Assembly: GCF_000243135.2 (NCBI RefSeq) | Contig: NC_019903.1 | Span: forward strand, 1,960,001 to 2,024,000 | Origin: Desulfitobacterium dichloroeliminans LMG P-21439 | GTDB lineage: Bacteria; Bacillota; Desulfitobacteriia; Desulfitobacteriales; Desulfitobacteriaceae | Length of the DNA: 64,000 nucleotides | Reading direction: 5' to 3' | Shown here: piece by piece, positions 1 through 64,000 of the stretch | Position numbering within the stretch: position 1 is the first letter of the stretch | Layout: every line of letters starts with the position of its first letter | The notes under the pieces: model-generated | Told to the model about the DNA's origin: nothing | The model's database searches: none | What the model saw: only the letters and a program-made list of their open reading frames with translations | Made by a program: the position numbers and the translations under genes

Positions 1-951
1 ACCATTGTCCGTCAGCAAAATCGGCATAACCCTCATAAAGATGTCTTGGCCAAGGTTGAGTTGAAGGTCTTCCAGGATAGTGATGACGGATTGAGAATCG
101 TTGGTTTGCCGTAAAAAGGCAAGCATGAATTCTGCCTTCACGAAATGAAGGGTAAGAAGAACCTTGCCCCCTTTACGACCTTCTACGGTGTCCATTTCCA
201 CAAGAGGTAGGTGGGGATTCTCGTTGAGGAAATGCTGAAAGTCATTGTAGGTTCTACCGATTCGGCAAGCCTTGTCGACCTTGAGCTGTCTTTTTATCTT
301 GCGCTTAGCATAGCGTACTTTCCGTGGCATATCGATGTTTCTTGCGGTGAAAATATTAAAGTCAATTAGACGATAGAGGGTGCTTTTGCTAACCATGAGG
401 GAATCCTTATTGTTGGCACAGATATGATTCAGGGATTGCCCCTTTTTGATGAGAGGGGAAATGATGGAGTCGAGGTGTTTTACCTCATCTTCCGAGAGAG
501 ATATACCCTGTCTGGCTTCGGAAAGAACTGCCTGATATTCGGTATGGGCTGGTGCAGCATGGTAAAAGCGTTTCTCCAAAGTGCACTTATTAAGCTTATC
601 GCATCCGTTGCAAACATAAGGCGGTTTGGCATGTCGTGGGCAGAGTTGACACTCAAAAGACGGGCACATAGCATTGCATAATTTGCAGCGGCGGCAAAAG
701 CTGGGCCGGTGCGAATAATGACAGGGTGTGCAGAGCAGCCTATGATCGCAAGTATAGCGGTGGCGGCAAGCATTGTAAGCATTGCCTTGACAGCCTATCC
801 GTTTGAAGATGATATGGCGGCGAACCTCTTTGGAGATGGTGGTGCAATCCTTATCTAATTCTTTAGCGATTGCCTTAAAAGAGTAGGTTTTATCCAAAAG
901 CGAAGAGATGGTCACCCGTTCATCAAAGGTTAAATGTTTTTGGTTAGCCAT
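1..951 (-). CDS. IS30-family transposase (partial, N-terminal 317 residues)
   Basis: The frame starts at ATG (949-951, minus strand) and runs off the left edge, giving residues 1-317 of the 472-residue protein seen complete at 46934-48352. It contains the N-terminal helix-turn-helix region, a Cys-rich stretch with many CxxC pairs, and the first catalytic Asp (in VEMDTVEG). It stops within the LLTDNG motif that holds the second Asp. The start follows a GAGGGACTGAC leader, a modest ribosome binding site. Whether the copy is intact cannot be judged from this window. Confidence 0.88.
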   Translation of the reverse strand, partial: MANQKHLTFDERVTISSLLDKTYSFKAIAKELDKDCTTISKEVRRHIIFKRIGCQGNAYNACRHRYTCDHRLLCTPCHYSHRPSFCRRCKLCNAMCPSFECQLCPRHAKPPYVCNGCDKLNKCTLEKRFYHAAPAHTEYQAVLSEARQGISLSEDEVKHLDSIISPLIKKGQSLNHICANNKDSLMVSKSTLYRLIDFNIFTARNIDMPRKVRYAKRKIKRQLKVDKACRIGRTYNDFQHFLNENPHLPLVEMDTVEGRKGGKVLLTLHFVKAEFMLAFLRQTNDSQSVITILEDLQLNLGQDIFMRVMPILLTDNG

Positions 952-1090
952 GTCAGTCCCTCTTTCTTTCTACCGGGACACAGCTATCCCAATATAACCT
1001 ATTTGTCTGAGTGAATTCCACCCTTTAATCTTTCCAAATTAAATTCCACTTTCCCAAGTGAAGGGGTGGAACTTAGTTTGGAAATTAAGT
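1..1090 (-). mobile_element. IS30-family insertion sequence, copy A (cut by window edge)
   Basis: This is the 5' end and two thirds of the transposase gene of an IS30-family element. Its outer end lies at about 1090, because copy B (46795-48619) has the same sequence from this base inward and different flanking DNA beyond it. The 139 bases upstream of the transposase start match copy B base for base, and so does every coding segment I compared. The rest of the element, including its right end and any target duplication, lies outside the window. Copy A runs opposite to copy B. Confidence 0.9.
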
Positions 1091-1127
1091 TCAACAAAAG
1101 AGTAGAGCAACATTCCTCCATTGTAAC

Positions 1128-1156
1128 TTGACAGTTTGTGCGCATTTTGTTATATT
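1128..1156 (+). promoter_or_regulatory. Sigma-A-type promoter for tRNA-Pro
   Basis: TTGACA (1128-1133), a 17-base spacer and TATATT (1151-1156) lie 17 bases before the tRNA. This is close to the housekeeping consensus. The promoter sits just 37 bases inside the flank of the IS30 end. Confidence 0.8.
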
Positions 1157-1173
1157 ATAAAGCGTTCTATTAA

Positions 1174-1250
1174 CGGGGCGTAGCGCAGTTTGGTAGCGTG
1201 CTTGGTTCGGGACCAAGAGGCCGCAGGTTCAAATCCTGTCGCCCCGACCA
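1174..1250 (+). tRNA. tRNA-Pro (anticodon CGG)
   Basis: A 77-base cloverleaf with a 7-bp acceptor stem (CGGGGCG/CGCCCCG), discriminator A and an encoded CCA end. The anticodon stem is CTTGG/CCAAG with the loop TTCGGGA, which puts CGG at 1208-1210. It reads CCG proline codons. The T arm contains GGTTCAAATCC. Confidence 0.95.
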
Positions 1251-1265
1251 TTGAATAGCCTTTCG

Positions 1266-1308
1266 AAGCGTGTACTATCCACTTAAGGGATGAAAGACAC
1301 GCTTTTTA
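1266..1308 (+). terminator. Rho-independent terminator after tRNA-Pro
   Basis: AAGCGTGT pairs with ACACGCTT across a roughly 23-base loop, followed by TTTTT. It ends the single-gene tRNA transcript. Confidence 0.7.
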
Positions 1309-1398
1309 TGTATCATTCGTATTTCGCATTGGCATAACACCCCATCTATGGTGATATGGACCATTAAATAGTGTGAAAATTTCTGGGGGGAATGAACG

Positions 1399-1938
1399 GT
1401 GCTACAAGGAAAAAGAACCTTTCTTCGGCCATTGGCTCCCGATGATATTCCTATCTACCAAAAATGGTATAATGACCAAGAAGTCAATTATTGGGCTAAT
1501 GGTGCTTGGCCATTGAGTACAATGTTCAATGAGGAAGAAATTGAGGAACGTTTTTTCACACCCGAAAAAGATAATGGTCGCTATATCATTCTTAATGAGG
1601 AACATAAACCCATTGGGACGACTGGCTTTCGAGACATTAATTATCCTGCACGTTCTGCAGTCCTTTTCATAATTATTGGCGAAAAAGATTTCTGGGGGCG
1701 TGGTTATGGTACAGATGCCCTTAAAGTGCTCTTGGACTACTTATTTTTTCAATGGAATTTTAACCGTTTGAGCCTTGATTTATGGGACGGAAACTTTCGT
1801 GCTCAAAAAGCCTATGAGAAGCTTGGCTTTAAGACTGAAGGCAGATTAAGACAAGCGCGTTTCGTTTTGGGAGAGTATCACGATGCAATTCTAATGGGAT
1901 TGCTCCGGGATGAGTACACTCAGCTTCCTAAATACTGA
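1399..1938 (+). CDS. GNAT-family N-acetyltransferase (RimJ/RimL type)
   Basis: This 179-residue protein fits the acetyl-CoA-dependent acetyltransferase fold that acts on N-terminal amines of proteins or on small amines. It opens with the typical RTFLRPLAPDD strand. The acetyl-CoA loop is at about residues 95-102 (FWGRGYGTDA), and NFRAQKAYEKLGF near the C-terminus is the usual GNAT motif B. The GTG start follows a run of six G. It stands alone between the tRNA and the riboflavin operon. The substrate cannot be deduced; antibiotic or polyamine acetylation is also possible. Confidence 0.85.
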   Translation: MLQGKRTFLRPLAPDDIPIYQKWYNDQEVNYWANGAWPLSTMFNEEEIEERFFTPEKDNGRYIILNEEHKPIGTTGFRDINYPARSAVLFIIIGEKDFWGRGYGTDALKVLLDYLFFQWNFNRLSLDLWDGNFRAQKAYEKLGFKTEGRLRQARFVLGEYHDAILMGLLRDEYTQLPKY

Positions 1939-2002
1939 TATGGAAAATTACCCAAGGGGTTGAAATTGTTAATAGGTTAGAGTATGATATATAAAGTAAT
2001 TG

Positions 2003-2112
2003 AATACCTCTGGGGATTGGTGAAACTCCATACCGGCGGTCAAGCCCGCGAGCCTTATGGCAGATCTGGTGTAATTCCAGAGCCGACAGTAAAGTCTGGA
2101 TGAAAAGAGGAA
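2003..2112 (+). promoter_or_regulatory. FMN riboswitch (RFN element) controlling the riboflavin operon
   Basis: The conserved FMN-aptamer blocks appear in order: GGTGAAACTCC, TACCGGCGGT, CCCGCGAGC, TCTGGTG, ATTCCAGAGCCGACAGT and AGTCTGGATGAAAAGAGG. The closing stem P1 is CCTCT (2007-2011) with AGAGG (2106-2110). The same 5' strand, CCTCTGGGG (2007-2015), is exactly complementary to the 5' arm of the downstream terminator (2156-2164). FMN binding should therefore free the terminator, and absence of FMN should allow the antiterminator. This is the known ribD leader mechanism, here supported by complementary pairing. Confidence 0.95.
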
Positions 2113-2155
2113 ATGAAAGTGCATATGCACTATTCTTTTGTTGCGAAATTTTGTA

Positions 2156-2183
2156 CCCCAGAGGAATTACTCTGGGGTTTTTT
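2156..2183 (+). terminator. Riboswitch-controlled terminator
   Basis: CCCCAGAG (2156-2163) pairs with CTCTGGGG (2170-2177), followed by TTTTTT. It lies between the FMN aptamer and ribD, so it is an attenuator rather than the end of a gene. Confidence 0.9.
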
Positions 2184-2317
2184 ATATGCTTTTATGGAAA
2201 GCTACCTAAGATTAGTCTCCAAACTGACTTCCCTGGTGTTTTGCGGCCCCCAAAATGCATGAGAAATCTGTTTGGGTCGAATATTTGACGATATGGACAC
2301 GAAACGGTGGTGATCGC

Positions 2318-3415
2318 TTGGAACAAGATCAAATTTACATGTCAAGGGCTTTGCAATTAGCAGCTCAAGCCGTCGGCAGAACCAGTCCCAACCCTCTGGT
2401 TGGCTGTGTAATTGTCAATAATGGTAGGATTGTGGGAGAAGGGTATCATCAAAAGGCAGGCACCCCTCACGCCGAGGTTCACGCTCTCTGTGCAGCAGAC
2501 ACGAATGCCCAAGGAGCAACTGCTTATGTTACCTTAGAACCATGTTCTCACTTTGGTAAAACCCCTCCTTGTGCTGATGCACTGATCGAAGCAGGGATAA
2601 AAAGAGTCGTTGTGGCTATGCAGGACCCTAACCCTTTAGTGGGCGGTCGTGGAATTAGTCGTTTGCGTGACGCCGGGATTCAAGTGGATGTGGGCCTCAA
2701 AGAGGACGAAGCCAGAAGCTTAAATAAAGGATTTCTTAAAGCTATTCAAGCGGAACTTCCCTTTGTCCTCTACAAATCGGCTTTAACACTTGATGGAAAA
2801 ATTGCTACAGAATCGGGAGACTCTAAATGGATCACGAATGAGGTATCTCGCGCCTATGTCCATCAATTACGCAATCAATTCGATGTCATCATGGTCGGTA
2901 GCGAAACAGTCAACCACGATAATCCTGCCCTAAATTGCCGAATGAGTGAAGGTCGTGACCCCATTCGCTTGATCGTAGACGGTGAGTTGAAGATACCTCA
3001 TAATGCCGACGTATTCACCTCATCTTGTTCGGCACCCTGCATTATTGCTACCACTGAAGCTGCCCCCCTGGAACAATATGCTTTCTTCCAAGGTTTGGAT
3101 AATGTTGAGGTTTGGAAATACAATACTTCCCGCTATGTTCCCTATGAAGATTTGTTTCGGGATATTGTTAAAAGGGGTTGGAACTCCATCTTGCTAGAGG
3201 GTGGAGGAAAATTAGCCGGTTCGCTTCTTCAAGCCCAGCTTATTGACGAAATCGAATTCATTTATGCTCCCAAACTTATTGGTGGCAAAGGTCCCTCCCC
3301 TCTTACCGGACTCGAGTTGCCCCTGATGTCTCATGCTTTTCCACTGGAATTCTTAGAGACTGATCTCTCTACCGGAGATCTTCGAGTCCGGGCTAAGGTA
3401 AAATACACAAGCTGA
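2318..3415 (+). CDS. ribD: Riboflavin biosynthesis protein RibD (deaminase/reductase)
   Basis: A bifunctional cytosolic enzyme that deaminates the pyrimidine made from GTP and then reduces its ribosyl side chain. The N-terminal deaminase domain carries the zinc site HAEVHA plus PCSHFGKTPPC. The C-terminal reductase domain has LTLDGKIAT and LLEGGGKLAGSLL. The TTG at 2318 is chosen as start because GGTGG lies just upstream and the product (365 aa) then begins like other RibD proteins. An in-frame ATG at 2255 would add 21 unrelated residues. It is the first gene of the operon behind the FMN riboswitch. Confidence 0.95.
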   Translation: MEQDQIYMSRALQLAAQAVGRTSPNPLVGCVIVNNGRIVGEGYHQKAGTPHAEVHALCAADTNAQGATAYVTLEPCSHFGKTPPCADALIEAGIKRVVVAMQDPNPLVGGRGISRLRDAGIQVDVGLKEDEARSLNKGFLKAIQAELPFVLYKSALTLDGKIATESGDSKWITNEVSRAYVHQLRNQFDVIMVGSETVNHDNPALNCRMSEGRDPIRLIVDGELKIPHNADVFTSSCSAPCIIATTEAAPLEQYAFFQGLDNVEVWKYNTSRYVPYEDLFRDIVKRGWNSILLEGGGKLAGSLLQAQLIDEIEFIYAPKLIGGKGPSPLTGLELPLMSHAFPLEFLETDLSTGDLRVRAKVKYTS

Positions 3416-3437
3416 ATGGATAAGCGAGGTGAAACTA

Positions 3438-4082
3438 ATGTTTACAGGTATTATAGAAGAATTGGGTAAAGTAACGGACTTAAAGATTCTGCCGGACTCT
3501 GCTCAGCTTACTATAGAAGGTTCTCATGTCTTGGCAGGAACTCAGATCGGGGATAGTATCGCTGTTAACGGTATTTGTCTAACAGTAGTTAAGATGCAAG
3601 GCCAGCTGTTCACAGTTGATGTCATGGCAGAAACCCTTAATAAAACCAATCTCAAGGAATGTGGTCGCGGAACTAGGGTCAATTTAGAGCGAGCACTGCA
3701 ACTTTCGACCCGCTTGGGAGGCCATATTGTCAGTGGGCATGTGGATGGAGTAGGAACTATTTTGAGAATTACCCCGGTAGGAATCGCACGAGTTTTTGAG
3801 ATTAAGGCCTCCCCTGCTCTTTTAAAGTACATTTTACCTAAAGGCTCGATTGCTATTGACGGCATATCCCTAACAGTAGTTGATGTCCTATCTCAAGGTT
3901 TTACAATATCCTTGATCCCCCACACCCGCCAAGAAACGACCTTAGGCTTTAAGGGAGTTGGTGATGTGGTCAATCTAGAAACTGATTTGATCGGCAAGTA
4001 TGTGGCAAGGTTTTTAGAGAAGAATGATGCCCCCCAAAAGGATTTATCCATGAACTTTTTAGCGGAGCATGGATTTCTATAG
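3438..4082 (+). CDS. ribE: Riboflavin synthase alpha subunit
   Basis: It dismutates two 6,7-dimethyl-8-ribityllumazine molecules to riboflavin. The 214-residue protein has the expected two lumazine-binding repeats; the first begins MFTGIIEELG and the second follows GGHIVSGHVDG. The ATG at 3438 sits seven bases after GAGGTG, while an in-frame GTG at 3429 overlaps that ribosome binding site and is unlikely. It lies 22 bases after ribD and 29 before ribBA. Confidence 0.95.
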   Translation: MFTGIIEELGKVTDLKILPDSAQLTIEGSHVLAGTQIGDSIAVNGICLTVVKMQGQLFTVDVMAETLNKTNLKECGRGTRVNLERALQLSTRLGGHIVSGHVDGVGTILRITPVGIARVFEIKASPALLKYILPKGSIAIDGISLTVVDVLSQGFTISLIPHTRQETTLGFKGVGDVVNLETDLIGKYVARFLEKNDAPQKDLSMNFLAEHGFL

Positions 4083-4111
4083 ACAAGAATGTATAAATAG
4101 GAGTGATAGAA

Positions 4112-5320
4112 ATGGAGTTTCAGTTTAATACCGTCGAGGAAGCTATCGAGGACATACGCGCAGGTAAAATGGTCGTGGTCGTCGATGACGAAGAAAGAGA
4201 AAACGAAGGAGATTTGTTGATGGCTGCTGAGAAAGTCACGCCGGAAGCAATCAACTTTATGGCAACCTATGGCCGCGGCCTAATCTGTGTACCCATGACC
4301 GCAGAACGTATCCAAGCCTTGAACCTTGACCCTATGGTCACTCATAATACTGATCCCCACGGGACGGCATTTACGGTTAGCGTCGATGGCTGTAATTGCA
4401 CCACTGGGATCTCGGCCTTTGAGCGCGCCAATACAGTCAATATCTTAACCGACCCTCAAAGTCGGCCTGAGGATCTCCATCGGCCAGGCCATATCTTCCC
4501 TCTCAAAGCACGTGAAGGTGGGGTATTGGTTCGGGCAGGACATACGGAAGGAGCCGTTGATTTGGCTCGCTTAGCCGGCTTTGAGCCAGCAGGTGTTATC
4601 TGCGAGATCATGAAGGAAGACGGATCGATGGCCCGTGTGCCTGATCTCATGGAATTCGTAAAGAATCATGAATTAAAAATTATCACCATTAAAGAACTGA
4701 TTCGTTTCAGACGTAAAAAGGAAAAGCTGATAGAACGTGTGGTCGACATTCAACTCCCAACCGATTTTGGTGATTTTGAAGCCGTGGGTTATCGGAGTCT
4801 GCTCGATGGACAAGAGCATGTAGCCTTGGTCAAGGGCGATGTACAAAACGGAGAACCCGTACTGGTTCGCGTCCATTCTGAGTGCTTAACCGGGGATGTG
4901 TTTCATTCCCGTCGCTGTGACTGTGGGGACCAATTAGCAGCGGCAATTGAACTTATAGAAAAAGAAGGCCGGGGCGTATTGCTCTATATGCGCCAAGAAG
5001 GTCGTGGAATCGGCTTATTAAATAAGCTCAAGGCATATAAGCTACAGGAAGAAGGAAAAGATACCGTAGAAGCTAATCTTGCCTTAGGCTTCCCTGCCGA
5101 CCTGAGAGACTATGGGGTGGGAGCTCAAATCCTTGTCGATTTGGGAATTCAAAGTGTGCGCTTAATGACTAACAATCCCCGTAAAATTGTCGGTTTGGAA
5201 GGATATGGACTGGAAATCATTGAACGTGTTCCCATGGAAATGCCTGTGAAGCCTGAAAACGAGTATTACATGCATACCAAAAAAACCAAAATGGGACACT
5301 TTTTACCTGGGGTTCGCTAA
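4112..5320 (+). CDS. ribBA: Bifunctional DHBP synthase / GTP cyclohydrolase II
   Basis: It makes both riboflavin precursors. The N-terminal half (residues about 1-200) is 3,4-dihydroxy-2-butanone 4-phosphate synthase with the metal-binding [12 protein letters not shown] loop. The C-terminal half is GTP cyclohydrolase II with the zinc cysteines in [18 protein letters not shown] and the RQEGRGIGL motif. At 402 residues it matches the Bacillus RibBA fusion. ATG 4112 follows AGGAGTG with good spacing. Confidence 0.95.
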
Positions 5321-5364
5321 TTTTTTATACGATTAAATTGTCAATTAAGAAAGGATGAAAAACT

Positions 5365-5829
5365 ATGATGACTTATGAAGGTAAACTGGTTGTAGAAGGA
5401 TTAAAATTTGGAATTGTTGCTGCTCGATTTAATGAATTTATCACGAATAAATTAGTTGGCGGAGCTCTCGACGGACTAAAACGTCATGGCGCTGCTGAGG
5501 AAGATATTGATATTGCTTGGGTTCCGGGAGCCTATGAAATCCCTTTAGTTGCGCTAAAAATGGCTGAATCCAAGAAATACGATGCTGTCATTTGCTTAGG
5601 AGCAGTGATCCGTGGAGCTACCCCTCATTTTGATTTCGTTAGTGCCGAAGTCAGCAAAGGAGTCGCTCAGGTCGGTTTAGAGACCAAGCTCCCTGTGGTT
5701 TTTGGTGTATTAACTACCGACACGATTGAACAAGCTATTGAAAGATCTGGCTCAAAAGCTGGAAATAAAGGCTATGATGCTGCCGTTACAGCCATTGAAA
5801 CAGTCAATTTATTAAAAATGATTAAATAA
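5365..5829 (+). CDS. ribH: 6,7-dimethyl-8-ribityllumazine synthase
   Basis: It condenses the products of RibD and RibBA to the lumazine substrate of riboflavin synthase and forms an icosahedral or pentameric shell. The 154-residue sequence contains [19 protein letters not shown] and [16 protein letters not shown], including the conserved catalytic His. It is the last gene of the rib operon; no clear terminator follows. Two adjacent ATG codons are possible starts. Confidence 0.95.
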
Positions 5830-5957
5830 TTTTTGGTAGGCTTTGGTTAAAAATTAGTACGAATTGGATAACTGTCCAAAATGTGTACCTTGTCAAAGGA
5901 CCGCTAAGTATCTAGACTTATGATTGAGTCTAAATCTTTGATGAGGAGATGAGCGTT

Positions 5958-6578
5958 GTGACTTCAAACAATCTAATTCTAGCTAACATCGATGACCATC
6001 TTGAAGCAGCGCGCTCTGGAAATCAAGATTCACTAAATTGGATTATTGAGCACTATGAACCCGAAATTCGAAAAATAGCTTATAAGTTTTTTCTTCATCG
6101 AGCTGAATACGAGGACTTACTTCAAGAAGGACGAATTGCTATCTATAAAGCGATTAATTCTTATGATTCAGATTGCGATATACCTTTTCTTCATTTTGTG
6201 CGCATGGTTATTAAGAGGAAGCTCATCGACAGCCTACGAGCCCATAATAGGCAAAAACACATAAACCTCAACGAAGCGTTTTCATTGAATAATGAGTTAA
6301 GTGATAATAAAGTGGATAGCTTCATCGATTTTGTGACCAATGATGATGACCCTGAGACGAAAATCATCGCTCTGGATGAGACAAGACTTTTTTTACAGGA
6401 ACTCATGAGTGGGTTTTCTGAATTAGAGCTTAAGGTCTTTCGCTGCCATTATCTTATAGGTATGAAACAGCGTGAAATTACGCAGCATCTCGGTTTAAAC
6501 CCGAAATCCTTAGATAACGCTATTCAAAGGATACGACGTAAAGTTACTGCGTATCGTGAACGGCAAGTCGCAGGATAA
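5958..6578 (+). CDS. Sigma-70 family RNA polymerase sigma factor
   Basis: This is a roughly 206-residue sigma factor with region 2 (YEDLLQEGRIAIYKAINSYD) and a C-terminal region 4 helix-turn-helix (MKQREITQHLGLNPKSLDNAIQ). Its size and layout resemble SigH-type or group 3 factors rather than the shortest ECF proteins. GTG 5958 follows AGGAG with suitable spacing; an upstream ATG at 5949 directly abuts the same site. No anti-sigma gene is adjacent, and its regulon is unknown. Confidence 0.8.
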   Translation: MTSNNLILANIDDHLEAARSGNQDSLNWIIEHYEPEIRKIAYKFFLHRAEYEDLLQEGRIAIYKAINSYDSDCDIPFLHFVRMVIKRKLIDSLRAHNRQKHINLNEAFSLNNELSDNKVDSFIDFVTNDDDPETKIIALDETRLFLQELMSGFSELELKVFRCHYLIGMKQREITQHLGLNPKSLDNAIQRIRRKVTAYRERQVAG

Positions 6579-6581
6579 ACT

Positions 6582-6624
6582 AATAAGAAAAGAATCCCCT
6601 ATTTTCGGGGGATTCTTTTCTTAT
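6582..6624 (+). terminator. Strong rho-independent terminator
   Basis: An 18-bp stem (6582-6599 with 6607-6624) with GAATCCCC/GGGGATTC at its core and a T-rich 3' arm. It ends the sigma factor gene and may also serve the convergent gene at 6689. Confidence 0.85.
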
Positions 6625-6688
6625 TGCGTATCAGCCTAGAATGCACCATTGATAAATTCTTGTCTGGGTCGAGTAGTTTAAACAACGC

Positions 6689-6943
6689 TCATGAATCACC
6701 ATTTTTCTGGTCAGCTTCCCATGCAGAGCTTTGCTGATCGGCACTAAGTATCTCCTTAGCTTGCTCCATCCAGTCCTCGGGAACATAAATCTCGACACCA
6801 TTGATTAAGCCATAGGTAGCTTTTAGATTGCCACTTCCCGGGAAGGCCTTCCGGGCAGGGATTTCTTCTTGTTCAAGGAGAGCGATGACAATATCTGCCT
6901 CTATTTCTGTCGTTACATTGGTCAATAACAACCACTTTTTCAT
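6689..6943 (-). CDS. Small DUF2007-type protein
   Basis: An 84-residue soluble protein. It resembles the DUF2007 family (often named putative signal-transducing protein): WLLLTNVTTEIEADIVIALLEQEEIPA followed by a short beta segment ending in IYVPEDWMEQAKEIL. The family has no established function. It is a single gene between two terminators. The family assignment is by overall pattern. Confidence 0.6.
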   Translation of the reverse strand: MKKWLLLTNVTTEIEADIVIALLEQEEIPARKAFPGSGNLKATYGLINGVEIYVPEDWMEQAKEILSADQQSSAWEADQKNGDS

Positions 6944-7106
6944 TTTTCCTGAGCTTCTTTCTTATTGTTTTTTTGGGGGAATACTAATCGTTGAATCATG
7001 ATCACGGCAATGAACAAGCCTAACCTATCTCTAGTTTATAGTTTTATCCATAAGGATGCAAGAGAGGTTCCTCGCAAGCCCTACAAGGCAGGCAACTAAA
7101 AAGAAT

Positions 7107-7146
7107 GACCTCCTTATAGTAAATGAATCTTCGCTATAAGGAGGTC
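7107..7146 (-). terminator. Terminator of clpB
   Basis: GACCTCCTTATAG (7107-7119) pairs perfectly with CTATAAGGAGGTC (7134-7146). On the minus strand the stem is followed by TCATTCTTTTTAG. It sits 19 bases after the clpB stop codon. Confidence 0.8.
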
Positions 7147-7164
7147 TAATTGTATTGATGAGCA

Positions 7165-9765
7165 CTATAGACTGTATTGGGTGTTAAAATCTAATTCTCC
7201 TCGAGAGTTAACATCAACCATGACGTGAGCACCTTCGTGAATTGTTCCCTGAAGGATTCGCATCGCCAGTGGATTTTGTAAATTATGCTGAATAACACGC
7301 TTGAGTGGCCTAGCCCCATAGATTGGATCATACCCCTGTTGAACAATGATGTTCTGTGCAGCATCGGAAAGATTCAGGGTAATTTTTCGTGGAGCCAGAT
7401 ACTTACGTAGCAGATCTAATTGAATTTGAACGATAGAACGAATATGCTCCTGACCAAGAGGATGAAACACGATCATCTCATCCAATCTATTTAAAAATTC
7501 TGGACGGAAAAAGTGTTTTAATTCTTCGGAAACTTTGGAACGCAACACTTCTTGGGAGGCGCCTGAAGCAGTCATTTCTTGTATCAACGGGCTGGCAATA
7601 TTGCTCGTCAAAATGACCACGGTATTTTTGAAGTTGACAACACGTCCTTGTCCATCGGTTAAGCGACCATCATCAAGCAGTTGGAGAAGCACATTAAATA
7701 CATCACCGTGTGCCTTTTCAACTTCATCGAATAGTACTACACTGTAGGGCTTCCGTCTTACCGCTTCGGTTAACTGACCTCCTTCCTCGTAACCCACATA
7801 GCCAGGAGGAGCTCCAATTAATCGAGCTACCGTATGTTTCTCCATGTATTCCGACATATCAATCCGGACAATTCCTTGATCATCATCAAAGAGAAATTCG
7901 GCGAGAGCCTTGGCCAACTCGGTCTTCCCTACCCCAGTTGGCCCTAGGAATAAGAAGGAGCCTAAAGGACGATTGGGATCTTGAAGTCCGGCACGAGCTC
8001 TGCGTACAGCGTCAGCTACAGCTTTGACGGCCTCCTCCTGACCGATGACACGCTCATGTATCCTCTCTTCCATATGAACCAGTTTATCCATTTCACTTTC
8101 GAGGAGCTTAGTTACAGGAACTTGTGTCCATTTGGCAACCACCTCTGCGATATCCTCTTCCCCAACTTCTTGCTTTAATAAAGTATTTTTGCGTGTTTGT
8201 AGCTGCTCTTCTAGGGTATTCAAATCCTTCTCCAATTTAGGTAATATACCGTATTGAAGTTCAGCGGCTTTATTATAATCATAGGTTTGTTGAGCTTGCT
8301 CCATTTTTGTGCGAGTTTGATCAATTTCTTCTTTTAATTTATTGATATTCGTGAGAACTTCCCTTTCCCCTTGAAGTTGGGCCTCTAAGGCACCTCTTTC
8401 TTCTTTGAGATTCGCTAAATCTTCTTCAATTTTAGCAAGACGATCCTTACTCCCATCGTCCTTTTCCTTCTTTAAAGCCTCACGCTCAATTTCTAGCTGT
8501 AGAACACGGCGTTTGATTTGATCTAATTCATAGGGATCACTGGTGATTTCCATCCGCAACCGAGCCGCAGCTTCATCCACAAGGTCAATAGCCTTATCGG
8601 GTAAAAATCGATCACTGATATACCGATCAGAAAGAATAGCCGCTGAAATGATGGCACCATCAGTTATCCTTACCCCATGGTGAGTTTCATAACGTTCTTT
8701 GAGACCGCGCAATATAGAGATGGTATCCTCGACACTGGGGGCTCCCACCATAACCGGTTGGAAACGCCGTTCTAATGCTGCATCTTTTTCAATATACTTG
8801 CGATATTCTTCTAAGGTTGTGGCACCAACCATATGTAGCTCCCCCCGAGCTAACATGGGCTTGAGCATGTTGCTGGCATCCATTGCCCCCTCAGCCGCAC
8901 CGGCCCCGACGACCGTATGAAGCTCATCGATGAACAGGATAATATCTTCGCGCTCTTGGACTTCCTTGAGAACTGCTTTGAGTCGTTCTTCAAATTCACC
9001 CCGATATTTGGCTCCGGCGATAAGCAATCCCATATCTAAGTTGATTACCTTCTTATCCTTAACCGATTCGGGAACGTCTCCTCTAACAATGCGTTGGGAC
9101 AAACCTTCCACAATCGCAGTTTTTCCAACCCCAGGTTCTCCAATAAGAACAGGGTTATTTTTGGTTCGTCGTGAAAGTATCTGAATCACCCGCCGGATTT
9201 CTTCATCCCGTCCAATAACAGGGTCTAATTTTCCTCGACGCGCTTGCTCCACTAGATTACGACCGTATTGTTCGAGGGCCTGAAAGGTTCCTTCAGGCGT
9301 CTGGCTGGTAACGCGTTGAGTTCCTCGGATCTCCCGCAGAACTTGCAGGAGCTTCTCGCGATTGAGTCCCTCTTGCTTTAAAAGCTTCTCGGCTCCTCCT
9401 TCCCCTTTTTCAAGGATAGCCAAGAGAAGATGCTCTGTGCTAACATATTCATCTTTAAACGTCTCCATTTCATCGTGAGCGGAGACCAGAACAGTTCGCA
9501 GGCGCGATGAAATGGTCAATTGGACGGAGGTTCCCGTCATCCGCGGAAATCGTTGTATATCCTGACGTACTTTTTGAGCCAATACTCCCACGGGGATGTT
9601 TAGTTTTGTTAAAACTTGAGGGACCACTCCCTCTCCCTGTTCAAGAAGAGCCAAGAGTAAATGTTCAGGCTCTACTTGACCGTTGCCATTCCGCTCCGCC
9701 ATAGTTTGAGCTTGTATGATAGCTTCTTGAGATTTTTGCGTAAAGCGATTGGTATCAAAAGACAT
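7165..9765 (-). CDS. clpB: ATP-dependent chaperone ClpB
   Basis: A Hsp100 disaggregase of 866 residues that threads aggregated proteins through a hexameric ring together with DnaK. An N-terminal Clp repeat domain is followed by AAA+ domain 1 (Walker [10 protein letters not shown]), a long coiled-coil middle domain, and AAA+ domain 2 (Walker [10 protein letters not shown]). The middle domain separates it from ClpA/ClpC. The start [10 protein letters not shown] at 9765 follows AAAGGAGTG; a longer in-frame start would add nine residues upstream. Promoter and operator are described separately. Confidence 0.96.
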
Positions 9766-9825
9766 GGTGATCACTCCTTTATCAATAAGCAATTATTCGA
9801 TAAAACTCTATAACTTTATAACTCT

Positions 9826-9865
9826 ATTATAAGCATAACCCAATCAAAGGTCAATAAAGGTCAGA
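9826..9865 (-). promoter_or_regulatory. clpB promoter overlapped by a CtsR-like operator
   Basis: On the minus strand, TTGACC (9854-9849), a 17-base spacer and TATAAT (9831-9826) form a near-ideal sigma-A promoter. Read on the plus strand, GGTCAAT-AAA-GGTCAGA (9849-9865) matches the CtsR tandem heptad operator (GGTCAAA-NAN-GGTCAAA) at all but two positions. The operator covers the -35, as expected for CtsR repression of heat-shock clp genes. Confidence 0.75.
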
Positions 9866-9882
9866 TATTCTTTTTGTATAAA

Positions 9883-9916
9883 AACCCCTACGTTAAGCAT
9901 GCTTAACTTAGGGGTT
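9883..9916 (-). terminator. Terminator of the phosphoglucomutase gene
   Basis: AACCCCTACGTTAAGC and GCTTAACTTAGGGGTT form a long nearly perfect hairpin (one C/T mismatch), followed on the minus strand by TTTTTAT. It separates the phosphoglucomutase gene from the clpB promoter. Confidence 0.8.
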
Positions 9917-9938
9917 GGACGGGAGAGCTAATCATCAC

Positions 9939-11666
9939 TTAATCAGCAACAAGCTTTAGTAAATCAGTCTTTACTCGCTCAAGAGTGTTTTGAAGCTCTA
10001 GGGGATTAGCATCTCTGATATTGAAATAGAACTTTATTTTAGGCTCCGTACCTGAGGGTCGGGCCATGACAAATCCACCCCCCTGAAAAGAATAGCGGAT
10101 CACGTTGGATTGAGGAAGTGACAGTAAATAATTTTCCTGAGGAGAAATGATTCTTTTTCCTTTTCTCAGTTCATAATCATCGATTCGTTCGATAAGTAAA
10201 CCTCCGAATGAGTCTACCGTCGTCTCACGAAGGGTAGTCATCATGCGCTTCATTTTCTCTTTGCCTTCTTTGCCATGTAAGGTCATGGAGATTTGATCAT
10301 CGACAAAATAACCATAGCGCCTGTATATTTCCTCGAGGATTTCAAGTAAGGAACGACCTTCAGTTTCTTGATAATAGAGAGCGGCTTCACAGAGTAGTAA
10401 GGAAGCGATAACGGCATCTTTATCGCGAACGAAATGCCCTGCCAGATACCCATAACTCTCCTCAAACCCAAATTGAAAATCCCCAATTCCTAGATCTTCC
10501 ATTTCCTGCTCTTTCTCGGCAATAAACTTAAATCCTGTGAGAACATTTTCGATCTGGACCCCTAAGTCCTTAACCATTAGGTCAGCAAGATCTGTGGAAG
10601 CAATTGTTTTGATAATCACTGCATTCTTCGGTAGAATACCTAATCTCCTCTTCTGAGTTATGAGGTAATAGGTTAAAAGAATGCCTATTTGATTTCCGGT
10701 GAGCTGTTGATAATCCCCTGAAGGGGTGCGAATGACCATGCCAAGACGGTCTGCGTCTGGATCGGTGGCTATCAGTAGTTGAGCATCCTGAGCTTTTCCA
10801 TATTTTCGAGCTAAATCAAAAGTAGAAGAAATTTCCGGATTAGGATAAGGAACCGTAGGAAATTCTGAGTCAGGATTTTCCTGTTCGGGAACAGTGAATA
10901 CTGAATAACCCATTTCTGTTAAAATGCGCCTTACCAACATATTTCCAGCTCCATGCAAGGGGGTATAGACGATCGATAGCTTACTTCCTTTTTCTTGAGC
11001 AAGGTCTGGGTATAATGCTAATTCTTTAACTCTCTTTAAATATGCGGAATCCATTTCTTCCCCCAAGTCAATGAGAAGTCCCCTTTTCCGGGCTTCCTTT
11101 TCTGGAAGAGGGTGAATGTCATTCCAATGTTCATGAACTTTAATACAATGAAGGATTTGATCAGCACGATCCGGAGGGACTTGCCCTCCATCCTCCCAAT
11201 ATACTTTATAACCGTTATACTCTTTTGGGTTGTGACTGGCAGTGATGACAATTCCTGCTTGAGCATGTAAATGGCGGACTGCAAAAGAAAGCTCCGGAGT
11301 TGGGCGAAGTCCGTTAAATAGATAGGCCTTTATCCCGTTACCAGCAAGAATCAAAGCTGCTTCTTGTGCAAATCGATCAGACAGGCACCGTGAATCATAT
11401 GCAATAACTACTCCGCGGTTTTTACTTTCTTCCCCTCCCTCGAGAATTAAATCTGCCAACCCTTGAGTGGCTTTGCGTATCACATAGATATTCATGCGAT
11501 TAGTACCTGCACCGAGAATTCCACGGAGTCCCCCGGTTCCAAATTCCAAATCGGTATAGAAACGATCCTCGATCTCTTTAAGATCACTTAAACTTGCAAC
11601 TTCCGAACGTGTCACTTCATCAAAATAGGGGTCATTTAACCAAAATTGATACCGTTCTTGAAACAT
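9939..11666 (-). CDS. Phospho-sugar mutase (alpha-phosphoglucomutase type)
   Basis: It interconverts hexose 1- and 6-phosphates. The roughly 575-residue protein has the phosphoserine loop TASHNPKEYNGYK, the metal-binding loop DPDADRLG, the sugar-binding GFEESYGYL and the C-terminal phosphate-binding RPSGTEPKIKFY. Length and N-terminus (WLNDPYFDE) fit the PgcA-like phosphoglucomutase/phosphomannomutase group rather than GlmM. ATG 11666 lies nine bases after AGGAG; GTG 11672 is an alternative. It is monocistronic. Confidence 0.92.
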   Translation of the reverse strand: MFQERYQFWLNDPYFDEVTRSEVASLSDLKEIEDRFYTDLEFGTGGLRGILGAGTNRMNIYVIRKATQGLADLILEGGEESKNRGVVIAYDSRCLSDRFAQEAALILAGNGIKAYLFNGLRPTPELSFAVRHLHAQAGIVITASHNPKEYNGYKVYWEDGGQVPPDRADQILHCIKVHEHWNDIHPLPEKEARKRGLLIDLGEEMDSAYLKRVKELALYPDLAQEKGSKLSIVYTPLHGAGNMLVRRILTEMGYSVFTVPEQENPDSEFPTVPYPNPEISSTFDLARKYGKAQDAQLLIATDPDADRLGMVIRTPSGDYQQLTGNQIGILLTYYLITQKRRLGILPKNAVIIKTIASTDLADLMVKDLGVQIENVLTGFKFIAEKEQEMEDLGIGDFQFGFEESYGYLAGHFVRDKDAVIASLLLCEAALYYQETEGRSLLEILEEIYRRYGYFVDDQISMTLHGKEGKEKMKRMMTTLRETTVDSFGGLLIERIDDYELRKGKRIISPQENYLLSLPQSNVIRYSFQGGGFVMARPSGTEPKIKFYFNIRDANPLELQNTLERVKTDLLKLVAD

Positions 11667-11764
11667 AGACACATACTCCTTCGCTTATATTATGACTTCA
11701 GTAAAATAATTACTTCAATAATATAGGGCAGTTATAAATCAATAAGTATTAGTGCACTAATAGT

Positions 11765-11800
11765 TAAAAGAAGCTCACAGAATGATCTGTAAGCTTTTTT
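11765..11800 (-). terminator. Terminator hairpin after the DegV gene
   Basis: AAGCTCACAG (11771-11780) pairs with CTGTAAGCTT (11787-11796) with one mismatch. It is flanked by T-rich sequence on both strands, so it could work in either direction. Confidence 0.6.
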
Positions 11801-11812
11801 GTTCTTGGTCTG

Positions 11813-12688
11813 TCACTTTTGAGAAACGGGATATACGATAAGCCCTACTAACCCAGGTCCGGTATGAACCCCTAAGGCAGGACTAATCTGGCCAAAATAG
11901 AGATCTTTAGTATTGGGGTGCTCACGTGCTACTTTTTCCAAATCTCGAGCTTCAGCTTCTGAGCCACCATGAACGATAGCAACACTGGCTAAACTCTCCT
12001 TTAAATGGTCTAAAAGAACCTCTTTCAATCGTCTTAAGGATTGCTCTCTTCCACGTACTTTGGCGAAGGTAAAATATTTACCTTCTTCATTAATAGAAAT
12101 AATCGGTTTAAGATGAAGTAATTCACCAATGGTACCCGCTACATAGCCAATTCGACCACCTTTTTTCAAATACTCTAGGGTCGAAAGAACATAGTAAGCC
12201 TTAATTCCCTTTACCGTTTTTTTGGCGGCAGCTACCACTTTGTCGAAATCCATGGAACGGCGCCTCTCCCGTGCCGCTTCTATCACTGAAATTCCTAGAC
12301 CCATGGAGAGTGTTTTGGTATCCACCACTTCAATAATCATATCTTTAAATTCCTGAGCAAACAATGAAACAGCTTGATACGTCCCACTAAGACCACTGGA
12401 AAGATGAAGAGCTAAGACATGAGTCACATTTTGCTCGCGTAAGCGATTGAAACAAGCTTGAATCTCAGCCGGCGAAGGCAAGGAGGTTTTAGGAACTTCT
12501 TGTTCCAGGGAATCGTAAACTTCTTGTGGAGAAATGTCGACACGATCACGATATTCCCGGTCATGATAAATAATATGTAAGGGTAATACTTCAATACCAT
12601 ATTCACTTATAATTTCTGGTTCCAAATCACATGCACTATCGGTAACGATAGCAATCTTCATCTTTTGTAGGTTATTAGGCTCTGTCAT
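11813..12688 (-). CDS. DegV family fatty-acid-binding protein
   Basis: A 291-residue two-domain DegV protein. The family binds a fatty acid and in several Firmicutes acts as the FakB subunit that presents it to the FakA kinase. Visible motifs are VTDSACDL near the N-terminus, LHLSSGLSGTYQAV in the middle, and KGGRIGYVAGTIG. ATG 12688 follows AAAGGAT; the longer in-frame start adds a non-conserved leader. No fakA-like gene lies nearby. Confidence 0.88.
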   Translation of the reverse strand: MTEPNNLQKMKIAIVTDSACDLEPEIISEYGIEVLPLHIIYHDREYRDRVDISPQEVYDSLEQEVPKTSLPSPAEIQACFNRLREQNVTHVLALHLSSGLSGTYQAVSLFAQEFKDMIIEVVDTKTLSMGLGISVIEAARERRRSMDFDKVVAAAKKTVKGIKAYYVLSTLEYLKKGGRIGYVAGTIGELLHLKPIISINEEGKYFTFAKVRGREQSLRRLKEVLLDHLKESLASVAIVHGGSEAEARDLEKVAREHPNTKDLYFGQISPALGVHTGPGLVGLIVYPVSQK

Positions 12689-12833
12689 GCGCAAATATCC
12701 TTTCTTTGTAGATTTTACTGGGATATATGAAGATAATAAACCTATTATTAGTATATCATACACATTATATTATTTTCAGAGAAATATTCAGTAAATTCAA
12801 TTCGTTTGCAGAAGACTCCGGCAGTTTTTGTCA

Positions 12834-13415
12834 TTACAGCAGTGCTAATTCTAACGCCTTCTCACGAACATCCCGGAACGCTGTTGGATGATGAGCAATC
12901 TCTCCAGCTTTATCAATTTTCTGATAGACACAGGATCCAAAGTACTGGATATCAAGGACATGATAAAGGTTTTTCACAGATTTCTCTGCACAGGTAAACA
13001 CATCTGGAAATTCTGTTCCGGCTGCCGAGAGAAAAAGTCCATGGCGAGGCAATCGTTCTGATACAACAATGGGTTTCTTAAGTACATATTTAAGCGCCCA
13101 AAACGTCTGCATACGATCGATGACCGCTTTCATCTGAGCGTTGATTCCCATAAAAAAAACAGGGGCAGCAACGATAAATCGATCTGCAGCGAGAAGTCGT
13201 TCTTGAAGGTATTGAATATCATCTTTTTGCACACATAGACCGGTCTTCGAACAAGCATTACATCCTAAGCAGGGTGAGAATTGAAGATCGCGAATATTGA
13301 TTCTCTCTATTGAATAGCCCCTACTATGTAAAGAATCCAAAGCCTCTATTAATAGTCGATCCGTATTACCATTGCGCCGCGGACTTCCAGCTATTCCAAG
13401 TATATGTGGCTTCAT
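12834..13415 (-). CDS. Iron-sulfur flavoprotein / NAD(P)H-dependent FMN reductase family
   Basis: A flavodoxin-like protein of 193 residues. GIAGSPRRNGNTDRLL at the N-terminus is the FMN phosphate-binding loop. The compact cysteine motif CLGCNACSKTGLC (about residues 49-61) matches the iron-sulfur flavoproteins of anaerobes, which bind a 4Fe-4S cluster next to FMN. A cytosolic electron-transfer or detoxification role is likely, but the partner is unknown. It starts with ATG after a GAGGTG site. Confidence 0.85.
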   Translation of the reverse strand: MKPHILGIAGSPRRNGNTDRLLIEALDSLHSRGYSIERINIRDLQFSPCLGCNACSKTGLCVQKDDIQYLQERLLAADRFIVAAPVFFMGINAQMKAVIDRMQTFWALKYVLKKPIVVSERLPRHGLFLSAAGTEFPDVFTCAEKSVKNLYHVLDIQYFGSCVYQKIDKAGEIAHHPTAFRDVREKALELALL

Positions 13416-13480
13416 ACATGATCACCTCACAATTTAACTGTTTTCTGCTCTAATTATACAATAATAGGATTAATAGTAAA

Positions 13481-13509
13481 AGCGAGCTCCCTATTCTTAG
13501 GAACTCGCT
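13481..13509 (-). terminator. Hairpin between a small ORF and the FeS flavoprotein gene
   Basis: AGCGAGCTCC pairs with GGAACTCGCT with one mismatch; on the minus strand it is followed by TTTTACTATT. It probably ends transcription of the small ORF at 13613-13714, or acts as a leader hairpin of the next gene. Confidence 0.5.
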
Positions 13510-13612
13510 CTTTACCTTAGTGCACAGAAAATATCTAGGTTAGGCATCGTTTGTTGGGTGACCGACAAATTACCAGATCCTTTCTATGAAATCATATTTG
13601 GCTTTGATGTGA

Positions 13613-13714
13613 TTACTTAAGTTTACAGTTTATTTTCGTGTTAGAAATCTTAATAGATTCTAAGCCAACTGAAGCAAGTATTGATTCAATCAAAAGCTTT
13701 TCATTATCACTCAT
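13613..13714 (-). CDS. Possible 33-residue peptide
   Basis: A short open frame, MSDNEKLLIESILASVGLES to KLK, begins at ATG with GGGGGGAGTTAA just upstream, which is a strong ribosome binding site. A hairpin terminator-like element follows about 100 bases downstream. The peptide is amphipathic and I do not recognise it. The surrounding 530-base gap holds no other coding signal that I can support; the rest is AT-rich. Confidence 0.4.
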   Translation of the reverse strand: MSDNEKLLIESILASVGLESIKISNTKINCKLK

Positions 13715-13946
13715 TTAACTCCCCCCTTCTTTGCATTTCTTAATCATAACATTTTTATCATTTTTTGGCAATAGGAATTATCTGGTTTTTTATTTCGGCG
13801 GTCAAACGCTGACCTTTTCATTCTATGTCTTATCATCTTCTTTTATGCCAACACATCTTAAAGAATTATTTTTTATTATATGTTTCCAATTCATTTTCGT
13901 TCCTTATTTTAATGATTTAAGATAAATAGTTTTTGATGATTCGCTT

Positions 13947-14756
13947 TTATGAATATCTCATTTCATATTGAATATCATCGGCTTCTAGACCATGTTGGCT
14001 TAAATACCCTGTTAGACAATCCTTCGGTTGATTGGTTAATCTGAAATCGCCTTGAGTCATGGTTAAAATGGCAGAAACTAGCTTATCTACCTGTTCCCAA
14101 GCCATGGTCCAAGCATCAAGCAACACCTGGCCTTCTTTCGTCATGAGTACCCCCGCTGTACCCTCTGGATTGAGCCGTGCAATTAAGGATGGATAGCGTT
14201 GGAGATATTCTTCTCGTCTCTGCCAAGGGGGGGTAAATCCTGACTCATTTCGAGCATGAAAATAATCGGATAAAATTGCTTCGCGAAAAACACTTCCCCC
14301 CCGACTTCGTGGTGCAAAAGCAGAAAGTGCATCCTTCGTATGCCGATAGACATAGAGCTCCCTAGTTTTACGAAAACCTATCTTTTCATAAACCTTGATT
14401 GCATGATTTTGAGTTAGGACTTCAAGCTGGATTCCCTTTAATATTAGGCTGTCTGCTTTCTTTAATTGATATTTTAGTAGTGGCTCAAAAAGATGTTGAC
14501 CACGGAATTCCGGGTTAATACAGGTACCCGCAATCCAGCCCAATTTATTTTCCAGAGCCAAAAGCGAAAATCCAATAATGCGATCAGACTTTTTTAAGGC
14601 AACGGATTGGGATAAATCAATTTGACATTTTTCGAGCCATGCTTTCATTTGTGCTTCAGAATATTGGGTTTCATATGCGTAACCTTGCCAGCAACTATTC
14701 CAAGCAAGAGTTAGATCCTCTATAATTGTGCTCTCTAAGTCAGAATACGTTAACAT
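13947..14756 (-). CDS. GNAT-family acetyltransferase with C-terminal extension
   Basis: A 269-residue protein with an N-terminal GNAT domain (IAGTCINPEFRGQHLFEPLLKYQLKKA is the acetyl-CoA-binding region, and AIKVYEKIGFRKTRELYVYR the following motif). About 120 further residues may be a second, degenerate GNAT-like domain. The likely start is ATG 14756; an in-frame TTG at 14777 would overlap the preceding gene. It is tightly coupled to the 2-hydroxyacid dehydrogenase gene. Substrate unknown. Confidence 0.8.
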   Translation of the reverse strand: MLTYSDLESTIIEDLTLAWNSCWQGYAYETQYSEAQMKAWLEKCQIDLSQSVALKKSDRIIGFSLLALENKLGWIAGTCINPEFRGQHLFEPLLKYQLKKADSLILKGIQLEVLTQNHAIKVYEKIGFRKTRELYVYRHTKDALSAFAPRSRGGSVFREAILSDYFHARNESGFTPPWQRREEYLQRYPSLIARLNPEGTAGVLMTKEGQVLLDAWTMAWEQVDKLVSAILTMTQGDFRLTNQPKDCLTGYLSQHGLEADDIQYEMRYS

Positions 14757-14763
14757 AACACTA

Positions 14764-15747
14764 TTAAACTCCCTCAAGAACGGATGGGTTCACACAATGA
14801 GGTGGTGTTTTTCCTTGAAGGAACGTCACTAGATTCACAGCAGCTAAACGTGCCATTTCGCGGCGTGTTTTGACTGTAGCACTACCAATGTGAGGAAGTG
14901 CTACACAATTTGCTAAAGTAAGCAAGGGATGCTGTGGTGATAAGGGTTCCTCGCTAAAAACATCTAGCCCAGCCGCATAGATTTTCTGATCCATAAGGGC
15001 TGAATAGAGATCATCCTCATTCACAATACCACCTCGAGCTGTATTGATTAGGATCGCTGTGGGTTTCATGCGCTCCAATTCCGTTTTCCCGATTAGGTTT
15101 TGAGTCTCCGGAGTAGAGGGTGTCAAGATGCAGACAAAATCAGATTCCTCTAGCAGCTCTTCGAATGTTCGGTATTGAGCTCCCAGCCTTTCTTCGATTT
15201 CAAACTTTCGCGTTCGGTTGTGGTAGATAATCTTCATATCAAAGCCCTTAGCTCTCTTGGCCACAGCCTCTCCGATTCTCCCCATACCGATGATCCCAAT
15301 GGTAGCGCCATAAACATCTTGACCAGCTAACAGCATTGGAGACCAGGTCTTCCACTGACCTTGGCGAAGAAATTGAGAAGCTTCCTCCATACGGCGAGCA
15401 GTCATCATAAGTAAAGCAAAGGTTAAGTCAGCCGTTGTTTCCGTAAGTACTCCAGGAGTATTCGTAACCAAAATCTTGCGACGGGTCGCCGCTTCTACAT
15501 TAATATTGTTATAACCCACTGCCATATTGCTAACAATTCTTAGGTTTTTAGCTTGTGCTAATAAAGAATCATCAATGGACTCGGTCAATAAACAGTACAA
15601 TCCCTCTACGTCCCTAATTTCTTGCTCTAGAACATCCCTCGGAACAGGAACATCAGCTTCGGACCACAATTTAACCTCACAGGTTTCTTGAAGCATAGCA
15701 AGGATATCTTCCGGTATTTGACGCGTAATAAAAATTTTCGGCTTCAC
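14764..15747 (-). CDS. D-isomer-specific 2-hydroxyacid dehydrogenase (glyoxylate/hydroxypyruvate reductase-like)
   Basis: A 327-residue NAD(P)-dependent dehydrogenase that reduces a 2-oxoacid to the D-2-hydroxyacid. The Rossmann motif is GIIGMGRIGEAVAKRA at about residues 150-165. The catalytic Arg lies in INTARGGIVNE, the Glu in DVFSEEPL and the His in ALPHIGSAT. It starts at GTG and is followed after a few bases by the GNAT gene. The exact substrate (glyoxylate, hydroxypyruvate or other) is not determined. Confidence 0.9.
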   Translation of the reverse strand: MKPKIFITRQIPEDILAMLQETCEVKLWSEADVPVPRDVLEQEIRDVEGLYCLLTESIDDSLLAQAKNLRIVSNMAVGYNNINVEAATRRKILVTNTPGVLTETTADLTFALLMMTARRMEEASQFLRQGQWKTWSPMLLAGQDVYGATIGIIGMGRIGEAVAKRAKGFDMKIIYHNRTRKFEIEERLGAQYRTFEELLEESDFVCILTPSTPETQNLIGKTELERMKPTAILINTARGGIVNEDDLYSALMDQKIYAAGLDVFSEEPLSPQHPLLTLANCVALPHIGSATVKTRREMARLAAVNLVTFLQGKTPPHCVNPSVLEGV

Positions 15748-15816
15748 GATTATCCCTCAATTCATCATGAGTTCCATTCTCTATTGCTTAGATTATCATA
15801 ACCAGCATCAAAAACA

Positions 15817-15843
15817 AAGAGCGTTCCGTATTGGAACGCTCCT
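15817..15843 (-). terminator. Terminator of the small YjcZ-type gene
   Basis: GAGCGTTCC (15819-15827) pairs perfectly with GGAACGCTC (15833-15841), followed on the minus strand by TTTGTTTTTG. Confidence 0.8.
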
Positions 15844-15858
15844 AAGAAATCTACTTTA

Positions 15859-15963
15859 TTAGAAGATTACGCCAAGAGCAATCAGGATTAGAACTGCAAT
15901 TGCGATGATCCCAACGCCAACATAACCACCAAATCCACATCCACATCCACCGTATCCATACAT
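15859..15963 (-). CDS. YjcZ-family sporulation-type small membrane protein
   Basis: A 34-residue protein: a Gly/Cys/Tyr-rich head (MYGYGGCGCGFGGYVG) followed by one hydrophobic helix (VGIIAIAVLILIALGVIF). This is the layout of the YjcZ family of tiny spore-former proteins. AAAGGGGG precedes the ATG. It is followed directly by a terminator and preceded by a second gene of similar design. Its function is not known; it probably sits in a spore membrane or coat layer. Confidence 0.8.
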   Translation of the reverse strand: MYGYGGCGCGFGGYVGVGIIAIAVLILIALGVIF

Positions 15964-16006
15964 AAGAGTAATCCCCCTTTCATTCAATTTAATTCATATC
16001 GTTTTT

Positions 16007-16114
16007 TTAGAATACAATACCCATGGCGATGAGCAGAAGAATAATTACCACTACAATTGCGATCCCTGGAAGAAAGTTCGGTCCACAACCGTCTAAACCT
16101 GCACCTAATGCCAT
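16007..16114 (-). CDS. Small single-helix protein, YjcZ-like
   Basis: A 35-residue protein, MALGAGLDGCGPNFLPGIAI then VVVIILLLIAMGIVF, preceded by a consensus AGGAGG ribosome binding site eight bases before ATG. One hydrophobic helix makes up its C-terminal half. It differs in sequence from its neighbour at 15859 but shares the Gly/Cys head plus helix design, so the two may form a small sporulation operon. Not assigned to a family with certainty. Confidence 0.7.
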   Translation of the reverse strand: MALGAGLDGCGPNFLPGIAIVVVIILLLIAMGIVF

Positions 16115-16179
16115 ATCAATTACCTCCTGTATCTTTGGTTCTGGATTAATTTACCTAATCTAAATTATGTTGATAGAGG

Positions 16180-16199
16180 ATAATGTGTTACCACATTAT
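16180..16199. promoter_or_regulatory. 20-bp palindrome upstream of small spore-type genes
   Basis: ATAATGTG-TTAC-CACATTAT is a perfect 8-bp inverted repeat about 65 bases upstream of the 16114 start. Its position suits an operator or a promoter-proximal site. No regulator is identified. Confidence 0.35.
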
Positions 16200-16260
16200 G
16201 GTATTTACCCCAATCTAATGGTATTCCAAAATCAAAGCTCACAGCAGAGAAAGGATCAAG

Positions 16261-16602
16261 AAAACAAAAAACCTTTGATCCATAGATCAAAGGTTAATAG
16301 GTAAATATTAATCCCGCAAAGCTCCTCCAACGAAGAAGAATTCCTGGGCAATAAATTTAACTGGGACACTAATGGTAAAACAGTATTGGTCAACCAAGGG
16401 AAATAACTGGATACATGAATCTGTTACTCTGGAAAGGTTCTTCGGATTCCCATAAAGCGAACGTCCAAAAAGTTAGTTAGAACTAAGGTTAGGGTATTCA
16501 AGTTTTTGACCGATGGGGGTATGCTACTCGAAATGGGTAACCTATAAACTCTCATACTGACTTGGAGGAGCTCTGCGGGAAACTTGACTGAATCTTCTTT
16601 AC
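16261..16602 (-). ncRNA. Candidate structured non-coding RNA of about 340 nt
   Basis: A minus-strand transcription unit without a convincing ORF, bracketed by a consensus promoter (16609-16637) and an 11-bp terminator hairpin (16270-16295) with TTTTGTTTT after it. The body is closed by an 18-bp helix: CCCGCAGAGCTCCTCCAA near 16578-16561 pairs with TTGGAGGAGCTTTGCGGG near 16330-16313, with one G-U pair. Inside, further complementary segments are visible, such as CAGTAT/ATACTG, AGGTTA/TAACCT and a TAAC-GAT/ATC-GTTA hairpin. I see no SRP, tmRNA, RNase P or T-box signature. A divergent 6S RNA or another clostridial structured RNA remains possible. Confidence 0.6.
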
Positions 16603-16608
16603 ATCTTT

Positions 16609-16637
16609 ATAATATAGGGGTTAGCACAATCTGTCAA
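16609..16637 (-). promoter_or_regulatory. Consensus promoter of the candidate ncRNA
   Basis: On the minus strand, TTGACA (16637-16632), exactly 17 bases, then TATTAT (16614-16609). No ribosome binding site or start codon follows. The next annotated minus-strand gene is about 490 bases downstream, beyond a terminator. Confidence 0.75.
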
Positions 16638-16712
16638 GACATATTCGTATGCAAATTATGGTATCTAGGAACTATGCTTGCAGAATAGTATTAGCCAAAA
16701 GGAGGAAACAAA

Positions 16713-17465
16713 GTGAGAGCAGTATTTACTCTAACCCCAAGTGAATCCAAGCGACTGATTGCTAAGGGAGTCAAAGCTTTGCCTACCATGATAAAAGCTC
16801 TGCAGAACCATACCCTTATTTTAGCAGGTGGAACAACGAATGCCTTTCTTCTCGACGAACTATTAGGAAATAACCTTGCAGAAAAAAGCCGTTATACGGT
16901 CGGTATGATTGCTGCCGGGAAACTAGGCGAAAGCAAAACAGATCAGCGGATCCATCCTTATGTTTTTTCTAAAGGCAAACCTCTCGATTCATCATTTCAT
17001 TGGAAGGATTATTTACCGGAATTAAAAGCAGGCGATATTTTTATCAAAGGAGGAAACGCTGTAGATTCTACAGGCTTAGCCGCCGTTTTTGCAGCCGATT
17101 CTATGGGAGGTACAATCGGTGCAGCCTTTGGCCCTCTCTTTGCTCGTGGAGTTCAGTTAATTGTTCCGATTGGCTTGGAAAAAATGATTCCCGATGTACG
17201 TGAAGCCGTGGAATTTATGAATGCTGGTCCCGTTGACGAAGCAATGGGTAATAAAGCCGGACTAGTACCGATGTTAGGTGCTACGGTGGTGACAGAAATT
17301 ACTGCTCTGGAAACACTTTACAAGATAAAAGCAAAATGCATTGGCGCCGGAGGAATTGCAGGGTCAGAAGGAGCAATTACCATAGTGATCGAAGGTGAAG
17401 ACTCAGTAGTCCGAGAAGCCTTAGCGACTATACACTCTCTCAAAGGCGAACCTCCGGTTCGCTAA
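16713..17465 (+). CDS. Unrecognised conserved-looking cytosolic protein
   Basis: A 250-residue protein starting at GTG after AAAGGAGGA. It is rich in glycine loops: LILAGGTTNAFLLDELLG near residue 40, DIFIKGGNAVDSTGLAAVFAADSMGGTIGAAFGP in the middle, and AKCIGAGGIAGSEGAITIVIEG near the C-terminus. These suggest a nucleotide- or phosphate-binding alpha/beta fold. There are no clear membrane segments. It is transcribed alone, divergent from the candidate ncRNA and ended by a strong terminator. I cannot assign a function. Confidence 0.8.
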   Translation: MRAVFTLTPSESKRLIAKGVKALPTMIKALQNHTLILAGGTTNAFLLDELLGNNLAEKSRYTVGMIAAGKLGESKTDQRIHPYVFSKGKPLDSSFHWKDYLPELKAGDIFIKGGNAVDSTGLAAVFAADSMGGTIGAAFGPLFARGVQLIVPIGLEKMIPDVREAVEFMNAGPVDEAMGNKAGLVPMLGATVVTEITALETLYKIKAKCIGAGGIAGSEGAITIVIEGEDSVVREALATIHSLKGEPPVR

Positions 17466-17513
17466 ACAATGAATCTCTGTAGCTCTTGTTTGGAGCTACA
17501 GAGATTCATTGTT
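17465..17513. terminator. Bidirectional terminator, perfect 21-bp stem
   Basis: Positions 17465-17485 pair perfectly with 17493-17513 (core TCTCTGTAGCTC/GAGCTACAGAGA), loop TTGTTTG. It lies between two convergent genes and is T-rich on both sides. Confidence 0.9.
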
Positions 17514-17529
17514 ATTTTGTTATTCTACA

Positions 17530-17928
17530 TTAGACAACGGGGATATAGAGCACTTGACCCGGGAAGATCAGATCTGGGTTGCTAAGATTGTTAGCCAGAA
17601 TAATGGCTTGCATGGTGGTCCCGAACCTTTGGGCAATCAGATAAACTGAATCTCCTTGTCTTACAACATAGGTGATGGGTTCGGGAGCAGGTGGCGGGCA
17701 TGGTGGCGGACATGGCCGAGGGCAGCATGGATTTTGATGATGCATGCTATGCATATTATCCATTCCATGATAAGAGTGATAAGGGTTGCCCGGATCTAGG
17801 GTGACCTGACCAGGATAGTAAGTGGGATCTAAAGTAACGAAACCCCCTTGTGGGAAATATTGAGCTTGTTCAGGATATTGCGCCATCATCTCTGGGCTAC
17901 CACCCATCATGTTCATTGGTTGATTCAT
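17530..17928 (-). CDS. LysM-domain protein, spore-coat-like
   Basis: A 132-residue protein. The first half is low complexity, rich in Met, Gln, Pro, Tyr and His, with a Cys/Pro tract (PCCPRPCPPPCPPPAPEP). The C-terminal LysM domain (about residues 85-131: YVVRQGDSVYLIAQRFGTTM to PGQVLYIPVV) binds peptidoglycan-type glycans. No signal peptide is seen, which fits coat or cortex-associated proteins such as SafA-type LysM proteins made inside the mother cell. ATG follows GAGGAAATTTT. Confidence 0.8.
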   Translation of the reverse strand: MNQPMNMMGGSPEMMAQYPEQAQYFPQGGFVTLDPTYYPGQVTLDPGNPYHSYHGMDNMHSMHHQNPCCPRPCPPPCPPPAPEPITYVVRQGDSVYLIAQRFGTTMQAIILANNLSNPDLIFPGQVLYIPVV

Positions 17929-18169
17929 AAAATTTCCTCCTCATCTATTATAAGAAGCTTTCATATTTAAAATTCTGTCTTATATTCCAAGCGCTCTTTT
18001 AATAGTAATATATGGAATTAATCCAGTTGTGAGTATGTACCTGGGTAATTTTACAAAAGCTTTGTAGCGAACTTTGACTTAGGAGCATATACCAACATCA
18101 GAGATGATGATGAAAACCTGTGGGATATATAACACAACAATTTTTAGCTGGCAATACTATAAAAGAGCA

Positions 18170-18198
18170 TTGACATTCATTAGATAAAACTATAATAT
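18170..18198 (+). promoter_or_regulatory. Promoter of the ABC importer operon
   Basis: TTGACA (18170-18175) is followed after 15 or 17 bases by TATAAT (18191) or TAATAT (18193). The remaining part of the 377-base gap upstream (17929-18169) shows no other feature that I can support. Confidence 0.55.
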
Positions 18199-18251
18199 AA
18201 ATTAAAAGAATATTTGTAGCATAGTAGGATAGTAGGTGTGAGGCGATATGT

Positions 18252-18276
18252 GCACCCCTGCGGAGGTGTATTTTTT
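18252..18276 (+). promoter_or_regulatory. Small leader hairpin with T-run, possible attenuator
   Basis: GCACCCCTGCGGAGGTGT can fold through CACC/GGTG and is followed by TTTTTT, only about 30 bases before the substrate-binding protein start. An upstream GGTG (about 18236) could pair with the same CACC as a competing fold. The leader is too short for a T-box, and the signal is unknown. Confidence 0.35.
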
Positions 18277-18305
18277 ATTGCCCAAATAGGAGGAGGTTTT
18301 TAGAA

Positions 18306-19328
18306 ATGAAAAAAAGTAATTTCAAAAGAATTTTAGGCGTTGGTTTAAGTTTAGTTCTAGCGTTTGGATTAACAGGATGCGGAGGTAATTCGGCACCCAG
18401 TACATCTCAAGGTACAGAAGGGTCTTCTCAAGGTGAGAAAGTGAATATTGGCATAATCCAGATTGTCGAACATCCTGCCCTCGACGCTGCTCGGCAAGGT
18501 TTCTTAGAAACTTTAAAAGCAAAAGGCTATGAGGAAGGTAAAAATTTAACTGTTGACTATCAAAATGCTCAGGGAGATCAATCTATTCTTCAATCCATTT
18601 CCCAAAAGTTTGCATCGAGTGATCTCGACCTCATTCTTGCTATTGCCACTCCTGCAGCCCAAGCTATGGCGAGTGCTACCCAAGATATCCCCATCTTGAT
18701 TACAGCAGTAACTGATCCTGTGGAAGCGAATCTTGTCGATAGCATGGATAAGCCTGGTGGCAATATTTCTGGTACTACCGATATGAACCCCATTAAAGAT
18801 CAAATGGACCTCCTGAAAAAATTAGTTCCTGATGCTGTGACTGTTGGAGTCCTCTATAACGCAGCTGAAGTTAACTCCGAAGTCCAAGTTCGCGTTGTCA
18901 AGGCAGAAGCACCTGCTCTCGGACTTAAAATTGAAGAAGCTACCGTGGCTACCAGTGCTGATGTTCTGCAAGCAGCTCAATCATTAGTTGGAAAAGTAGA
19001 TGCTATTTATGTTCCTACCGATAATATGGTCGTCTCTGCTGCCCAATCCGTTGTGCAAGTAGCTAACGAGAACAAAATCCCAATTATTTCCGGTGAAAGT
19101 AGCGTAGTTGACGCCGGAGGACTTGGGACCATTGGTATTAACTATAAAAATTTAGGTGCTCAAACCGGCGAGATGGCCATTCGTATTTTCGAAGGTGCTA
19201 AAGTTGCCGAAATGCCGATTGAAAGTCAAAAGGATTTTGATATTGTCCTCAATCAAAAAACGCTGGACCTTCTTGGCATAAAAGTACCAGCAGAAATTGA
19301 AAGTGAAGCAACGTTTTTAAATAAATAG
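18306..19328 (+). CDS. ABC transporter substrate-binding lipoprotein (PF04392/TrpX-like family)
   Basis: A 340-residue exported lipoprotein. The signal peptide ends in a lipobox (LTGCGG, Cys at about residue 26). The mature part begins VNIGIIQIVEHPALDAARQGF and includes ILAIATPAAQAMASATQDIPILITAVTDP, characteristic of the PF04392 solute-binding family (TrpX-like), which in some Gram-positives serves tryptophan or other aromatic amino acid uptake. It is the first gene of a three-gene importer operon. The ligand cannot be fixed from sequence. Confidence 0.9.
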   Translation: MKKSNFKRILGVGLSLVLAFGLTGCGGNSAPSTSQGTEGSSQGEKVNIGIIQIVEHPALDAARQGFLETLKAKGYEEGKNLTVDYQNAQGDQSILQSISQKFASSDLDLILAIATPAAQAMASATQDIPILITAVTDPVEANLVDSMDKPGGNISGTTDMNPIKDQMDLLKKLVPDAVTVGVLYNAAEVNSEVQVRVVKAEAPALGLKIEEATVATSADVLQAAQSLVGKVDAIYVPTDNMVVSAAQSVVQVANENKIPIISGESSVVDAGGLGTIGINYKNLGAQTGEMAIRIFEGAKVAEMPIESQKDFDIVLNQKTLDLLGIKVPAEIESEATFLNK

Positions 19329-19377
19329 ATATTCAAACTTTATTAAAATAGAGATAAAATATTGAGGTGTGTTAATA

Positions 19378-20307
19378 ATGTTCTCTCCCAAAATTGTTGT
19401 AGGAACTCTAGAAGTTGGACTTATGTACGCGATTATGGTTCTGGGAGTTTACCTTACCTTTCGTATACTAGATTACGCGGACCTTTCCGTGGAGGGCAGC
19501 TTCACTCTTGGAGCTGCCACCGCGGCTACCCTTATTTTTCAAGGCTATAATCCATGGCTAGCAACTAGCATCGCCTTTGTTGTTGGCTTTATAGCCGGAA
19601 TATTCACGGGTATATTTCACACAAAATTTAAAATAACAGCCCTCCTCTCAGGAATTTTAACCATGACTGCCTTATACTCTATTAATTTACGCGTGATGGG
19701 CAAAGCTAATATTTCTCTACTCAGGGCTCGCACTATTTTTTCAGATTTCGAAAGTCTTCCTGGGATGGAGAAATATGGAGTCTTAGTCCTCTGCTCCCTT
19801 ACGGTCGTCATCCTTGGACTTCTGGTTTATCTGTTTTTGAACACCGAAATCGGCTTGGCGTTGCGGGCGACGGGTGATAATGAACTTATGATCCGTAGCT
19901 TAGGTGTTAATACCGACATAATGAAGATACTCGGCCTGGCCTTGTCAAATGGTCTAGTCGCCTTCTCCGGAAGCTTTGTTGCACAAAACCAACAATTTGC
20001 CGATGCTAGTATGGGGATCGGAATGATTGTTGCCGGACTTGCTTCTGTCATTATTGGTGAAGTTTTAGTGGGAACATCCTCCATTGCCCGAGCTATTGTT
20101 GCAGTGATATGTGGAGGAGTCATCTATCGAGTTATTATCGCAGTTGTCTTACAGCTTGGTTTGGAGCCTACTGATTTAAAACTCCTAACGGCGGTGATTG
20201 TTCTCATCGCACTTGTCTCACCTAGCTTAAAGTCAAAATTCTCAGCGTTCAATGGCGGCATTCTCGGGAAGGGGGATTCATATGCTAACAGTACAAAATC
20301 TAACTAA
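19378..20307 (+). CDS. ABC transporter permease (TrpY-like, branched-chain-type fold)
   Basis: An integral membrane protein of 309 residues with about eight to nine hydrophobic helices, and LALRATGDNELMIRSLGVNTDIMKILGLALSNGLVAFSG as the conserved cytoplasmic coupling region of the LivH/RbsC-type permeases. ATG 19378 lies eight bases after GAGGTG; the in-frame GTG at 19369 overlaps that site. Its end overlaps the ATPase gene by 26 bases, which suggests translational coupling. Confidence 0.9.
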   Translation: MFSPKIVVGTLEVGLMYAIMVLGVYLTFRILDYADLSVEGSFTLGAATAATLIFQGYNPWLATSIAFVVGFIAGIFTGIFHTKFKITALLSGILTMTALYSINLRVMGKANISLLRARTIFSDFESLPGMEKYGVLVLCSLTVVILGLLVYLFLNTEIGLALRATGDNELMIRSLGVNTDIMKILGLALSNGLVAFSGSFVAQNQQFADASMGIGMIVAGLASVIIGEVLVGTSSIARAIVAVICGGVIYRVIIAVVLQLGLEPTDLKLLTAVIVLIALVSPSLKSKFSAFNGGILGKGDSYANSTKSN

Positions 20308-21085
20308 AATCTTTAACAAAGGAACGATCAATGAAAAAAAAGCCCTTGATCATTTCTCACTGGAGCTAGCCCCTGGTGACTTTGTCACTGTGATTGGTTC
20401 CAACGGCGCTGGGAAATCCTCGATGATGAATGCCATCGCCGGAGTGTTCCTCCCTGATTGCGGAAATATTTCGATAGATAAACAAGATATAACAAAATGC
20501 CCATCCCATAAACGGGCTGGTCTTATCAGTCGAGTCTTTCAGGATCCTTTATCAGGAACCGCTGCCTCGATGACAATTGAAGAAAACTTGGTTATGGCTT
20601 TACGCCGTGGCGAATCCCGCCGTTTGCGTTGGGCTTTAGATGTTAATAAACGCGATTACTTCCGTAATGAGCTGGCGAAATTAGGGTTAGGTTTAGAGGG
20701 CCGTTTGACAACCAAGGTTAAACTCCTATCGGGTGGACAACGACAAGCCCTTACCCTGCTTATGGCGACCCTCCAAGAACCCAAGCTTTTGTTATTGGAT
20801 GAACACACTGCCGCACTTGATCCCAAAACGGCGGAGAAAGTCATAGAGCTGACTTGTAAGGTAGCTGAAAGCTCTAAACTTACGACCTTGATGATTACTC
20901 ATAATTTAGAGCAAGCCCTAAGCGTTGGGAATCGTACCATAATGATGCATGAAGGTCGAATCGTTCTGGATATCCGCGGTATAGAGCGCAATAATATGAC
21001 TATTGGTCGTTTATTGGAAATGTTTGAAAAAGCCAGCGGTGTTCATATGAATAATGACCGGATGATGCTGGCCGGAACTCGTTAA
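20282..21085 (+). CDS. ABC transporter ATP-binding protein (TrpZ-like)
   Basis: A 267-residue ATPase: Walker A GSNGAGKSS, signature LSGGQRQAL, Walker B LLLLDEHTAALD and switch His in MITHNLEQ. It energises the importer formed with the two preceding genes. ATG 20282 is preceded by AAGGGGGA; the upstream in-frame start would lie deeper inside the permease gene. A strong terminator follows. Confidence 0.93.
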   Translation: MLTVQNLTKIFNKGTINEKKALDHFSLELAPGDFVTVIGSNGAGKSSMMNAIAGVFLPDCGNISIDKQDITKCPSHKRAGLISRVFQDPLSGTAASMTIEENLVMALRRGESRRLRWALDVNKRDYFRNELAKLGLGLEGRLTTKVKLLSGGQRQALTLLMATLQEPKLLLLDEHTAALDPKTAEKVIELTCKVAESSKLTTLMITHNLEQALSVGNRTIMMHEGRIVLDIRGIERNNMTIGRLLEMFEKASGVHMNNDRMMLAGTR

Positions 21086-21122
21086 GAGGACGGTTTAGCT
21101 TTCTGGTGTTAACACACCTCTT

Positions 21123-21166
21123 CCCCGTTGAAAAAGTGGCAACACTTATTTCAACGGGGTTTTTTA
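21123..21166 (+). terminator. Terminator of the ABC importer operon
   Basis: CCCCGTTGAAA (21123-21133) pairs with TTTCAACGGGG (21149-21159), followed by TTTTTT. It may also serve the convergent addA gene. Confidence 0.9.
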
Positions 21167-21182
21167 TATTTATTACTCGAAG

Positions 21183-24100
21183 CTATCTTTGTCTCAAGGA
21201 TTCATGGCTAACAGCATCTAAAGCCTTTTGGATAACCTCTCTTGGAATTTTGAATTCTTGATTTAAAGTGGTGGAATAGATTAAGCAATCTTGTACTGGT
21301 ACGTCCAAAAGCCTTTCAACTGCCATGGCGTATAAGCCAAGCTGTAATGCATAGCGTTGTATTAATGTTTCCTCGGGATGGGTATCCTGAATTAGATAAT
21401 CAGTCTTAAAGTCAAGTACATCTGCACGATGTTCTCGAGGGTTAATGACTAACGCATCTATGATCCCTTGCACAAGGACGGGTTCCTTTTGTGCTTTAAG
21501 TGATAGTGATAACGTGAAAGGAACTTCTCTCCTTACCTCTTCGGCCTCTAATAAGCGCTTTCCTGTGAAGGAATCTAACAACTTAAGGAGCACGTCAATA
21601 GATACTGTATTCCCCTGCACTTCAGAAAGAATGTCTGCTTGGATTAAGGAATTCTTATATAGCTCAAGGGTATTCTTCTTCTCCTCACTTAAAAGGCTTT
21701 CCCAGGTATTTCTCCATGTCGTTAAAGGAAGGTGCTGGATGGCTGTATGCATTGCTGTTCCTTTTTCTGCCGGAGTCAATTCTTTTTGGGACTGAACAAA
21801 TTTTGGCCGCAGAAAGGTAGGAGTTGATTGTGTTGGATGGGGCTCATATTCTAAATCCATAGACCAAGGCATTTGTCTCTTTAATTCGCTGACACTGGTT
21901 TTGGCTACTTGATGGACTGCTTCAGATGAGGGGTACTGCCAATTCAGCCTCATAAATATTTCCTCTTTTATCCCTGCCAAGGTCATTCCCTCGGCACTTG
22001 CCCTATCCCCTCTTTCTCCTTCTTCTTCTCCTCTGCTAGCTGGTTGCTCTAGCTCTCTTACTCCATCTGGTTCTTGTAATGTATTGTTTTCAACCATAAT
22101 CAATGACTCACATATAGAACTCTCAGGATCAATAGCTGCGATTTCCTGTGGAGTAGGATCAGAAATTCTTTCATGAATTACGACTTTCCACTGAGAATCG
22201 TTATCCGGTAGACCATAATCCAGTGGTGGGTGACCCAAACCAAATAAATCTTCGGGATAACGCGCCAAAGCGGGTCCAATCCAATCTAGATAAGTTTTGG
22301 CACTTCGCAGCTGACCATCAGTAAAGGGAATCTCAGAGCAAGAACTGGCTAAGCTTTGCCATCTCTCGAGGGTTTCGGACAATTTGTTAACTTGACCGTA
22401 GAGAAACAAGCGCTCTTTGGCCCGCGTGAGCGCTACATAAAGAATGCGCAATTCTTCGGCAAGAGACTCTTGCCATAAGCGTTGCTTCACCGCATATTGA
22501 ATAATGGATGGATAACGAACTTGATTCTCCACATCAATCAACGGAACACCTGCTCCCAATTGAGAATGGAGTAGAAGTTGATTGCTTAGGCTTCGCGTAT
22601 TAAATTTTTTCCCTAATCCAACCATGAATACCACAGGAAATTCTAATCCTTTGCTGGAGTGCACTGTGATGAGTCGAACCACATTATCCTTTTCACCCAC
22701 AATGCTGGCACTCCCGAAATCTTTCCCCTGATCTTGAAACTTTTCGAGAAACCGCAGAAACCGGAATAAGCCACGATAATGAGTTGCTTCATAGCGGCAA
22801 GCCCGATCGTAGAGGACACGCAAGTTAGCCTGGCGTTGTGACCCAGAAGGTAAGGTCCCCACATAAGCAAGAAAACCCGTTTCCTCATACAGATGCCATA
22901 TTAAATCAGCCAAGGACGTGCGACGTGAGCGCTGCCGCCAAGCTTGTAGCTTCGGGTAAAAGGAGTTCACCTTCGCTTGTATTTCCGGTGATTGGGTTAG
23001 AATGGCTTTGGTCTTCGCTTCTAACTGAGTCAGGTAATCTTGATGCATAACTAGAACATCTTTTACTTCTTCATTCTCAGCTACTTCTTGTGGTTCATTT
23101 TGGCTAGCCCAATACGCTAAGACAATGGTCTCATAAAAATCCCCTTGCGGGAGCAATGAGCGTAATTTTCCTAGCTCAGTTCCATTCATACCGACCAGGG
23201 GGGATCTCAGTACCGCAGCCAAAGGAATATCTAAGCGAGGATTATCGATAACCTTCAATAACGATAACATGGTATCGACTTCATTGGCACGGAAATACCC
23301 GCTATTGGTTTCAGCATACACTGGAATACCAACATTTTGAAATTCCTCTAAGTAGACTGGGGCTACCGAGGATAAGGAGCGCATAAGTATAACGACATCC
23401 GAATATTGAACAGGTCGAAAGTCTCCAAGGGTTTTATCGAAAATCTTAAATTCACAGCCTTGAACCATCTTCTGAATCCGCGTGGCCACTAACCGCGCTT
23501 CTATACGAGCAGTTTCCAGCTCTTCCAGGTTCCCGTCTTCTTCCCCTGACTCAAAGTCCTGATCCTGCTCCGCTTCTGAATTTGATGATGAACAAAACAT
23601 TTCCTCTGAATGGGTAGTTTCATAACTTCGAGTGATTGATAAATCTATACTCTTGGGGTCAAATAAATGGACTTCAATAGGACCCTCAGCCGTTTTAAGT
23701 ACAGGGTTAGAGATGAATTTGGCACCCGCCCTAAGAGCTGCCTGCTTATCATAGGCAACTTCCCCTGCCCCCTCGGTCATGATCTGATAGAAGAGATAGT
23801 TGATTCCTTGTATGATCTCTGAGCGGCTTCGGAAATTCTGATTGAGATCAATGACTAGGTTCGAAGAAGGTGCCTCTTCTCCTACTATAAAATGCGGGAA
23901 ATCCGCGTACTTTCTTAAGAAGAGCCGGGGGTCGGCCATCCGAAATCGATAAATACTTTGCTTAACATCACCAACCATAAACAGATTGGCATGAGGGCCT
24001 TCTTGACGAGATACGCATTGCAGAATTCGTTCTTGAACAGGATTGATATCCTGATATTCATCCACCAGAACCTCTGCATAGTAATCTTGAAGCTTTTGGG

Positions 24101-25292
24101 CGATCACAGAGGGTTGATTTTCAATCTCTAATAAACTAAGGGCATAATGCTCAAGATCGGAAAAATCCACAATATTACGTTTCCGTTTTGCACTTTGATA
24201 CTCAAAAATAAATTTCTGCGTTACCTGCCCTAGGGTTCGCATCAACCCTTCCATCTTGCCCAGATAAAATAACTGATCCGTTAAAGGAACGGATAAAACA
24301 GAAGTCTTAATTTCTTCCAATTTCTTTTTGGCACCATCCCGTGCTTTTTTGCTTTCCTCACGAAGATGTTTTATTTCGTCTTCACTAAACGTAGGTTCGC
24401 CTGAATTCTTTTTACTGCCCCGCGGTAGGTTAGGAAAAGCAGCAGCTTCGTAAAGCGCGCTCTCCACTTCATTCCAGACTCCTCTTTCTAGGGCCTTTTG
24501 AAGAAGGAGTATACGGGATGAATCGTCTTGGAGGACAGGAGCATACTGAAGTGGACCACCGGGTTGTATGGCAATGTGGTAGGCCCGTTCCAATTCATTA
24601 AGACTCTCTTCGACCTTATCCAGTATTCCCTGTCGAGCAACCAAGCCCCACGAGCTTTGTAAAAGTTCATCTAAACTGCTCCACTGGTAAGCTGAGGCAA
24701 GACGATCTAACCACTGTGCAGGGTGAACCTGGCTCATGGCAAATTCATGAAGTCTCAGAATCGACTCCATCAGGGGTTGATCGTCTCGATCGGTGCCAAA
24801 GGCATCCACCAAGGCTTGAAAGGCAGAATCCTCAGAGGAATAATAGTCTTCAAATAGATCTTCAAGTGTCTCTTGGCGAAGGAGATCAGCTTCCGCCTCA
24901 TCGGCCACCCGAAAAGCTGGATCAAGCTCAATTTGATAAAAATACTGGCGAAGGAGCTCCATGCAAAAAGAGTGAAGGGTTGTAATACTGGCTCGATAAA
25001 GCAGGGCCCGTTGGTGGAGTAGGTGTTCTACTTCAGCCGGGTCTGTTTCTGCAAAAAGAGCCTCTTCCAAAGCCTTGCCAATTCTCTCGCGCATTTCTGC
25101 AGCGGCGGCTTTCGTAAAGGTTACAACCAGAAAACGATCCACATCAACCTTTTCGGCCGCATGTGTAATACGATCAATGAGTCGTTGCACTAGAACTGCA
25201 GTTTTACCCGAGCCTGCAGCTGCTGCGACAAGAATCTGGCCCCTTAAATCAATAGCTGCCTGTTGTTCCGGAGTCCATTTAAGACTGCTCAT
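21183..25292 (-). CDS. addA: ATP-dependent helicase/nuclease subunit AddA
   Basis: The helicase-nuclease subunit of the AddAB complex, which resects double-strand breaks for RecA-dependent repair. At about 1369 residues it has a UvrD-type superfamily 1 helicase with Walker A AAAAGSGKTAVLVQRL near the N-terminus, VDEYQDINPVQ as motif II and VVFMVGLGKKF near motif V. The C-terminal RecB-type nuclease carries DVLDFKTDYL. It starts six bases after AAAGGAGG and overlaps the addB end by 14 bases. Confidence 0.95.
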   Translation of the reverse strand: MSSLKWTPEQQAAIDLRGQILVAAAAGSGKTAVLVQRLIDRITHAAEKVDVDRFLVVTFTKAAAAEMRERIGKALEEALFAETDPAEVEHLLHQRALLYRASITTLHSFCMELLRQYFYQIELDPAFRVADEAEADLLRQETLEDLFEDYYSSEDSAFQALVDAFGTDRDDQPLMESILRLHEFAMSQVHPAQWLDRLASAYQWSSLDELLQSSWGLVARQGILDKVEESLNELERAYHIAIQPGGPLQYAPVLQDDSSRILLLQKALERGVWNEVESALYEAAAFPNLPRGSKKNSGEPTFSEDEIKHLREESKKARDGAKKKLEEIKTSVLSVPLTDQLFYLGKMEGLMRTLGQVTQKFIFEYQSAKRKRNIVDFSDLEHYALSLLEIENQPSVIAQKLQDYYAEVLVDEYQDINPVQERILQCVSRQEGPHANLFMVGDVKQSIYRFRMADPRLFLRKYADFPHFIVGEEAPSSNLVIDLNQNFRSRSEIIQGINYLFYQIMTEGAGEVAYDKQAALRAGAKFISNPVLKTAEGPIEVHLFDPKSIDLSITRSYETTHSEEMFCSSSNSEAEQDQDFESGEEDGNLEELETARIEARLVATRIQKMVQGCEFKIFDKTLGDFRPVQYSDVVILMRSLSSVAPVYLEEFQNVGIPVYAETNSGYFRANEVDTMLSLLKVIDNPRLDIPLAAVLRSPLVGMNGTELGKLRSLLPQGDFYETIVLAYWASQNEPQEVAENEEVKDVLVMHQDYLTQLEAKTKAILTQSPEIQAKVNSFYPKLQAWRQRSRRTSLADLIWHLYEETGFLAYVGTLPSGSQRQANLRVLYDRACRYEATHYRGLFRFLRFLEKFQDQGKDFGSASIVGEKDNVVRLITVHSSKGLEFPVVFMVGLGKKFNTRSLSNQLLLHSQLGAGVPLIDVENQVRYPSIIQYAVKQRLWQESLAEELRILYVALTRAKERLFLYGQVNKLSETLERWQSLASSCSEIPFTDGQLRSAKTYLDWIGPALARYPEDLFGLGHPPLDYGLPDNDSQWKVVIHERISDPTPQEIAAIDPESSICESLIMVENNTLQEPDGVRELEQPASRGEEEGERGDRASAEGMTLAGIKEEIFMRLNWQYPSSEAVHQVAKTSVSELKRQMPWSMDLEYEPHPTQSTPTFLRPKFVQSQKELTPAEKGTAMHTAIQHLPLTTWRNTWESLLSEEKKNTLELYKNSLIQADILSEVQGNTVSIDVLLKLLDSFTGKRLLEAEEVRREVPFTLSLSLKAQKEPVLVQGIIDALVINPREHRADVLDFKTDYLIQDTHPEETLIQRYALQLGLYAMAVERLLDVPVQDCLIYSTTLNQEFKIPREVIQKALDAVSHESLRQR

Positions 25293-28200
25293 CATTATCC
25301 TCCTTTCCAACACTTATTTCCTCTTCACCTAACCAGAGAAGGTCCTGACTCTTATGGGGCTTTATTGCAACAGTTGACAGTGGTTGCTTATGGAGATCAA
25401 GTTGGTCAGGTTGTGTATCCAAACGATTCCAGAAGTCTTGGTCCTGTATTACAGGTAAGTTACGATAAGTATTCTCGGGCAAACAGGGGTCGAAATGACA
25501 TATAGGTTTGTAAGAGCAATATTGGCAAGCGTTACTCTTTCCCTGCCGATAGGGTGCGATGGCAATATTCCCATCTAAAAGCTCTTCCCCACTTTGGCGC
25601 AAAAAATTATGCAGGTGTTTCCTAAGCAGAGCAAATTGTTCTTCTGTCAGGATGGGAGAGCCTTTTTTGAAGTCTCCTCCCTTATTGAATTTAATTCCTA
25701 GCAAATTAGAGTCTTCAAGATTTCGGTCCATGGCCATTAAGACATTACGGTCAGCAAGTAAGTATCCCTTTACCTTCACAGCTTTAATCCGATCATTTTC
25801 TAACTGCTCAGAACTGAGCAACGTTTTAGAGCGGAGTTGAGGCTCCAAGACAGGAAAATACAAAAAGCCGGCGGGATGGATATTTTCTACCTCCCCATCT
25901 TGTTGGAGCATTATATCAGGGTGAAGCTCTGAATTGTTAACGGCTTGAGGAGATTTTGATGATAATAAGAGAATTTGAGCCCCTTGTAGGGCAGCATCAA
26001 GATAGGCCAAAAGTTGCAGATCTAACCCATAATAGATTTGATTGAGATTGACATGAGATTCACGGGATTTATAGTCCAAGATTCGCAAATAAACTTGATT
26101 ATCCAATTTAGCGCAATCAATGCGATCGATTTGGCCTCTTAGAATTAAGGAATTACCATCACTTAAGGGCACTTCCAAGGGAGGGATATCTTCCTGAGGG
26201 CCAAATTTCACTTCCAGCTCGATGGGTACAAAGATCCCTTGCCGAGCATGTTCCCCAAGGACTCGGACCGCATGATGGACAGTGCGCTTCAGCTTATGGG
26301 CTAAGTATCGATAACGCGCATTGCTCAGTAAAATCTTATTCTGCAATTGTTGGGAGATGGGATCAGCTACTTCGTTGACGAGCTGCCACGATTCTTCTTT
26401 TGTCAATGCTCCCCACTCCAACTGCCTCTCTCTCAAAGCGAGGGCAAACTCATGCAAGACTGCATGAAAAAATTGCCCCATATCCGGTGGAGAAAGTTTA
26501 AAATTAGAGCGTTCCTTGAGCTTTAATCCATATTGAGCATAGTGTGCAAAGGGACAACGAGCAAATTGCTCTAAACGAGAAACACTGGTAATTAAACGTT
26601 TTCCGTAAAGCTGTCGAGCCAAGGGCTGAGGTAGCTTTTCTTCATTGTTTAGTGCTTCAATTCCCTTCTCTAGCATGATGACCTGGGGAAAGATATCGGT
26701 CTTGCCTTGAAACCATGCTCTGACCGATTCCCATAATGGATCAAGGGGGATACCTTCTCGAAGATTCTGTAGATGGAGAGCATAAGCCGTCAAAAGAGGG
26801 TAAGGATGGCTGATGGATTCTAGACCCTCTGTATCCAGACTTATGTGCATTTCCTTTAACTCTGGGAAGATTGTTTTAATTCGATTGATGACGGGTGAAA
26901 CAGTCAGTCCTTTACCTTCATCGTCAGTTAGTGGATAACTAATATACAATCTTTGTCTGGCACGGGTTAGAGCGGTGTAAATAAAATAGTGTTCCTCGTA
27001 AAGTTGCACTTTTCCCTTGGGTGCGAGTAAAATTCCAAGGCGTTCTAAGCGCAACCGATCCAGTTCATCAAATATCCCTTCATTCGATGGTTTCGCAGGA
27101 AGTACCCCATCGATCGCTCCCATTAAAAAGAGAACTTCTGTTTCAGGGTTACGGGATCGATCTAAGGAGCCCACCAGGACTTGATCAAGGCCGGGAGGAA
27201 TTAAGCCTAGCTTTAAATTCTCTAAGCCTGAGGTAAGAATCAAGGAAAAGTCAGGAAGCTCCAGCACTTCCTCACCTAGCCCTGCTACCATCTCATCTAA
27301 CACTTGCATGACAGCATCCCAGATTTGACTTTGCAGCTGTGCCTCGGCAAGCTCCCCCCTTCCACGAGCTTCTTCTGCCCAACTTTGAAGATGCTCAGGA
27401 ACTTTCAAACGTAATAAGAGCTCATAGATTGCCACCGTCACTTGAGCAACATTGATAGGTTTTGAAGCTTCTTTTTCAGGGCGGAGTATCTCCCTAAAGG
27501 GCTGCAGTATATCATAAATGATTTGACGAGTGTCATTGATCAGCTCAAATTCTTGCTTGTTTTCAGACCCTCGGGAGTAATTCCAGGGTCGATTGCTATT
27601 CCAGGCACTCCCCTTGATCCCATAGGCAAGGCAATAGTTTTCCAGACAATCCACTTGATTTCTGGTCAAAGGAAAAAAATCCGTCTTTAAACAACGAAAG
27701 AGGGGTTCATAGGCCCAATCTTTCTGAACTGTTTCGATAGCTGCTAATAACAATTCTAAGAGAGGGTGATGAATCACCGGGCGTTTATGATCTATGAAAA
27801 AAGGAATATCATGAGCACTAAACACTTGCTCGATAATATCTTGAGAACTTGTCAAATCTCGAGTAATGACGATGCAATCACGCCACCTTTTATGTTCTTC
27901 CCTGACCAACCGTCGTAATTCACGAGCTATACCTTCAACCTCCGCCCTTTTATTGGCAGCACAGAGAATAGTTATTCCTAAAGTATCAAGACCTACTGCC
28001 TCTCCAAGTCTAAAGGATTGAGTCGGATAAAGGCTATAATATTGTTCAAGGTGCTTTAGTCCAGCTTGTTTAAAACGATAAGTTTCTCTCAGCGAAATCG
28101 TTTCGATCCGTGTTTTGGTTTCACGTGCTAGGTTCACAAGAGAATGATAGGTCTGCCAGGGACCATAAAACAATTCTTCTCCAGGCTTAAAATGAGGACT

Positions 28201-28911
28201 TCTCTCCCTAATAAGTTCAGGATCAAGGGGGAGGGAAATGGTGATTTCGGAAGCGCTACCCAGTAGAGATTGGATAACATAAAGCTCTTGAGGGGTAAAT
28301 CCTTTAAAGCTATCAATCCAAATCTTAGCGCCTTGAAGAAATGGAGTTAAAGGAATCTTTTCTGCTACAGTATTTAGTTCATCATCAGGGTCCCTTAACT
28401 CCGATCCTAAACTCCGGTCAAATTCTTCATATAGCAACGCTAATTCTTGGGTTTTTTGCATCAATAACTCATCGGAGTCCTGAATTCTCCTGAGATCATC
28501 CGGCATGATTCGGTAGATTTTAAATTCTGCAATAGCTTTTGCGAATAAATCGGCCATCCCGGGGCGGGTAGCCGAGCGGGCAAAGATCCGTAACCCTGAC
28601 CGATGTTTGAGGAGCAGCCGCCGTAGAAGCATTCTTTTTCCTACTTCTCCAATCAGGGTCTTCCCTCCACCGCCTGCTTCGGCAAAAACTCGCCAACCCA
28701 AACGTCGAAAGCTTAGAACTTGCGCGCGAAGGATTCCTCCGAACTGGGAATCATGGGCAAGACTCATTTCCATCTGGTGGGTAGCCTGCTCAGGGACCAG
28801 AAGAATGAGGGGTAAACCCATCGGATTCTCTTGGATTTCCTTGCGAATTTCATCTAAACAAAGTGTGCTTTTTCCCGTACCCGCTCGGCCCAAAATAAAG
28901 CGTAAACTCAC
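25279..28911 (-). CDS. addB: ATP-dependent nuclease subunit AddB
   Basis: The second subunit of the AddAB recombination machine, about 1210 residues. Near the N-terminus is a Walker A (GRAGTGKST). The C-terminal nuclease domain has RILDYKSRE, and cysteines (FARCPF and CQYCSYKPIC) that in the family hold a 4Fe-4S cluster. The most likely start is GTG 28911, seven bases after GAGAGGAGC; a TTG at 28929 would lie upstream of that site. addB and addA form an operon in the Bacillus order. Confidence 0.95.
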   Translation of the reverse strand: MSLRFILGRAGTGKSTLCLDEIRKEIQENPMGLPLILLVPEQATHQMEMSLAHDSQFGGILRAQVLSFRRLGWRVFAEAGGGGKTLIGEVGKRMLLRRLLLKHRSGLRIFARSATRPGMADLFAKAIAEFKIYRIMPDDLRRIQDSDELLMQKTQELALLYEEFDRSLGSELRDPDDELNTVAEKIPLTPFLQGAKIWIDSFKGFTPQELYVIQSLLGSASEITISLPLDPELIRERSPHFKPGEELFYGPWQTYHSLVNLARETKTRIETISLRETYRFKQAGLKHLEQYYSLYPTQSFRLGEAVGLDTLGITILCAANKRAEVEGIARELRRLVREEHKRWRDCIVITRDLTSSQDIIEQVFSAHDIPFFIDHKRPVIHHPLLELLLAAIETVQKDWAYEPLFRCLKTDFFPLTRNQVDCLENYCLAYGIKGSAWNSNRPWNYSRGSENKQEFELINDTRQIIYDILQPFREILRPEKEASKPINVAQVTVAIYELLLRLKVPEHLQSWAEEARGRGELAEAQLQSQIWDAVMQVLDEMVAGLGEEVLELPDFSLILTSGLENLKLGLIPPGLDQVLVGSLDRSRNPETEVLFLMGAIDGVLPAKPSNEGIFDELDRLRLERLGILLAPKGKVQLYEEHYFIYTALTRARQRLYISYPLTDDEGKGLTVSPVINRIKTIFPELKEMHISLDTEGLESISHPYPLLTAYALHLQNLREGIPLDPLWESVRAWFQGKTDIFPQVIMLEKGIEALNNEEKLPQPLARQLYGKRLITSVSRLEQFARCPFAHYAQYGLKLKERSNFKLSPPDMGQFFHAVLHEFALALRERQLEWGALTKEESWQLVNEVADPISQQLQNKILLSNARYRYLAHKLKRTVHHAVRVLGEHARQGIFVPIELEVKFGPQEDIPPLEVPLSDGNSLILRGQIDRIDCAKLDNQVYLRILDYKSRESHVNLNQIYYGLDLQLLAYLDAALQGAQILLLSSKSPQAVNNSELHPDIMLQQDGEVENIHPAGFLYFPVLEPQLRSKTLLSSEQLENDRIKAVKVKGYLLADRNVLMAMDRNLEDSNLLGIKFNKGGDFKKGSPILTEEQFALLRKHLHNFLRQSGEELLDGNIAIAPYRQGKSNACQYCSYKPICHFDPCLPENTYRNLPVIQDQDFWNRLDTQPDQLDLHKQPLSTVAIKPHKSQDLLWLGEEEISVGKEDNDEQS

Positions 28912-28963
28912 CCATAGCGCTCCTCTCAATGTTCAAACATTTTATCATTATAAGTTAATCACA

Positions 28964-28990
28964 GACACACAGACACAGAGACACAGATTT
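28964..28990. repeat. Short CAGACA-type tandem repeat
   Basis: ACAGACACACAGACACAGAG-type hexamer repeats make up about 27 bases between the divergent addB and 29060 genes. It is a small simple repeat of no evident function. Confidence 0.5.
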
Positions 28991-29059
28991 GTAGCAAAAG
29001 AGTTGTATAAATATCCAAGTGTAGAAATATGATTTACTAAAACCTTTGTGGAGGACAAT

Positions 29060-29602
29060 GTGAAAAAAATAATTCCTTGGGGAATCCTACTGGTTGCTTT
29101 ATCCCTTGTCTTCTATCCTCAACATAGTCAATTTAGCGACGCACTTCTTCCTAAAATGAATTCTCATGAGTTTAATCAGGAGATGCATTTACAATTACCT
29201 TCCACAACTCAGATAGTGGAGAATTGGGTGGAAGATCGTGAGCAGCTACAATTTAGTGCTACTGTCAATGATGAGTACTATGCACTAAGAGGGTATATTC
29301 AGATTTGGCAACTCAATGATATGGAAGGTTACCTGCAGAAGAGCAAAGAGATGAGCGCCTTTGATTTTTACACTTACTCCCTGAATAACATAAAAATAAA
29401 TGACCTTCCAGGAGTTTTAACCATATGGGGGGCCTCCTTCGGTGAATTGACGAGGATATCTGGAAAAGAATATTGGCTGAAGACGCCCAATCAGAAGGTC
29501 ATAAGAATTGCTTTTCTTACCAGCGATACTCATTTTAATGAGGCTCAGCTTAAAGTCATGGGTTACATCCTCTCTTCACTCGCTTGGATTACAGAAGAGT
29601 GA
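29060..29602 (+). CDS. Exported or membrane-anchored protein of unknown function
   Basis: A 180-residue protein with an N-terminal hydrophobic segment (WGILLVALSLVFYP), probably a signal anchor. The rest is soluble with alternating charge. I recognise no family. GTG 29060 follows GTGGAGG with five bases between; an in-frame GTG at 29048 overlaps that site. It is divergent from addB and followed by a small lipoprotein gene. Confidence 0.65.
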   Translation: MKKIIPWGILLVALSLVFYPQHSQFSDALLPKMNSHEFNQEMHLQLPSTTQIVENWVEDREQLQFSATVNDEYYALRGYIQIWQLNDMEGYLQKSKEMSAFDFYTYSLNNIKINDLPGVLTIWGASFGELTRISGKEYWLKTPNQKVIRIAFLTSDTHFNEAQLKVMGYILSSLAWITEE

Positions 29603-29685
29603 ATATTTACATAAGCTATCTCATAGTGATTCAATAGCAATAAATAATAACGCAGTAAAAAATAATGAGTCAAGGGGTGGCAGAT

Positions 29686-30009
29686 GTGTATAAAAAGTCG
29701 GTAAAAATCACGGGATGGGTTTTACTCATGCTCTTCTTAGCTCTATTGATGGTAGGGTGTGGGGCGGCAACACTGACGACAGCCAAAAGTGAATTAACCC
29801 CGAATCAAGCAGCGGAGCTTATCTATCATGATTTAACCTTCCATGGTGTTGGGGTGGAAAAAGTGAATGTTACAAGTTGCGTTTTTAAAGATCGTAACAC
29901 TACAGTCGTGGATGCAACCTACACGACGGAGGATGGCAAAAATATTTCACAGAAAGTGACCCTGGTTAGGGAAAACGGGCAATGGCTCATTCCCGATCAT
30001 GATCACTAG
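29686..30009 (+). CDS. Small putative lipoprotein
   Basis: A protein of about 107 residues with a hydrophobic signal segment ending in a lipobox (LLMVGC, then GAAT). The mature part is predicted to be a small beta-rich domain resembling the DUF4878/NTF2-like lipoproteins, with TYTTEDGKNISQKVTLVRENGQWLI. The start is uncertain: GTG 29686 or ATG 29665. It lies just downstream of another exported protein. Confidence 0.65.
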   Translation: MYKKSVKITGWVLLMLFLALLMVGCGAATLTTAKSELTPNQAAELIYHDLTFHGVGVEKVNVTSCVFKDRNTTVVDATYTTEDGKNISQKVTLVRENGQWLIPDHDH

Positions 30010-30024
30010 GAAAAATATTTTCCT

Positions 30025-30876
30025 CTATTCAACCGCAAAACCTTCTCCTACTACTTCTGATGCAGTCTGAACAATGATAAAGGAATGAGGATCTTCTTCT
30101 TTAACAATTCGTTTCAAATGACCAAGTTCGGCGATATTGACTACGCAGATAATTATATTCTTCTCAGCTGATGAATACCCTCCCTGTCCATGGAGGAAGG
30201 TTACTCCTCTTCCTAATTCTTTGAGAATGCGTTGAATCAATTGATCCGATTGATTGGAAATAATGGTTACAGATTTTGCCGGGAGACCGCTGGATATGAC
30301 GTCCACAGTTTTACTGAAGGTAAACATGGATACCAAGGTATAAAGGGCAATCTTAGGCCCTAGGATAGCCCAAGAAGCTAATATAATCAAAGCGTTAATC
30401 ATCAGCATCGTTGTGCCCATGGCCCAACCAAAGCGACGCTGAATTATCTTAGCAATAATATCTGTTCCTCCTAGGCTACCACCTAAACGGAACACAATAC
30501 CAGAACCTACTCCTCCAAGAACTCCTCCATAAAGAGCTCCTAGGAAAACATCGTTTAGCTGTAACGGCTGAATTCCTTTGAAGAAATCTAGGGCTAAGGA
30601 GTAAACAATGATTCCAAAAAAAGTTTTCGCTACAAAAATTCGATTAACTTCCTTCCACCCTAAAGCAAACAACGGAATATTGAGAATGAAGTTCACAATT
30701 CCGATTGGAAATCCGAGGGTATAAAACAATAGTAAAGCAATACCTCCGATTCCACCACCGCCAAGCCCAGCTTGTACAATGAAGCCTTGAACGCTATAGG
30801 CACCAATAATTGCACCCAAGGCAATCCCGAGAAACTTACCAATTCTTTTCGCAAGTTTCCATGTACGCAAATTCAT
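30025..30876 (-). CDS. YitT family membrane protein
   Basis: A 283-residue protein with about five to six transmembrane helices in the first 190 residues (GGGGIGGIALLLFYTLGFPIG and GSGIVFRLGGSLGGTDIIAKI are typical of DUF161) and a C-terminal cytosolic DUF2179 domain (FLHGQGGYSSAEKNIIICVV). The family is common in Firmicutes, often in several copies, and its function is not established. It starts at ATG after AGGAGGAT. Confidence 0.9.
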   Translation of the reverse strand: MNLRTWKLAKRIGKFLGIALGAIIGAYSVQGFIVQAGLGGGGIGGIALLLFYTLGFPIGIVNFILNIPLFALGWKEVNRIFVAKTFFGIIVYSLALDFFKGIQPLQLNDVFLGALYGGVLGGVGSGIVFRLGGSLGGTDIIAKIIQRRFGWAMGTTMLMINALIILASWAILGPKIALYTLVSMFTFSKTVDVISSGLPAKSVTIISNQSDQLIQRILKELGRGVTFLHGQGGYSSAEKNIIICVVNIAELGHLKRIVKEEDPHSFIIVQTASEVVGEGFAVE

Positions 30877-31143
30877 ATCCTCCTTCTATCAATTAGAATT
30901 ATCTCTGTCCCCTTTTACTCTAATCTCAAGATTTGACCCGAATACTATTATATCCTTGTTACCAAGTCCAATACGGATTTCCTGAAGACCTGACACAAAA
31001 GCATCTTGAACAGTTTTATAATACTATATTAACATGAAGTAGGTGTCAGTAGAAAACTGTGTTGCATCTTCTAGTGCGATTCAGCACCCTACTACTATCA
31101 TATATAACTATTGCTAATAACTCAAAGTGATAATTTTTAATAA
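30877..31143. other. Intergenic stretch, no gene seen
   Basis: This AT-rich gap upstream of the YitT gene contains TATAAT-like sequence on the minus strand (near 30945) but no open frame with a ribosome binding site, and no RNA family that I recognise. Confidence 0.4.
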
Positions 31144-31180
31144 AAATAGAGCTTGCGAATTCTCATCACAAGCTCTATTT
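31144..31180 (-). terminator. Terminator of the ECF sigma/DUF4349 operon
   Basis: AAATAGAGCTTG (31144-31155) pairs perfectly with CAAGCTCTATTT (31169-31180), followed by TTTTATTAAAA on the minus strand. It lies 72 bases after the DUF4349 gene. Confidence 0.75.
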
Positions 31181-31251
31181 CTGTTTATTAAGTTCTCAGG
31201 ATAATTTTAGCTTTTGAATTCATTCATTTGAAAAATGGAGTGTCTATTTCA

Positions 31252-32553
31252 TTATTTTTTGGGCTGTCGACTTATTCTAATCAGCCTATAAACTCCATAG
31301 ATTCCTCCTACTAGAAGCAGATAAGGCAGAGCGTACGCTATCCCCACGAAAAGATAATTGATACCGTTCCAAGTGGAGCTGATTGTCTTAAGGACAGCAT
31401 CCTTTGCTGCTTGCCAAGTGTTTTCCCATGAAATAGGCTGCCATGGTTCGTCCACGCTGACAGGGTTGGGAGTGGTCTGGAAGTAAATAGTTACTGTAGA
31501 ATAGGCAACCTGATGATCCCAAAGTTTAACTTGTCCTTGGAGTTGCTCAATCTGCATGCGAGTACTGCTTAAATAGCTCTCGATATGCAAAATATCTTCC
31601 ACATTCTTTGCTTCGTCTAAAATTTCCAGATAGCGCGCTTCTTGAGCTATCAGGTTCTTTAGTCTTGACTGAGTATCATAATACTGGTTAGTGACATCAT
31701 AAGCTGTTGTAGATTGGTTTAATACTTTGCCTAGATTAGCGAGGCGACCTTGGAAACCTTCCAATTCTGGGGAAGGAATATTAAAGGTGGCATATCCTGA
31801 GCTTTCCTTTGGTTGATTGCTCTGTGAAGATTCTACAACATAACCACCTAAACCCAAGATTTCTTGCGTCACCGTGGCAAGGGACAGTGAAACATCCTCG
31901 ACTTGCAAGGTTGCATGCACATTATAGGTAATCTTCTTCGCTAAGCCAGCGTCTGCAGGGGGGATCTGTGGCTCTGGAATAGGCATAATGGGAGCCGTTT
32001 CCCCATAGATAGCTCCTGAATTAGCGGTACTGGGCATAGTAGATATACCTTCTTTGGCAACACCTTCAGTAAAGTCGCTTGAGCCTACCATAGTTCTATT
32101 TCCTAGTTCCGGAGGGGCCTCTGCCACCCCGACACTATCATTCGCGGTCGAATTCTGGGCACTCGATTGCTCCCTTGCTTCACTCAAGGCAGAAAATTGA
32201 TTCATTTCCAAAGGTGAATTCTTCAAGCCCTCCATGCCGATGCCAACAAAAGCTATCATGAGCACAACAACGGCAGGAACTGCCAGCTTCCACTGCCAAC
32301 GCCACCAGAATGATTTCAGCCTACGTTGGGTTTTTTCATGGAGGCTCTCTTTTAAAGGTACTTCAGGAATAACAACAGCGCCTGACGATTCACCATTTGC
32401 TGCTTTAAGATCTTCTTCACGGATCTTCTCGAGGGCCAATTTCTTAATGCGGTCCTTTTGTCCCGAGTCAGGGTTAACTTCACGAAAGAAAAGCTTCATA
32501 CGTTCTAAGTCACCCTCCTGTTCCCAAAGGGTATATGCATCCTTATTCATCAT
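31252..32553 (-). CDS. DUF4349 membrane protein, likely anti-sigma factor
   Basis: A 433-residue protein. An N-terminal cytosolic region of about 85 residues is followed by a transmembrane helix (LAVPAVVVLMIAFVGIGM), a linker, a DUF4349 extracytoplasmic domain with a coiled coil (ITYNVHATLQVEDVSLSLA onward) and a second helix near the C-terminus. Its start overlaps the ECF sigma gene by four bases, the usual arrangement for a sigma factor and its membrane anti-sigma partner. No zinc-binding HC2 motif is visible, so the anti-sigma role is inferred from context. Confidence 0.8.
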   Translation of the reverse strand: MMNKDAYTLWEQEGDLERMKLFFREVNPDSGQKDRIKKLALEKIREEDLKAANGESSGAVVIPEVPLKESLHEKTQRRLKSFWWRWQWKLAVPAVVVLMIAFVGIGMEGLKNSPLEMNQFSALSEAREQSSAQNSTANDSVGVAEAPPELGNRTMVGSSDFTEGVAKEGISTMPSTANSGAIYGETAPIMPIPEPQIPPADAGLAKKITYNVHATLQVEDVSLSLATVTQEILGLGGYVVESSQSNQPKESSGYATFNIPSPELEGFQGRLANLGKVLNQSTTAYDVTNQYYDTQSRLKNLIAQEARYLEILDEAKNVEDILHIESYLSSTRMQIEQLQGQVKLWDHQVAYSTVTIYFQTTPNPVSVDEPWQPISWENTWQAAKDAVLKTISSTWNGINYLFVGIAYALPYLLLVGGIYGVYRLIRISRQPKK

Positions 32554-33059
32554 CGAACACCTCCTGCGTTCTCCATCTCGTAATACTTACGGAAGCTCTT
32601 CTTTGCTCGATACAGGAGACTGTCAACGGCTTGCTGAGTTATGCCAAGTATCTGGGCAACCTCGATTGCGCTAAATCCTTCGACAAGACGGAGTTGGATT
32701 ACTGCTACTTGAGGTTCAGATAATTTCGAAAGAGTATCACTTACACTGAGGACAGTTAATAAATCATTACTATGATCCTCCGTGGCCGCCGTGGATTTAA
32801 TTTCTTCACTCAAGGATACAATTTGCATCCCTTTCCCCTTACGGGTTCGGTAGAAATCAGCGATATGGTGATAAGCAATCCTCAGAGTCCAGGATTTCAA
32901 GGAGCTTTTGCCTTCAAAATTCGGCAATGCTCTCCAGACCTTGGTTAAAACCTCCGCAGTTACATCTTCAACATCACTCTGCGGTACCCGCATACGCACA
33001 AAACGGTATAGAACCGGAAAAAGTTCTTCATAAATCGCATCAAAGGAATCCGTTTGCAC
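32550..33059 (-). CDS. ECF-type RNA polymerase sigma factor
   Basis: A 169-residue extracytoplasmic-function sigma factor: region 2 has DVEDVTAEVLTKVWRALPNF and SLKSWTLRIAYHHIADFYR, and region 4 has VEGFSAIEVAQILGITQQAVDSLLYRAKKSF. It is co-transcribed with the DUF4349 protein (ATGA overlap), which probably sequesters it at the membrane until an envelope signal arrives. Its target promoters are not visible. Confidence 0.9.
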   Translation of the reverse strand: MQTDSFDAIYEELFPVLYRFVRMRVPQSDVEDVTAEVLTKVWRALPNFEGKSSLKSWTLRIAYHHIADFYRTRKGKGMQIVSLSEEIKSTAATEDHSNDLLTVLSVSDTLSKLSEPQVAVIQLRLVEGFSAIEVAQILGITQQAVDSLLYRAKKSFRKYYEMENAGGVR

Positions 33060-33150
33060 TATGAGGAGCCTCCTCTCTCATTCTGACTAATTTAGACGAT
33101 ATAGAGCCTGAACATCTGACGATATTCTCTGATTCTATTCCTCATTAAAT

Positions 33151-33178
33151 AAAAAAATCCTGCCATAAGGCAGAATTC
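33151..33178 (-). terminator. Terminator of the cardiolipin synthase gene
   Basis: CTGCC-ATAA-GGCAG with flanking partial pairing, followed on the minus strand by a run of seven T. It is immediately downstream of the stop codon at 33182. Confidence 0.75.
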
Positions 33179-33181
33179 TGA

Positions 33182-34609
33182 CTATAAGAATGGGGAAAGA
33201 AGACGAGCCAGTGCTATTTGAAAGGAATATTGCCTTGTTCTTTGCGCTATATCTTCTTCGGTCACCTTAATACTATCCATAAGATCCGCTTGCTGTTCAC
33301 AGACTATTTTCTTTGTAAAATTGGCATTATAGATCACTGCACTTAACTCGAAGTCCAGTTGAAAACTACGTATATCAAAGTTAGCTGAACCTATAATCGA
33401 AATCTCTTGATCAATAGTAATGACCTTGCTATGCAAGATTCCTTTCTGATAGCGATAAATTTCTACCCCCACCTTGACTAAATCACAATAATACGAAGAT
33501 GATGCCAAGTAAGGTAATTTATGGTCCGGCTTGCCTTGCAAAAGAATTTTAACAGAAGCCCCCTTTAAAGCTGCAGATTTTAAAGCCATAACCATACTCT
33601 CATCCGGAATGAAGTAAGGTGTCGTTATAAAGATTTCACTTTGGGCTGCACTAACAATCGTATAAAATAGAGCTTTCACAGACTCATGTTTTGAATCAGG
33701 CCCCCCACCGATAATTTGGGTAAGAAGATCACCGAAGAGCTCATATTCAGGAAAATATCGCTTATCCCTTACTATGTTATTAGTAGTAAAGTACCAATCG
33801 TTCAAAAAGGTCTCCTGAATGGTTTGCACACTTTCCCCTTCTAAACGCAAATGGGTATCGCGCCAAAAACCATACTTCGGACTGAGAGATAAATACTCAT
33901 CACCGATATTGATTCCCCCTAAATATCCTATCTTCCCGTCAATAACGACAAGCTTGCGATGATTTCGGTAATTCAAGGTAGCTAATAGCTGAGGGAAGCG
34001 CAGAGGAAAAAACCACTGATATTCAATTCCGGCTGCCTTTAGTTCTTGTATGAAGGATTTAGAAAGGCTTTTACTCCCTAAACCATCTAATATTAAGCGA
34101 ATTTTGATTCCGGCACGGGCTTTGCGAATCAAGATTTTCTGGATAGTCTCGCCTATTTTATCTTCATGATATATATAATACTCCATATGGATATGATCTT
34201 GAGCACATTCTAAGTCCTGAAGCAAGGCCTCAAATTTTCCTTGTCCATTATGTAAAAGCAGGGCGGAATTGTTCCCTGATAAAGGTGCATAGCTGCTCTT
34301 AAGCACTATTTTTGATAAATGCTTGCCTATTAAAGACTCTTGGAAAAAGACATGGTCTTGGTTCATGGATTCTACCTGATGATGGGTAAGTCGGGGCAGT
34401 CGATCCCCTGGAATATGCTTTCGACGAAAAAGGCGGTTTTTAATGGGTGTACACCCGAAGATTAAATACAATACAAATCCAAAAACGTTGAGCACCCCAA
34501 GAAAGGACAGCCAAGAGGTTGTGTTTTCTGGATTCTCCTTTTCTAAGTAAACAATCACGAGAGCTAGGAAAAAGGTAATCAATGCTAACCCTATAAAAAA
34601 TCGAATCAA
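33182..34609 (-). CDS. Cardiolipin synthase (phospholipase D superfamily)
   Basis: A membrane enzyme that joins two phosphatidylglycerols into cardiolipin. The 475-residue protein has two N-terminal transmembrane helices and two HKD catalytic motifs: HRKLVVIDGKIGYLGGINI near residue 218 and HSKVITIDQEISIIGSANF near residue 395. Start is TTG with only a weak G-rich site (GTGGGGTATAG) upstream. It forms a single transcription unit. Confidence 0.93.
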   Translation of the reverse strand: MIRFFIGLALITFFLALVIVYLEKENPENTTSWLSFLGVLNVFGFVLYLIFGCTPIKNRLFRRKHIPGDRLPRLTHHQVESMNQDHVFFQESLIGKHLSKIVLKSSYAPLSGNNSALLLHNGQGKFEALLQDLECAQDHIHMEYYIYHEDKIGETIQKILIRKARAGIKIRLILDGLGSKSLSKSFIQELKAAGIEYQWFFPLRFPQLLATLNYRNHRKLVVIDGKIGYLGGINIGDEYLSLSPKYGFWRDTHLRLEGESVQTIQETFLNDWYFTTNNIVRDKRYFPEYELFGDLLTQIIGGGPDSKHESVKALFYTIVSAAQSEIFITTPYFIPDESMVMALKSAALKGASVKILLQGKPDHKLPYLASSSYYCDLVKVGVEIYRYQKGILHSKVITIDQEISIIGSANFDIRSFQLDFELSAVIYNANFTKKIVCEQQADLMDSIKVTEEDIAQRTRQYSFQIALARLLSPFL

Positions 34610-34656
34610 CTATACCCCACCTTTGCTGCCTTATCCACTTCAATATTAGTATGACG

Positions 34657-34689
34657 AAAAAAGCAACTTCAATACGAAGTTGCTTTTGT
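34657..34689 (-). terminator. Terminator of the chromate transporter pair
   Basis: AAAAGCAACTT (34659-34669) pairs perfectly with AAGTTGCTTTT (34677-34687), four bases after the downstream gene's stop. It is flanked by T-rich sequence on the minus strand. Confidence 0.8.
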
Positions 34690-34692
34690 AAA

Positions 34693-35235
34693 CTAACTCT
34701 TCTTTCGACCATATGCAAAATAACCAAAGGTCATTGCGCATACCACCAAGATTCCAGGGTGAACGCTGGTCATAAATATTATCCCCAAAACCACTACCGC
34801 AATTCCCCAAGTGCTTCGGTGCTTTTTCGGGAAAGCCTTTTTACCTAATTCATATGCAGATTGGGCTATTAAAATTACGACCACCGGACGAACAGCTGTC
34901 AATGCCGCATTCAAAGCAGATGTATGGGAATAACGAATGAGTAAATCTCCTAAGAGAACAATCACGAGGGTAGACAATAAAGTGCCTAGCAATCCTGCCA
35001 TTGCGCCAGGCCAACCGGCAACCCGATACCCCATATAGCTAGCTAACTTCGTAGCAATGGGGCCCGGTAATGAGTTACCAATGGCTAATGCATCTGCAAA
35101 TTCTTCATCGGTCAACCATTTATAACGTGTCACGGCTTCCCGTTGGATTAAGGGTATCATGGCAGGTCCACCGCCAAAACCTAAATTAGTCGCCCGGGCG
35201 CAGCCAATAAATACTTCCCAGAGTTTTTTATACAT
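34693..35235 (-). CDS. Chromate transporter, half-size subunit
   Basis: A 180-residue CHR-family membrane protein with one CHR domain. Visible are NLGFGGGPAMIPLIQREAVTRYKWLTDEEFADALAIGNSLPGPIATKLASYMGYRVAGWPGA, the family's hallmark region. ATG 35235 follows TTGGAGGTGAT. Short-chain CHR proteins work as pairs, and this one follows another half-size copy with 26 bases between. The substrate may be chromate or another anion. Confidence 0.88.
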   Translation of the reverse strand: MYKKLWEVFIGCARATNLGFGGGPAMIPLIQREAVTRYKWLTDEEFADALAIGNSLPGPIATKLASYMGYRVAGWPGAMAGLLGTLLSTLVIVLLGDLLIRYSHTSALNAALTAVRPVVVILIAQSAYELGKKAFPKKHRSTWGIAVVVLGIIFMTSVHPGILVVCAMTFGYFAYGRKKS

Positions 35236-35261
35236 ACAGATCACCTCCAAAGTTTATGGTA

Positions 35262-35783
35262 TTAACCCAAAACGATGACACCAAAAACCATCGATAGAAT
35301 AATGACTATTCCGGGATGGAGTTTAAACTTGTATAGACAGATCATCGCTAATCCAGCTATAACCCAACTCCAAAAGTTGGGAAAAGCAGACAAACCCATA
35401 TCAAAGGCTGTCTTGGCAACAAGAACAGTCACCAGCGGACGCACCCCAGTTAAGGCTCCTTTGAGCACAGGCGATTCGCTATTCTTCATTAAGAAATCAG
35501 TCAAGACAATAACCAAAATTGACGTTAAAGCCAAGGTGCCGAGCAAGGCAGCCAATACTCCCAACCACCCACCTACATGGTAGCCTACAAAACCAGATAA
35601 AAGGGTAGCGATAGGTCCCGGTAAAGAGGTAACAATGGCCAGACCTTCGGAAAACTGTTCTATGGTCATCCAACCGTGATTAACCACCTCGGCTTGGACG
35701 AGTGGGATGATGGCAGGACCACCACCGAAGGCTAAGTTACTGGCCCGAAAAAAAGCAAAAAAGATTTCGAAAAAATGTTCCAA
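35262..35783 (-). CDS. Chromate transporter, half-size subunit
   Basis: A 173-residue partner of the next gene, with the same CHR domain (NLAFGGGPAIIPLVQAEVVNHGWMT, then TSLPGPIATLLSGFVGYHVGGW). TTG 35783 lies nine bases after AGGAG; an earlier TTG at 35792 abuts the site. The two diverge in sequence and presumably insert in opposite topologies to form a heterodimer. Confidence 0.88.
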   Translation of the reverse strand: MEHFFEIFFAFFRASNLAFGGGPAIIPLVQAEVVNHGWMTIEQFSEGLAIVTSLPGPIATLLSGFVGYHVGGWLGVLAALLGTLALTSILVIVLTDFLMKNSESPVLKGALTGVRPLVTVLVAKTAFDMGLSAFPNFWSWVIAGLAMICLYKFKLHPGIVIILSMVFGVIVLG

Positions 35784-35877
35784 TGATTTCAACTCCTATT
35801 CTAAAGCCGTTCGCATGGTTACCATTATAACAAAGTACATCACAATTGAGAATATAGAAAAGAAATTAAAGAAAGCC

Positions 35878-35904
35878 AACAATCTCCGCTAAAGATTGTT
35901 GACT
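35878..35904 (-). terminator. Terminator of the CotF-like gene
   Basis: CAACAATCT pairs with AGATTGTTG across CCGCTAA, just after the coat protein stop; the minus strand continues TTTCTTTAAT. Confidence 0.7.
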
Positions 35905-35921
35905 TTAAACTTTCTAGTGAC

Positions 35922-36422
35922 TTACTGAATGTTATACATGCCATGAGATTTCATATAATTAAAGAGTTCTTCACCATGTTCTTGCTCTTCTTTCTGAATA
36001 TGGTTAAGGGATTGTCGAACGCCCTTATCTTGAAATTCAAAGATTGACGTATCATATGTTCCAGAGATATATTTTTCAGTTGAAAGCATATCATTGACCA
36101 AGGTAAAATCATTTTGATTGTAATTTGTATTTCCCTGTCCTTGGATGGTGGACATTCCCTGCATTCCACTCGCCTGTGCTTGCATACCTTGAGCTTGCTG
36201 TTGAGGCTGGCCCTGATTCATGGCTGGAACCTGACCAGCAATAATCTGATTAATGGTTTCGTAATGTTGCTGTTCATGAGAAGCATGTTTTTGAAAGATT
36301 TGTTTTAGATTAGAACACTCTGCTTCATTCGCATACTTTGAGTATTTTTGAATACAAAGATCCTCGTGGCTTTTTAGGTCCTGTAGAAACAATCTTTCTT
36401 TCTGGCTTAGTTGAATTGGCAT
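35922..36422 (-). CDS. CotF-like spore coat protein (ferritin-like fold)
   Basis: A 166-residue protein: an N-terminal helical half (KERLFLQDLKSHEDLCIQKYSKYANEAEC, then HEQQHYETINQIIAG), a Gln/Met/Gly-rich linker, and a second helical half (DMLSTEKYISGTYDTSIFEF, then HIQKEEQEHGEELFNYMKSHG). This is the layout of the Coat_F/CotF-like proteins of spore formers. It is preceded by GGAGGTG and lies alone. Confidence 0.87.
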   Translation of the reverse strand: MPIQLSQKERLFLQDLKSHEDLCIQKYSKYANEAECSNLKQIFQKHASHEQQHYETINQIIAGQVPAMNQGQPQQQAQGMQAQASGMQGMSTIQGQGNTNYNQNDFTLVNDMLSTEKYISGTYDTSIFEFQDKGVRQSLNHIQKEEQEHGEELFNYMKSHGMYNIQ

Positions 36423-36593
36423 TAAGACACCTCCTTAAATCTAGGGTTATTGTTTACCAAGAAGCAAGAAATATGTATAATCTTCTTACCAAAATATATT
36501 TCCAAAAATTCCTGCAGACAACTGAAACTTTTCACTTCATCTCAACGTACCATAGATATATGAAATAGTTTGATTGACAAGGGGGAATATGAT

Positions 36594-36800
36594 TTGAATA
36601 AGCGACTATATCGATCCGGCAGAGAAAAGATGCTGGCTGGGGTTTGTGGTGGCTTAGGCGAATATTTTGACGTGGATCCGACCCTCATTCGCTTGGCTGC
36701 AGTCATTGCAATTTTTGGGGCGGGCATGGGATTTTTCGCCTACATAATTGCTTGGATTGTTATACCCAAGAATCCCGATCATAGATATCTTAACTCTTGA
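36594..36800 (+). CDS. PspC domain protein
   Basis: A 68-residue protein with the PspC signature [32 protein letters not shown], then a hydrophobic helix ([23 protein letters not shown]). PspC proteins act in phage-shock/envelope-stress responses. TTG 36594 is chosen because AAGGGGGAA lies at the right spacing; a TTG at 36570 would place that site inside the gene. Its terminator has been split by an IS256 element (see findings). Confidence 0.85.
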
Positions 36801-36897
36801 GACTAATTACGACTTCCATATTTCAATATTCACTTATAAGTAGCTGAGCTTTTTCAACTGATTTCGAATCCAATTTAACCTACACAACATCTCTCTG

Positions 36898-36944
36898 AAA
36901 AGGCCTATCCGCAAATCGGTATGTGCGTACCGATTTGCGGATAG
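36898..36944 (+). terminator. Perfect terminator hairpin of the PspC gene, split by IS256
   Basis: The 5' arm AAAAGGCCTATCCGC-AAATCGGTA (36898-36921), loop TGTGCG and the first 17 bases of the 3' arm (36928-36944) are here. The remaining GCCTTTT lies beyond the element at 38485-38491. Removing the element and one copy of the 8-bp duplication restores a perfect 24-bp stem ending in TTTT. Confidence 0.8.
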
Positions 36945-38476
36945 GATAAGGTATTATTAATTTCGCAAATTTAAACTGCGTGTCTAAAAGATAAAGACAT
37001 AAACGCAACTGCTTGATAAGATAAGGTTACCACACCAAAAATCTACCAAAAAGGAGCTGCGAATATGTCTGAGAAAATTATACACTTAAACGAAGGTGCA
37101 ATAAAGCAGGAGTTAAAAGAATTAGTACGTCATAGCGTGGAAGAAACACTGAACAACTTGCTTGATCAGGAAGCCGCTGAGTTGATCGATGCCGAGAAGT
37201 ACGAGCGATCGGAAGAGCGAAAGGGATATAGGTCCGGTCATTATCAACGAAACCTGGTTACTACTTCTGGAGAGGTAAAACTTAAAGTGCCGAAGCTAAA
37301 AGGCGTAGCCTTTGAGACAGCCATCATTGAGCGCTATCGGCGGCGAGAAAGCTCCGTAGAAGAAGCGCTGATTGAAATGTACCTAGCGGGTGTCTCAGTT
37401 CGCCGGGTGGAAGATATCACCGAGGCATTATGGGGGACCAAAGTATCCGCCGGAACCGTCAGTCAACTCAATAAAAAAGTTTACGGGCACATTGACACTT
37501 GGCGAAATCGGCCTCTGCAAAGAAAGTATCTTTACGTTTATTTGGACGGAATATATCTCAAACGTAACTGGGGTGGTGAATATGAGAATGTTGCCATCCT
37601 GATTGCCATGGCAGTCAACGAAGACGGATATCGAGAAGTAATCGGGGCCAGCGAAGGAATGAAGGAAGACAAAGCCAGCTGGCAAGAATTCATAAAAAGT
37701 TTAAAAGAACGGGGTCTCGCTGGAACTCAGTTATTTATCGGGGACAAATGCCTAGGGCTCTTAGAAGCTGTCCATGAGATTTTCCCTAATGCTAAATTTC
37801 AACGCTGCAACGTTCATTTTTACCGCAATGTCTTTTCGGTGACACCGCGTTCAAAAATGAAAGAAGTGGCGGCTATGCTGAAAGCGATCCATGCTCAAGA
37901 GGACAAAGCTGCGGCTAAAGAAAAGGCAACGGCAGTTGTCAATAAACTACGGGATATGAAACTGAAGGAAGCCGCCAAAAAGGTTGAGGATAGCATTCTG
38001 GAAACTCTGACTTACATGGATTTTCCGCAAGCCCACTGGACAAAGCTTAGGAGTAATAACGTCATTGAGAGATTAAATCGGGAAATTCGACGCAGAACAC
38101 GGGTTGTCGGAACCTTTCCGGACGGCAACTCAGCGCTCATGCTCGTCTGTGCTCGACTCCGACATGTAGCCAGCAAAGCTTGGGGAACGAAACAATACAT
38201 GAGTATGAAACATCTGGAAGAAATGAATAAAGAAAACCAACTTGATGTTGGATAATCACCAATAATCTCTGGGGAAGACTTGACATGGGACCCTATGCCG
38301 GATGCTTCAATGGGTCGTGGAATGGGGCTCAAAAGGTGGATTCCTTTGGGGTAAGCCCCATCCCGTTTCTTAAGGGTAGCATCCGTCACCCCCATATCAA
38401 GTCTTGCTCTGGGGTCATATATATAAACCTACTGCCAAGCAGAAAATCAAATTTGCGAAAAATTATTGACAGTACC
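36945..38476 (+). mobile_element. IS256-family insertion sequence (1532 bp)
   Basis: The ends are GATAAGGTATTATTAATTTC on the left and, read inward from the right, GGTACTGTCAATAATTTTTC; both continue into CGCAAATTT. An 8-bp target duplication GCGGATAG flanks it (36937-36944 and 38477-38484). Size, ends and duplication length fit the IS256 family. It carries one intact transposase gene. Confidence 0.85.
37065..38255 (+). CDS. IS256-family (mutator-type) transposase
   Basis: A 396-residue DDE transposase. The catalytic residues are visible in YLDGIYLK, FIGDKCLGLLEAV and NNVIERLNREIRRRTRVVG; QRCNVHFYRNV is the conserved Cys/His segment of the family. Full length, no frameshift, preceded by AAGGAGCTG. 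Probably active. Confidence 0.95.
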   Translation: MSEKIIHLNEGAIKQELKELVRHSVEETLNNLLDQEAAELIDAEKYERSEERKGYRSGHYQRNLVTTSGEVKLKVPKLKGVAFETAIIERYRRRESSVEEALIEMYLAGVSVRRVEDITEALWGTKVSAGTVSQLNKKVYGHIDTWRNRPLQRKYLYVYLDGIYLKRNWGGEYENVAILIAMAVNEDGYREVIGASEGMKEDKASWQEFIKSLKERGLAGTQLFIGDKCLGLLEAVHEIFPNAKFQRCNVHFYRNVFSVTPRSKMKEVAAMLKAIHAQEDKAAAKEKATAVVNKLRDMKLKEAAKKVEDSILETLTYMDFPQAHWTKLRSNNVIERLNREIRRRTRVVGTFPDGNSALMLVCARLRHVASKAWGTKQYMSMKHLEEMNKENQLDVG

Positions 38477-38499
38477 GCGGATAGGCCTTTTATATATCA

Positions 38500-38907
38500 T
38501 ATTTCATAACAATTGGGTTAAATTAAGGATGAAGGTTAAAGAGTAAGCTGGCAATCAAGAAAAGTGCTCTCTTACATTAAGACCAGCTAATTAAAGTCAA
38601 GGTGTAATGTAAAAAAGATTAGTTTCAAGGTCCAAGAAAAAATGGGTACAGGAAACCAAGCCATTGAAAAATCCGAACAATGACCAAATCGATGTATGAG
38701 GGAACGAAACGCTCGGCGCTTGCCAGGCAAACTCTCTTTAATATGGGGTAATACTTTGGGGCTTAAGAGACTTTGCCGTCTTCAAGCTTCTGGTGTTGTT
38801 CCGTGTCAATGGGATGATGGCGAGCATATCCTCGGCCTAAGGGCCTCCGGTATTCCTCGCATCACCCTTGACACGGGCAAACTTACAACCATGTAACAAA
38901 GAGATGT
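38500..38907. other. Stretch between IS256 and the IS110 transposase
   Basis: No convincing gene. The part nearest the transposase (about 38793-38907) is probably the right end of the IS110 element and contains a minus-strand TTGACA at 38809-38804. A 66-residue plus-strand frame (38696-38896) has no ribosome binding site and is probably spurious. The remainder looks like displaced chromosomal intergenic DNA. Confidence 0.4.
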
Positions 38908-40248
38908 TTAAGCCGCAGGTGCTTGACTGAGCTTTGTATTTCTCCAGGATTGATGATCCTTAGGTTGCCTGATCTCAAAGGGTTTCTGGTCACGAAGAAC
39001 AGCAAAGATGTAGTGGAGAAGTTTATGCATTACGGCTACGAGAGCTACCTTTTTCTTCTTGTTAACGCATTTTGCCGCGTAGAATTCTCGCAGAACCGGA
39101 TTAATCTCATCACCTTTGCGCGTTGTACGAATGGAAGCCATAGCGATGGTAAACAGAATTCTTCTCCCTATCCGTGTGCCACGCTTAGAGATTTTGTTTC
39201 TGTCACCTTGGAATTTTCCAGACTGATTGACAGATGGATCAATCCCAAAGAAGGCTGTAAAGGCCTTAGCAGACTTGAAAAGACTGAAGTCTCCCATCTC
39301 CGCAATGAGCGTAGCAGCCGTTAGAAAGCCAATACCGGGTATGCCATCAAGAAGCTCAATATTCCGCTTGGCATCAGCAGGAAAGAGCTCAGAGTCTATC
39401 ATCGCATGAATTTGCTTTACAATCCCGTCTAAACTGGCCTGCATGCTTTTGATCCCATCGATATGGACTTTGATCTTAGCATCCAGCAAAGAGAACTCAT
39501 GAGGCATGGATGAGGCAAGCTGCGCGCAGTCCTTGAGTAAGTTCACCTTCTTTTCGGCCCAAGCCGTACCCTTACGACTGATTTTCGAAATAAGCGAAGT
39601 TAGCGATTCTGTATCAGCCGCCTGAATGGCTCGCGGTGAAGGGAACTTTTTCAGAACGGTTAAAGCTGTTTTGCCAAAGATATTAGAGAACACATCAAGG
39701 AATCCTGGGAAAAGAAGATAGAGATCGGTGCATAGCCTATTCTTCATCTCAGTGAGGGTATCCGACAAAGCATAATATTCTCGGGTCATCATGCGTAGAG
39801 CCAGAATTTGAGGCTCAGGAACCAGAGAAAACTTAACATCTTGGTATTTAGCAAGCCTAGCAATCGCTTCAGCATCTTTTTGATCATTTTTCACTTTTCT
39901 TAAGTCAAAGTTTTTGATAGAATGAACACTCAAGGGGTTGAGCACAAAACCTTGGAGGTCATTCGACCTCAAGAAGAAGAAGAGTGGTAAATGAAAGATA
40001 CCCGTAGATTCTACGAAGTAGATGGGCTTTCGTTCTAACCGCTCTTCTTCTTTTTTTAGGATATCGAGCAGTTTATGAAAGCCAGCAGGATTATGATCAA
40101 TCCGAAAAGGTTTGCGGATTAGTTCCCCGGAGGGAGCGAGCATTGCAACGATTGAGAATTCAGAAGAAACATCGATTCCAACAACAAAATCATGAAGAAA
40201 CTGGGACAAATTAACACAACCTTTCAACAGATGAATCAGAGCATCCAC
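38908..40248 (-). CDS. IS110-family transposase (DEDD type)
   Basis: A 446-residue protein with a RuvC-like DEDD N-terminal domain: VVGIDVSSEFSIVAML (D), FVESTGIFH (E) and VKNDQKDAEAIARLA (D,D). The C-terminal Transposase_20 domain reads LLDGIPGIGFLTAATLIAEMG to SKRGTRIGRRILFTIAM. Such enzymes recombine using a bridge RNA made from the element's non-coding end. GTG 40248 is the longest start; it lacks a clear ribosome binding site and a TTG at 40209 after AAAGG is possible. Confidence 0.93.
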   Translation of the reverse strand: MDALIHLLKGCVNLSQFLHDFVVGIDVSSEFSIVAMLAPSGELIRKPFRIDHNPAGFHKLLDILKKEEERLERKPIYFVESTGIFHLPLFFFLRSNDLQGFVLNPLSVHSIKNFDLRKVKNDQKDAEAIARLAKYQDVKFSLVPEPQILALRMMTREYYALSDTLTEMKNRLCTDLYLLFPGFLDVFSNIFGKTALTVLKKFPSPRAIQAADTESLTSLISKISRKGTAWAEKKVNLLKDCAQLASSMPHEFSLLDAKIKVHIDGIKSMQASLDGIVKQIHAMIDSELFPADAKRNIELLDGIPGIGFLTAATLIAEMGDFSLFKSAKAFTAFFGIDPSVNQSGKFQGDRNKISKRGTRIGRRILFTIAMASIRTTRKGDEINPVLREFYAAKCVNKKKKVALVAVMHKLLHYIFAVLRDQKPFEIRQPKDHQSWRNTKLSQAPAA

Positions 40249-40249
40249 T

Positions 40250-40406
40250 AAAAAAGAATGTCAACAACCTTGCATTTGAAACGGGTAACACGAGAACGTG
40301 ACCCAACCAGCTAAACATCGAACCATTCTTGTGGAGTGACACGCTTTTTCACGGATAAGCCTCAAAAGAGGGATCCAGGAGGAACGCACATCTATCTCTC
40401 TGACCA
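40250..40406 (-). ncRNA. Candidate bridge RNA of the IS110 element
   Basis: About 155 bases of non-coding leader between a minus-strand TATAAT (40418-40413) and the transposase start. In IS110-group elements this position encodes the bridge RNA that selects donor and target. Local folds are visible: GGGTCACG-TTCT-CGTG-TTACCC and CCTC-TTTT-GAGG. The assignment rests on position and family knowledge; guide loops have not been matched to target sequence. Confidence 0.4.
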
Positions 40407-40550
40407 AAAATGATTATACCAGAGGTTTAGCGATATTGGTTACGTAGAGTGTCAGCTCATTCATCTGAACAATAAGGATTATGGTTTCAAAGAACGTTCG
40501 GGTAGGTTTTATAACCTTAACCCAATATCTATCTTACAAGGAGGAAATAT

Positions 40551-40862
40551 ATGTTTAGAATGTCAGATGAACAGCAAGAAAAAGTACTTAATAATTTTAT
40601 AAAAGTTATGGATAAGCAAAATCCCAAGTTAATTAATAAAGATCTCTATTACCATCTGAATCTAAATTGTAACTTTGTTGCCCATTTTAATTTAAATGGA
40701 TTTCGCGATGCATATTCCGGAGAACATTTTCAAGACTTTGTTAACTTTTTTTCTTCTACTTCCCCTGAGAGTCAATGGCTAGAAGCGCCTGAGATCAGCA
40801 CTGAATTCTCCCACCTTAATCAGGCCATGATGGATTATGTGAGCTCCCAACCTCCATCTTAG
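40551..40862 (+). CDS. Small protein of unknown function
   Basis: A 103-residue soluble, acidic protein, starting at ATG after a consensus AAGGAGG. Sequence features include NKDLYYHLNLNCNFVAHFNLNGFRDAYSGEHFQDFVNFF. I do not recognise a family. Its stop codon overlaps by four bases with the convergent DUF6765 gene. The coding frame is well supported by the ribosome binding site and compact spacing. Confidence 0.65.
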   Translation: MFRMSDEQQEKVLNNFIKVMDKQNPKLINKDLYYHLNLNCNFVAHFNLNGFRDAYSGEHFQDFVNFFSSTSPESQWLEAPEISTEFSHLNQAMMDYVSSQPPS

Positions 40863-41974
40863 GTTGGGAAGAAAAGCTGATATTCTTTGCAGTAATGATG
40901 GAACCTTTTCTTATACCATTTTGAAGCGAGAACAAAATGATGCCAAGGTGTGCTTTCGAAATGATCTGCACAAATCGCCCCTTCTACTCTTCTATTGTTA
41001 AATTTCTTATGATTGTAATTGACGAAGGCTTGCTTCAACCAGGTATCCTCTTCATAGGTCCATAAGGGATCATCCTCTTTGTCGAATAAACCTAGTCTGA
41101 TCATCAATTTTTGCCAATTCTTAATCCTTGCTTGATCGTGGCCCTTGTAAATCAAGGCTTCCCAAAGAAGTTCAAATTGTGTAAACCGTACAGTCGGGTC
41201 CCGATGGTGAGGAAACAAGGCTAAATATCGCTCGAGATGCTCCCTTATCTTGATGAATGCCCTTTGATACCTGTCCCGATTATCCACTTCCACTCTCTTA
41301 TAAGACCCTTTGAAATCATCACTGTGATCGTATTCATAAGACCATATCAAATAGGGAAGATCGGGGAAGTCCATAGCTTGGGCATGGCCATAGGCGGGCA
41401 TAACCTTATCAAAGTACCTTTCGAATTTCTCCTTTCCGAAATCTTGAAGATAATCAGGAAAGCGCCCAAGCCATGGCAAGGAGCGTTCAGATTCAATTTG
41501 ACAGTTGTTGATAGCATTGACTTTACTAAGCAATCCACTAAATCCTTGATGGGCAAACGTATCCGCGTAAGAATGCATCACCATTCCGAATTTGACCAAA
41601 TTATCTTCTTGGCAGGCCTCATTAAGTATCTCAAGAATAACAGGCGACTCCTCTTTGCAGCGCAATTTCTTGGTAAAATGCTTTCCCTGGCATCCGGGTA
41701 CAAAATGGAAGGCAGATGTATTATTAACCATAGCTTCATAATTAAAAGTATTGATGCGAAAATAGGAATGACAGGTGGCAATATTAAAGAATGCCGGCGC
41801 ATTTTCCACTGTTTCCAGAGCCTTATTCGGGGAGATATTTTGGAAAAGTATTAGATTTATCTTCGCGTCATCAACAAATTGTGAAGCGTAGGCAATAATG
41901 TTTGAGCTTTTTTTCTTAAATCCACAGGCTCGGCTTAAGGCCAATAGTGCGTAGAAATGACAATCTACTTTCAA
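40859..41974 (-). CDS. DUF6765 family protein
   Basis: A 371-residue protein. It begins KVDCHFYALLALSRACGF and contains YASQFVDDA and KFGMVMHSYADTFAHQGFSG, the His/Asp pattern of DUF6765, which is reminiscent of zinc-dependent phospholipase C-like folds but has no proven activity. TTG 41974 is preferred because GGAGGGAAAGGAA lies just upstream and the protein then starts like its relatives; GTG 41995 would precede that site. Confidence 0.8.
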   Translation of the reverse strand: MKVDCHFYALLALSRACGFKKKSSNIIAYASQFVDDAKINLILFQNISPNKALETVENAPAFFNIATCHSYFRINTFNYEAMVNNTSAFHFVPGCQGKHFTKKLRCKEESPVILEILNEACQEDNLVKFGMVMHSYADTFAHQGFSGLLSKVNAINNCQIESERSLPWLGRFPDYLQDFGKEKFERYFDKVMPAYGHAQAMDFPDLPYLIWSYEYDHSDDFKGSYKRVEVDNRDRYQRAFIKIREHLERYLALFPHHRDPTVRFTQFELLWEALIYKGHDQARIKNWQKLMIRLGLFDKEDDPLWTYEEDTWLKQAFVNYNHKKFNNRRVEGAICADHFESTPWHHFVLASKWYKKRFHHYCKEYQLFFPT

Positions 41975-42060
41975 TTCCTTTCCCTCCAGTACCACGAATC
42001 AAGTCATTTATGCACCATTCTATGCAGCAACTCAATACTATGTACTGGAGGGGGATTTGC

Positions 42061-42942
42061 ATGGCGGATTTAACAGTTTTATCTCTGGGGACGGGAGATG
42101 CTGAACTCGATAAGGCTTTAGCAATCGCAGGCTATGCCTATGATGCAAGCCAGGATATTTTTGTATCCACGATGGATCCATGGCAGAGAAGCATCGGCTA
42201 TTGTCGACTCTATGACGAGGCGGCTGCCCCCATGGGCATGATCATTGATTGTGAGCCCATATACTTTTCCTATAACAATAAAAAGTGGATGATCGGCTTA
42301 TGGAAAGGTCAATACGATTTAGTTACCGGTGCAGAAATTGGAATCTATAGTAATGGTGTAGACGTTGAACTGCCAATGGTTTTTAAAGGAACCTATTATC
42401 AAGCCGCCAGTGATAACGAGTGTCTTCAGATGGGCTTTACCCTCAAAAAAGGAGATCGGATTCTCTTTACTCGTGAAGACCGTCATTGGTGGCTAACCGG
42501 TTTTAGGTTAGGCGAATTTTCGGAGCCCTCAGAACTAACTATGGAAGGTCATATCACTTTTGAATCTTCTGCCATGCGAGATGCTTTTCTCGCGGGTATG
42601 AAACAAGCAGGTTATTCAAAAAAGGATTATCGGACTCTCCACGATACCGTTTATTTCGACTTTAGTTCACCTCGTTCGGCTCAGCCCTTAACTCGCACCC
42701 CAACGACTGATTACCTTATCCAAAGAAAAAACGAATTTCTCTGTCAAAGTTATCAGGATATCACCGGACCCTATTCGACCTTTCCGGAAAAGATTCAAGT
42801 CATCAAGGAAGAGCTGCCTGACATGTATCGCTTGATTATGAATTTGGGTAAAAGCAAGCAAGTATTTGAAATTATTGTTATGCTCACCCTCTTGGGGGCC
42901 GCAATCATCACCAAGCACTCTTCTCATCGTCTTGAGGACTAA
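42061..42942 (+). CDS. DUF4474 domain protein
   Basis: A 293-residue protein. Residues about 15-190 match the DUF4474 pattern (AGYAYDASQDIFVSTMDPWQRSIGYCRLYDEAAAPMGMIIDCEPIYF, then WMIGLWKGQYDLVTGAEIGIY). A hydrophobic segment occurs near the C-terminus (VFEIIVMLTLLGAAIIT). The function of the family is unknown. ATG 42061 follows GGAGGGGGA; a longer in-frame start would add 38 unrelated residues. It overlaps the convergent ABC exporter gene by 35 bases. Confidence 0.85.
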   Translation: MADLTVLSLGTGDAELDKALAIAGYAYDASQDIFVSTMDPWQRSIGYCRLYDEAAAPMGMIIDCEPIYFSYNNKKWMIGLWKGQYDLVTGAEIGIYSNGVDVELPMVFKGTYYQAASDNECLQMGFTLKKGDRILFTREDRHWWLTGFRLGEFSEPSELTMEGHITFESSAMRDAFLAGMKQAGYSKKDYRTLHDTVYFDFSSPRSAQPLTRTPTTDYLIQRKNEFLCQSYQDITGPYSTFPEKIQVIKEELPDMYRLIMNLGKSKQVFEIIVMLTLLGAAIITKHSSHRLED

Positions 42943-44758
42943 TCTTCTCGGAAACACCTTGTTGGAGCATAAACATTTTATAATACAGTTCTTTTTGAGC
43001 GAGGAGTTCGTAATGAGTGCCTCGCTCAACTATTTTCCCTTGGTGGAGGACAAGAATAAGGTCAGCATCTTGGATTGTGGAAAGTCGATGGGCAATGGCA
43101 ATGGTACTCCTCCCCTGGCGCATTTTTTCTAAGGCTTTTTGAATGGCCTCCTCTGTTTCAGTATCCACACTAGCTGTGGCTTCATCGAGGATGAGGATTT
43201 TAGGTTGACCGGCCATAGTACGAGCAAAGCAAATAAGCTGACGTTGACCACCGGACAGTGTCGACCCTCTTTCGCTTACTTGCTCTTGATACCCCTGACC
43301 CAGTTTGATAATGAAATTATCGGCTTCCACAAACTCCGCGGCAGCTTTCACCTCTTGCTCTGTGATATGTGGCCGATTTAAATGGATGTTTTGAGCGATA
43401 TTTCCCACGAATAGAAACGGGTCCTGGGCGACGAGACCAATCTGGGACCGTACTTCATCTTGTGAAAATTCCACAAGTGGAGTTCCGTCAATCGTAATCT
43501 CTCCTTGACTAACAGGATAAAACTTCATCAAGAGATTGGAAATCGTGCTTTTTCCACTTCCAGTATGACCGACTAGGGCAACAGTCTCCCCCGGACGGAC
43601 TGTGAAGGAGATATTTTTTAATACTTCTGTAACCCCATCATAGGAAAAGCTTACGTTGCGAAACTCAATCTCCCCCTGCTCGATAGTATGAGTAGGGCGA
43701 TGCTGGGCATCATGAGCTAACTCCTGCCCATGAGTATTGGTGGTACGTTCATCATCAAGGACTTCAAATACTCTTTCCGCAGCAATAACGGCTTGCTGCA
43801 GCTGTGAGAGCCGCATTAAGATCATATTGACGGGCTCAATAAAACGATCCAGATAATTAATGAACGCATAAAGAACACCTAACTCCACCGGCCCGATGAT
43901 GGATTCCAAGCCAAAGAATCCCAAGACGAGGACCAAGGCTAAAGTGTAAAGCAAATCAACCGCAGGTCGCATGAGGGTGCTTTCCAATTTTATATTGGCA
44001 ATGGCTGCTCGATAATAATTTTCATTAATACCAGAGAATTTCAGCAGAAAATGCTTTTCCTGCCGCATGACTTGAATAATGTTCATTCCTTGTATGGATT
44101 CATTGAGCATGGCATTGAGACGACTAAGCTCTGTCCGTGAAAAGCGATAGATCTTCGAGCTCACCTTACGATAGATTTGCATGAGCACCACAATAATCGG
44201 CAGCAGTATCAAGCAAAAGGTGGCAAGTCGAACATCCAGACTAAACATGGCAATAAAAATTCCTAATAAAAAAACTAAATTCTGAACATAAGTAGACAAA
44301 ACCCCGATATAAAGCTCTTTAATGGCCTCTGTATCATTGGTTACTCGTGAAACTAAGGCACCGGCTGGGGTTCGATCAAAAACGCTCATGGTCAGATATT
44401 GAACCTTTCTAAAGATATCCACCCGAATCTGTTGGATAGCAAGCAAAGCAATCTGATTAAAGCGAACTAATTGATGGTATTGAAGGAACGATCCCAGAAA
44501 AACTAAGAGAAGATACCCTCCCCCGAGGCTCAGGAGGGCCATTACATCAAATTGGCGAGGGGTCAAGTAGTCATCCAGAAAAATCTTAATGAGAATGGGA
44601 CCAGCTACATCAGCGGCAGTAGCCAAAACAAGCAAAATGAAGGCAAAAACCAAAGTTTTTCGATGAGGTTTAAGATAGTTTAGTAGCCTGAGTATGGTCC
44701 TTCCCTGTCCGGTCAAATCAGCTTTGTGTTCCATGTCATCCGAGATAAGGGTACTCAT
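42908..44758 (-). CDS. ABC exporter, permease/ATPase half with consensus ATP site
   Basis: A 616-residue half-transporter: six transmembrane helices (ABC type IV exporter), then a nucleotide-binding domain with Walker A GHTGSGKST, signature TLSGGQRQL and Walker B KILILDEATASVD, carrying the catalytic Glu. Its start overlaps the stop of the partner gene by four bases, so the two form a heterodimeric multidrug or lipid exporter of the BmrCD/LmrCD kind. Substrate unknown. Confidence 0.93.
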   Translation of the reverse strand: MSTLISDDMEHKADLTGQGRTILRLLNYLKPHRKTLVFAFILLVLATAADVAGPILIKIFLDDYLTPRQFDVMALLSLGGGYLLLVFLGSFLQYHQLVRFNQIALLAIQQIRVDIFRKVQYLTMSVFDRTPAGALVSRVTNDTEAIKELYIGVLSTYVQNLVFLLGIFIAMFSLDVRLATFCLILLPIIVVLMQIYRKVSSKIYRFSRTELSRLNAMLNESIQGMNIIQVMRQEKHFLLKFSGINENYYRAAIANIKLESTLMRPAVDLLYTLALVLVLGFFGLESIIGPVELGVLYAFINYLDRFIEPVNMILMRLSQLQQAVIAAERVFEVLDDERTTNTHGQELAHDAQHRPTHTIEQGEIEFRNVSFSYDGVTEVLKNISFTVRPGETVALVGHTGSGKSTISNLLMKFYPVSQGEITIDGTPLVEFSQDEVRSQIGLVAQDPFLFVGNIAQNIHLNRPHITEQEVKAAAEFVEADNFIIKLGQGYQEQVSERGSTLSGGQRQLICFARTMAGQPKILILDEATASVDTETEEAIQKALEKMRQGRSTIAIAHRLSTIQDADLILVLHQGKIVERGTHYELLAQKELYYKMFMLQQGVSEKISPQDDEKSAW

Positions 44759-46539
44759 ACCAGCCCACCCCCTTCGCTAATCAAACTTTCAAGTTGCTGC
44801 GCCCGATGGGTTCCAGCATACCAGCCTTCTCTTTCCATCAGTTGACCATGCGTTCCGCGCTCAATTATTTCTCCACCTTGGAGAACAAGGATGAGGTCAG
44901 CATGTTCAACTGCACTGAGTCGATGGGTAGAGATTAGAGTAGTTTTTTGACTGCGGTTGTTTTTCAGTTCCTGAAGGATTTGTTTTTCTGTTTTTGCATC
45001 TACAGCCGATAAAGAATCATCAAGAATTAAAATTTCAGGTTGGAGAAGCAGAGCTCTAGCGATCGAAATTCGCTGTTTTTGTCCCCCGGACAATGTTACT
45101 CCTCGGTCACCCACTAGTGTCCCATATTTATCTTCAAAACGTTCGATATCTTCATGAATGCAAGCGATTTTAGCAGCTTGTGTTATTTCTGAGGTACTGG
45201 CATCAGGTTTTCCTAAGGCAATATTCTCGGCAATGGTGGTTGAGAATAGGAAATGCTCCTGAGGTACATAGCCGAAAGATTTTCGTAACGTGTCTAGTGG
45301 CAAGTCTCGAATAGAGACCCCACCAATGCGAATATCCCCTTCCACCCCGGCGAATTCACGTAAGAGAACCCGAAAAAGCGTGGTTTTACCACTACCTGTT
45401 TTACCAACTACCCCAAGGGTTTGGCCTTCCCTTAAGGTAAAGTGAATATTCTTCAGCTCAGGATTTAATTGAGCAGGATATGTAAATCGATCAAGTTCAA
45501 AGACAATCTCTCCACTGGGAATGTGTATTGCTTGAACAGCTTCTTCCAGACTTAATTCTTCTATAGCGCTGTCTTTGACTTCTGATTCAACCTCTAGCAA
45601 AGCTCTTACCCGATCGTAAGAGGCTCTTCCCCGCTCCATAATATTAAATAACCAACCAAAGGCCAGCATCGGCCAAATAAACTGTCCTAAATAGAGGGTG
45701 AATTGAGTGAGTTGGCCAAGAGTTAACCGCTGCTGAACCACTTCATAGGACCCAAATGAAACGGCAAGAAAGAAAGAGATACCGACAATCATCATAATTG
45801 ATGGATCATAAAGGGAGTCGACCACCGCTACTGCTTGATTCTTCTTTACCACATCATCGGAAAGCTTACGAAAGCTTTCGATCTCCGCTTCTTCTTGTCC
45901 GAAAGCCTTCACTACACGAACTCCGGAGATATTCTCCTGTACTTTATCATTAAGATCGCCAAAGGCTTCTTGTGCTTTGAAAAAACGATCATGAAGTAAT
46001 GTTCCATAATAGCTAGAGACCCAAGCCATAATGGGCATGGGCAAGAGGGTAATTAACGTTAATTTCCAGCTAATAAACATAACCATGGAAAACACGACAA
46101 AACTTCCGGTAACAACAGAATCAAAAAGGGTCAGCACTCCCATTCCCGCTGTTATTTCAATAGCTTGAATATCATTGGTAACATGAGCCATTAAGTCCCC
46201 AGTCCTCCGCCTTTGATAGAAGCTAGGTGACATTCGTGTAAAATGCTCGAAAAGCTGGTTGCGTAGCATTCGGCTAAGACGTGCGGCTGCCCCAAATATC
46301 AATATGCGCCAGCTATAGCGGAGGAAGTAAGCGAGAACTCCTAGACCTAATAGAGTAAATAACCAAGGCCAAAGGATTCCACGGGTTAGGGTCTGATGGG
46401 TAACACCATCGACTATTTTACCGACGATATAGGGTGGGAAAAGATCAATCGCTGCGATGATGACTAAGATCATAATGCCTGGAATATAGCTTTTTATTTC
46501 CTTTTTGAAAAACCACATTAAGTCTAAGAATAAACGCAT
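44755..46539 (-). CDS. ABC exporter, permease/ATPase half with degenerate ATP site
   Basis: A 594-residue partner with the same architecture. Its Walker B reads ILILDDSLSAVD: the catalytic Glu is replaced by Asp, the typical degenerate site of heterodimeric exporters. Walker A is GKTGSGKTT and the signature is TLSGGQKQR. ATG 46539 follows GAGGTGC; an in-frame TTG lies 12 bases upstream. An attenuator-like leader and then an IS30 element lie immediately upstream. Confidence 0.93.
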   Translation of the reverse strand: MRLFLDLMWFFKKEIKSYIPGIMILVIIAAIDLFPPYIVGKIVDGVTHQTLTRGILWPWLFTLLGLGVLAYFLRYSWRILIFGAAARLSRMLRNQLFEHFTRMSPSFYQRRRTGDLMAHVTNDIQAIEITAGMGVLTLFDSVVTGSFVVFSMVMFISWKLTLITLLPMPIMAWVSSYYGTLLHDRFFKAQEAFGDLNDKVQENISGVRVVKAFGQEEAEIESFRKLSDDVVKKNQAVAVVDSLYDPSIMMIVGISFFLAVSFGSYEVVQQRLTLGQLTQFTLYLGQFIWPMLAFGWLFNIMERGRASYDRVRALLEVESEVKDSAIEELSLEEAVQAIHIPSGEIVFELDRFTYPAQLNPELKNIHFTLREGQTLGVVGKTGSGKTTLFRVLLREFAGVEGDIRIGGVSIRDLPLDTLRKSFGYVPQEHFLFSTTIAENIALGKPDASTSEITQAAKIACIHEDIERFEDKYGTLVGDRGVTLSGGQKQRISIARALLLQPEILILDDSLSAVDAKTEKQILQELKNNRSQKTTLISTHRLSAVEHADLILVLQGGEIIERGTHGQLMEREGWYAGTHRAQQLESLISEGGGLV

Positions 46540-46645
46540 AATGCACCTCAATCACAGGCTTCAATAATCCCATCATTAATCAGTAGATTTTATAGAGATC
46601 CCAAAATATAATAGCACATTTTAGATACAAGTCCTATTTATAAAT

Positions 46646-46758
46646 AAAAACACCTGCCGTCCATAGGCAGGTGTTTTTCCATTGTTCGCATGCACTTAAA
46701 AAGTGCGTCTCAATGTCAGCTCGTGTTACAGTTTACTCTTACAGTAGATATTTGTCAA
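46646..46758 (-). promoter_or_regulatory. Attenuator-like leader of the ABC exporter (promoter plus terminator)
   Basis: On the minus strand, TTGACA (46758-46753), 17 bases, TAAACT (46735-46730), then about 75 bases ending in a perfect 13-bp terminator stem (46646-46658 with 46666-46678; core CACCTGCC/GGCAGGTG) followed by T-rich DNA. A hairpin GCACTT-TTT-AAGTGC precedes the terminator. A short frame TTG-AGA-CGC-ACT-TTT-TAA (MRRTF) could be a leader peptide but lacks a clear ribosome binding site. The exporter starts about 107 bases beyond the terminator. A stand-alone small RNA is an alternative. Confidence 0.5.
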
Positions 46759-46781
46759 GAAGAAGAAGTTTTTCAGGTGTT

Positions 46782-46794
46782 GAAAATTCTAGGT
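46782..46794. repeat. Left 13-bp direct repeat flanking IS30 copy B
   Basis: GAAAATTCTAGGT is repeated exactly at 48620-48632 on the other side of the element, so it is best read as the target-site duplication. Confidence 0.8.
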
Positions 46795-48619
46795 ACTTAA
46801 TTTCCAAACTAAGTTCCACCCCTTCACTTGGGAAAGTGGAATTTAATTTGGAAAGATTAAAGGGTGGAATTCACTCAGACAAATAGGTTATATTGGGATA
46901 GCTGTGTCCCGGTAGAAAGAAAGAGGGACTGACATGGCTAACCAAAAACATTTAACCTTTGATGAACGGGTGACCATCTCTTCGCTTTTGGATAAAACCT
47001 ACTCTTTTAAGGCAATCGCTAAAGAATTAGATAAGGATTGCACCACCATCTCCAAAGAGGTTCGCCGCCATATCATCTTCAAACGGATAGGCTGTCAAGG
47101 CAATGCTTACAATGCTTGCCGCCACCGCTATACTTGCGATCATAGGCTGCTCTGCACACCCTGTCATTATTCGCACCGGCCCAGCTTTTGCCGCCGCTGC
47201 AAATTATGCAATGCTATGTGCCCGTCTTTTGAGTGTCAACTCTGCCCACGACATGCCAAACCGCCTTATGTTTGCAACGGATGCGATAAGCTTAATAAGT
47301 GCACTTTGGAGAAACGCTTTTACCATGCTGCACCAGCCCATACCGAATATCAGGCAGTTCTTTCCGAAGCCAGACAGGGTATATCTCTCTCGGAAGATGA
47401 GGTAAAACACCTCGACTCCATCATTTCCCCTCTCATCAAAAAGGGGCAATCCCTGAATCATATCTGTGCCAACAATAAGGATTCCCTCATGGTTAGCAAA
47501 AGCACCCTCTATCGTCTAATTGACTTTAATATTTTCACCGCAAGAAACATCGATATGCCACGGAAAGTACGCTATGCTAAGCGCAAGATAAAAAGACAGC
47601 TCAAGGTCGACAAGGCTTGCCGAATCGGTAGAACCTACAATGACTTTCAGCATTTCCTCAACGAGAATCCCCACCTACCTCTTGTGGAAATGGACACCGT
47701 AGAAGGTCGTAAAGGGGGCAAGGTTCTTCTTACCCTTCATTTCGTGAAGGCAGAATTCATGCTTGCCTTTTTACGGCAAACCAACGATTCTCAATCCGTC
47801 ATCACTATCCTGGAAGACCTTCAACTCAACCTTGGCCAAGACATCTTTATGAGGGTTATGCCGATTTTGCTGACGGACAATGGTTCTGAGTTCTCTAACC
47901 CAAATGCCTTGGAGTTTGACCAACAACAAAACCGCAGAACTCATCTGTTCTACTGCGATGCCTCTTCACCTGGGCAGAAAGGCTCTGCCGAGAGGAATCA
48001 CGAGCTGATCCGCTATTTTATTCCTAAAGGCACCCGTATGGATGAGTTTACCCAGGTCGACATCAGCCGCATGATGGACAACATCAATTCCTACAGTCGA
48101 CAAAGCTTGGGGAATAAATGCCCTTATGACATGTTGGCTTTCCTCTATGGGGAAGATCTTCTTAAGGCATTGGGGTGTCACAAAATTCCGCCCAATGAGG
48201 TCATCATGAATTCCTCTCTTTTTAAGGAGACTGCCGTCCATTGTCTAGGCAATCCATGGGGTTATACCGATGAGTCAGGACGGGAGACCAGTTATCTTGA
48301 TGCCTATCGGGCTATTGAAGAACAACGCAAAGAAATGACAGAAAAAAATTAACCTACACCCGTTAATTTCTTCCTGTCATGACACTACCGGGAAGCAGCT
48401 TCATACCCCATTAAACCGGGTGGAATTTACTATGCGAAAAAGTCTACTAAATTCCACTCGCAGATACCTGCGCCCTTTTTCAGCTGCTTTTACACCGGAT
48501 TTGGCCCTATTTTAATCCAAAACTGAAAAAAAGTCACCCTTTTCTTTTCTACAAACAAGAATGGGTGACTTTCAGTGGAATTTACCTCGATAAAGTGGAA
48601 CTTACTTTGAAATTCAACC
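46795..48619 (+). mobile_element. IS30-family insertion sequence, copy B (complete, 1825 bp)
   Basis: The ends form an imperfect 25-bp inverted repeat (18 of 25 matches, the inner ten bases AAGTTCCAC and its neighbour identical). The element is flanked by a 13-bp direct repeat. It carries one intact transposase, a 267-base non-coding right part with a hairpin (AAAGTCACCC/GGGTGACTTT), and several copies of a GTGGAATTTA motif near both ends. Identical over 1090 bp to copy A at the window's left edge. Confidence 0.88.
46934..48352 (+). CDS. IS30-family transposase
   Basis: A 472-residue protein. An N-terminal helix-turn-helix (YSFKAIAKELDKDCTTISKEVRRH) is followed by a zinc-finger-like Cys-rich region at about residues 65-125 with many CxxC pairs. 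The DDE core has D in VEMDTVEG, D in LLTDNGSEFSNP and E in GQKGSAERNHELIRYFIPKGT, which is the IS30-type arrangement. Full length and uninterrupted. Confidence 0.95.
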   Translation: MANQKHLTFDERVTISSLLDKTYSFKAIAKELDKDCTTISKEVRRHIIFKRIGCQGNAYNACRHRYTCDHRLLCTPCHYSHRPSFCRRCKLCNAMCPSFECQLCPRHAKPPYVCNGCDKLNKCTLEKRFYHAAPAHTEYQAVLSEARQGISLSEDEVKHLDSIISPLIKKGQSLNHICANNKDSLMVSKSTLYRLIDFNIFTARNIDMPRKVRYAKRKIKRQLKVDKACRIGRTYNDFQHFLNENPHLPLVEMDTVEGRKGGKVLLTLHFVKAEFMLAFLRQTNDSQSVITILEDLQLNLGQDIFMRVMPILLTDNGSEFSNPNALEFDQQQNRRTHLFYCDASSPGQKGSAERNHELIRYFIPKGTRMDEFTQVDISRMMDNINSYSRQSLGNKCPYDMLAFLYGEDLLKALGCHKIPPNEVIMNSSLFKETAVHCLGNPWGYTDESGRETSYLDAYRAIEEQRKEMTEKN

Positions 48620-48632
48620 GAAAATTCTAGGT
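48620..48632. repeat. Right 13-bp direct repeat flanking IS30 copy B
   Basis: GAAAATTCTAGGT, identical to 46782-46794. It contains the stop codon (TAG on the minus strand) of the small gene at 48627-48764. Confidence 0.8.
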
Positions 48633-48764
48633 TCGCTCTTTTGAATGTGCCTTACCAATCTTATCATTATCATGAGCATCAAATGGCGGAATCTTATCAC
48701 CAGGATTTAGATCTTTCTTACGGATCACGTTAACGATTTTGTCCCTTTCTTTTGGCTTTGACAT
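48627..48764 (-). CDS. Small hydrophilic protein of 45 residues
   Basis: A lysine-rich, highly charged peptide, MSKPKERDKIVNVIRKKD then LNPGDKIPPFDAHDNDKIGK and a short tail. It starts at ATG behind an excellent AAAGGAGG site. The stop codon lies in the IS30 target duplication, so the insertion fell at the very end of the gene and left it intact but cut off its natural 3' flank. No family recognised. Confidence 0.65.
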   Translation of the reverse strand: MSKPKERDKIVNVIRKKDLNPGDKIPPFDAHDNDKIGKAHSKERT

Positions 48765-48934
48765 CGTTTTCCTCCTTTACTGACTAGAAAGTATTGAGCT
48801 CATCAATAGAGTTTCTTTGTTTAGAATACCCGAAGCAATTAAAAATATTTTAAGGAATTTCTTTTGCTATATTGAGAGTTTAGTTATAAATTAGGATTAT
48901 AGAATTAGTGTAGAAATGAATTGGAGGTTTCGTT

Positions 48935-49237
48935 ATGGCTTTACCACCCTTTTTAAGACCCTTGGAAGCTTATGACCCCGCCCTAGCTCAGGAAATAGAG
49001 AAAATCGTTTCTCTTTCCTTTCAAAAAAGTTCTCTGGATGAAAGAACAAGGATTTTAATAACCCTTGCCCTTGATGCTGTCTTAGGAGCCTCAGAAGGGG
49101 TAGCGAATTTAGCTGGTCAAGCTCGTAGATTGGGCGTTACCGATCAAGAGATAGCGGACACCTTGCGCCTAGCATACTTTACTTCAGGCTGTTCAACTCT
49201 GAAAACTTCCTTTGCAGCTTTCGAGAAGAAGGAGTAA
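48935..49237 (+). CDS. Carboxymuconolactone decarboxylase (AhpD-like) family protein
   Basis: A 100-residue all-helical protein of the CMD/AhpD superfamily: SLSFQKSSLDERTRILITLALDAVLGASEGVANLAGQARRLGVTDQEIADTLRLAYFTSGCSTLKTSF. The usual CxxC pair of AhpD is not present at its normal place (GASEG instead), so peroxidase-partner activity is doubtful. ATG follows TTGGAGGT. The next gene starts five bases after its stop. Confidence 0.8.
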   Translation: MALPPFLRPLEAYDPALAQEIEKIVSLSFQKSSLDERTRILITLALDAVLGASEGVANLAGQARRLGVTDQEIADTLRLAYFTSGCSTLKTSFAAFEKKE

Positions 49238-49241
49238 TGAA

Positions 49242-49526
49242 TTGAGTACATCACAACAACTTTGGTCTTTAGGAATTCTTTTTTTGCTAATGAATTCTAT
49301 TCCTTTTTTTCTCATGAGACGAGATAAATATCTGGCTCGTAGAAACCGCTGGCGAATTCCGGAAAAGTGGTTCTTTACTTTGGCATTTTTAGGTGGTGCT
49401 CTGGGTACTTTACTGGGGATGCGTGTTTTTCGACATAAAACCAAGCATAAAACCTTTACTTGGGGAATCCCACTTCTTTTGTTATTGAACATGGGAGTCA
49501 TCTATTTACTATTGAAGTACCTATAA
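49242..49526 (+). CDS. DUF1294 membrane protein
   Basis: A 94-residue protein with about three hydrophobic helices and the DUF1294 signature: MRRDKYLARRNRWRIPEKWFFTLAFLGGALGTLLGMRVFRHKTKHKTFTWGIPLLL. TTG 49242 follows AAGGAG at good spacing; it is translationally close to the preceding gene. Function unknown. Confidence 0.85.
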   Translation: MSTSQQLWSLGILFLLMNSIPFFLMRRDKYLARRNRWRIPEKWFFTLAFLGGALGTLLGMRVFRHKTKHKTFTWGIPLLLLLNMGVIYLLLKYL

Positions 49527-49570
49527 AGAAGTACATATAAATGTGAGAGAAATCTATTATTCTAAGATTA

Positions 49571-49617
49571 AAGGGTTCACGACGGGGTACGAATATTACC
49601 CCATGTCGTGAACCCTT
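49571..49617. terminator. Bidirectional terminator
   Basis: AAGGGTTCACGAC pairs with GTCGTGAACCCTT, with an inner GGGGTA/TACCCC helix. It lies between the convergent DUF1294 and rhodanese genes. Confidence 0.85.
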
Positions 49618-49663
49618 ATTTTAAATTATACTGATTTCTATGAACCAATGTATTGTCTTGCAG

Positions 49664-50050
49664 CTACTTTAAACCGTAATTCCAACCTATAAGGCCTCGT
49701 TTTAGATGAAAAATCTGGCTAAAGTTATTTTTAAGAAGAATTCGGAGGGCAGCAGGGCTTCTTCCGCCAGAAGCACAATGAACTAAAATCGGCTTATCTT
49801 TATATTTTTGTAGTTCAGTTAACCGAGAAGATAATTCACCAACCGGAATAGATTTCGAACCCGGAATATGCCCACTTCTATACTCATTATTTGTGCGCAC
49901 ATCGATGACAACGACGTCTTTATTTGATTGAATTAATTCATAAGCTTCTTCTGTCGTTAAATTTTTTATCATTTTATTAGCTATTGAGAATCTACGCCAA
50001 AACACGAATACTACAATGACTACTGCAAAAATAAAATAATTGTTCTCCAT
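49664..50050 (-). CDS. Membrane-anchored rhodanese-like protein
   Basis: A 128-residue protein with one N-terminal transmembrane helix (YFIFAVVIVVFVFWRRF) and a rhodanese domain: VVVIDVRTNNEYRSGHIPGSKSIPVGEL and the active-site Cys in VHCASGGRS. Single-domain rhodaneses of this kind move sulfane sulfur. A CsoR/CstR-like palindrome lies upstream, in keeping with regulation by persulfide or metal. Preceded by AAGGGGTGG. Confidence 0.9.
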   Translation of the reverse strand: MENNYFIFAVVIVVFVFWRRFSIANKMIKNLTTEEAYELIQSNKDVVVIDVRTNNEYRSGHIPGSKSIPVGELSSRLTELQKYKDKPILVHCASGGRSPAALRILLKNNFSQIFHLKRGLIGWNYGLK

Positions 50051-50222
50051 TCAATCCACCCCTTATACGTTGTTTGTTATTGGTTTTTCTGTTCATGTTT
50101 TGTTCTTGTTTTGTTTTTGTTCTCGTTCTTTTCTTTTTCTATTTTCTTATTGGCTACTTAAACACTTCTGCTCTACAAGAATTTTAAGATGAATAAGCAT
50201 TTAATAAGCATGGATATATTTT

Positions 50223-50239
50223 ATACCCTAAGGGGGTAT
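50223..50239 (-). promoter_or_regulatory. CsoR/CstR-like operator upstream of the rhodanese gene
   Basis: ATACCCTAAGGGGGTAT is a GC-centred palindrome (ATACCC...GGGTAT) of the type bound by CsoR-family repressors, about 170 bases before the rhodanese start. The region between is a purine-rich low-complexity leader with GAACAAAA-type repeats on the minus strand. Confidence 0.55.
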
Positions 50240-50311
50240 GAAATCAAGTGCCAAATTATATGTTATTCGCTCTAGTCTAGTCGTCGTAAAAAATTAAGAC
50301 TTCATAACAAA

Positions 50312-50353
50312 GCATGTCCCAAATACGAAGGCGCCTTCGTATTTGGGACATGC
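50312..50353. terminator. Perfect 42-bp palindrome, likely terminator of the exporter gene
   Basis: GCATGTCCCAAATACGAAGG-C is followed without any loop by its exact reverse complement. It lies 23 bases after the stop of the minus-strand exporter gene. T-tracts are weak, so a different role (mRNA stabiliser, MITE remnant) cannot be excluded. Confidence 0.6.
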
Positions 50354-50376
50354 ATATAGTACTCATTTATTATAGA

Positions 50377-51510
50377 CTATTTGCTTTCTATTTCTATATC
50401 GGATGTTGTTAAAGAATTATAATCTTTCTTTTTTTGGCTTAGCGCGTAGCAGCTCCTCATTCGTTTGGATGCCCAACGCATTTCCGTTGCCACCACAGCT
50501 ACTTCCATCGTAGCACGCAGGAAATAGACTCCACTAAAGTTCTTTTGCCATAAGTCCATTCTTTGATCAAACTCATTCCAATAGGCTTGATCAAGGGTTC
50601 TCAGTGGGGTCGCCGGTGGGTACGTGAAGCTGAAATAGAGTTGATCCCTTAGGGCTGCTAGGTTATCTTTGCCAACGAGAATGAATTCCAAAAGACTTTG
50701 GAATTCTTGGGTAAGATTAGTACCCATCTGCGGTGGAGCGTCTGGGGCCTGGCGACGTTTAACTCTCTGGCGGGTCATCTCTTCGATATTCTCACCGCGT
50801 TCGATAAAGCCTCGACAAAGTTCCAAAAGCCGTTCCATAAGTTGCATTTTATCTTGGGAGCTGAATTCCTCCCGAGCATGTTCATAGAGGTCTGTAACCT
50901 GTTCTAATCTTTCTTCTAGATCGGTTGGCTTTGGCTTTTCATATTCACTGAGGGTTGTTGACTCCACGTAGTGCACAAGACTATTCATAAAATAAATCGA
51001 GGAATCATAAAAGAGTGAGAAGAGCTTTTCTTTGAAAATTCTCTTATAACGTGGTGGGGCAAGAACACGGTTGATTATTAGGGCTACAGCAAGCCCAATA
51101 AATATAGACAAAGAGCGTGCAAGTGCGTGCTCCAAAAATTGTTCATGGGGCGCATCAAGAATAAAGATGATTGAGACAATTCCTAAATTCACCCCACTCC
51201 AACCCATACGATTGGAAATAGCAATCATTATAATGACCCCTAGACCAATAATATATGGATTCGTTCCTAATGTTAGGCCAATCACTATGGCAAGTGCAAT
51301 AGCGATAACATTAATCAAAATTTGTTCCCAAGCGTTGGTTAAGGCTTTACTCACCGAAGGTTGCATATTAATAGCTACTGTAATAGCCGCAAAGCTTGCT
51401 GGTTCCACAGAAAAAAGCTGACAAATCAGCAGGGCAATGGTTACCCCCAACCCCGTCTTAAGAATTCGTGGACCAAACCATTTTCTCAAGTTAGAAAACA
51501 GGAGAACCAC
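50377..51510 (-). CDS. Aromatic acid exporter (FUSC/ArAE) family membrane protein
   Basis: A 377-residue protein with six or so transmembrane helices in the first 165 residues (LKTGLGVTIALLICQLFSVEPASFAAITVAINMQPS is the family's opening) and a soluble C-terminal helical domain of about 200 residues. The family is proposed to export aromatic carboxylic acids. GTG start after AGAAGGAAG; an internal TTG is possible. Single gene. Confidence 0.88.
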   Translation of the reverse strand: MVLLFSNLRKWFGPRILKTGLGVTIALLICQLFSVEPASFAAITVAINMQPSVSKALTNAWEQILINVIAIALAIVIGLTLGTNPYIIGLGVIIMIAISNRMGWSGVNLGIVSIIFILDAPHEQFLEHALARSLSIFIGLAVALIINRVLAPPRYKRIFKEKLFSLFYDSSIYFMNSLVHYVESTTLSEYEKPKPTDLEERLEQVTDLYEHAREEFSSQDKMQLMERLLELCRGFIERGENIEEMTRQRVKRRQAPDAPPQMGTNLTQEFQSLLEFILVGKDNLAALRDQLYFSFTYPPATPLRTLDQAYWNEFDQRMDLWQKNFSGVYFLRATMEVAVVATEMRWASKRMRSCYALSQKKKDYNSLTTSDIEIESK

Positions 51511-51631
51511 CCTTCCTTCTAAGTAATAGCAAATAGTATGATGTGGAATTGCAATATATGTATCTTGAGTATAGCCCTGAGAAGAATTTTTGACAAGTGC
51601 GCTTGATAATTAAGGTGAACTCTAGAAAAAA

Positions 51632-51663
51632 AAGATAACCCAGGGCCATAACCTGGGTTATCT
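51632..51663 (-). terminator. Terminator at the end of the crt-thl operon
   Basis: AAGATAACCCAGG pairs perfectly with CCTGGGTTATCTT across GCCATA, followed by TTTTTT on the minus strand. Confidence 0.9.
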
Positions 51664-51676
51664 TACTAATCATTCA

Positions 51677-52459
51677 TCAACGACCTTGATAATCAGTGGT
51701 TCTCTTTTCGAGAAAAGCCTTACACCCGTTCTTTTGGTCCTCCGTGCTAAAGGTTTGGGCAAAAACTTCGGCTTCATATCCCTGACCGCTTAATAGATCC
51801 AAGTTTTCTCCTTTGACAATAGCACTCTTTGTTAATTGGATTGCAATAGGTGCCTTGGACGAAATCTTTTTCGCCATGGCAACCGCCTGCCCCAGTAACT
51901 CTTCTTTAGGATATACATGGTTCGCTAAGCCCATACGAAAGGCTTCCTGGGCGTCAATTAAATCAGTAGTAAATAGAAGCTCACTGGCACGACCACTACC
52001 TACTAAACGCGGGAGCCTTTGTGTGCCGCCGAAGCCCGCCAGGATTCCCAAACCCACTTCCGGTTGGCCGAATTTGGCGTTCGTGCTCGCTAGACGAATA
52101 TCACAGGCCATAGCCAATTCCAAGCCACCTCCCAAGGCAAAGCCATTAACGGCAGCAATAACCGGCTGTGGAAGTGCTTCGATAAGGTTCATCAATTTAT
52201 GCCCTAACTGACTAAAATGCCTTGCCTCAATAGGGCTCTTATCACTCATCTCCGCAATATCTGCTCCGGCTACAAAAGCCTTCTCTCCACTTCCTGTCAG
52301 GATGATGGTTCGAATGTTTGCATCACCTGCTAACTCATTAAAGCTATCGGTGAGCTCTTGTATTGTTACAGAATTCAGAGCATTTAAAGCCTTGGGTCGG
52401 TTGATAGTAATTACAGCTATCTGATCTTGGTATTCAACGAGTATGTTTTCATAGATCAT
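51677..52459 (-). CDS. crt: Enoyl-CoA hydratase (crotonase)
   Basis: A 260-residue crotonase that interconverts crotonyl-CoA and 3-hydroxybutyryl-CoA. The oxyanion-hole segments are KAFVAGADIAEM and NGFALGGGLELAMACDIRLAS, and the two catalytic Glu positions fall in GLELAMACD and FGQPEVGLGILAGFGG. ATG 52459 begins four bases after the thiolase stop. An in-frame TTG upstream would overlap thiolase. Confidence 0.92.
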   Translation of the reverse strand: MIYENILVEYQDQIAVITINRPKALNALNSVTIQELTDSFNELAGDANIRTIILTGSGEKAFVAGADIAEMSDKSPIEARHFSQLGHKLMNLIEALPQPVIAAVNGFALGGGLELAMACDIRLASTNAKFGQPEVGLGILAGFGGTQRLPRLVGSGRASELLFTTDLIDAQEAFRMGLANHVYPKEELLGQAVAMAKKISSKAPIAIQLTKSAIVKGENLDLLSGQGYEAEVFAQTFSTEDQKNGCKAFLEKRTTDYQGR

Positions 52460-52463
52460 ATCC

Positions 52464-53648
52464 TCATCCCTGCCTTTCAATAATCAGGCTGATCCCTTGG
52501 CCCCCTCCGATACATAATGTGGCAAGCCCACGGCGGACCTTACGCCGTTTTAATTCGTGTAATAATGTTACAAGGATGCGGGTGCCGGAGGCTCCGATGG
52601 GGTGACCGATGGCAATAGAGCCGCCATTGACATTCGTTTTATCACTTTCTAGGCCAAGCTCCTGAGTAACGATAGCTGCTTGGGATGCGAAAGCCTCATT
52701 GGCCTCGATTAGATCAATGTCTTGGATTGTTAAGCCGGCCTTTGCCAAGGCTTTTCGAGTGGCTGGAATTGGTCCAGTACCCATGATGAGAGGATCGACC
52801 CCGGCGGAAGCCCAGGAGGTAATCTTGGCAAGGATGGGCAATCCCATTTCCTCGGCTTTTTCACGTGACATAACCACAATAGCCGCTGCCCCGTCATTGA
52901 TTCCCGAGGCATTTCCCGCTGTCACCGTGCCATCCTTTTTAAATGAAGGGCGTAGCTTTGCCAGTCCTTCTTCAGTCGCCCCAAAACGTGGGAACTCATC
53001 TTGCTTAAAGACAAGCGGAGCACCTTTTTTCTGGGGAATTTCGATGGGAACGATTTCTTCTGTGAATCTACCTGATGTGATAGCTTCCTCAGCTCTGTTT
53101 TGACTACGCAAAGCCAGTTGATCCTGATCCATTCGCGTAATGTTAAATTGTTCAGCGATGTTTTCTGCTGTCAATCCCATGTGGACATCATGAAAGGCAT
53201 CAGTTAAGCCATCGATAATCATGGTATCCACTAAGGTTCCATTTCCCATTCGATACCCTTTTCTAGCTTTTGGCAATGCATAGGCAGAAGAAGACATGCA
53301 TTCCATCCCACCGGCAACAATAATATCTGCATCCCCAGCGATGATAGCCTGAGCGGCACAGATAACGGATTTAAGTCCCGATCCACACACCTTATTCAAG
53401 GTCCAGGCAGGAACTTCTTGGGGAATCCCTGCATTCATGGATGCCTGGCGGGCAGGATTTTGTCCTGCTGCGGCAGTCAGAACATTTCCCATAATAACTT
53501 CTTGAACATCACTCGGTTGAATATTGGCTCGTTTTATGGCTTCTTTAATCGCTACCGCTCCAAGCTCTGCCCCAGTGAAGTTTTCTAAGGCACCGCCAAA
53601 AGAACCGACAGCTGTTCTCGCTGCACTGACAATTACAACTTCTTTCAT
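52464..53648 (-). CDS. thl: Acetyl-CoA acetyltransferase (thiolase)
   Basis: A 394-residue type II thiolase that condenses two acetyl-CoA or cleaves acetoacetyl-CoA. The nucleophilic Cys is in [11 protein letters not shown], the His in [10 protein letters not shown] and the second Cys in LCIGGGQG. Start ATG after AGGAGGA. It sits between the CoA-transferase and crotonase genes. Confidence 0.95.
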
Positions 53649-53676
53649 GATTCTCCTCCTAAATTTCTGTTATCCT

Positions 53677-55017
53677 CTATAGAGCAAGTTTATGGGTCCT
53701 TCTCCAAATCCCCATTTGTTCTGCCTCTTTTATCAATTCCTCGCGGAAATCGGGATGGGCCACTGAAATCAGGGCTTCGGCACGTTCCCAGGTAGTCTTT
53801 CCCTTCAGATTTACAATACCAAACTCAGTGACGATATAGTTCACCATGGCACGATGTGTCGTCACAATAGCGCCCGGAGTTAATATGGGTTTAATGCGTG
53901 AACACAGTTCGCCATCCTTTTTCTGATAAGTGGACTCCAAACAAATAAAGGATTTACCACCTTGGGAATGATAGGCTCCTAAAGTAAAGTCGACTTGGCC
54001 TCCGGTTCCACTAATATTCCGGGTGCCAGAAGATTCTGAACATACTTGGCCAAATAAATCGAGCTCTACACAATTATTGATAGCGATAAAATTATCATGT
54101 TGTGAAATTACGAAAGGATTGTTAACATAGTCTACCGGATAGATGGCACAACTCGGGTTATTATGAAGGAAATCGTAGGTTTTCTGAGTTCCCATGGAAA
54201 ATGTATACACTGTTTTAAAAGTATCGAAGCGTTTGCGAGCACCGGTTACACGTCCTGCTTCCACCATGTCGACGATGGATTCAGTCATCATCTCAGTGTG
54301 AACTCCCAGGTCCTTAAGGTCAGATTGGGCGATAATCTTACCCATTGCATTCGGCATTCCGCCAATTCCAAGTTGAATGCAGCTTCCATCCACAAGTTCA
54401 GGCATAATAAACCCAGCAATTTTATTATCGTTCTCCGTGGGTGGCACCGATCGCACCTGGGGCATCGCCCATTCTGTTTCAACAAGGGCATCCACCTCGG
54501 AAATATGAATAACTTCTTCTCTTCCACCCAGACAGCGCGGAATCATCGGATTAACTTCAAGAATAATTTTTTTAGCCTTTTCACAGATTGCTTTCGTATG
54601 CGAGACTTGGGGTCCAAAGTTAAAATAACCCTTTTCATCCATAGGGGTAACCGGCAGCATCGCTACATCCACATCGAGAAAGTTTCGATAATAGCTTGGT
54701 AGCTCATTATAAAGCATGGGAATATACCAACAAGCTCCTTGATCATGAAGTTTTCGATCAAGACCACTAAAATGCCAATTATTATAGATGAAATGCTTTG
54801 CCTCCGGGTCTGCCTTGACAATCTCAGGCATTCTTGTTGCTGTTGTTGCACGAATTTTGACATCCATAAGCTCATCCTTACGAGCTGCTAAGGCTTTGTC
54901 TAAAGCGATTGGCTGTCCTGTAAATGATCCATACTCAACCCAGTCTCCTGACTTGACCATGCTTACGGCCTTTTCAGGTGTAGTTAGCTTCTTTTGATAC
55001 TCTGCATAAACGTCCAA
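53677..55017 (-). CDS. Acetyl-CoA hydrolase/transferase family, likely butyryl-CoA:acetate CoA-transferase
   Basis: A 446-residue class I CoA-transferase. The catalytic Glu lies in CSESSGTRNISGTGGQVDF, and GIGGMPNAMG is the CoA-binding glycine loop. The setting (thiolase, crotonase, acetate transporter, EtfAB, acyl-CoA dehydrogenase) favours a butyryl-CoA:acetate or 4-hydroxybutyrate CoA-transferase. TTG 55017 follows GGAGGGG with good spacing; TTG 55032 overlaps that site. Confidence 0.88.
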   Translation of the reverse strand: MDVYAEYQKKLTTPEKAVSMVKSGDWVEYGSFTGQPIALDKALAARKDELMDVKIRATTATRMPEIVKADPEAKHFIYNNWHFSGLDRKLHDQGACWYIPMLYNELPSYYRNFLDVDVAMLPVTPMDEKGYFNFGPQVSHTKAICEKAKKIILEVNPMIPRCLGGREEVIHISEVDALVETEWAMPQVRSVPPTENDNKIAGFIMPELVDGSCIQLGIGGMPNAMGKIIAQSDLKDLGVHTEMMTESIVDMVEAGRVTGARKRFDTFKTVYTFSMGTQKTYDFLHNNPSCAIYPVDYVNNPFVISQHDNFIAINNCVELDLFGQVCSESSGTRNISGTGGQVDFTLGAYHSQGGKSFICLESTYQKKDGELCSRIKPILTPGAIVTTHRAMVNYIVTEFGIVNLKGKTTWERAEALISVAHPDFREELIKEAEQMGIWRRTHKLAL

Positions 55018-55040
55018 ATCTAACCCCTCCAACTTTTTTA

Positions 55041-55070
55041 TTTAGCCTGTGATTTTTTACATCTGACATC
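55041..55070. repeat. Inverted repeat arm 1 flanking the acetate transporter gene
   Basis: The reverse complement of this segment matches 55881-55908 with one mismatch and a two-base length difference (core GTCAGATGTAAAA...TCACAGGCTAAA). It lies between the CoA-transferase start and the transporter stop. Confidence 0.75.
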
Positions 55071-55113
55071 GACAAATAGACTGCCTAGGTACTTTGCCTT
55101 TGCACTTTAGAAA

Positions 55114-55758
55114 TTAATTGGTATTTTTTGCAGTATTAGCCTGAAGGTTTATGGGTTTCTCCGTTATCCATGGCTTTGTTAAGGGGAATATGGTTTTGCC
55201 ATAGGCGGTATTTACAACGAGAGCTGATGAAAGATACATAGCCAGTATACCGGCGAAGAGAAGAGCATATCCAGCGATTGGTTTAAAGGAAGGGTCAAGA
55301 ATTCCCAAGTCTAGAAAGGCTACTTGCACAACTGCTATATCGATTAGAATAACTGCCAGTGATAATATGCTTGTTGATTTAAAGTAAGCAGGAGTCCACA
55401 TCACTAGGCAGAACGAAAGCACTAACCAAGCCCATCCATCGATGTGAGTATCTAGGGGTATCGACCATTGTTGGACCGCAGCAAAATACTTAACAAAAAA
55501 CTCTAGCCCACCAACGAGCATAAAGAATGCCGAAAAGTATAAAAATACGTTTCCTCCAACGATCTGGCCTTCTTTCAACTCAATAACGCTAACGATGACT
55601 TGGACGACAAAGCCACCAATCAGCCAACATCCCATTAAAGGCATTGCTCCTAAAGTAACCTTCCCGCTTAATAAAGCGAAAAAAGTAAAACATGCAACAC
55701 CTAGGGCTACAAGACCCGCAGGTGATGGGTTCGCCCATCCTCCTTGATTATTTGACAT
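55114..55758 (-). CDS. satP: Acetate/succinate transporter (GPR1/FUN34/SatP family)
   Basis: A 214-residue membrane protein with six predicted helices. NPSPAGLVALGVACFTFF is the family motif at the start of helix 1. Members move acetate (or succinate) with protons. It sits between the FeS oxidoreductase and the CoA-transferase and probably supplies or exports acetate for the CoA-transferase reaction. ATG 55758 follows GAGAGGGGAAA. Confidence 0.9.
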   Translation of the reverse strand: MSNNQGGWANPSPAGLVALGVACFTFFALLSGKVTLGAMPLMGCWLIGGFVVQVIVSVIELKEGQIVGGNVFLYFSAFFMLVGGLEFFVKYFAAVQQWSIPLDTHIDGWAWLVLSFCLVMWTPAYFKSTSILSLAVILIDIAVVQVAFLDLGILDPSFKPIAGYALLFAGILAMYLSSALVVNTAYGKTIFPLTKPWITEKPINLQANTAKNTN

Positions 55759-55880
55759 ATGCTTTCCCCTCTCAATCATAACCTCAATTTAGAAGCTCAG
55801 TTTTAGAACTTCTTTATAATTCTTAATGAGATTGATACTATCCTGATTGAATTCAAGGTCAGTCTTTTGCAAAAAATCAT

Positions 55881-55908
55881 GACGTCAGATGTAAAATCAC
55901 AGGCTAAA
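55881..55908. repeat. Inverted repeat arm 2 flanking the acetate transporter gene
   Basis: Partner of 55041-55070, about 810 bases away, in the gap between the FeS oxidoreductase stop and the transporter start. Confidence 0.75.
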
Positions 55909-55979
55909 TTATATTTTTCTATCTTTTTATTTTTCTTTGGACAATAAATTTTCTGGCTAGCATAAAAAGGCGTGTTGTG

Positions 55980-57809
55980 TTAGGAAACTCTCCCGGCGAG
56001 AATCTCGGCAATATCCTGTACTTTAATTTGATCTTCTGCTTCACGAGTTGCTACTCCGTCATTGATCATGGTCAGACAGAAAGGACATGCTGTGCTCACT
56101 AAGTTTGAACCCGTCGCTATAGCCTCATCGGTCCGCATTACATTGATGCGTTCTCCCTCATGTTCTTCTAACCACATTCTTCCACCACCCGCTCCACAAC
56201 AGAAGCTCTTTTCGTGGTGACGAGGCATTTCCAACATCGTAAACCCTGCTGCTTTAAGCAGGGCACGAGGCTCTTGATAGATTTCATGATAACGTCCCAG
56301 ATAACAGGAATCATGGTAGGTGACTTTTTGCTCCGCTTCCATAGTAAATTGTAGTCGTCCAGCTTGCACAAGCTCATTCAAGTATTGAGTATGATGAATT
56401 ACTTCGTATTGCCCCCCGAACTCAGGATAATCCTGCTTTAGGACATTGAAACAGTGTGGGCATTGGGAAACAATTTTCTTGACTCCATAACCATTCATGA
56501 CTTCAATATTCTCTGTAGCTAGTGAGTAGAAAAGGTATTCGTTTCCTAAACGACGTGCGGAATCTCCACAGCATTTTTCCTCATTACCCAGGATTGCGAA
56601 ATTGACATTGGCTTTTTGCAGGAGCTTAACAAACGCCGCTGCTACTTTTTGATTGCGGGCATCAAAGGCTCCTGAACAACCCGGCCAATAGAGTATTTCT
56701 GCCTCAGGATTCTCTTCTATAGTCTTGACATCGAGGCCGGTTAGGAAATCAGCTCGGTTGCTCCAGCCAATCCCCCAAGGGTTTCCGTTATTCTCCATAT
56801 TCTTAAAGGCCAGCTGGGCTTCTGAGGGGAAACGACTTTCCATGAGCACTAGGTTACGACGCATATCAATGGTTTTATCCACATGCTCGATAAAGATGGG
56901 ACATTGTTGTTCACAGGAGCGGCAGGTAGTACAAGACCAAAGATCATCCTCGGAGAGAACTTCTCCGATGAGCTGACGCAGTCCTAATTCCTCTTCACTG
57001 GGTGCTTCTGCAGCAACAGCAACCTCCTCAGCCGTCTCATGTCCTCCGGAAAGAGCAGGTGCATTTTTGTGTTCTTTTAAGGCCTTGCCCATTTCCCCCA
57101 TATAGGCACCCATATCTTGGATTACTTGTTTGGGGTTAAGGTGCTTCCCACTTAAATAGGCCGGACAATTATCTTGGCATCTTCCGCAACGTAAACAAGC
57201 ATCCGTGTTAAAAAGTGTCTTCCAGCTAAATTCGCTAAGCTTGCTTTTGCCAAAGGTTTCTAGACTTTCATCTTCAAAGTCGATTTTTTCCGGTATTCCA
57301 ATAGGTCCATGCTTGCGTAGGAATTGATTGGCCGGTCCGAGTAAAATATGGGAAAGCTTTGAATATGGAAAATACCCAAAGAAAACCATGACCAAGATAA
57401 AATGAAACCACCATAGGAAACTATGAATTCCCTCTAAGGTTTCTACGCTGAAGTTTTGGAAAAGTGGTGCCATAGCATATCCTAGGAAGGCATACATTCC
57501 CCAAGGATCAGCGACAGCCGCCATACGCACAGCTTGGATCACAAAACCGGTAATCAAAATAGTTAAGATCAGGACTAAAACGACAGCGTCATCCATTTTA
57601 TTATCAAGCCGATCCGGACGTTGCATATAACGTCGCCAAATAGCCATAAAGATACCCAAAATGGCCAGTAACCCGAAAATATTGGCGGTAATTTTGATAA
57701 AGATATATAGACCGCCGTTAAAAACATTGACGCCGAAGTCAGCCTGCAGGGCTACAATCGTTGTCGCAAACATCAAAAGAACAAAACCCCAGAAAATGAA
57801 AAGATGCAT
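55980..57809 (-). CDS. Membrane FeS oxidoreductase (EtfAB:quinone oxidoreductase type), 5'-truncated by IS1380
   Basis: Heterodisulfide-reductase-like membrane protein thought to pass electrons from EtfAB to menaquinone. An NarI-like helical region with heme-type His (HSFLWWFHFILVMVFFGYF) is followed by two 4Fe-4S motifs (CLRCGRCQDNCP, CTTCRSCEQQCP) and two CCG domains (EKCCGDSARRLGNE, FCCGAGGGRMW). The first available start is ATG 57809 (609 aa), but conserved sequence continues in frame upstream to 57973 (FFCYGFYQRFKLWRLGQ, then GHKRIIKDGFPGVMHLF) without a start codon until it meets the IS1380 end, where a TAG lies. About 55 residues plus the true start are therefore lost, so this may be a pseudogene. 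Confidence 0.85.
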   Translation of the reverse strand: MHLFIFWGFVLLMFATTIVALQADFGVNVFNGGLYIFIKITANIFGLLAILGIFMAIWRRYMQRPDRLDNKMDDAVVLVLILTILITGFVIQAVRMAAVADPWGMYAFLGYAMAPLFQNFSVETLEGIHSFLWWFHFILVMVFFGYFPYSKLSHILLGPANQFLRKHGPIGIPEKIDFEDESLETFGKSKLSEFSWKTLFNTDACLRCGRCQDNCPAYLSGKHLNPKQVIQDMGAYMGEMGKALKEHKNAPALSGGHETAEEVAVAAEAPSEEELGLRQLIGEVLSEDDLWSCTTCRSCEQQCPIFIEHVDKTIDMRRNLVLMESRFPSEAQLAFKNMENNGNPWGIGWSNRADFLTGLDVKTIEENPEAEILYWPGCSGAFDARNQKVAAAFVKLLQKANVNFAILGNEEKCCGDSARRLGNEYLFYSLATENIEVMNGYGVKKIVSQCPHCFNVLKQDYPEFGGQYEVIHHTQYLNELVQAGRLQFTMEAEQKVTYHDSCYLGRYHEIYQEPRALLKAAGFTMLEMPRHHEKSFCCGAGGGRMWLEEHEGERINVMRTDEAIATGSNLVSTACPFCLTMINDGVATREAEDQIKVQDIAEILAGRVS

Positions 57810-57973
57810 TACTCCCGGAAAACCATCTTTTATTATCCTTTTGTGGCCTATTCCATAGACAATGACATCACTTATTCTCTTCCCGAGATTTTGCCAACGG
57901 TTCTCTGATTGTCCTAGACGCCATAATTTAAAGCGCTGATAAAAACCATAACAGAAAAAACCGAGAGCTATGA

Positions 57974-59630
57974 CCTAGATTCTACGTCAGTACTTCAAAA
58001 AGCATAATCAAAGCCTTGATAAATATGCGTTCCTTCGAAATTCAGCTTTCACCCATTGGGTGAAAGAAAAGTGCTCAAAAATATGTTAAATTATCAGCTT
58101 TTATGACTCGATATATGGTAAAATAATAGTAAGAAAAGTAGTAAAAAGGGGTTCTAATTATGATTAATAAAATTGATTTCAAAGCTAAGAATCTAACATC
58201 AAATGCAGGTCTTTTTCTGCTCCTTGAGAATGCAAAAAGCAATGGGATTTTTGATTTTATTGAAAATGACCTCGTATTTGATAATGACTCAACAAATAAA
58301 ATCAAGATGAATCATATAAAGACCATGCTCTGCGGTCACTTCATTGGCATTGATAAGTTAGAACGTCTAAAGCTACTTCAAAATGATCCCCTCGTCAACG
58401 AGTTTGATATTTCCGTAAAAGAACCTGAAACAGTGTCACGGTTTCTAGGAAACTTCAACTTCAAGACAACCCAAATGTTTAGAGACATTAATTTTAAAGT
58501 CTTTAAAAAACTGCTCACTAAAAGTAAATTGACATCCATTACGATTGATATTGATAGTAGTGTAATTAACGTAGAAGGTCATCAAGAAGGTGCGTCAAAA
58601 GGATATAATCCTAAGAAACTGGGAAACCGATGCTACAATATCCAATTTGCATTTTGCGACGAATTAAAAGCATATGTTACCGGATTTGTAAGAAGTGGCA
58701 ATACTTACACTGCAAACGGTGCTGCGGAAATGATCAAAGAAATTGTTGCTAACATCAAATCAGACGATTTAGAAATTTTATTTCGAATGGATAGTGGCTA
58801 CTTTGATGAAAAAATTATCGAAACGATAGAATCTCTTGGATGCAAATATTTAATTAAAGCCAAAAGTTATTCTACACTCACCTCACAAGCAACGAATTCA
58901 TCAATTGTATTCGTTAAAGGAGAAGAAGGTAGAGAAACTACAGAACTGTATACAAAATTAGTTAAATGGGAAAAAGACAGAAGATTTGTCGTATCTCGCG
59001 TACTGAAACCAGAAAAAGAAAGAGCACAATTATCACTTTTAGAAGGTTCCGAATACGACTACTTTTTCTTTGTAACAAATACTACCTTGCTTTCTGAAAA
59101 AGTAGTTATATACTATGAAAAGCGTGGTAATGCTGAAAACTATATCAAAGAAGCCAAATACGACATGGCGGTGGGTCATCTCTTGCTAAAGTCATTTTGG
59201 GCGAATGAAGCCGTGTTTCAAATGATGATGCTTTCATATAACCTATTTTTGTTGTTCAAGTTTGATTCCTTGGACTCTTCAGAATACAGACAGCAAATAA
59301 AGACCTTTCGTTTGAAGTATGTATTTCTTGCAGCAAAAATAATCAAAACCGCAAGATATGTAATCATGAAGTTGTCGGAAAACTATCCGTACAAGGGAGT
59401 GTATGAAAAATGTCTGGTATAATAAGAATATCATCAATAAAATTGAGTGTTGCTCTGTGGATAACTTGCAGAGTTTATTAAGTATCATTGCAGCAAAGAT
59501 GAAATCAATGATTTATCAAAAATGATTGAAAGGTGGTTGTAAATAATGTTACAATGTGTGAGAAGCAGTCTAAATTCTTCGTGAAATAGTGATTTTTGAA
59601 GCTAATAAAAAACACACGTGGAATTTAGGT
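57974..59630 (+). mobile_element. IS1380-family insertion sequence (1657 bp)
   Basis: The ends are CCTAGATTCTACGTCAGT on the left and, inward from the right, CCTAAATTCCACGTGTGT (14 of 18 identical). Length and CC-starting ends fit IS1380. There is no matching 4-5 bp duplication (left flank CTATGA, right flank TTTCTT). It contains one intact transposase. Confidence 0.82.
58160..59422 (+). CDS. IS1380-family transposase
   Basis: A 420-residue DDE transposase. Catalytic residues are suggested in TSITIDIDSSVINVEG (D), LFRMDSGYFDEKIIE (D) and KRGNAENYIKEAKYDM (E, in the Y-R-E-K-like helix). Codon usage is more AT-rich than in the neighbouring metabolic genes. Start ATG after AAAGGGG. Full length. 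Confidence 0.9.
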   Translation: MINKIDFKAKNLTSNAGLFLLLENAKSNGIFDFIENDLVFDNDSTNKIKMNHIKTMLCGHFIGIDKLERLKLLQNDPLVNEFDISVKEPETVSRFLGNFNFKTTQMFRDINFKVFKKLLTKSKLTSITIDIDSSVINVEGHQEGASKGYNPKKLGNRCYNIQFAFCDELKAYVTGFVRSGNTYTANGAAEMIKEIVANIKSDDLEILFRMDSGYFDEKIIETIESLGCKYLIKAKSYSTLTSQATNSSIVFVKGEEGRETTELYTKLVKWEKDRRFVVSRVLKPEKERAQLSLLEGSEYDYFFFVTNTTLLSEKVVIYYEKRGNAENYIKEAKYDMAVGHLLLKSFWANEAVFQMMMLSYNLFLLFKFDSLDSSEYRQQIKTFRLKYVFLAAKIIKTARYVIMKLSENYPYKGVYEKCLV

Positions 59631-59656
59631 TTCTTTATAAACATAGGGGGAATTGC

Positions 59657-60340
59657 ATGAAACGTTGCCTCATCTGCCTAGAAGAATTGGATCTGTTTCG
59701 GGGTCTGGAAAAAGAACAGATTACAAACTTGTGTCAATGTACAAATAAAAAACGGCTGTCCAAAGGACACTATCTTTTTTATCAAGGGGATATTACAAGT
59801 ACTATATTTCTTGTGAAATCAGGAAAACTTAAACTTGTGCAAAGTGCTGAAGATGGACATGAAACAATTCTGGATATCTGTGGTCCCGGTGAGGTACTAG
59901 GTGAGTTGTCGCTATATCAAGAACAAAAGGAATGTTCTAGCGCGTTAGCCATGGAAGAGGCTTGCATCTGTTGCTTTAGTAAAATGCAATTTGAAATGTT
60001 AATTAAGAAAGATCCTTCTTTTGCCTTAAGGATAATTGATTACCTTGGGCAAAAGCGTTATGCCAATATGAATTCAGATAAGGAAACTAGACGAACTGTA
60101 AAAGAAAGATTATTAGGTCTATTTTATAACCTTGCCAACCAATATGGGAAAAAGCTGCCAAACGCGACAATGATCGATTTAATAATTACGCAGCAGGAAT
60201 TAGCTGATATGATTGGTTCTTCACGGGTAATGGTCATTCAGGCCCTTAATGAGTTAAAAGAAGCCAAAATAGTCGACCGCACTAACAGATATTACATATT
60301 AAAAGATGACCCTTGTCTTAGTACGCACATATTTAAATAA
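59657..60340 (+). CDS. Crp/Fnr-family transcriptional regulator
   Basis: A 227-residue regulator: N-terminal cysteines (MKRCLICLEELDLF), a cyclic-nucleotide-type effector domain (LSKGHYLFYQGDITSTIFLVKSGKLKLVQ, then GEVLGELSLY) and a C-terminal winged helix (ITQQELADMIGSSRVMVIQALNEL). The signal is unknown. ATG 59657 follows AGGGGGAA. Only 26 bases separate it from the IS1380 end, so its native promoter is probably lost or provided by the element. Confidence 0.9.
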   Translation: MKRCLICLEELDLFRGLEKEQITNLCQCTNKKRLSKGHYLFYQGDITSTIFLVKSGKLKLVQSAEDGHETILDICGPGEVLGELSLYQEQKECSSALAMEEACICCFSKMQFEMLIKKDPSFALRIIDYLGQKRYANMNSDKETRRTVKERLLGLFYNLANQYGKKLPNATMIDLIITQQELADMIGSSRVMVIQALNELKEAKIVDRTNRYYILKDDPCLSTHIFK

Positions 60341-60690
60341 TAGGGTCAAGCAGCTACTTCTCTGATTTTTAGGTATGGAAATTCAATATGACTAACATGG
60401 GGTAAATCAGCCAATGATTTTCAATATTCCAGTAAAGCTCCCGAGTCGCCATATCCTTTACTCCCCTTCCCATATCTCTAATTCCATACCGATACTTTTA
60501 ACTCCCAACCCTAAGCAATAACCCTCAATAAATCTTTTCATTTCTCTATATTCGCAATATTCTGATATCTAATGGTCTAGGGCACTGTCCTTCGACAGCA
60601 CCCAAGCCATTATTTATTTACTCCCTGCTGATTAAGGTGAACTCCCGCTTACAAGGTGCTTATGAGGGTGAGTTCCGCTCTATGCAGGTC
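60341..60690. other. Intergenic region between convergent crp-type gene and etfA
   Basis: No gene seen. Near the etfA end an imperfect hairpin (GAACTCCC, about 60641, with GGGTGAGTTC, about 60667) may terminate the etf operon. Confidence 0.4.
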
Positions 60691-61680
60691 CTATTCGTTG
60701 ACTAATTTTTTGAATTCTTCGGTAAGAAGTGGTACGACTTCAAACAAATCTCCGACAATCCCGTAGTCAGCAACATTGAAAATGGGGGCATCAGGATCTT
60801 TGTTAATCGCAATAATAACTTTGGATGCTCCCATGCCAGCGATATGCTGAATAGCTCCACTGATCCCGCAAGCAATATACAAGGTGGGGGCTACAATACT
60901 ACCTGTCTGTCCGACTTGGAATTGATTGTCGATCCAACCTGAATCTACTGCTGCTCTAGAGGCTCCTACAGCTGCTCCCACAACATCAGCTAATGCCTCA
61001 AGGATGGTAAAATTTTCTTTGGCTTTCATCCCACGCCCACCCGAGATAACGATATCTGCTTCCGTAAGTGCCGGACGGCTGGTAATGATGAGGGCAACAT
61101 CTTTCAAAATGACTTTCAGATCAGCTGGGTCAATGTCCACAGTTGCTTCAATAACTTCAGCTTGTCGTGACGAATCCGGTTCAGATGCAACAAAAGATTT
61201 AGCTCTCACCGTTGCAAGAAGTGGCGTACTTTCAATTTCTACGAGACTAAAAGCACTGCCGGTGTAGACTGGTCGCTTGAACAGAAGAAATTTATCTTGG
61301 TCCTGTTCAATATCGACAATGTCTGAGGCTAGACCAACTCCTAAGCGTTGAGCTAAGCGGGGGGCAAGGTCTTTAGCAAGAGCAGTATGCCCTAACAAAA
61401 AGGCTTTGGGCTCTTCCTTACGAAGCAACTTCGTGAGGGCAGAGGTGTAAGCACCTGTCGTATACTGAGCTAATTGGGGTGAGTCTAACAGGTAGACTTG
61501 ATCCGCTCCATACTCAGCAACTTCCTTTGTCAGATTGGCGATATTTTCGCCTACGATGACCGCCACAAGAGGCTCACCTTTTTGATCAGCAATTTTACGT
61601 CCTTGACTCAATAGTTCAAAGGATATTTTGCGAATCTTTCCTGCGGCTTGTTCAACAAATATCCATATTCCCTTTGACAT
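60691..61680 (-). CDS. etfA: Electron transfer flavoprotein alpha subunit
   Basis: A 329-residue EtfA that with EtfB shuttles electrons between acyl-CoA dehydrogenase and the membrane. The C-terminal FAD-binding segment is clear: ISGGRGMKAKENF, then GQTGSIVAPTLYIACGISGAIQHIAGM and INKDPDAPIFNVADYGIVGD. No extra ferredoxin domain. ATG follows AAAGGAGCG. Last gene of the cluster with etfB and acyl-CoA dehydrogenase. Confidence 0.95.
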   Translation of the reverse strand: MSKGIWIFVEQAAGKIRKISFELLSQGRKIADQKGEPLVAVIVGENIANLTKEVAEYGADQVYLLDSPQLAQYTTGAYTSALTKLLRKEEPKAFLLGHTALAKDLAPRLAQRLGVGLASDIVDIEQDQDKFLLFKRPVYTGSAFSLVEIESTPLLATVRAKSFVASEPDSSRQAEVIEATVDIDPADLKVILKDVALIITSRPALTEADIVISGGRGMKAKENFTILEALADVVGAAVGASRAAVDSGWIDNQFQVGQTGSIVAPTLYIACGISGAIQHIAGMGASKVIIAINKDPDAPIFNVADYGIVGDLFEVVPLLTEEFKKLVNE

Positions 61681-61713
61681 AGTACTCGCTCCTTTACTTT
61701 GTTCATCACTCGA

Positions 61714-62487
61714 TTAGAGAACTTTTGCTTCTTCACGCAGCAAGCGTGCTAAGAGACTCGCCGCTTCAGCAGCTTCTCCAGGAAGCTTTTTGCCCCCTTG
61801 TCTTGGGATGGGTAAAGTAAATTTCAAGACTTTCGCCTGAGCTGTCAAATTGGAAGGATCAAGTCCCAAATCACTCAATTTGAGTACAGTTAATGGTTTC
61901 TTTTTCGCTTTCATAATTCCGGCGACCGATGGATAACGGACTTCATTAATTCCTTGAACTACCGTGATCACTGCTGGCAGTGTTACTTCAAGAGTTGCCA
62001 GTCCGCCGTCGATGACCCGCTTGGCCGTGGCAAGACTTTCCTCAATATCGAGTTTAGTGATACTGCTCAGAGAAGGCAGCTCCATTTTCTCCGCCATGCG
62101 CACTGCAACTTGGGCTGAGCCGTTATCTGTATCCATTACTCCGGCAAGGATGATATCGTAAGTTAAGGTTTTCACTGCTTGGGCAAGGATTGTGGCAGCC
62201 ATGCCTTCATCTACCTCACCTAATGCAGGGTCATTAATATGAAGAGCTTTATCGGCACCCATGGCTAAGGCGCTGCGAATTGCCGCTGTAGCTTGATCTC
62301 CCCCCAAAGTAACAATGGTTACCTCGCCACCAAATTTTTCCTTGATACGCAACGCCTCTTCGATGGCGTATTCGTCCAAGGGGTTGATGACCAAAGTGAC
62401 TCCGTTGGTGTCAATTTTCCCTTGATTATTTAAGACAATTTTTGCTTCAGTATCTACGGTTTGTTTCATTAATACCACAATGTTCAT
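61714..62487 (-). CDS. etfB: Electron transfer flavoprotein beta subunit
   Basis: A 257-residue EtfB: MNIVVLMKQTVDTEAKI at the start, INPLDEYAIEEALRIKEKFGGEVTIVTLGG and ILAGVMDTDNGSAQVAVRMAEKMELP. Adjacent to etfA (33 bases) and downstream of the acyl-CoA dehydrogenase gene. Whether this Etf bifurcates cannot be read with confidence from sequence alone; the nearby membrane FeS protein favours the quinone-linked route. Confidence 0.95.
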   Translation of the reverse strand: MNIVVLMKQTVDTEAKIVLNNQGKIDTNGVTLVINPLDEYAIEEALRIKEKFGGEVTIVTLGGDQATAAIRSALAMGADKALHINDPALGEVDEGMAATILAQAVKTLTYDIILAGVMDTDNGSAQVAVRMAEKMELPSLSSITKLDIEESLATAKRVIDGGLATLEVTLPAVITVVQGINEVRYPSVAGIMKAKKKPLTVLKLSDLGLDPSNLTAQAKVLKFTLPIPRQGGKKLPGEAAEAASLLARLLREEAKVL

Positions 62488-62553
62488 AAGGTACCCCCTT
62501 GTTGGATTTCCATGGTGTTACTTCATTCCACTGGCTTACCTGATACGTCTTTT

Positions 62554-63696
62554 CTATTCCTTTAAAATATGGCTGGCAATAACGATTCGTTGTACTTCGC
62601 TGGTTCCTTCATAAATCTCAGTAATCTTGGCATCTCTCATCATACGTTCTGCAGGATATTCGCGGGTATAGCCATAACCTCCGTGGAGTTGCACAGCTTG
62701 AGTGGTAACCCACATAGCTGTTTCTGAGGCGTGAAGTTTAGCCATAGCCGAAGCTTTAGAAACAGGCTTATGCTGAGTAGCAAGATAAGCTGACTGATAA
62801 ACAAGAAGACGAGCTGCCTCGATTTGAGTTGCCATATCTGCTAATTTGAATTGGTTTGCTTGAAATTGAGCAATAGGTTGACCAAACTGAACTCTCTCTT
62901 TGGCATAATTTTTTGCCTGTTCGTAAGCACCTTGGGCGATACCTAAAGCTTGAGATGCAATACCAATTCGACCAAAGTCTAAGGTTATCATGGCAATCTT
63001 AAATCCTTGCCCTTCTTGACCTAAGAGATTTTCAGCAGGAATCCGAACATTGTCAAATACCAATTCGTAAGTAGCCGAAGAACGAATCCCCATCTTCTTT
63101 TCTTTCTTACCAAAGGTAAAACCGGGCATTCCCTTTTCTAAAATGAAAGCAGCAATTCCTTTGTTTCCTTTGCTTTTATCCATTTGAGCGGTGACCACGT
63201 AAGTATCTGCCTCATAAGCATTGGTAATAAATATCTTAGAACCATTGATAACATACTCATTGCCATCTTTCACGGCAGTAGTTCTAGTTCCTGAAGCATC
63301 GGAGCCGGCCATCGGCTCAGTTAAACCAAAAGCACCCAACTTTTCCCCACTGGCTAAAGGTACCAAATACTTTTGCTTTTGCTCTTCAGTACCAAAAAGA
63401 TAAATAGGATTTGCGCAGAGACTGGAATGGGCAGAAACTGTAACCCCTACAGAAGCATCAACTCTTGATAATTCTTCAACGGCAATAGCATAGGATAGAT
63501 AATCTGCTTCTACCCCACCGTATTTTTCCGGAAAGGTGATTCCTGCTAAACCTAACTCGGACAGTTTGTTCCATATCTCGCGTGGGAATTCTTCTTTCTC
63601 ATCCCGTTCTTCTGCACCAGCGGCACACTCATTCTCAGCAAAATCACGCACCATTTTCCTCATCATTACATGGTCTTCACTTAATTCAAACATCAT
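62554..63696 (-). CDS. Short-chain acyl-CoA dehydrogenase (butyryl-CoA dehydrogenase-like)
   Basis: A 380-residue FAD enzyme that interconverts butyryl-CoA and crotonyl-CoA. [14 protein letters not shown] and [13 protein letters not shown] are the FAD-binding signatures, and [15 protein letters not shown] carries the catalytic Glu of short-chain members. Two consecutive ATG codons after GAGAGGGG. Upstream lies the 3-hydroxybutyryl-CoA dehydrogenase gene. Confidence 0.93.
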
Positions 63697-63739
63697 AGTT
63701 TTCGACCCCTCTCAAATCTTTCTTTATCTATCTCTAACC

Positions 63740-64000
63740 TTAATAGGTATAGAAACCTCTACCTGTTTTACGTCCTAACCAGCCAGCTTTAACATATTTT
63801 CTTAACAAAGGGCAAGGACGATATTTATCGCCGAGTCCCTCATGGAGAACGTCACATATAGCAAGTACTGTATCAAGGCCGATTAAATCCGCTAAGGCCA
63901 AGGGCCCCATGGGATGATTAGCTCCCAGCTTCATTACATTATCAATAGCTTCTGGCTTAGCTATGCCTTCATTCAAAGTCCAAATCGCTTCATTGATCAT
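63740..64000 (-). CDS. hbd: 3-hydroxybutyryl-CoA dehydrogenase (C-terminal part, cut by window edge)
   Basis: The last 86 residues of a 3-hydroxyacyl-CoA dehydrogenase: [21 protein letters not shown] and [17 protein letters not shown] are the conserved C-terminal domain motifs. The gene continues beyond position 64000, so the methionine at the edge is not the start. It completes the four-carbon CoA cycle with crotonase, acyl-CoA dehydrogenase and thiolase in this window. Confidence 0.92.

Follow-up and report, generated by a model that had tools for sequence, protein, structure and literature searches.

What is encoded on the minus strand between positions 16261 and 16637 of the window, the 64,000-nt stretch of Desulfitobacterium dichloroeliminans DNA that was analysed? 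The original prediction placed here a new structured RNA that has a promoter and a terminator of its own, and this reading is supported, with the transcript itself untested. Sequence reading, a promoter scan and the promoters of homologues identify a sigma-70 type promoter at 16609-16637 (minus strand). Its TTGACA element lies at 16637-16632 and is followed, after the expected 17 nt, by TATTAT at 16614-16609; the scan scores it 11/12. Promoter-like matches as such are not commoner in the region than in shuffled sequence (4 found versus 3.9 expected). The predicted transcription start is near 16602. On the same strand, the terminator scan recovers the anticipated 11-bp intrinsic terminator, with a stem at 16295-16270 and a U-rich tail, so that hairpin and tail together span 16295-16261. 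The distance from promoter to terminator delimits a noncoding RNA of ~335 nt (16266-16602, minus strand), and a DNA search of 61 relatives finds full-length homologues in two congeners, with nucleotide identities of 81% and 79%. No convincing ORF is present on the minus strand of this region, again as predicted. A coding reading can be rejected because the one candidate, a 43-aa ORF at 16555-16424, lacks its start codon in both congeners, and gaps in the congener alignment break its frame.

The predicted fold of the window copy is dominated by a helix that closes the RNA over a long distance. Its 5' arm, UCCCGCAGAGCUCCUCCAA (16562-16580, minus strand), was located from the fold and contains a 16-nt core that was counted in 63 copies; the 3' arm, UUGGAGGAGCUUUGCGGGA (16312-16330, minus strand), rests on the fold and on copy comparison. 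Positions 16580-16562 pair with 16330-16312 in 19 consecutive base pairs, one of them G-U, with 231 nt between the arms. The helix, its single G-U pair and a spacing of about 230 bases had all been foreseen; its length had been put at 18 pairs and becomes 19 once a flanking U-A pair is counted. The longest helix in each of 60 dinucleotide shuffles of the same stretch has only 9-15 pairs. The minimum free energy is -102.5 kcal/mol, versus -77.4 +/- 5.0 kcal/mol in shuffled sequences (z = -5.05), and none of 100 shuffles folds as well.

Beyond the two congeners, the DNA search of relatives returns only short matches to a helix arm. When the arm pattern CCCGCARAGYTCCTCC is searched with one mismatch allowed, matches appear in 42 of 46 Desulfitobacteriaceae genomes, usually once per strand and a few hundred bases apart, and the reversed control pattern matches rarely. 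Requiring both arms yields the 63 copies analysed here; one further, divergent copy was added through a match to the 5' domain described below. With that copy included, the RNA is present in 41 of the 46 Desulfitobacteriaceae genomes, and it also occurs in six genomes of a sister family. Carriers include Desulfosporosinus, Acididesulfobacillus and Peptococcaceae. Desulfosporosinus genomes hold one to three copies, in some cases in tandem. Across about 85,000 genomes, no arm pair was found outside the class Desulfitobacteriia. Nine single-arm matches outside the class lack a convincing partner and are about as many as chance would give, and one viral match stands alone; a wider spread is thus rejected. 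Collections of phages and plasmids contained no copy. The homologues across genomes, together with the near-empty reversed-pattern control, define an RNA family whose reality is almost certain, and the window RNA is one copy of this new family of the class Desulfitobacteriia.

Do the other copies share the signals of a standalone gene? A perfect TTGACA-16/17-TATAAT promoter (12/12) is found within 260 nt upstream of 45 of 61 copies, and 10 more copies have one with a single mismatch. The mirror-image side of the same 61 copies, used as a control, has no perfect promoter and one with a single mismatch. The side that carries the stronger terminator is the same for all copies, and TTTT is depleted within the RNA copies. 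A strong house-keeping promoter and an intrinsic terminator are thus supported by sequence. As nearly all copies have a near-perfect promoter, the RNA is predicted, from sequence alone, to be abundant.

The closing helix provides the test of whether the conserved unit is RNA or DNA. The arms are the best conserved part of an element that is multi-copy, tandem in some genomes and found in many neighbourhoods, as would suit the terminal inverted repeats of a MITE or an inverted repeat bound by a protein. However, arm differences in the transcribed sense comprise 52 G-U and 5 A-C combinations, an asymmetry that pairing in DNA does not produce. The strand of each copy had been fixed from its terminator and promoter before these differences were counted. 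Distinct arm pairs alone give 32 G-U and 4 A-C (p = 2e-6), with the caveat that related copies are not fully independent. This preference for G-U rules out a DNA inverted repeat, and a MITE or transposon repeat is rejected as the unit under selection in the closing helix. Promoter and terminator also lie at fixed sides outside the arms, and the locus is orthologous between two genera (g1 and g8), neither of which fits a mobile or protein-bound DNA element; the chance that such an element explains the locus is close to nil.

Further properties of the helix point the same way. Positions 1-14 are paired in 881 of 882 cells across the 63 copies, and both-sided, compensatory changes occur at positions 3, 7, 10 and 12. 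Among the 33 distinct arm pairs, six positions are changed on both sides, versus 2.1 in shuffles, and none of 500 shuffles reaches that number. Sliding the partner arm by one column lowers pairing in these 33 pairs from 97% to about 60%, and slid partners overall are 40-60% paired. In one genome (locus L160), a base pair is missing from both arms together, which leaves CCCGCAAGTTCCTCC paired with GGAGGAACTTGCGGG. The G-U bias, the pairing, the both-sided changes and the joint loss of a base pair together show, by comparison of the copies, that the long-range closing helix is maintained by selection as RNA. Covariation in this helix among homologues had been proposed as a check on the original prediction, and it is found. 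Strong covariation support is limited to the closing helix, whose sequence, as well as its pairing, is nearly invariant across copies.

The neighbourhood of the window copy raises the possibility that the RNA serves the genes beside it. It is flanked, as first described, by small spore-type genes on one side and by an unrecognised gene on the other. Downstream of the RNA lie two tandem, small, hydrophobic YjcZ-like ORFs (16114-16007 and 15963-15859, minus strand). The other flank holds a gene for a 250-aa protein (16713-17465, plus strand) of an uncharacterised conserved family, 59-75% identical in seven loci. No relative of this protein was found in Pfam, NCBIfam or the PDB, and its predicted fold has low confidence (mean pLDDT 59). 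In two genera its gene and the RNA are divergent neighbours, and in two more the gene lies within 2 kb. A LysM protein similar to spore coat assembly proteins of SafA type is encoded at 17530-17928 (minus strand), and elsewhere in the window are an FMN riboswitch (2002-2115, plus strand) and a tRNA gene (1174-1247, plus strand), both ordinary. The order of 250-aa gene, RNA and two YjcZ-like ORFs is kept in Desulfitobacterium and in another genus (genome G010). This shared order indicates that the short type of RNA seen in the window and a long type with an added 5' domain are the same gene.

A promoter, an RNA, a terminator and then two same-strand spore genes would also be the layout of a riboswitch, and that layout is conserved between Desulfitobacterium and G010. 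A cis-acting, terminator-ended leader of the YjcZ-like genes is nevertheless highly improbable and is rejected, since neither the class nor the strand of the downstream gene is constant: YjcZ-like ORFs follow the RNA at only four loci, all in Desulfitobacterium and G010, and the genes downstream of other copies belong to mixed families on both strands, often the strand opposite to the RNA. No gene family occurs near more than 17 of the 63 copies, and those that recur often belong to ordinary metabolism. A retron msr-msd RNA would have a reverse transcriptase gene beside it; none of the commonest neighbour families, and none of four neighbours in the window, is a reverse transcriptase, in a scan that did not take in all genes around all copies. 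With neighbours so varied and on either strand, the RNA probably acts in trans, as far as gene context can tell.

The long type carries an extra 5' domain of ~165 nt, which is found in most Desulfosporosinus copies and in single copies from other genera. It is absent from the window's genus, where the RNA begins ~23 nt ahead of the closing helix. The domain is conserved, starts 150-190 nt upstream of the arm and ends in a terminator-like hairpin. A model of it, searched against 83 genomes, matches almost only immediately ahead of the closed domain. The additional matches it gave revealed more copies of the RNA, the sole exception being truncated (L161). At that locus (G067:C427), no closed domain follows the 5' domain and assembly Ns lie nearby, consistent with a truncated or degraded copy. 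Because the domain has almost no site of its own, it is considered part of the same RNA, and an independent riboswitch of general use is rejected. Column covariation within the domain is dominated by shared ancestry and was not used as evidence. In Desulfosporosinus copies (e.g., L083:3848-3982), the hairpin carries a U tail, and a UGCUAGG further upstream can pair with the hairpin's 5' side and loop (CCUAG). This pairing is compensated in two divergent copies, as UGCAGG/CCUGC in L108 and UGCUGG/CCAG in L019. A built-in attenuator or a pseudoknot is possible, and the sampling is too thin to claim either. The 5' domain, with its terminator-like hairpin, might adjust the amount of long RNA produced.

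What the closing helix encloses differs greatly from copy to copy. The enclosed length ranges from 227 to 1001 nt, and the interior is hypervariable, whereas the sequence of the helix around it is nearly frozen; interiors of different genera cannot be aligned. A consensus fold common to the three Desulfitobacterium copies is a multibranch that includes arm A on the 5' side (16463-16561, minus strand) and arm C on the 3' side, next to the closing helix (16331-16444, minus strand; CGAAGAA...UUCUUCG). Only one of its 86 pairs is changed on both sides, and with three sequences that hardly vary, the interior fold in the window's genus remains unproven. In 45 Desulfosporosinus copies, the two strands of a conserved core, UAGUGGAGGAUUUGUCCAGAUUAGUU and GAUUAAUCUNGAGCCGUGUAUCCAUUA, lie in the 3' half beside the closing helix, at the same position as arm C. 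The 5' half of these copies, at the position of arm A, is variable and has expanded into tandem repeats in several species, with units of 28 nt in L057 and L102, 13 nt in L092 and 32 nt in L061, all rich in GUUAG or GUCAG. In five copies (L061, L067, L077, L092 and L093), GUYAG-containing tandem repeats extend the enclosed domain to ~780-1000 nt; those of L093 are tetranucleotide-like (GTTA/GTCA).

The same short motif stands at the edge of the frame in many copies. In the window, a GUCAG lies directly 3' of the 5' arm (16557-16561, minus strand), and GUYAG occurs within 22 nt of this arm in 41 of 62 copies, the window copy included, versus 5.9 expected from shuffles. In total, 405 GUYAG motifs are found where 169.5 are expected. 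Most of this excess comes from Desulfosporosinus copies rich in repeats, and the sequences, being related, are not independent. Copies from two genera (g2 and g5) and from the sister family have no GUYAG beside the arm.

Two explanations, the main rivals of the reading preferred below, turn on the interior of the RNA. It could be a large ornate RNA whose activity comes from its own three-dimensional fold or from an RNA-only assembly and requires no titrated protein, as OLE, ROOL, GOLLD and raiA/ModT exemplify. Its size, standalone promoter and very stable fold would suit this explanation, as would the conserved core in Desulfosporosinus and a possible long-range contact in the window copy between CCCAU (16537-16533) and AUGGG (16453-16449), which has been read from sequence only. 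However, ornate RNAs keep a conserved interior, and here the interior is hypervariable between genera, to the point that L062 and L102 hold little but repeats within the closing helix. An ornate RNA is therefore considered rather unlikely. Alternatively, fast-evolving loops could pair with changing sets of mRNAs, as in a base-pairing regulatory sRNA. Rapid interior change, a copy number of one to three and strong promoters agree with such a role, but the RNA is well above the usual length of sRNAs, no single-stranded seed common to the genera was found, and tandem repeats are a poor fit to a seed region. The likelihood of this explanation is judged to be low.

Could the RNA belong to a family that is already described? 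No match to it was found in the window with the 4227 models of Rfam 15 at the gathering score, and a search at a permissive E-value gave only chance matches. Sixteen homologous loci likewise gave no match to the RNA, the only hits, to a TPP riboswitch and an L10 leader, falling outside it, and permissive searches of two divergent homologues yielded nothing of note. The comparison with Rfam that had been suggested for 6S, raiA, SRP and OLE thus returns no match for the window RNA. A divergent 6S RNA, which the original prediction took as its main alternative, is rejected, as 6S (RF00013) has no match here and the genome encodes its 6S RNA at another site (G000:C1:2116272, 75.5 bits). The reported absence of an SRP RNA signature holds as well: bacterial large SRP RNA has no match at the locus, and the genome's own copy lies at G000:C1:15729-15991 (181 bits). 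For the other alternative, an RNA of raiA-motif type (RF03072), there is no match in the window, in the RNA itself or in a homologue. The raiA model has no match in the genome either, but the same search was silent in all control genomes. Membership of OLE, ROOL or GOLLD is rejected for want of a match to any of these Rfam models.

Resemblances of a general kind remain. The raiA motif RNA (ModT) is also a standalone structured RNA of a few hundred nucleotides from spore-forming Bacillota, with an incompletely known function. The solved structure of its 205-nt motif is a monomer of defined fold (PMC12286853). Its closing helix differs from the present one, and the interior of the present RNA is hypervariable and reaches up to 1 kb. 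ROOL, GOLLD and OLE are likewise large structured noncoding RNAs with long-range helices, and the function of ROOL and GOLLD is similarly unknown. GOLLD and ROOL belong to phages and prophages and are often close to tRNA islands (PMC12286853), whereas the present RNA is in no phage or plasmid record and has varied chromosomal neighbours. A long closing stem in a standalone RNA recalls 6S RNA. In Y RNAs of the YrlA type, too, a stem of conserved sequence joins the two ends around a variable interior. Unlike them, the present RNA is carried by genomes that practically lack Ro60/TROVE, with one weak match, broken by a stop codon, in 83 genomes; this absence excludes a Y RNA bound by Ro60. A repeated short motif in an abundant RNA is a logic possibly shared with CsrB/RsmZ-type RNAs, but the motif here is GUYAG in place of GGA in loops, there is no homology, and the protein partner is unknown.

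How might a frozen frame with a free interior work? A protein-binding scaffold or decoy is judged the likeliest answer because short motif repeats beside the frame are amplified and other interior sequence changes freely. The near-invariant helix of 16-19 bp would clamp both ends of the RNA together, protecting it and serving as a fixed recognition element. The enclosed arms would then display a fast-evolving payload that starts with GUYAG in most copies and, in some species, has been amplified into long GUYAG arrays. Such an abundant scaffold or decoy would bind and titrate one or more copies of an RNA-binding protein, by a logic comparable to that of the sequestering RNAs of CsrB or 6S type and without implying common ancestry. 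No gene travels with the RNA among the neighbourhoods of the 63 copies, and hence there is no candidate for the binding protein. Taken together, the proposal that the window locus is a standalone gene for a structured noncoding RNA of ~335 nt, acting in trans as a member of a new family and most likely as an abundant protein-binding scaffold or decoy, has an even chance of being correct; its mechanism is inferred and its transcription untested. That protein binding or titration is the main mode of action is put at slightly short of even, as an inference without an identified protein. More tentative is the suggestion of a new class of RNAs, made from near-perfect promoters in several copies per genome, that use a helix of unchanging sequence to frame an exchangeable, rapidly evolving and repeat-expanding payload and would serve as a ribonucleoprotein scaffold or sponge for an unknown RNA-binding protein that reads GUYAG.

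No description of this RNA was found in the open-licence literature, which does not exclude a description elsewhere, and the large discovery studies of bacterial noncoding RNAs that were consulted do not name the carrier genera. The RNA is new at the level of the family; the broad kind to which it belongs, large standalone bacterial RNAs of unknown function, is already known. The family is easily testable, as RNA-seq is already available for one or more of the carrier species, among them Acididesulfobacillus acetoxydans (PMC10949509; genome LR746496), whose homologue lies at G006:C1:2705380-2705860. Its carriers account for most of a family of anaerobic bacteria with environmental importance, sulfate reducers and dehalogenating spore-formers among them. 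Bacterial RNAs do not usually join a near-frozen closing helix to an interior that changes freely and expands by repeats, and the contrast raises a question open to testing: what selects the frame but not its content?
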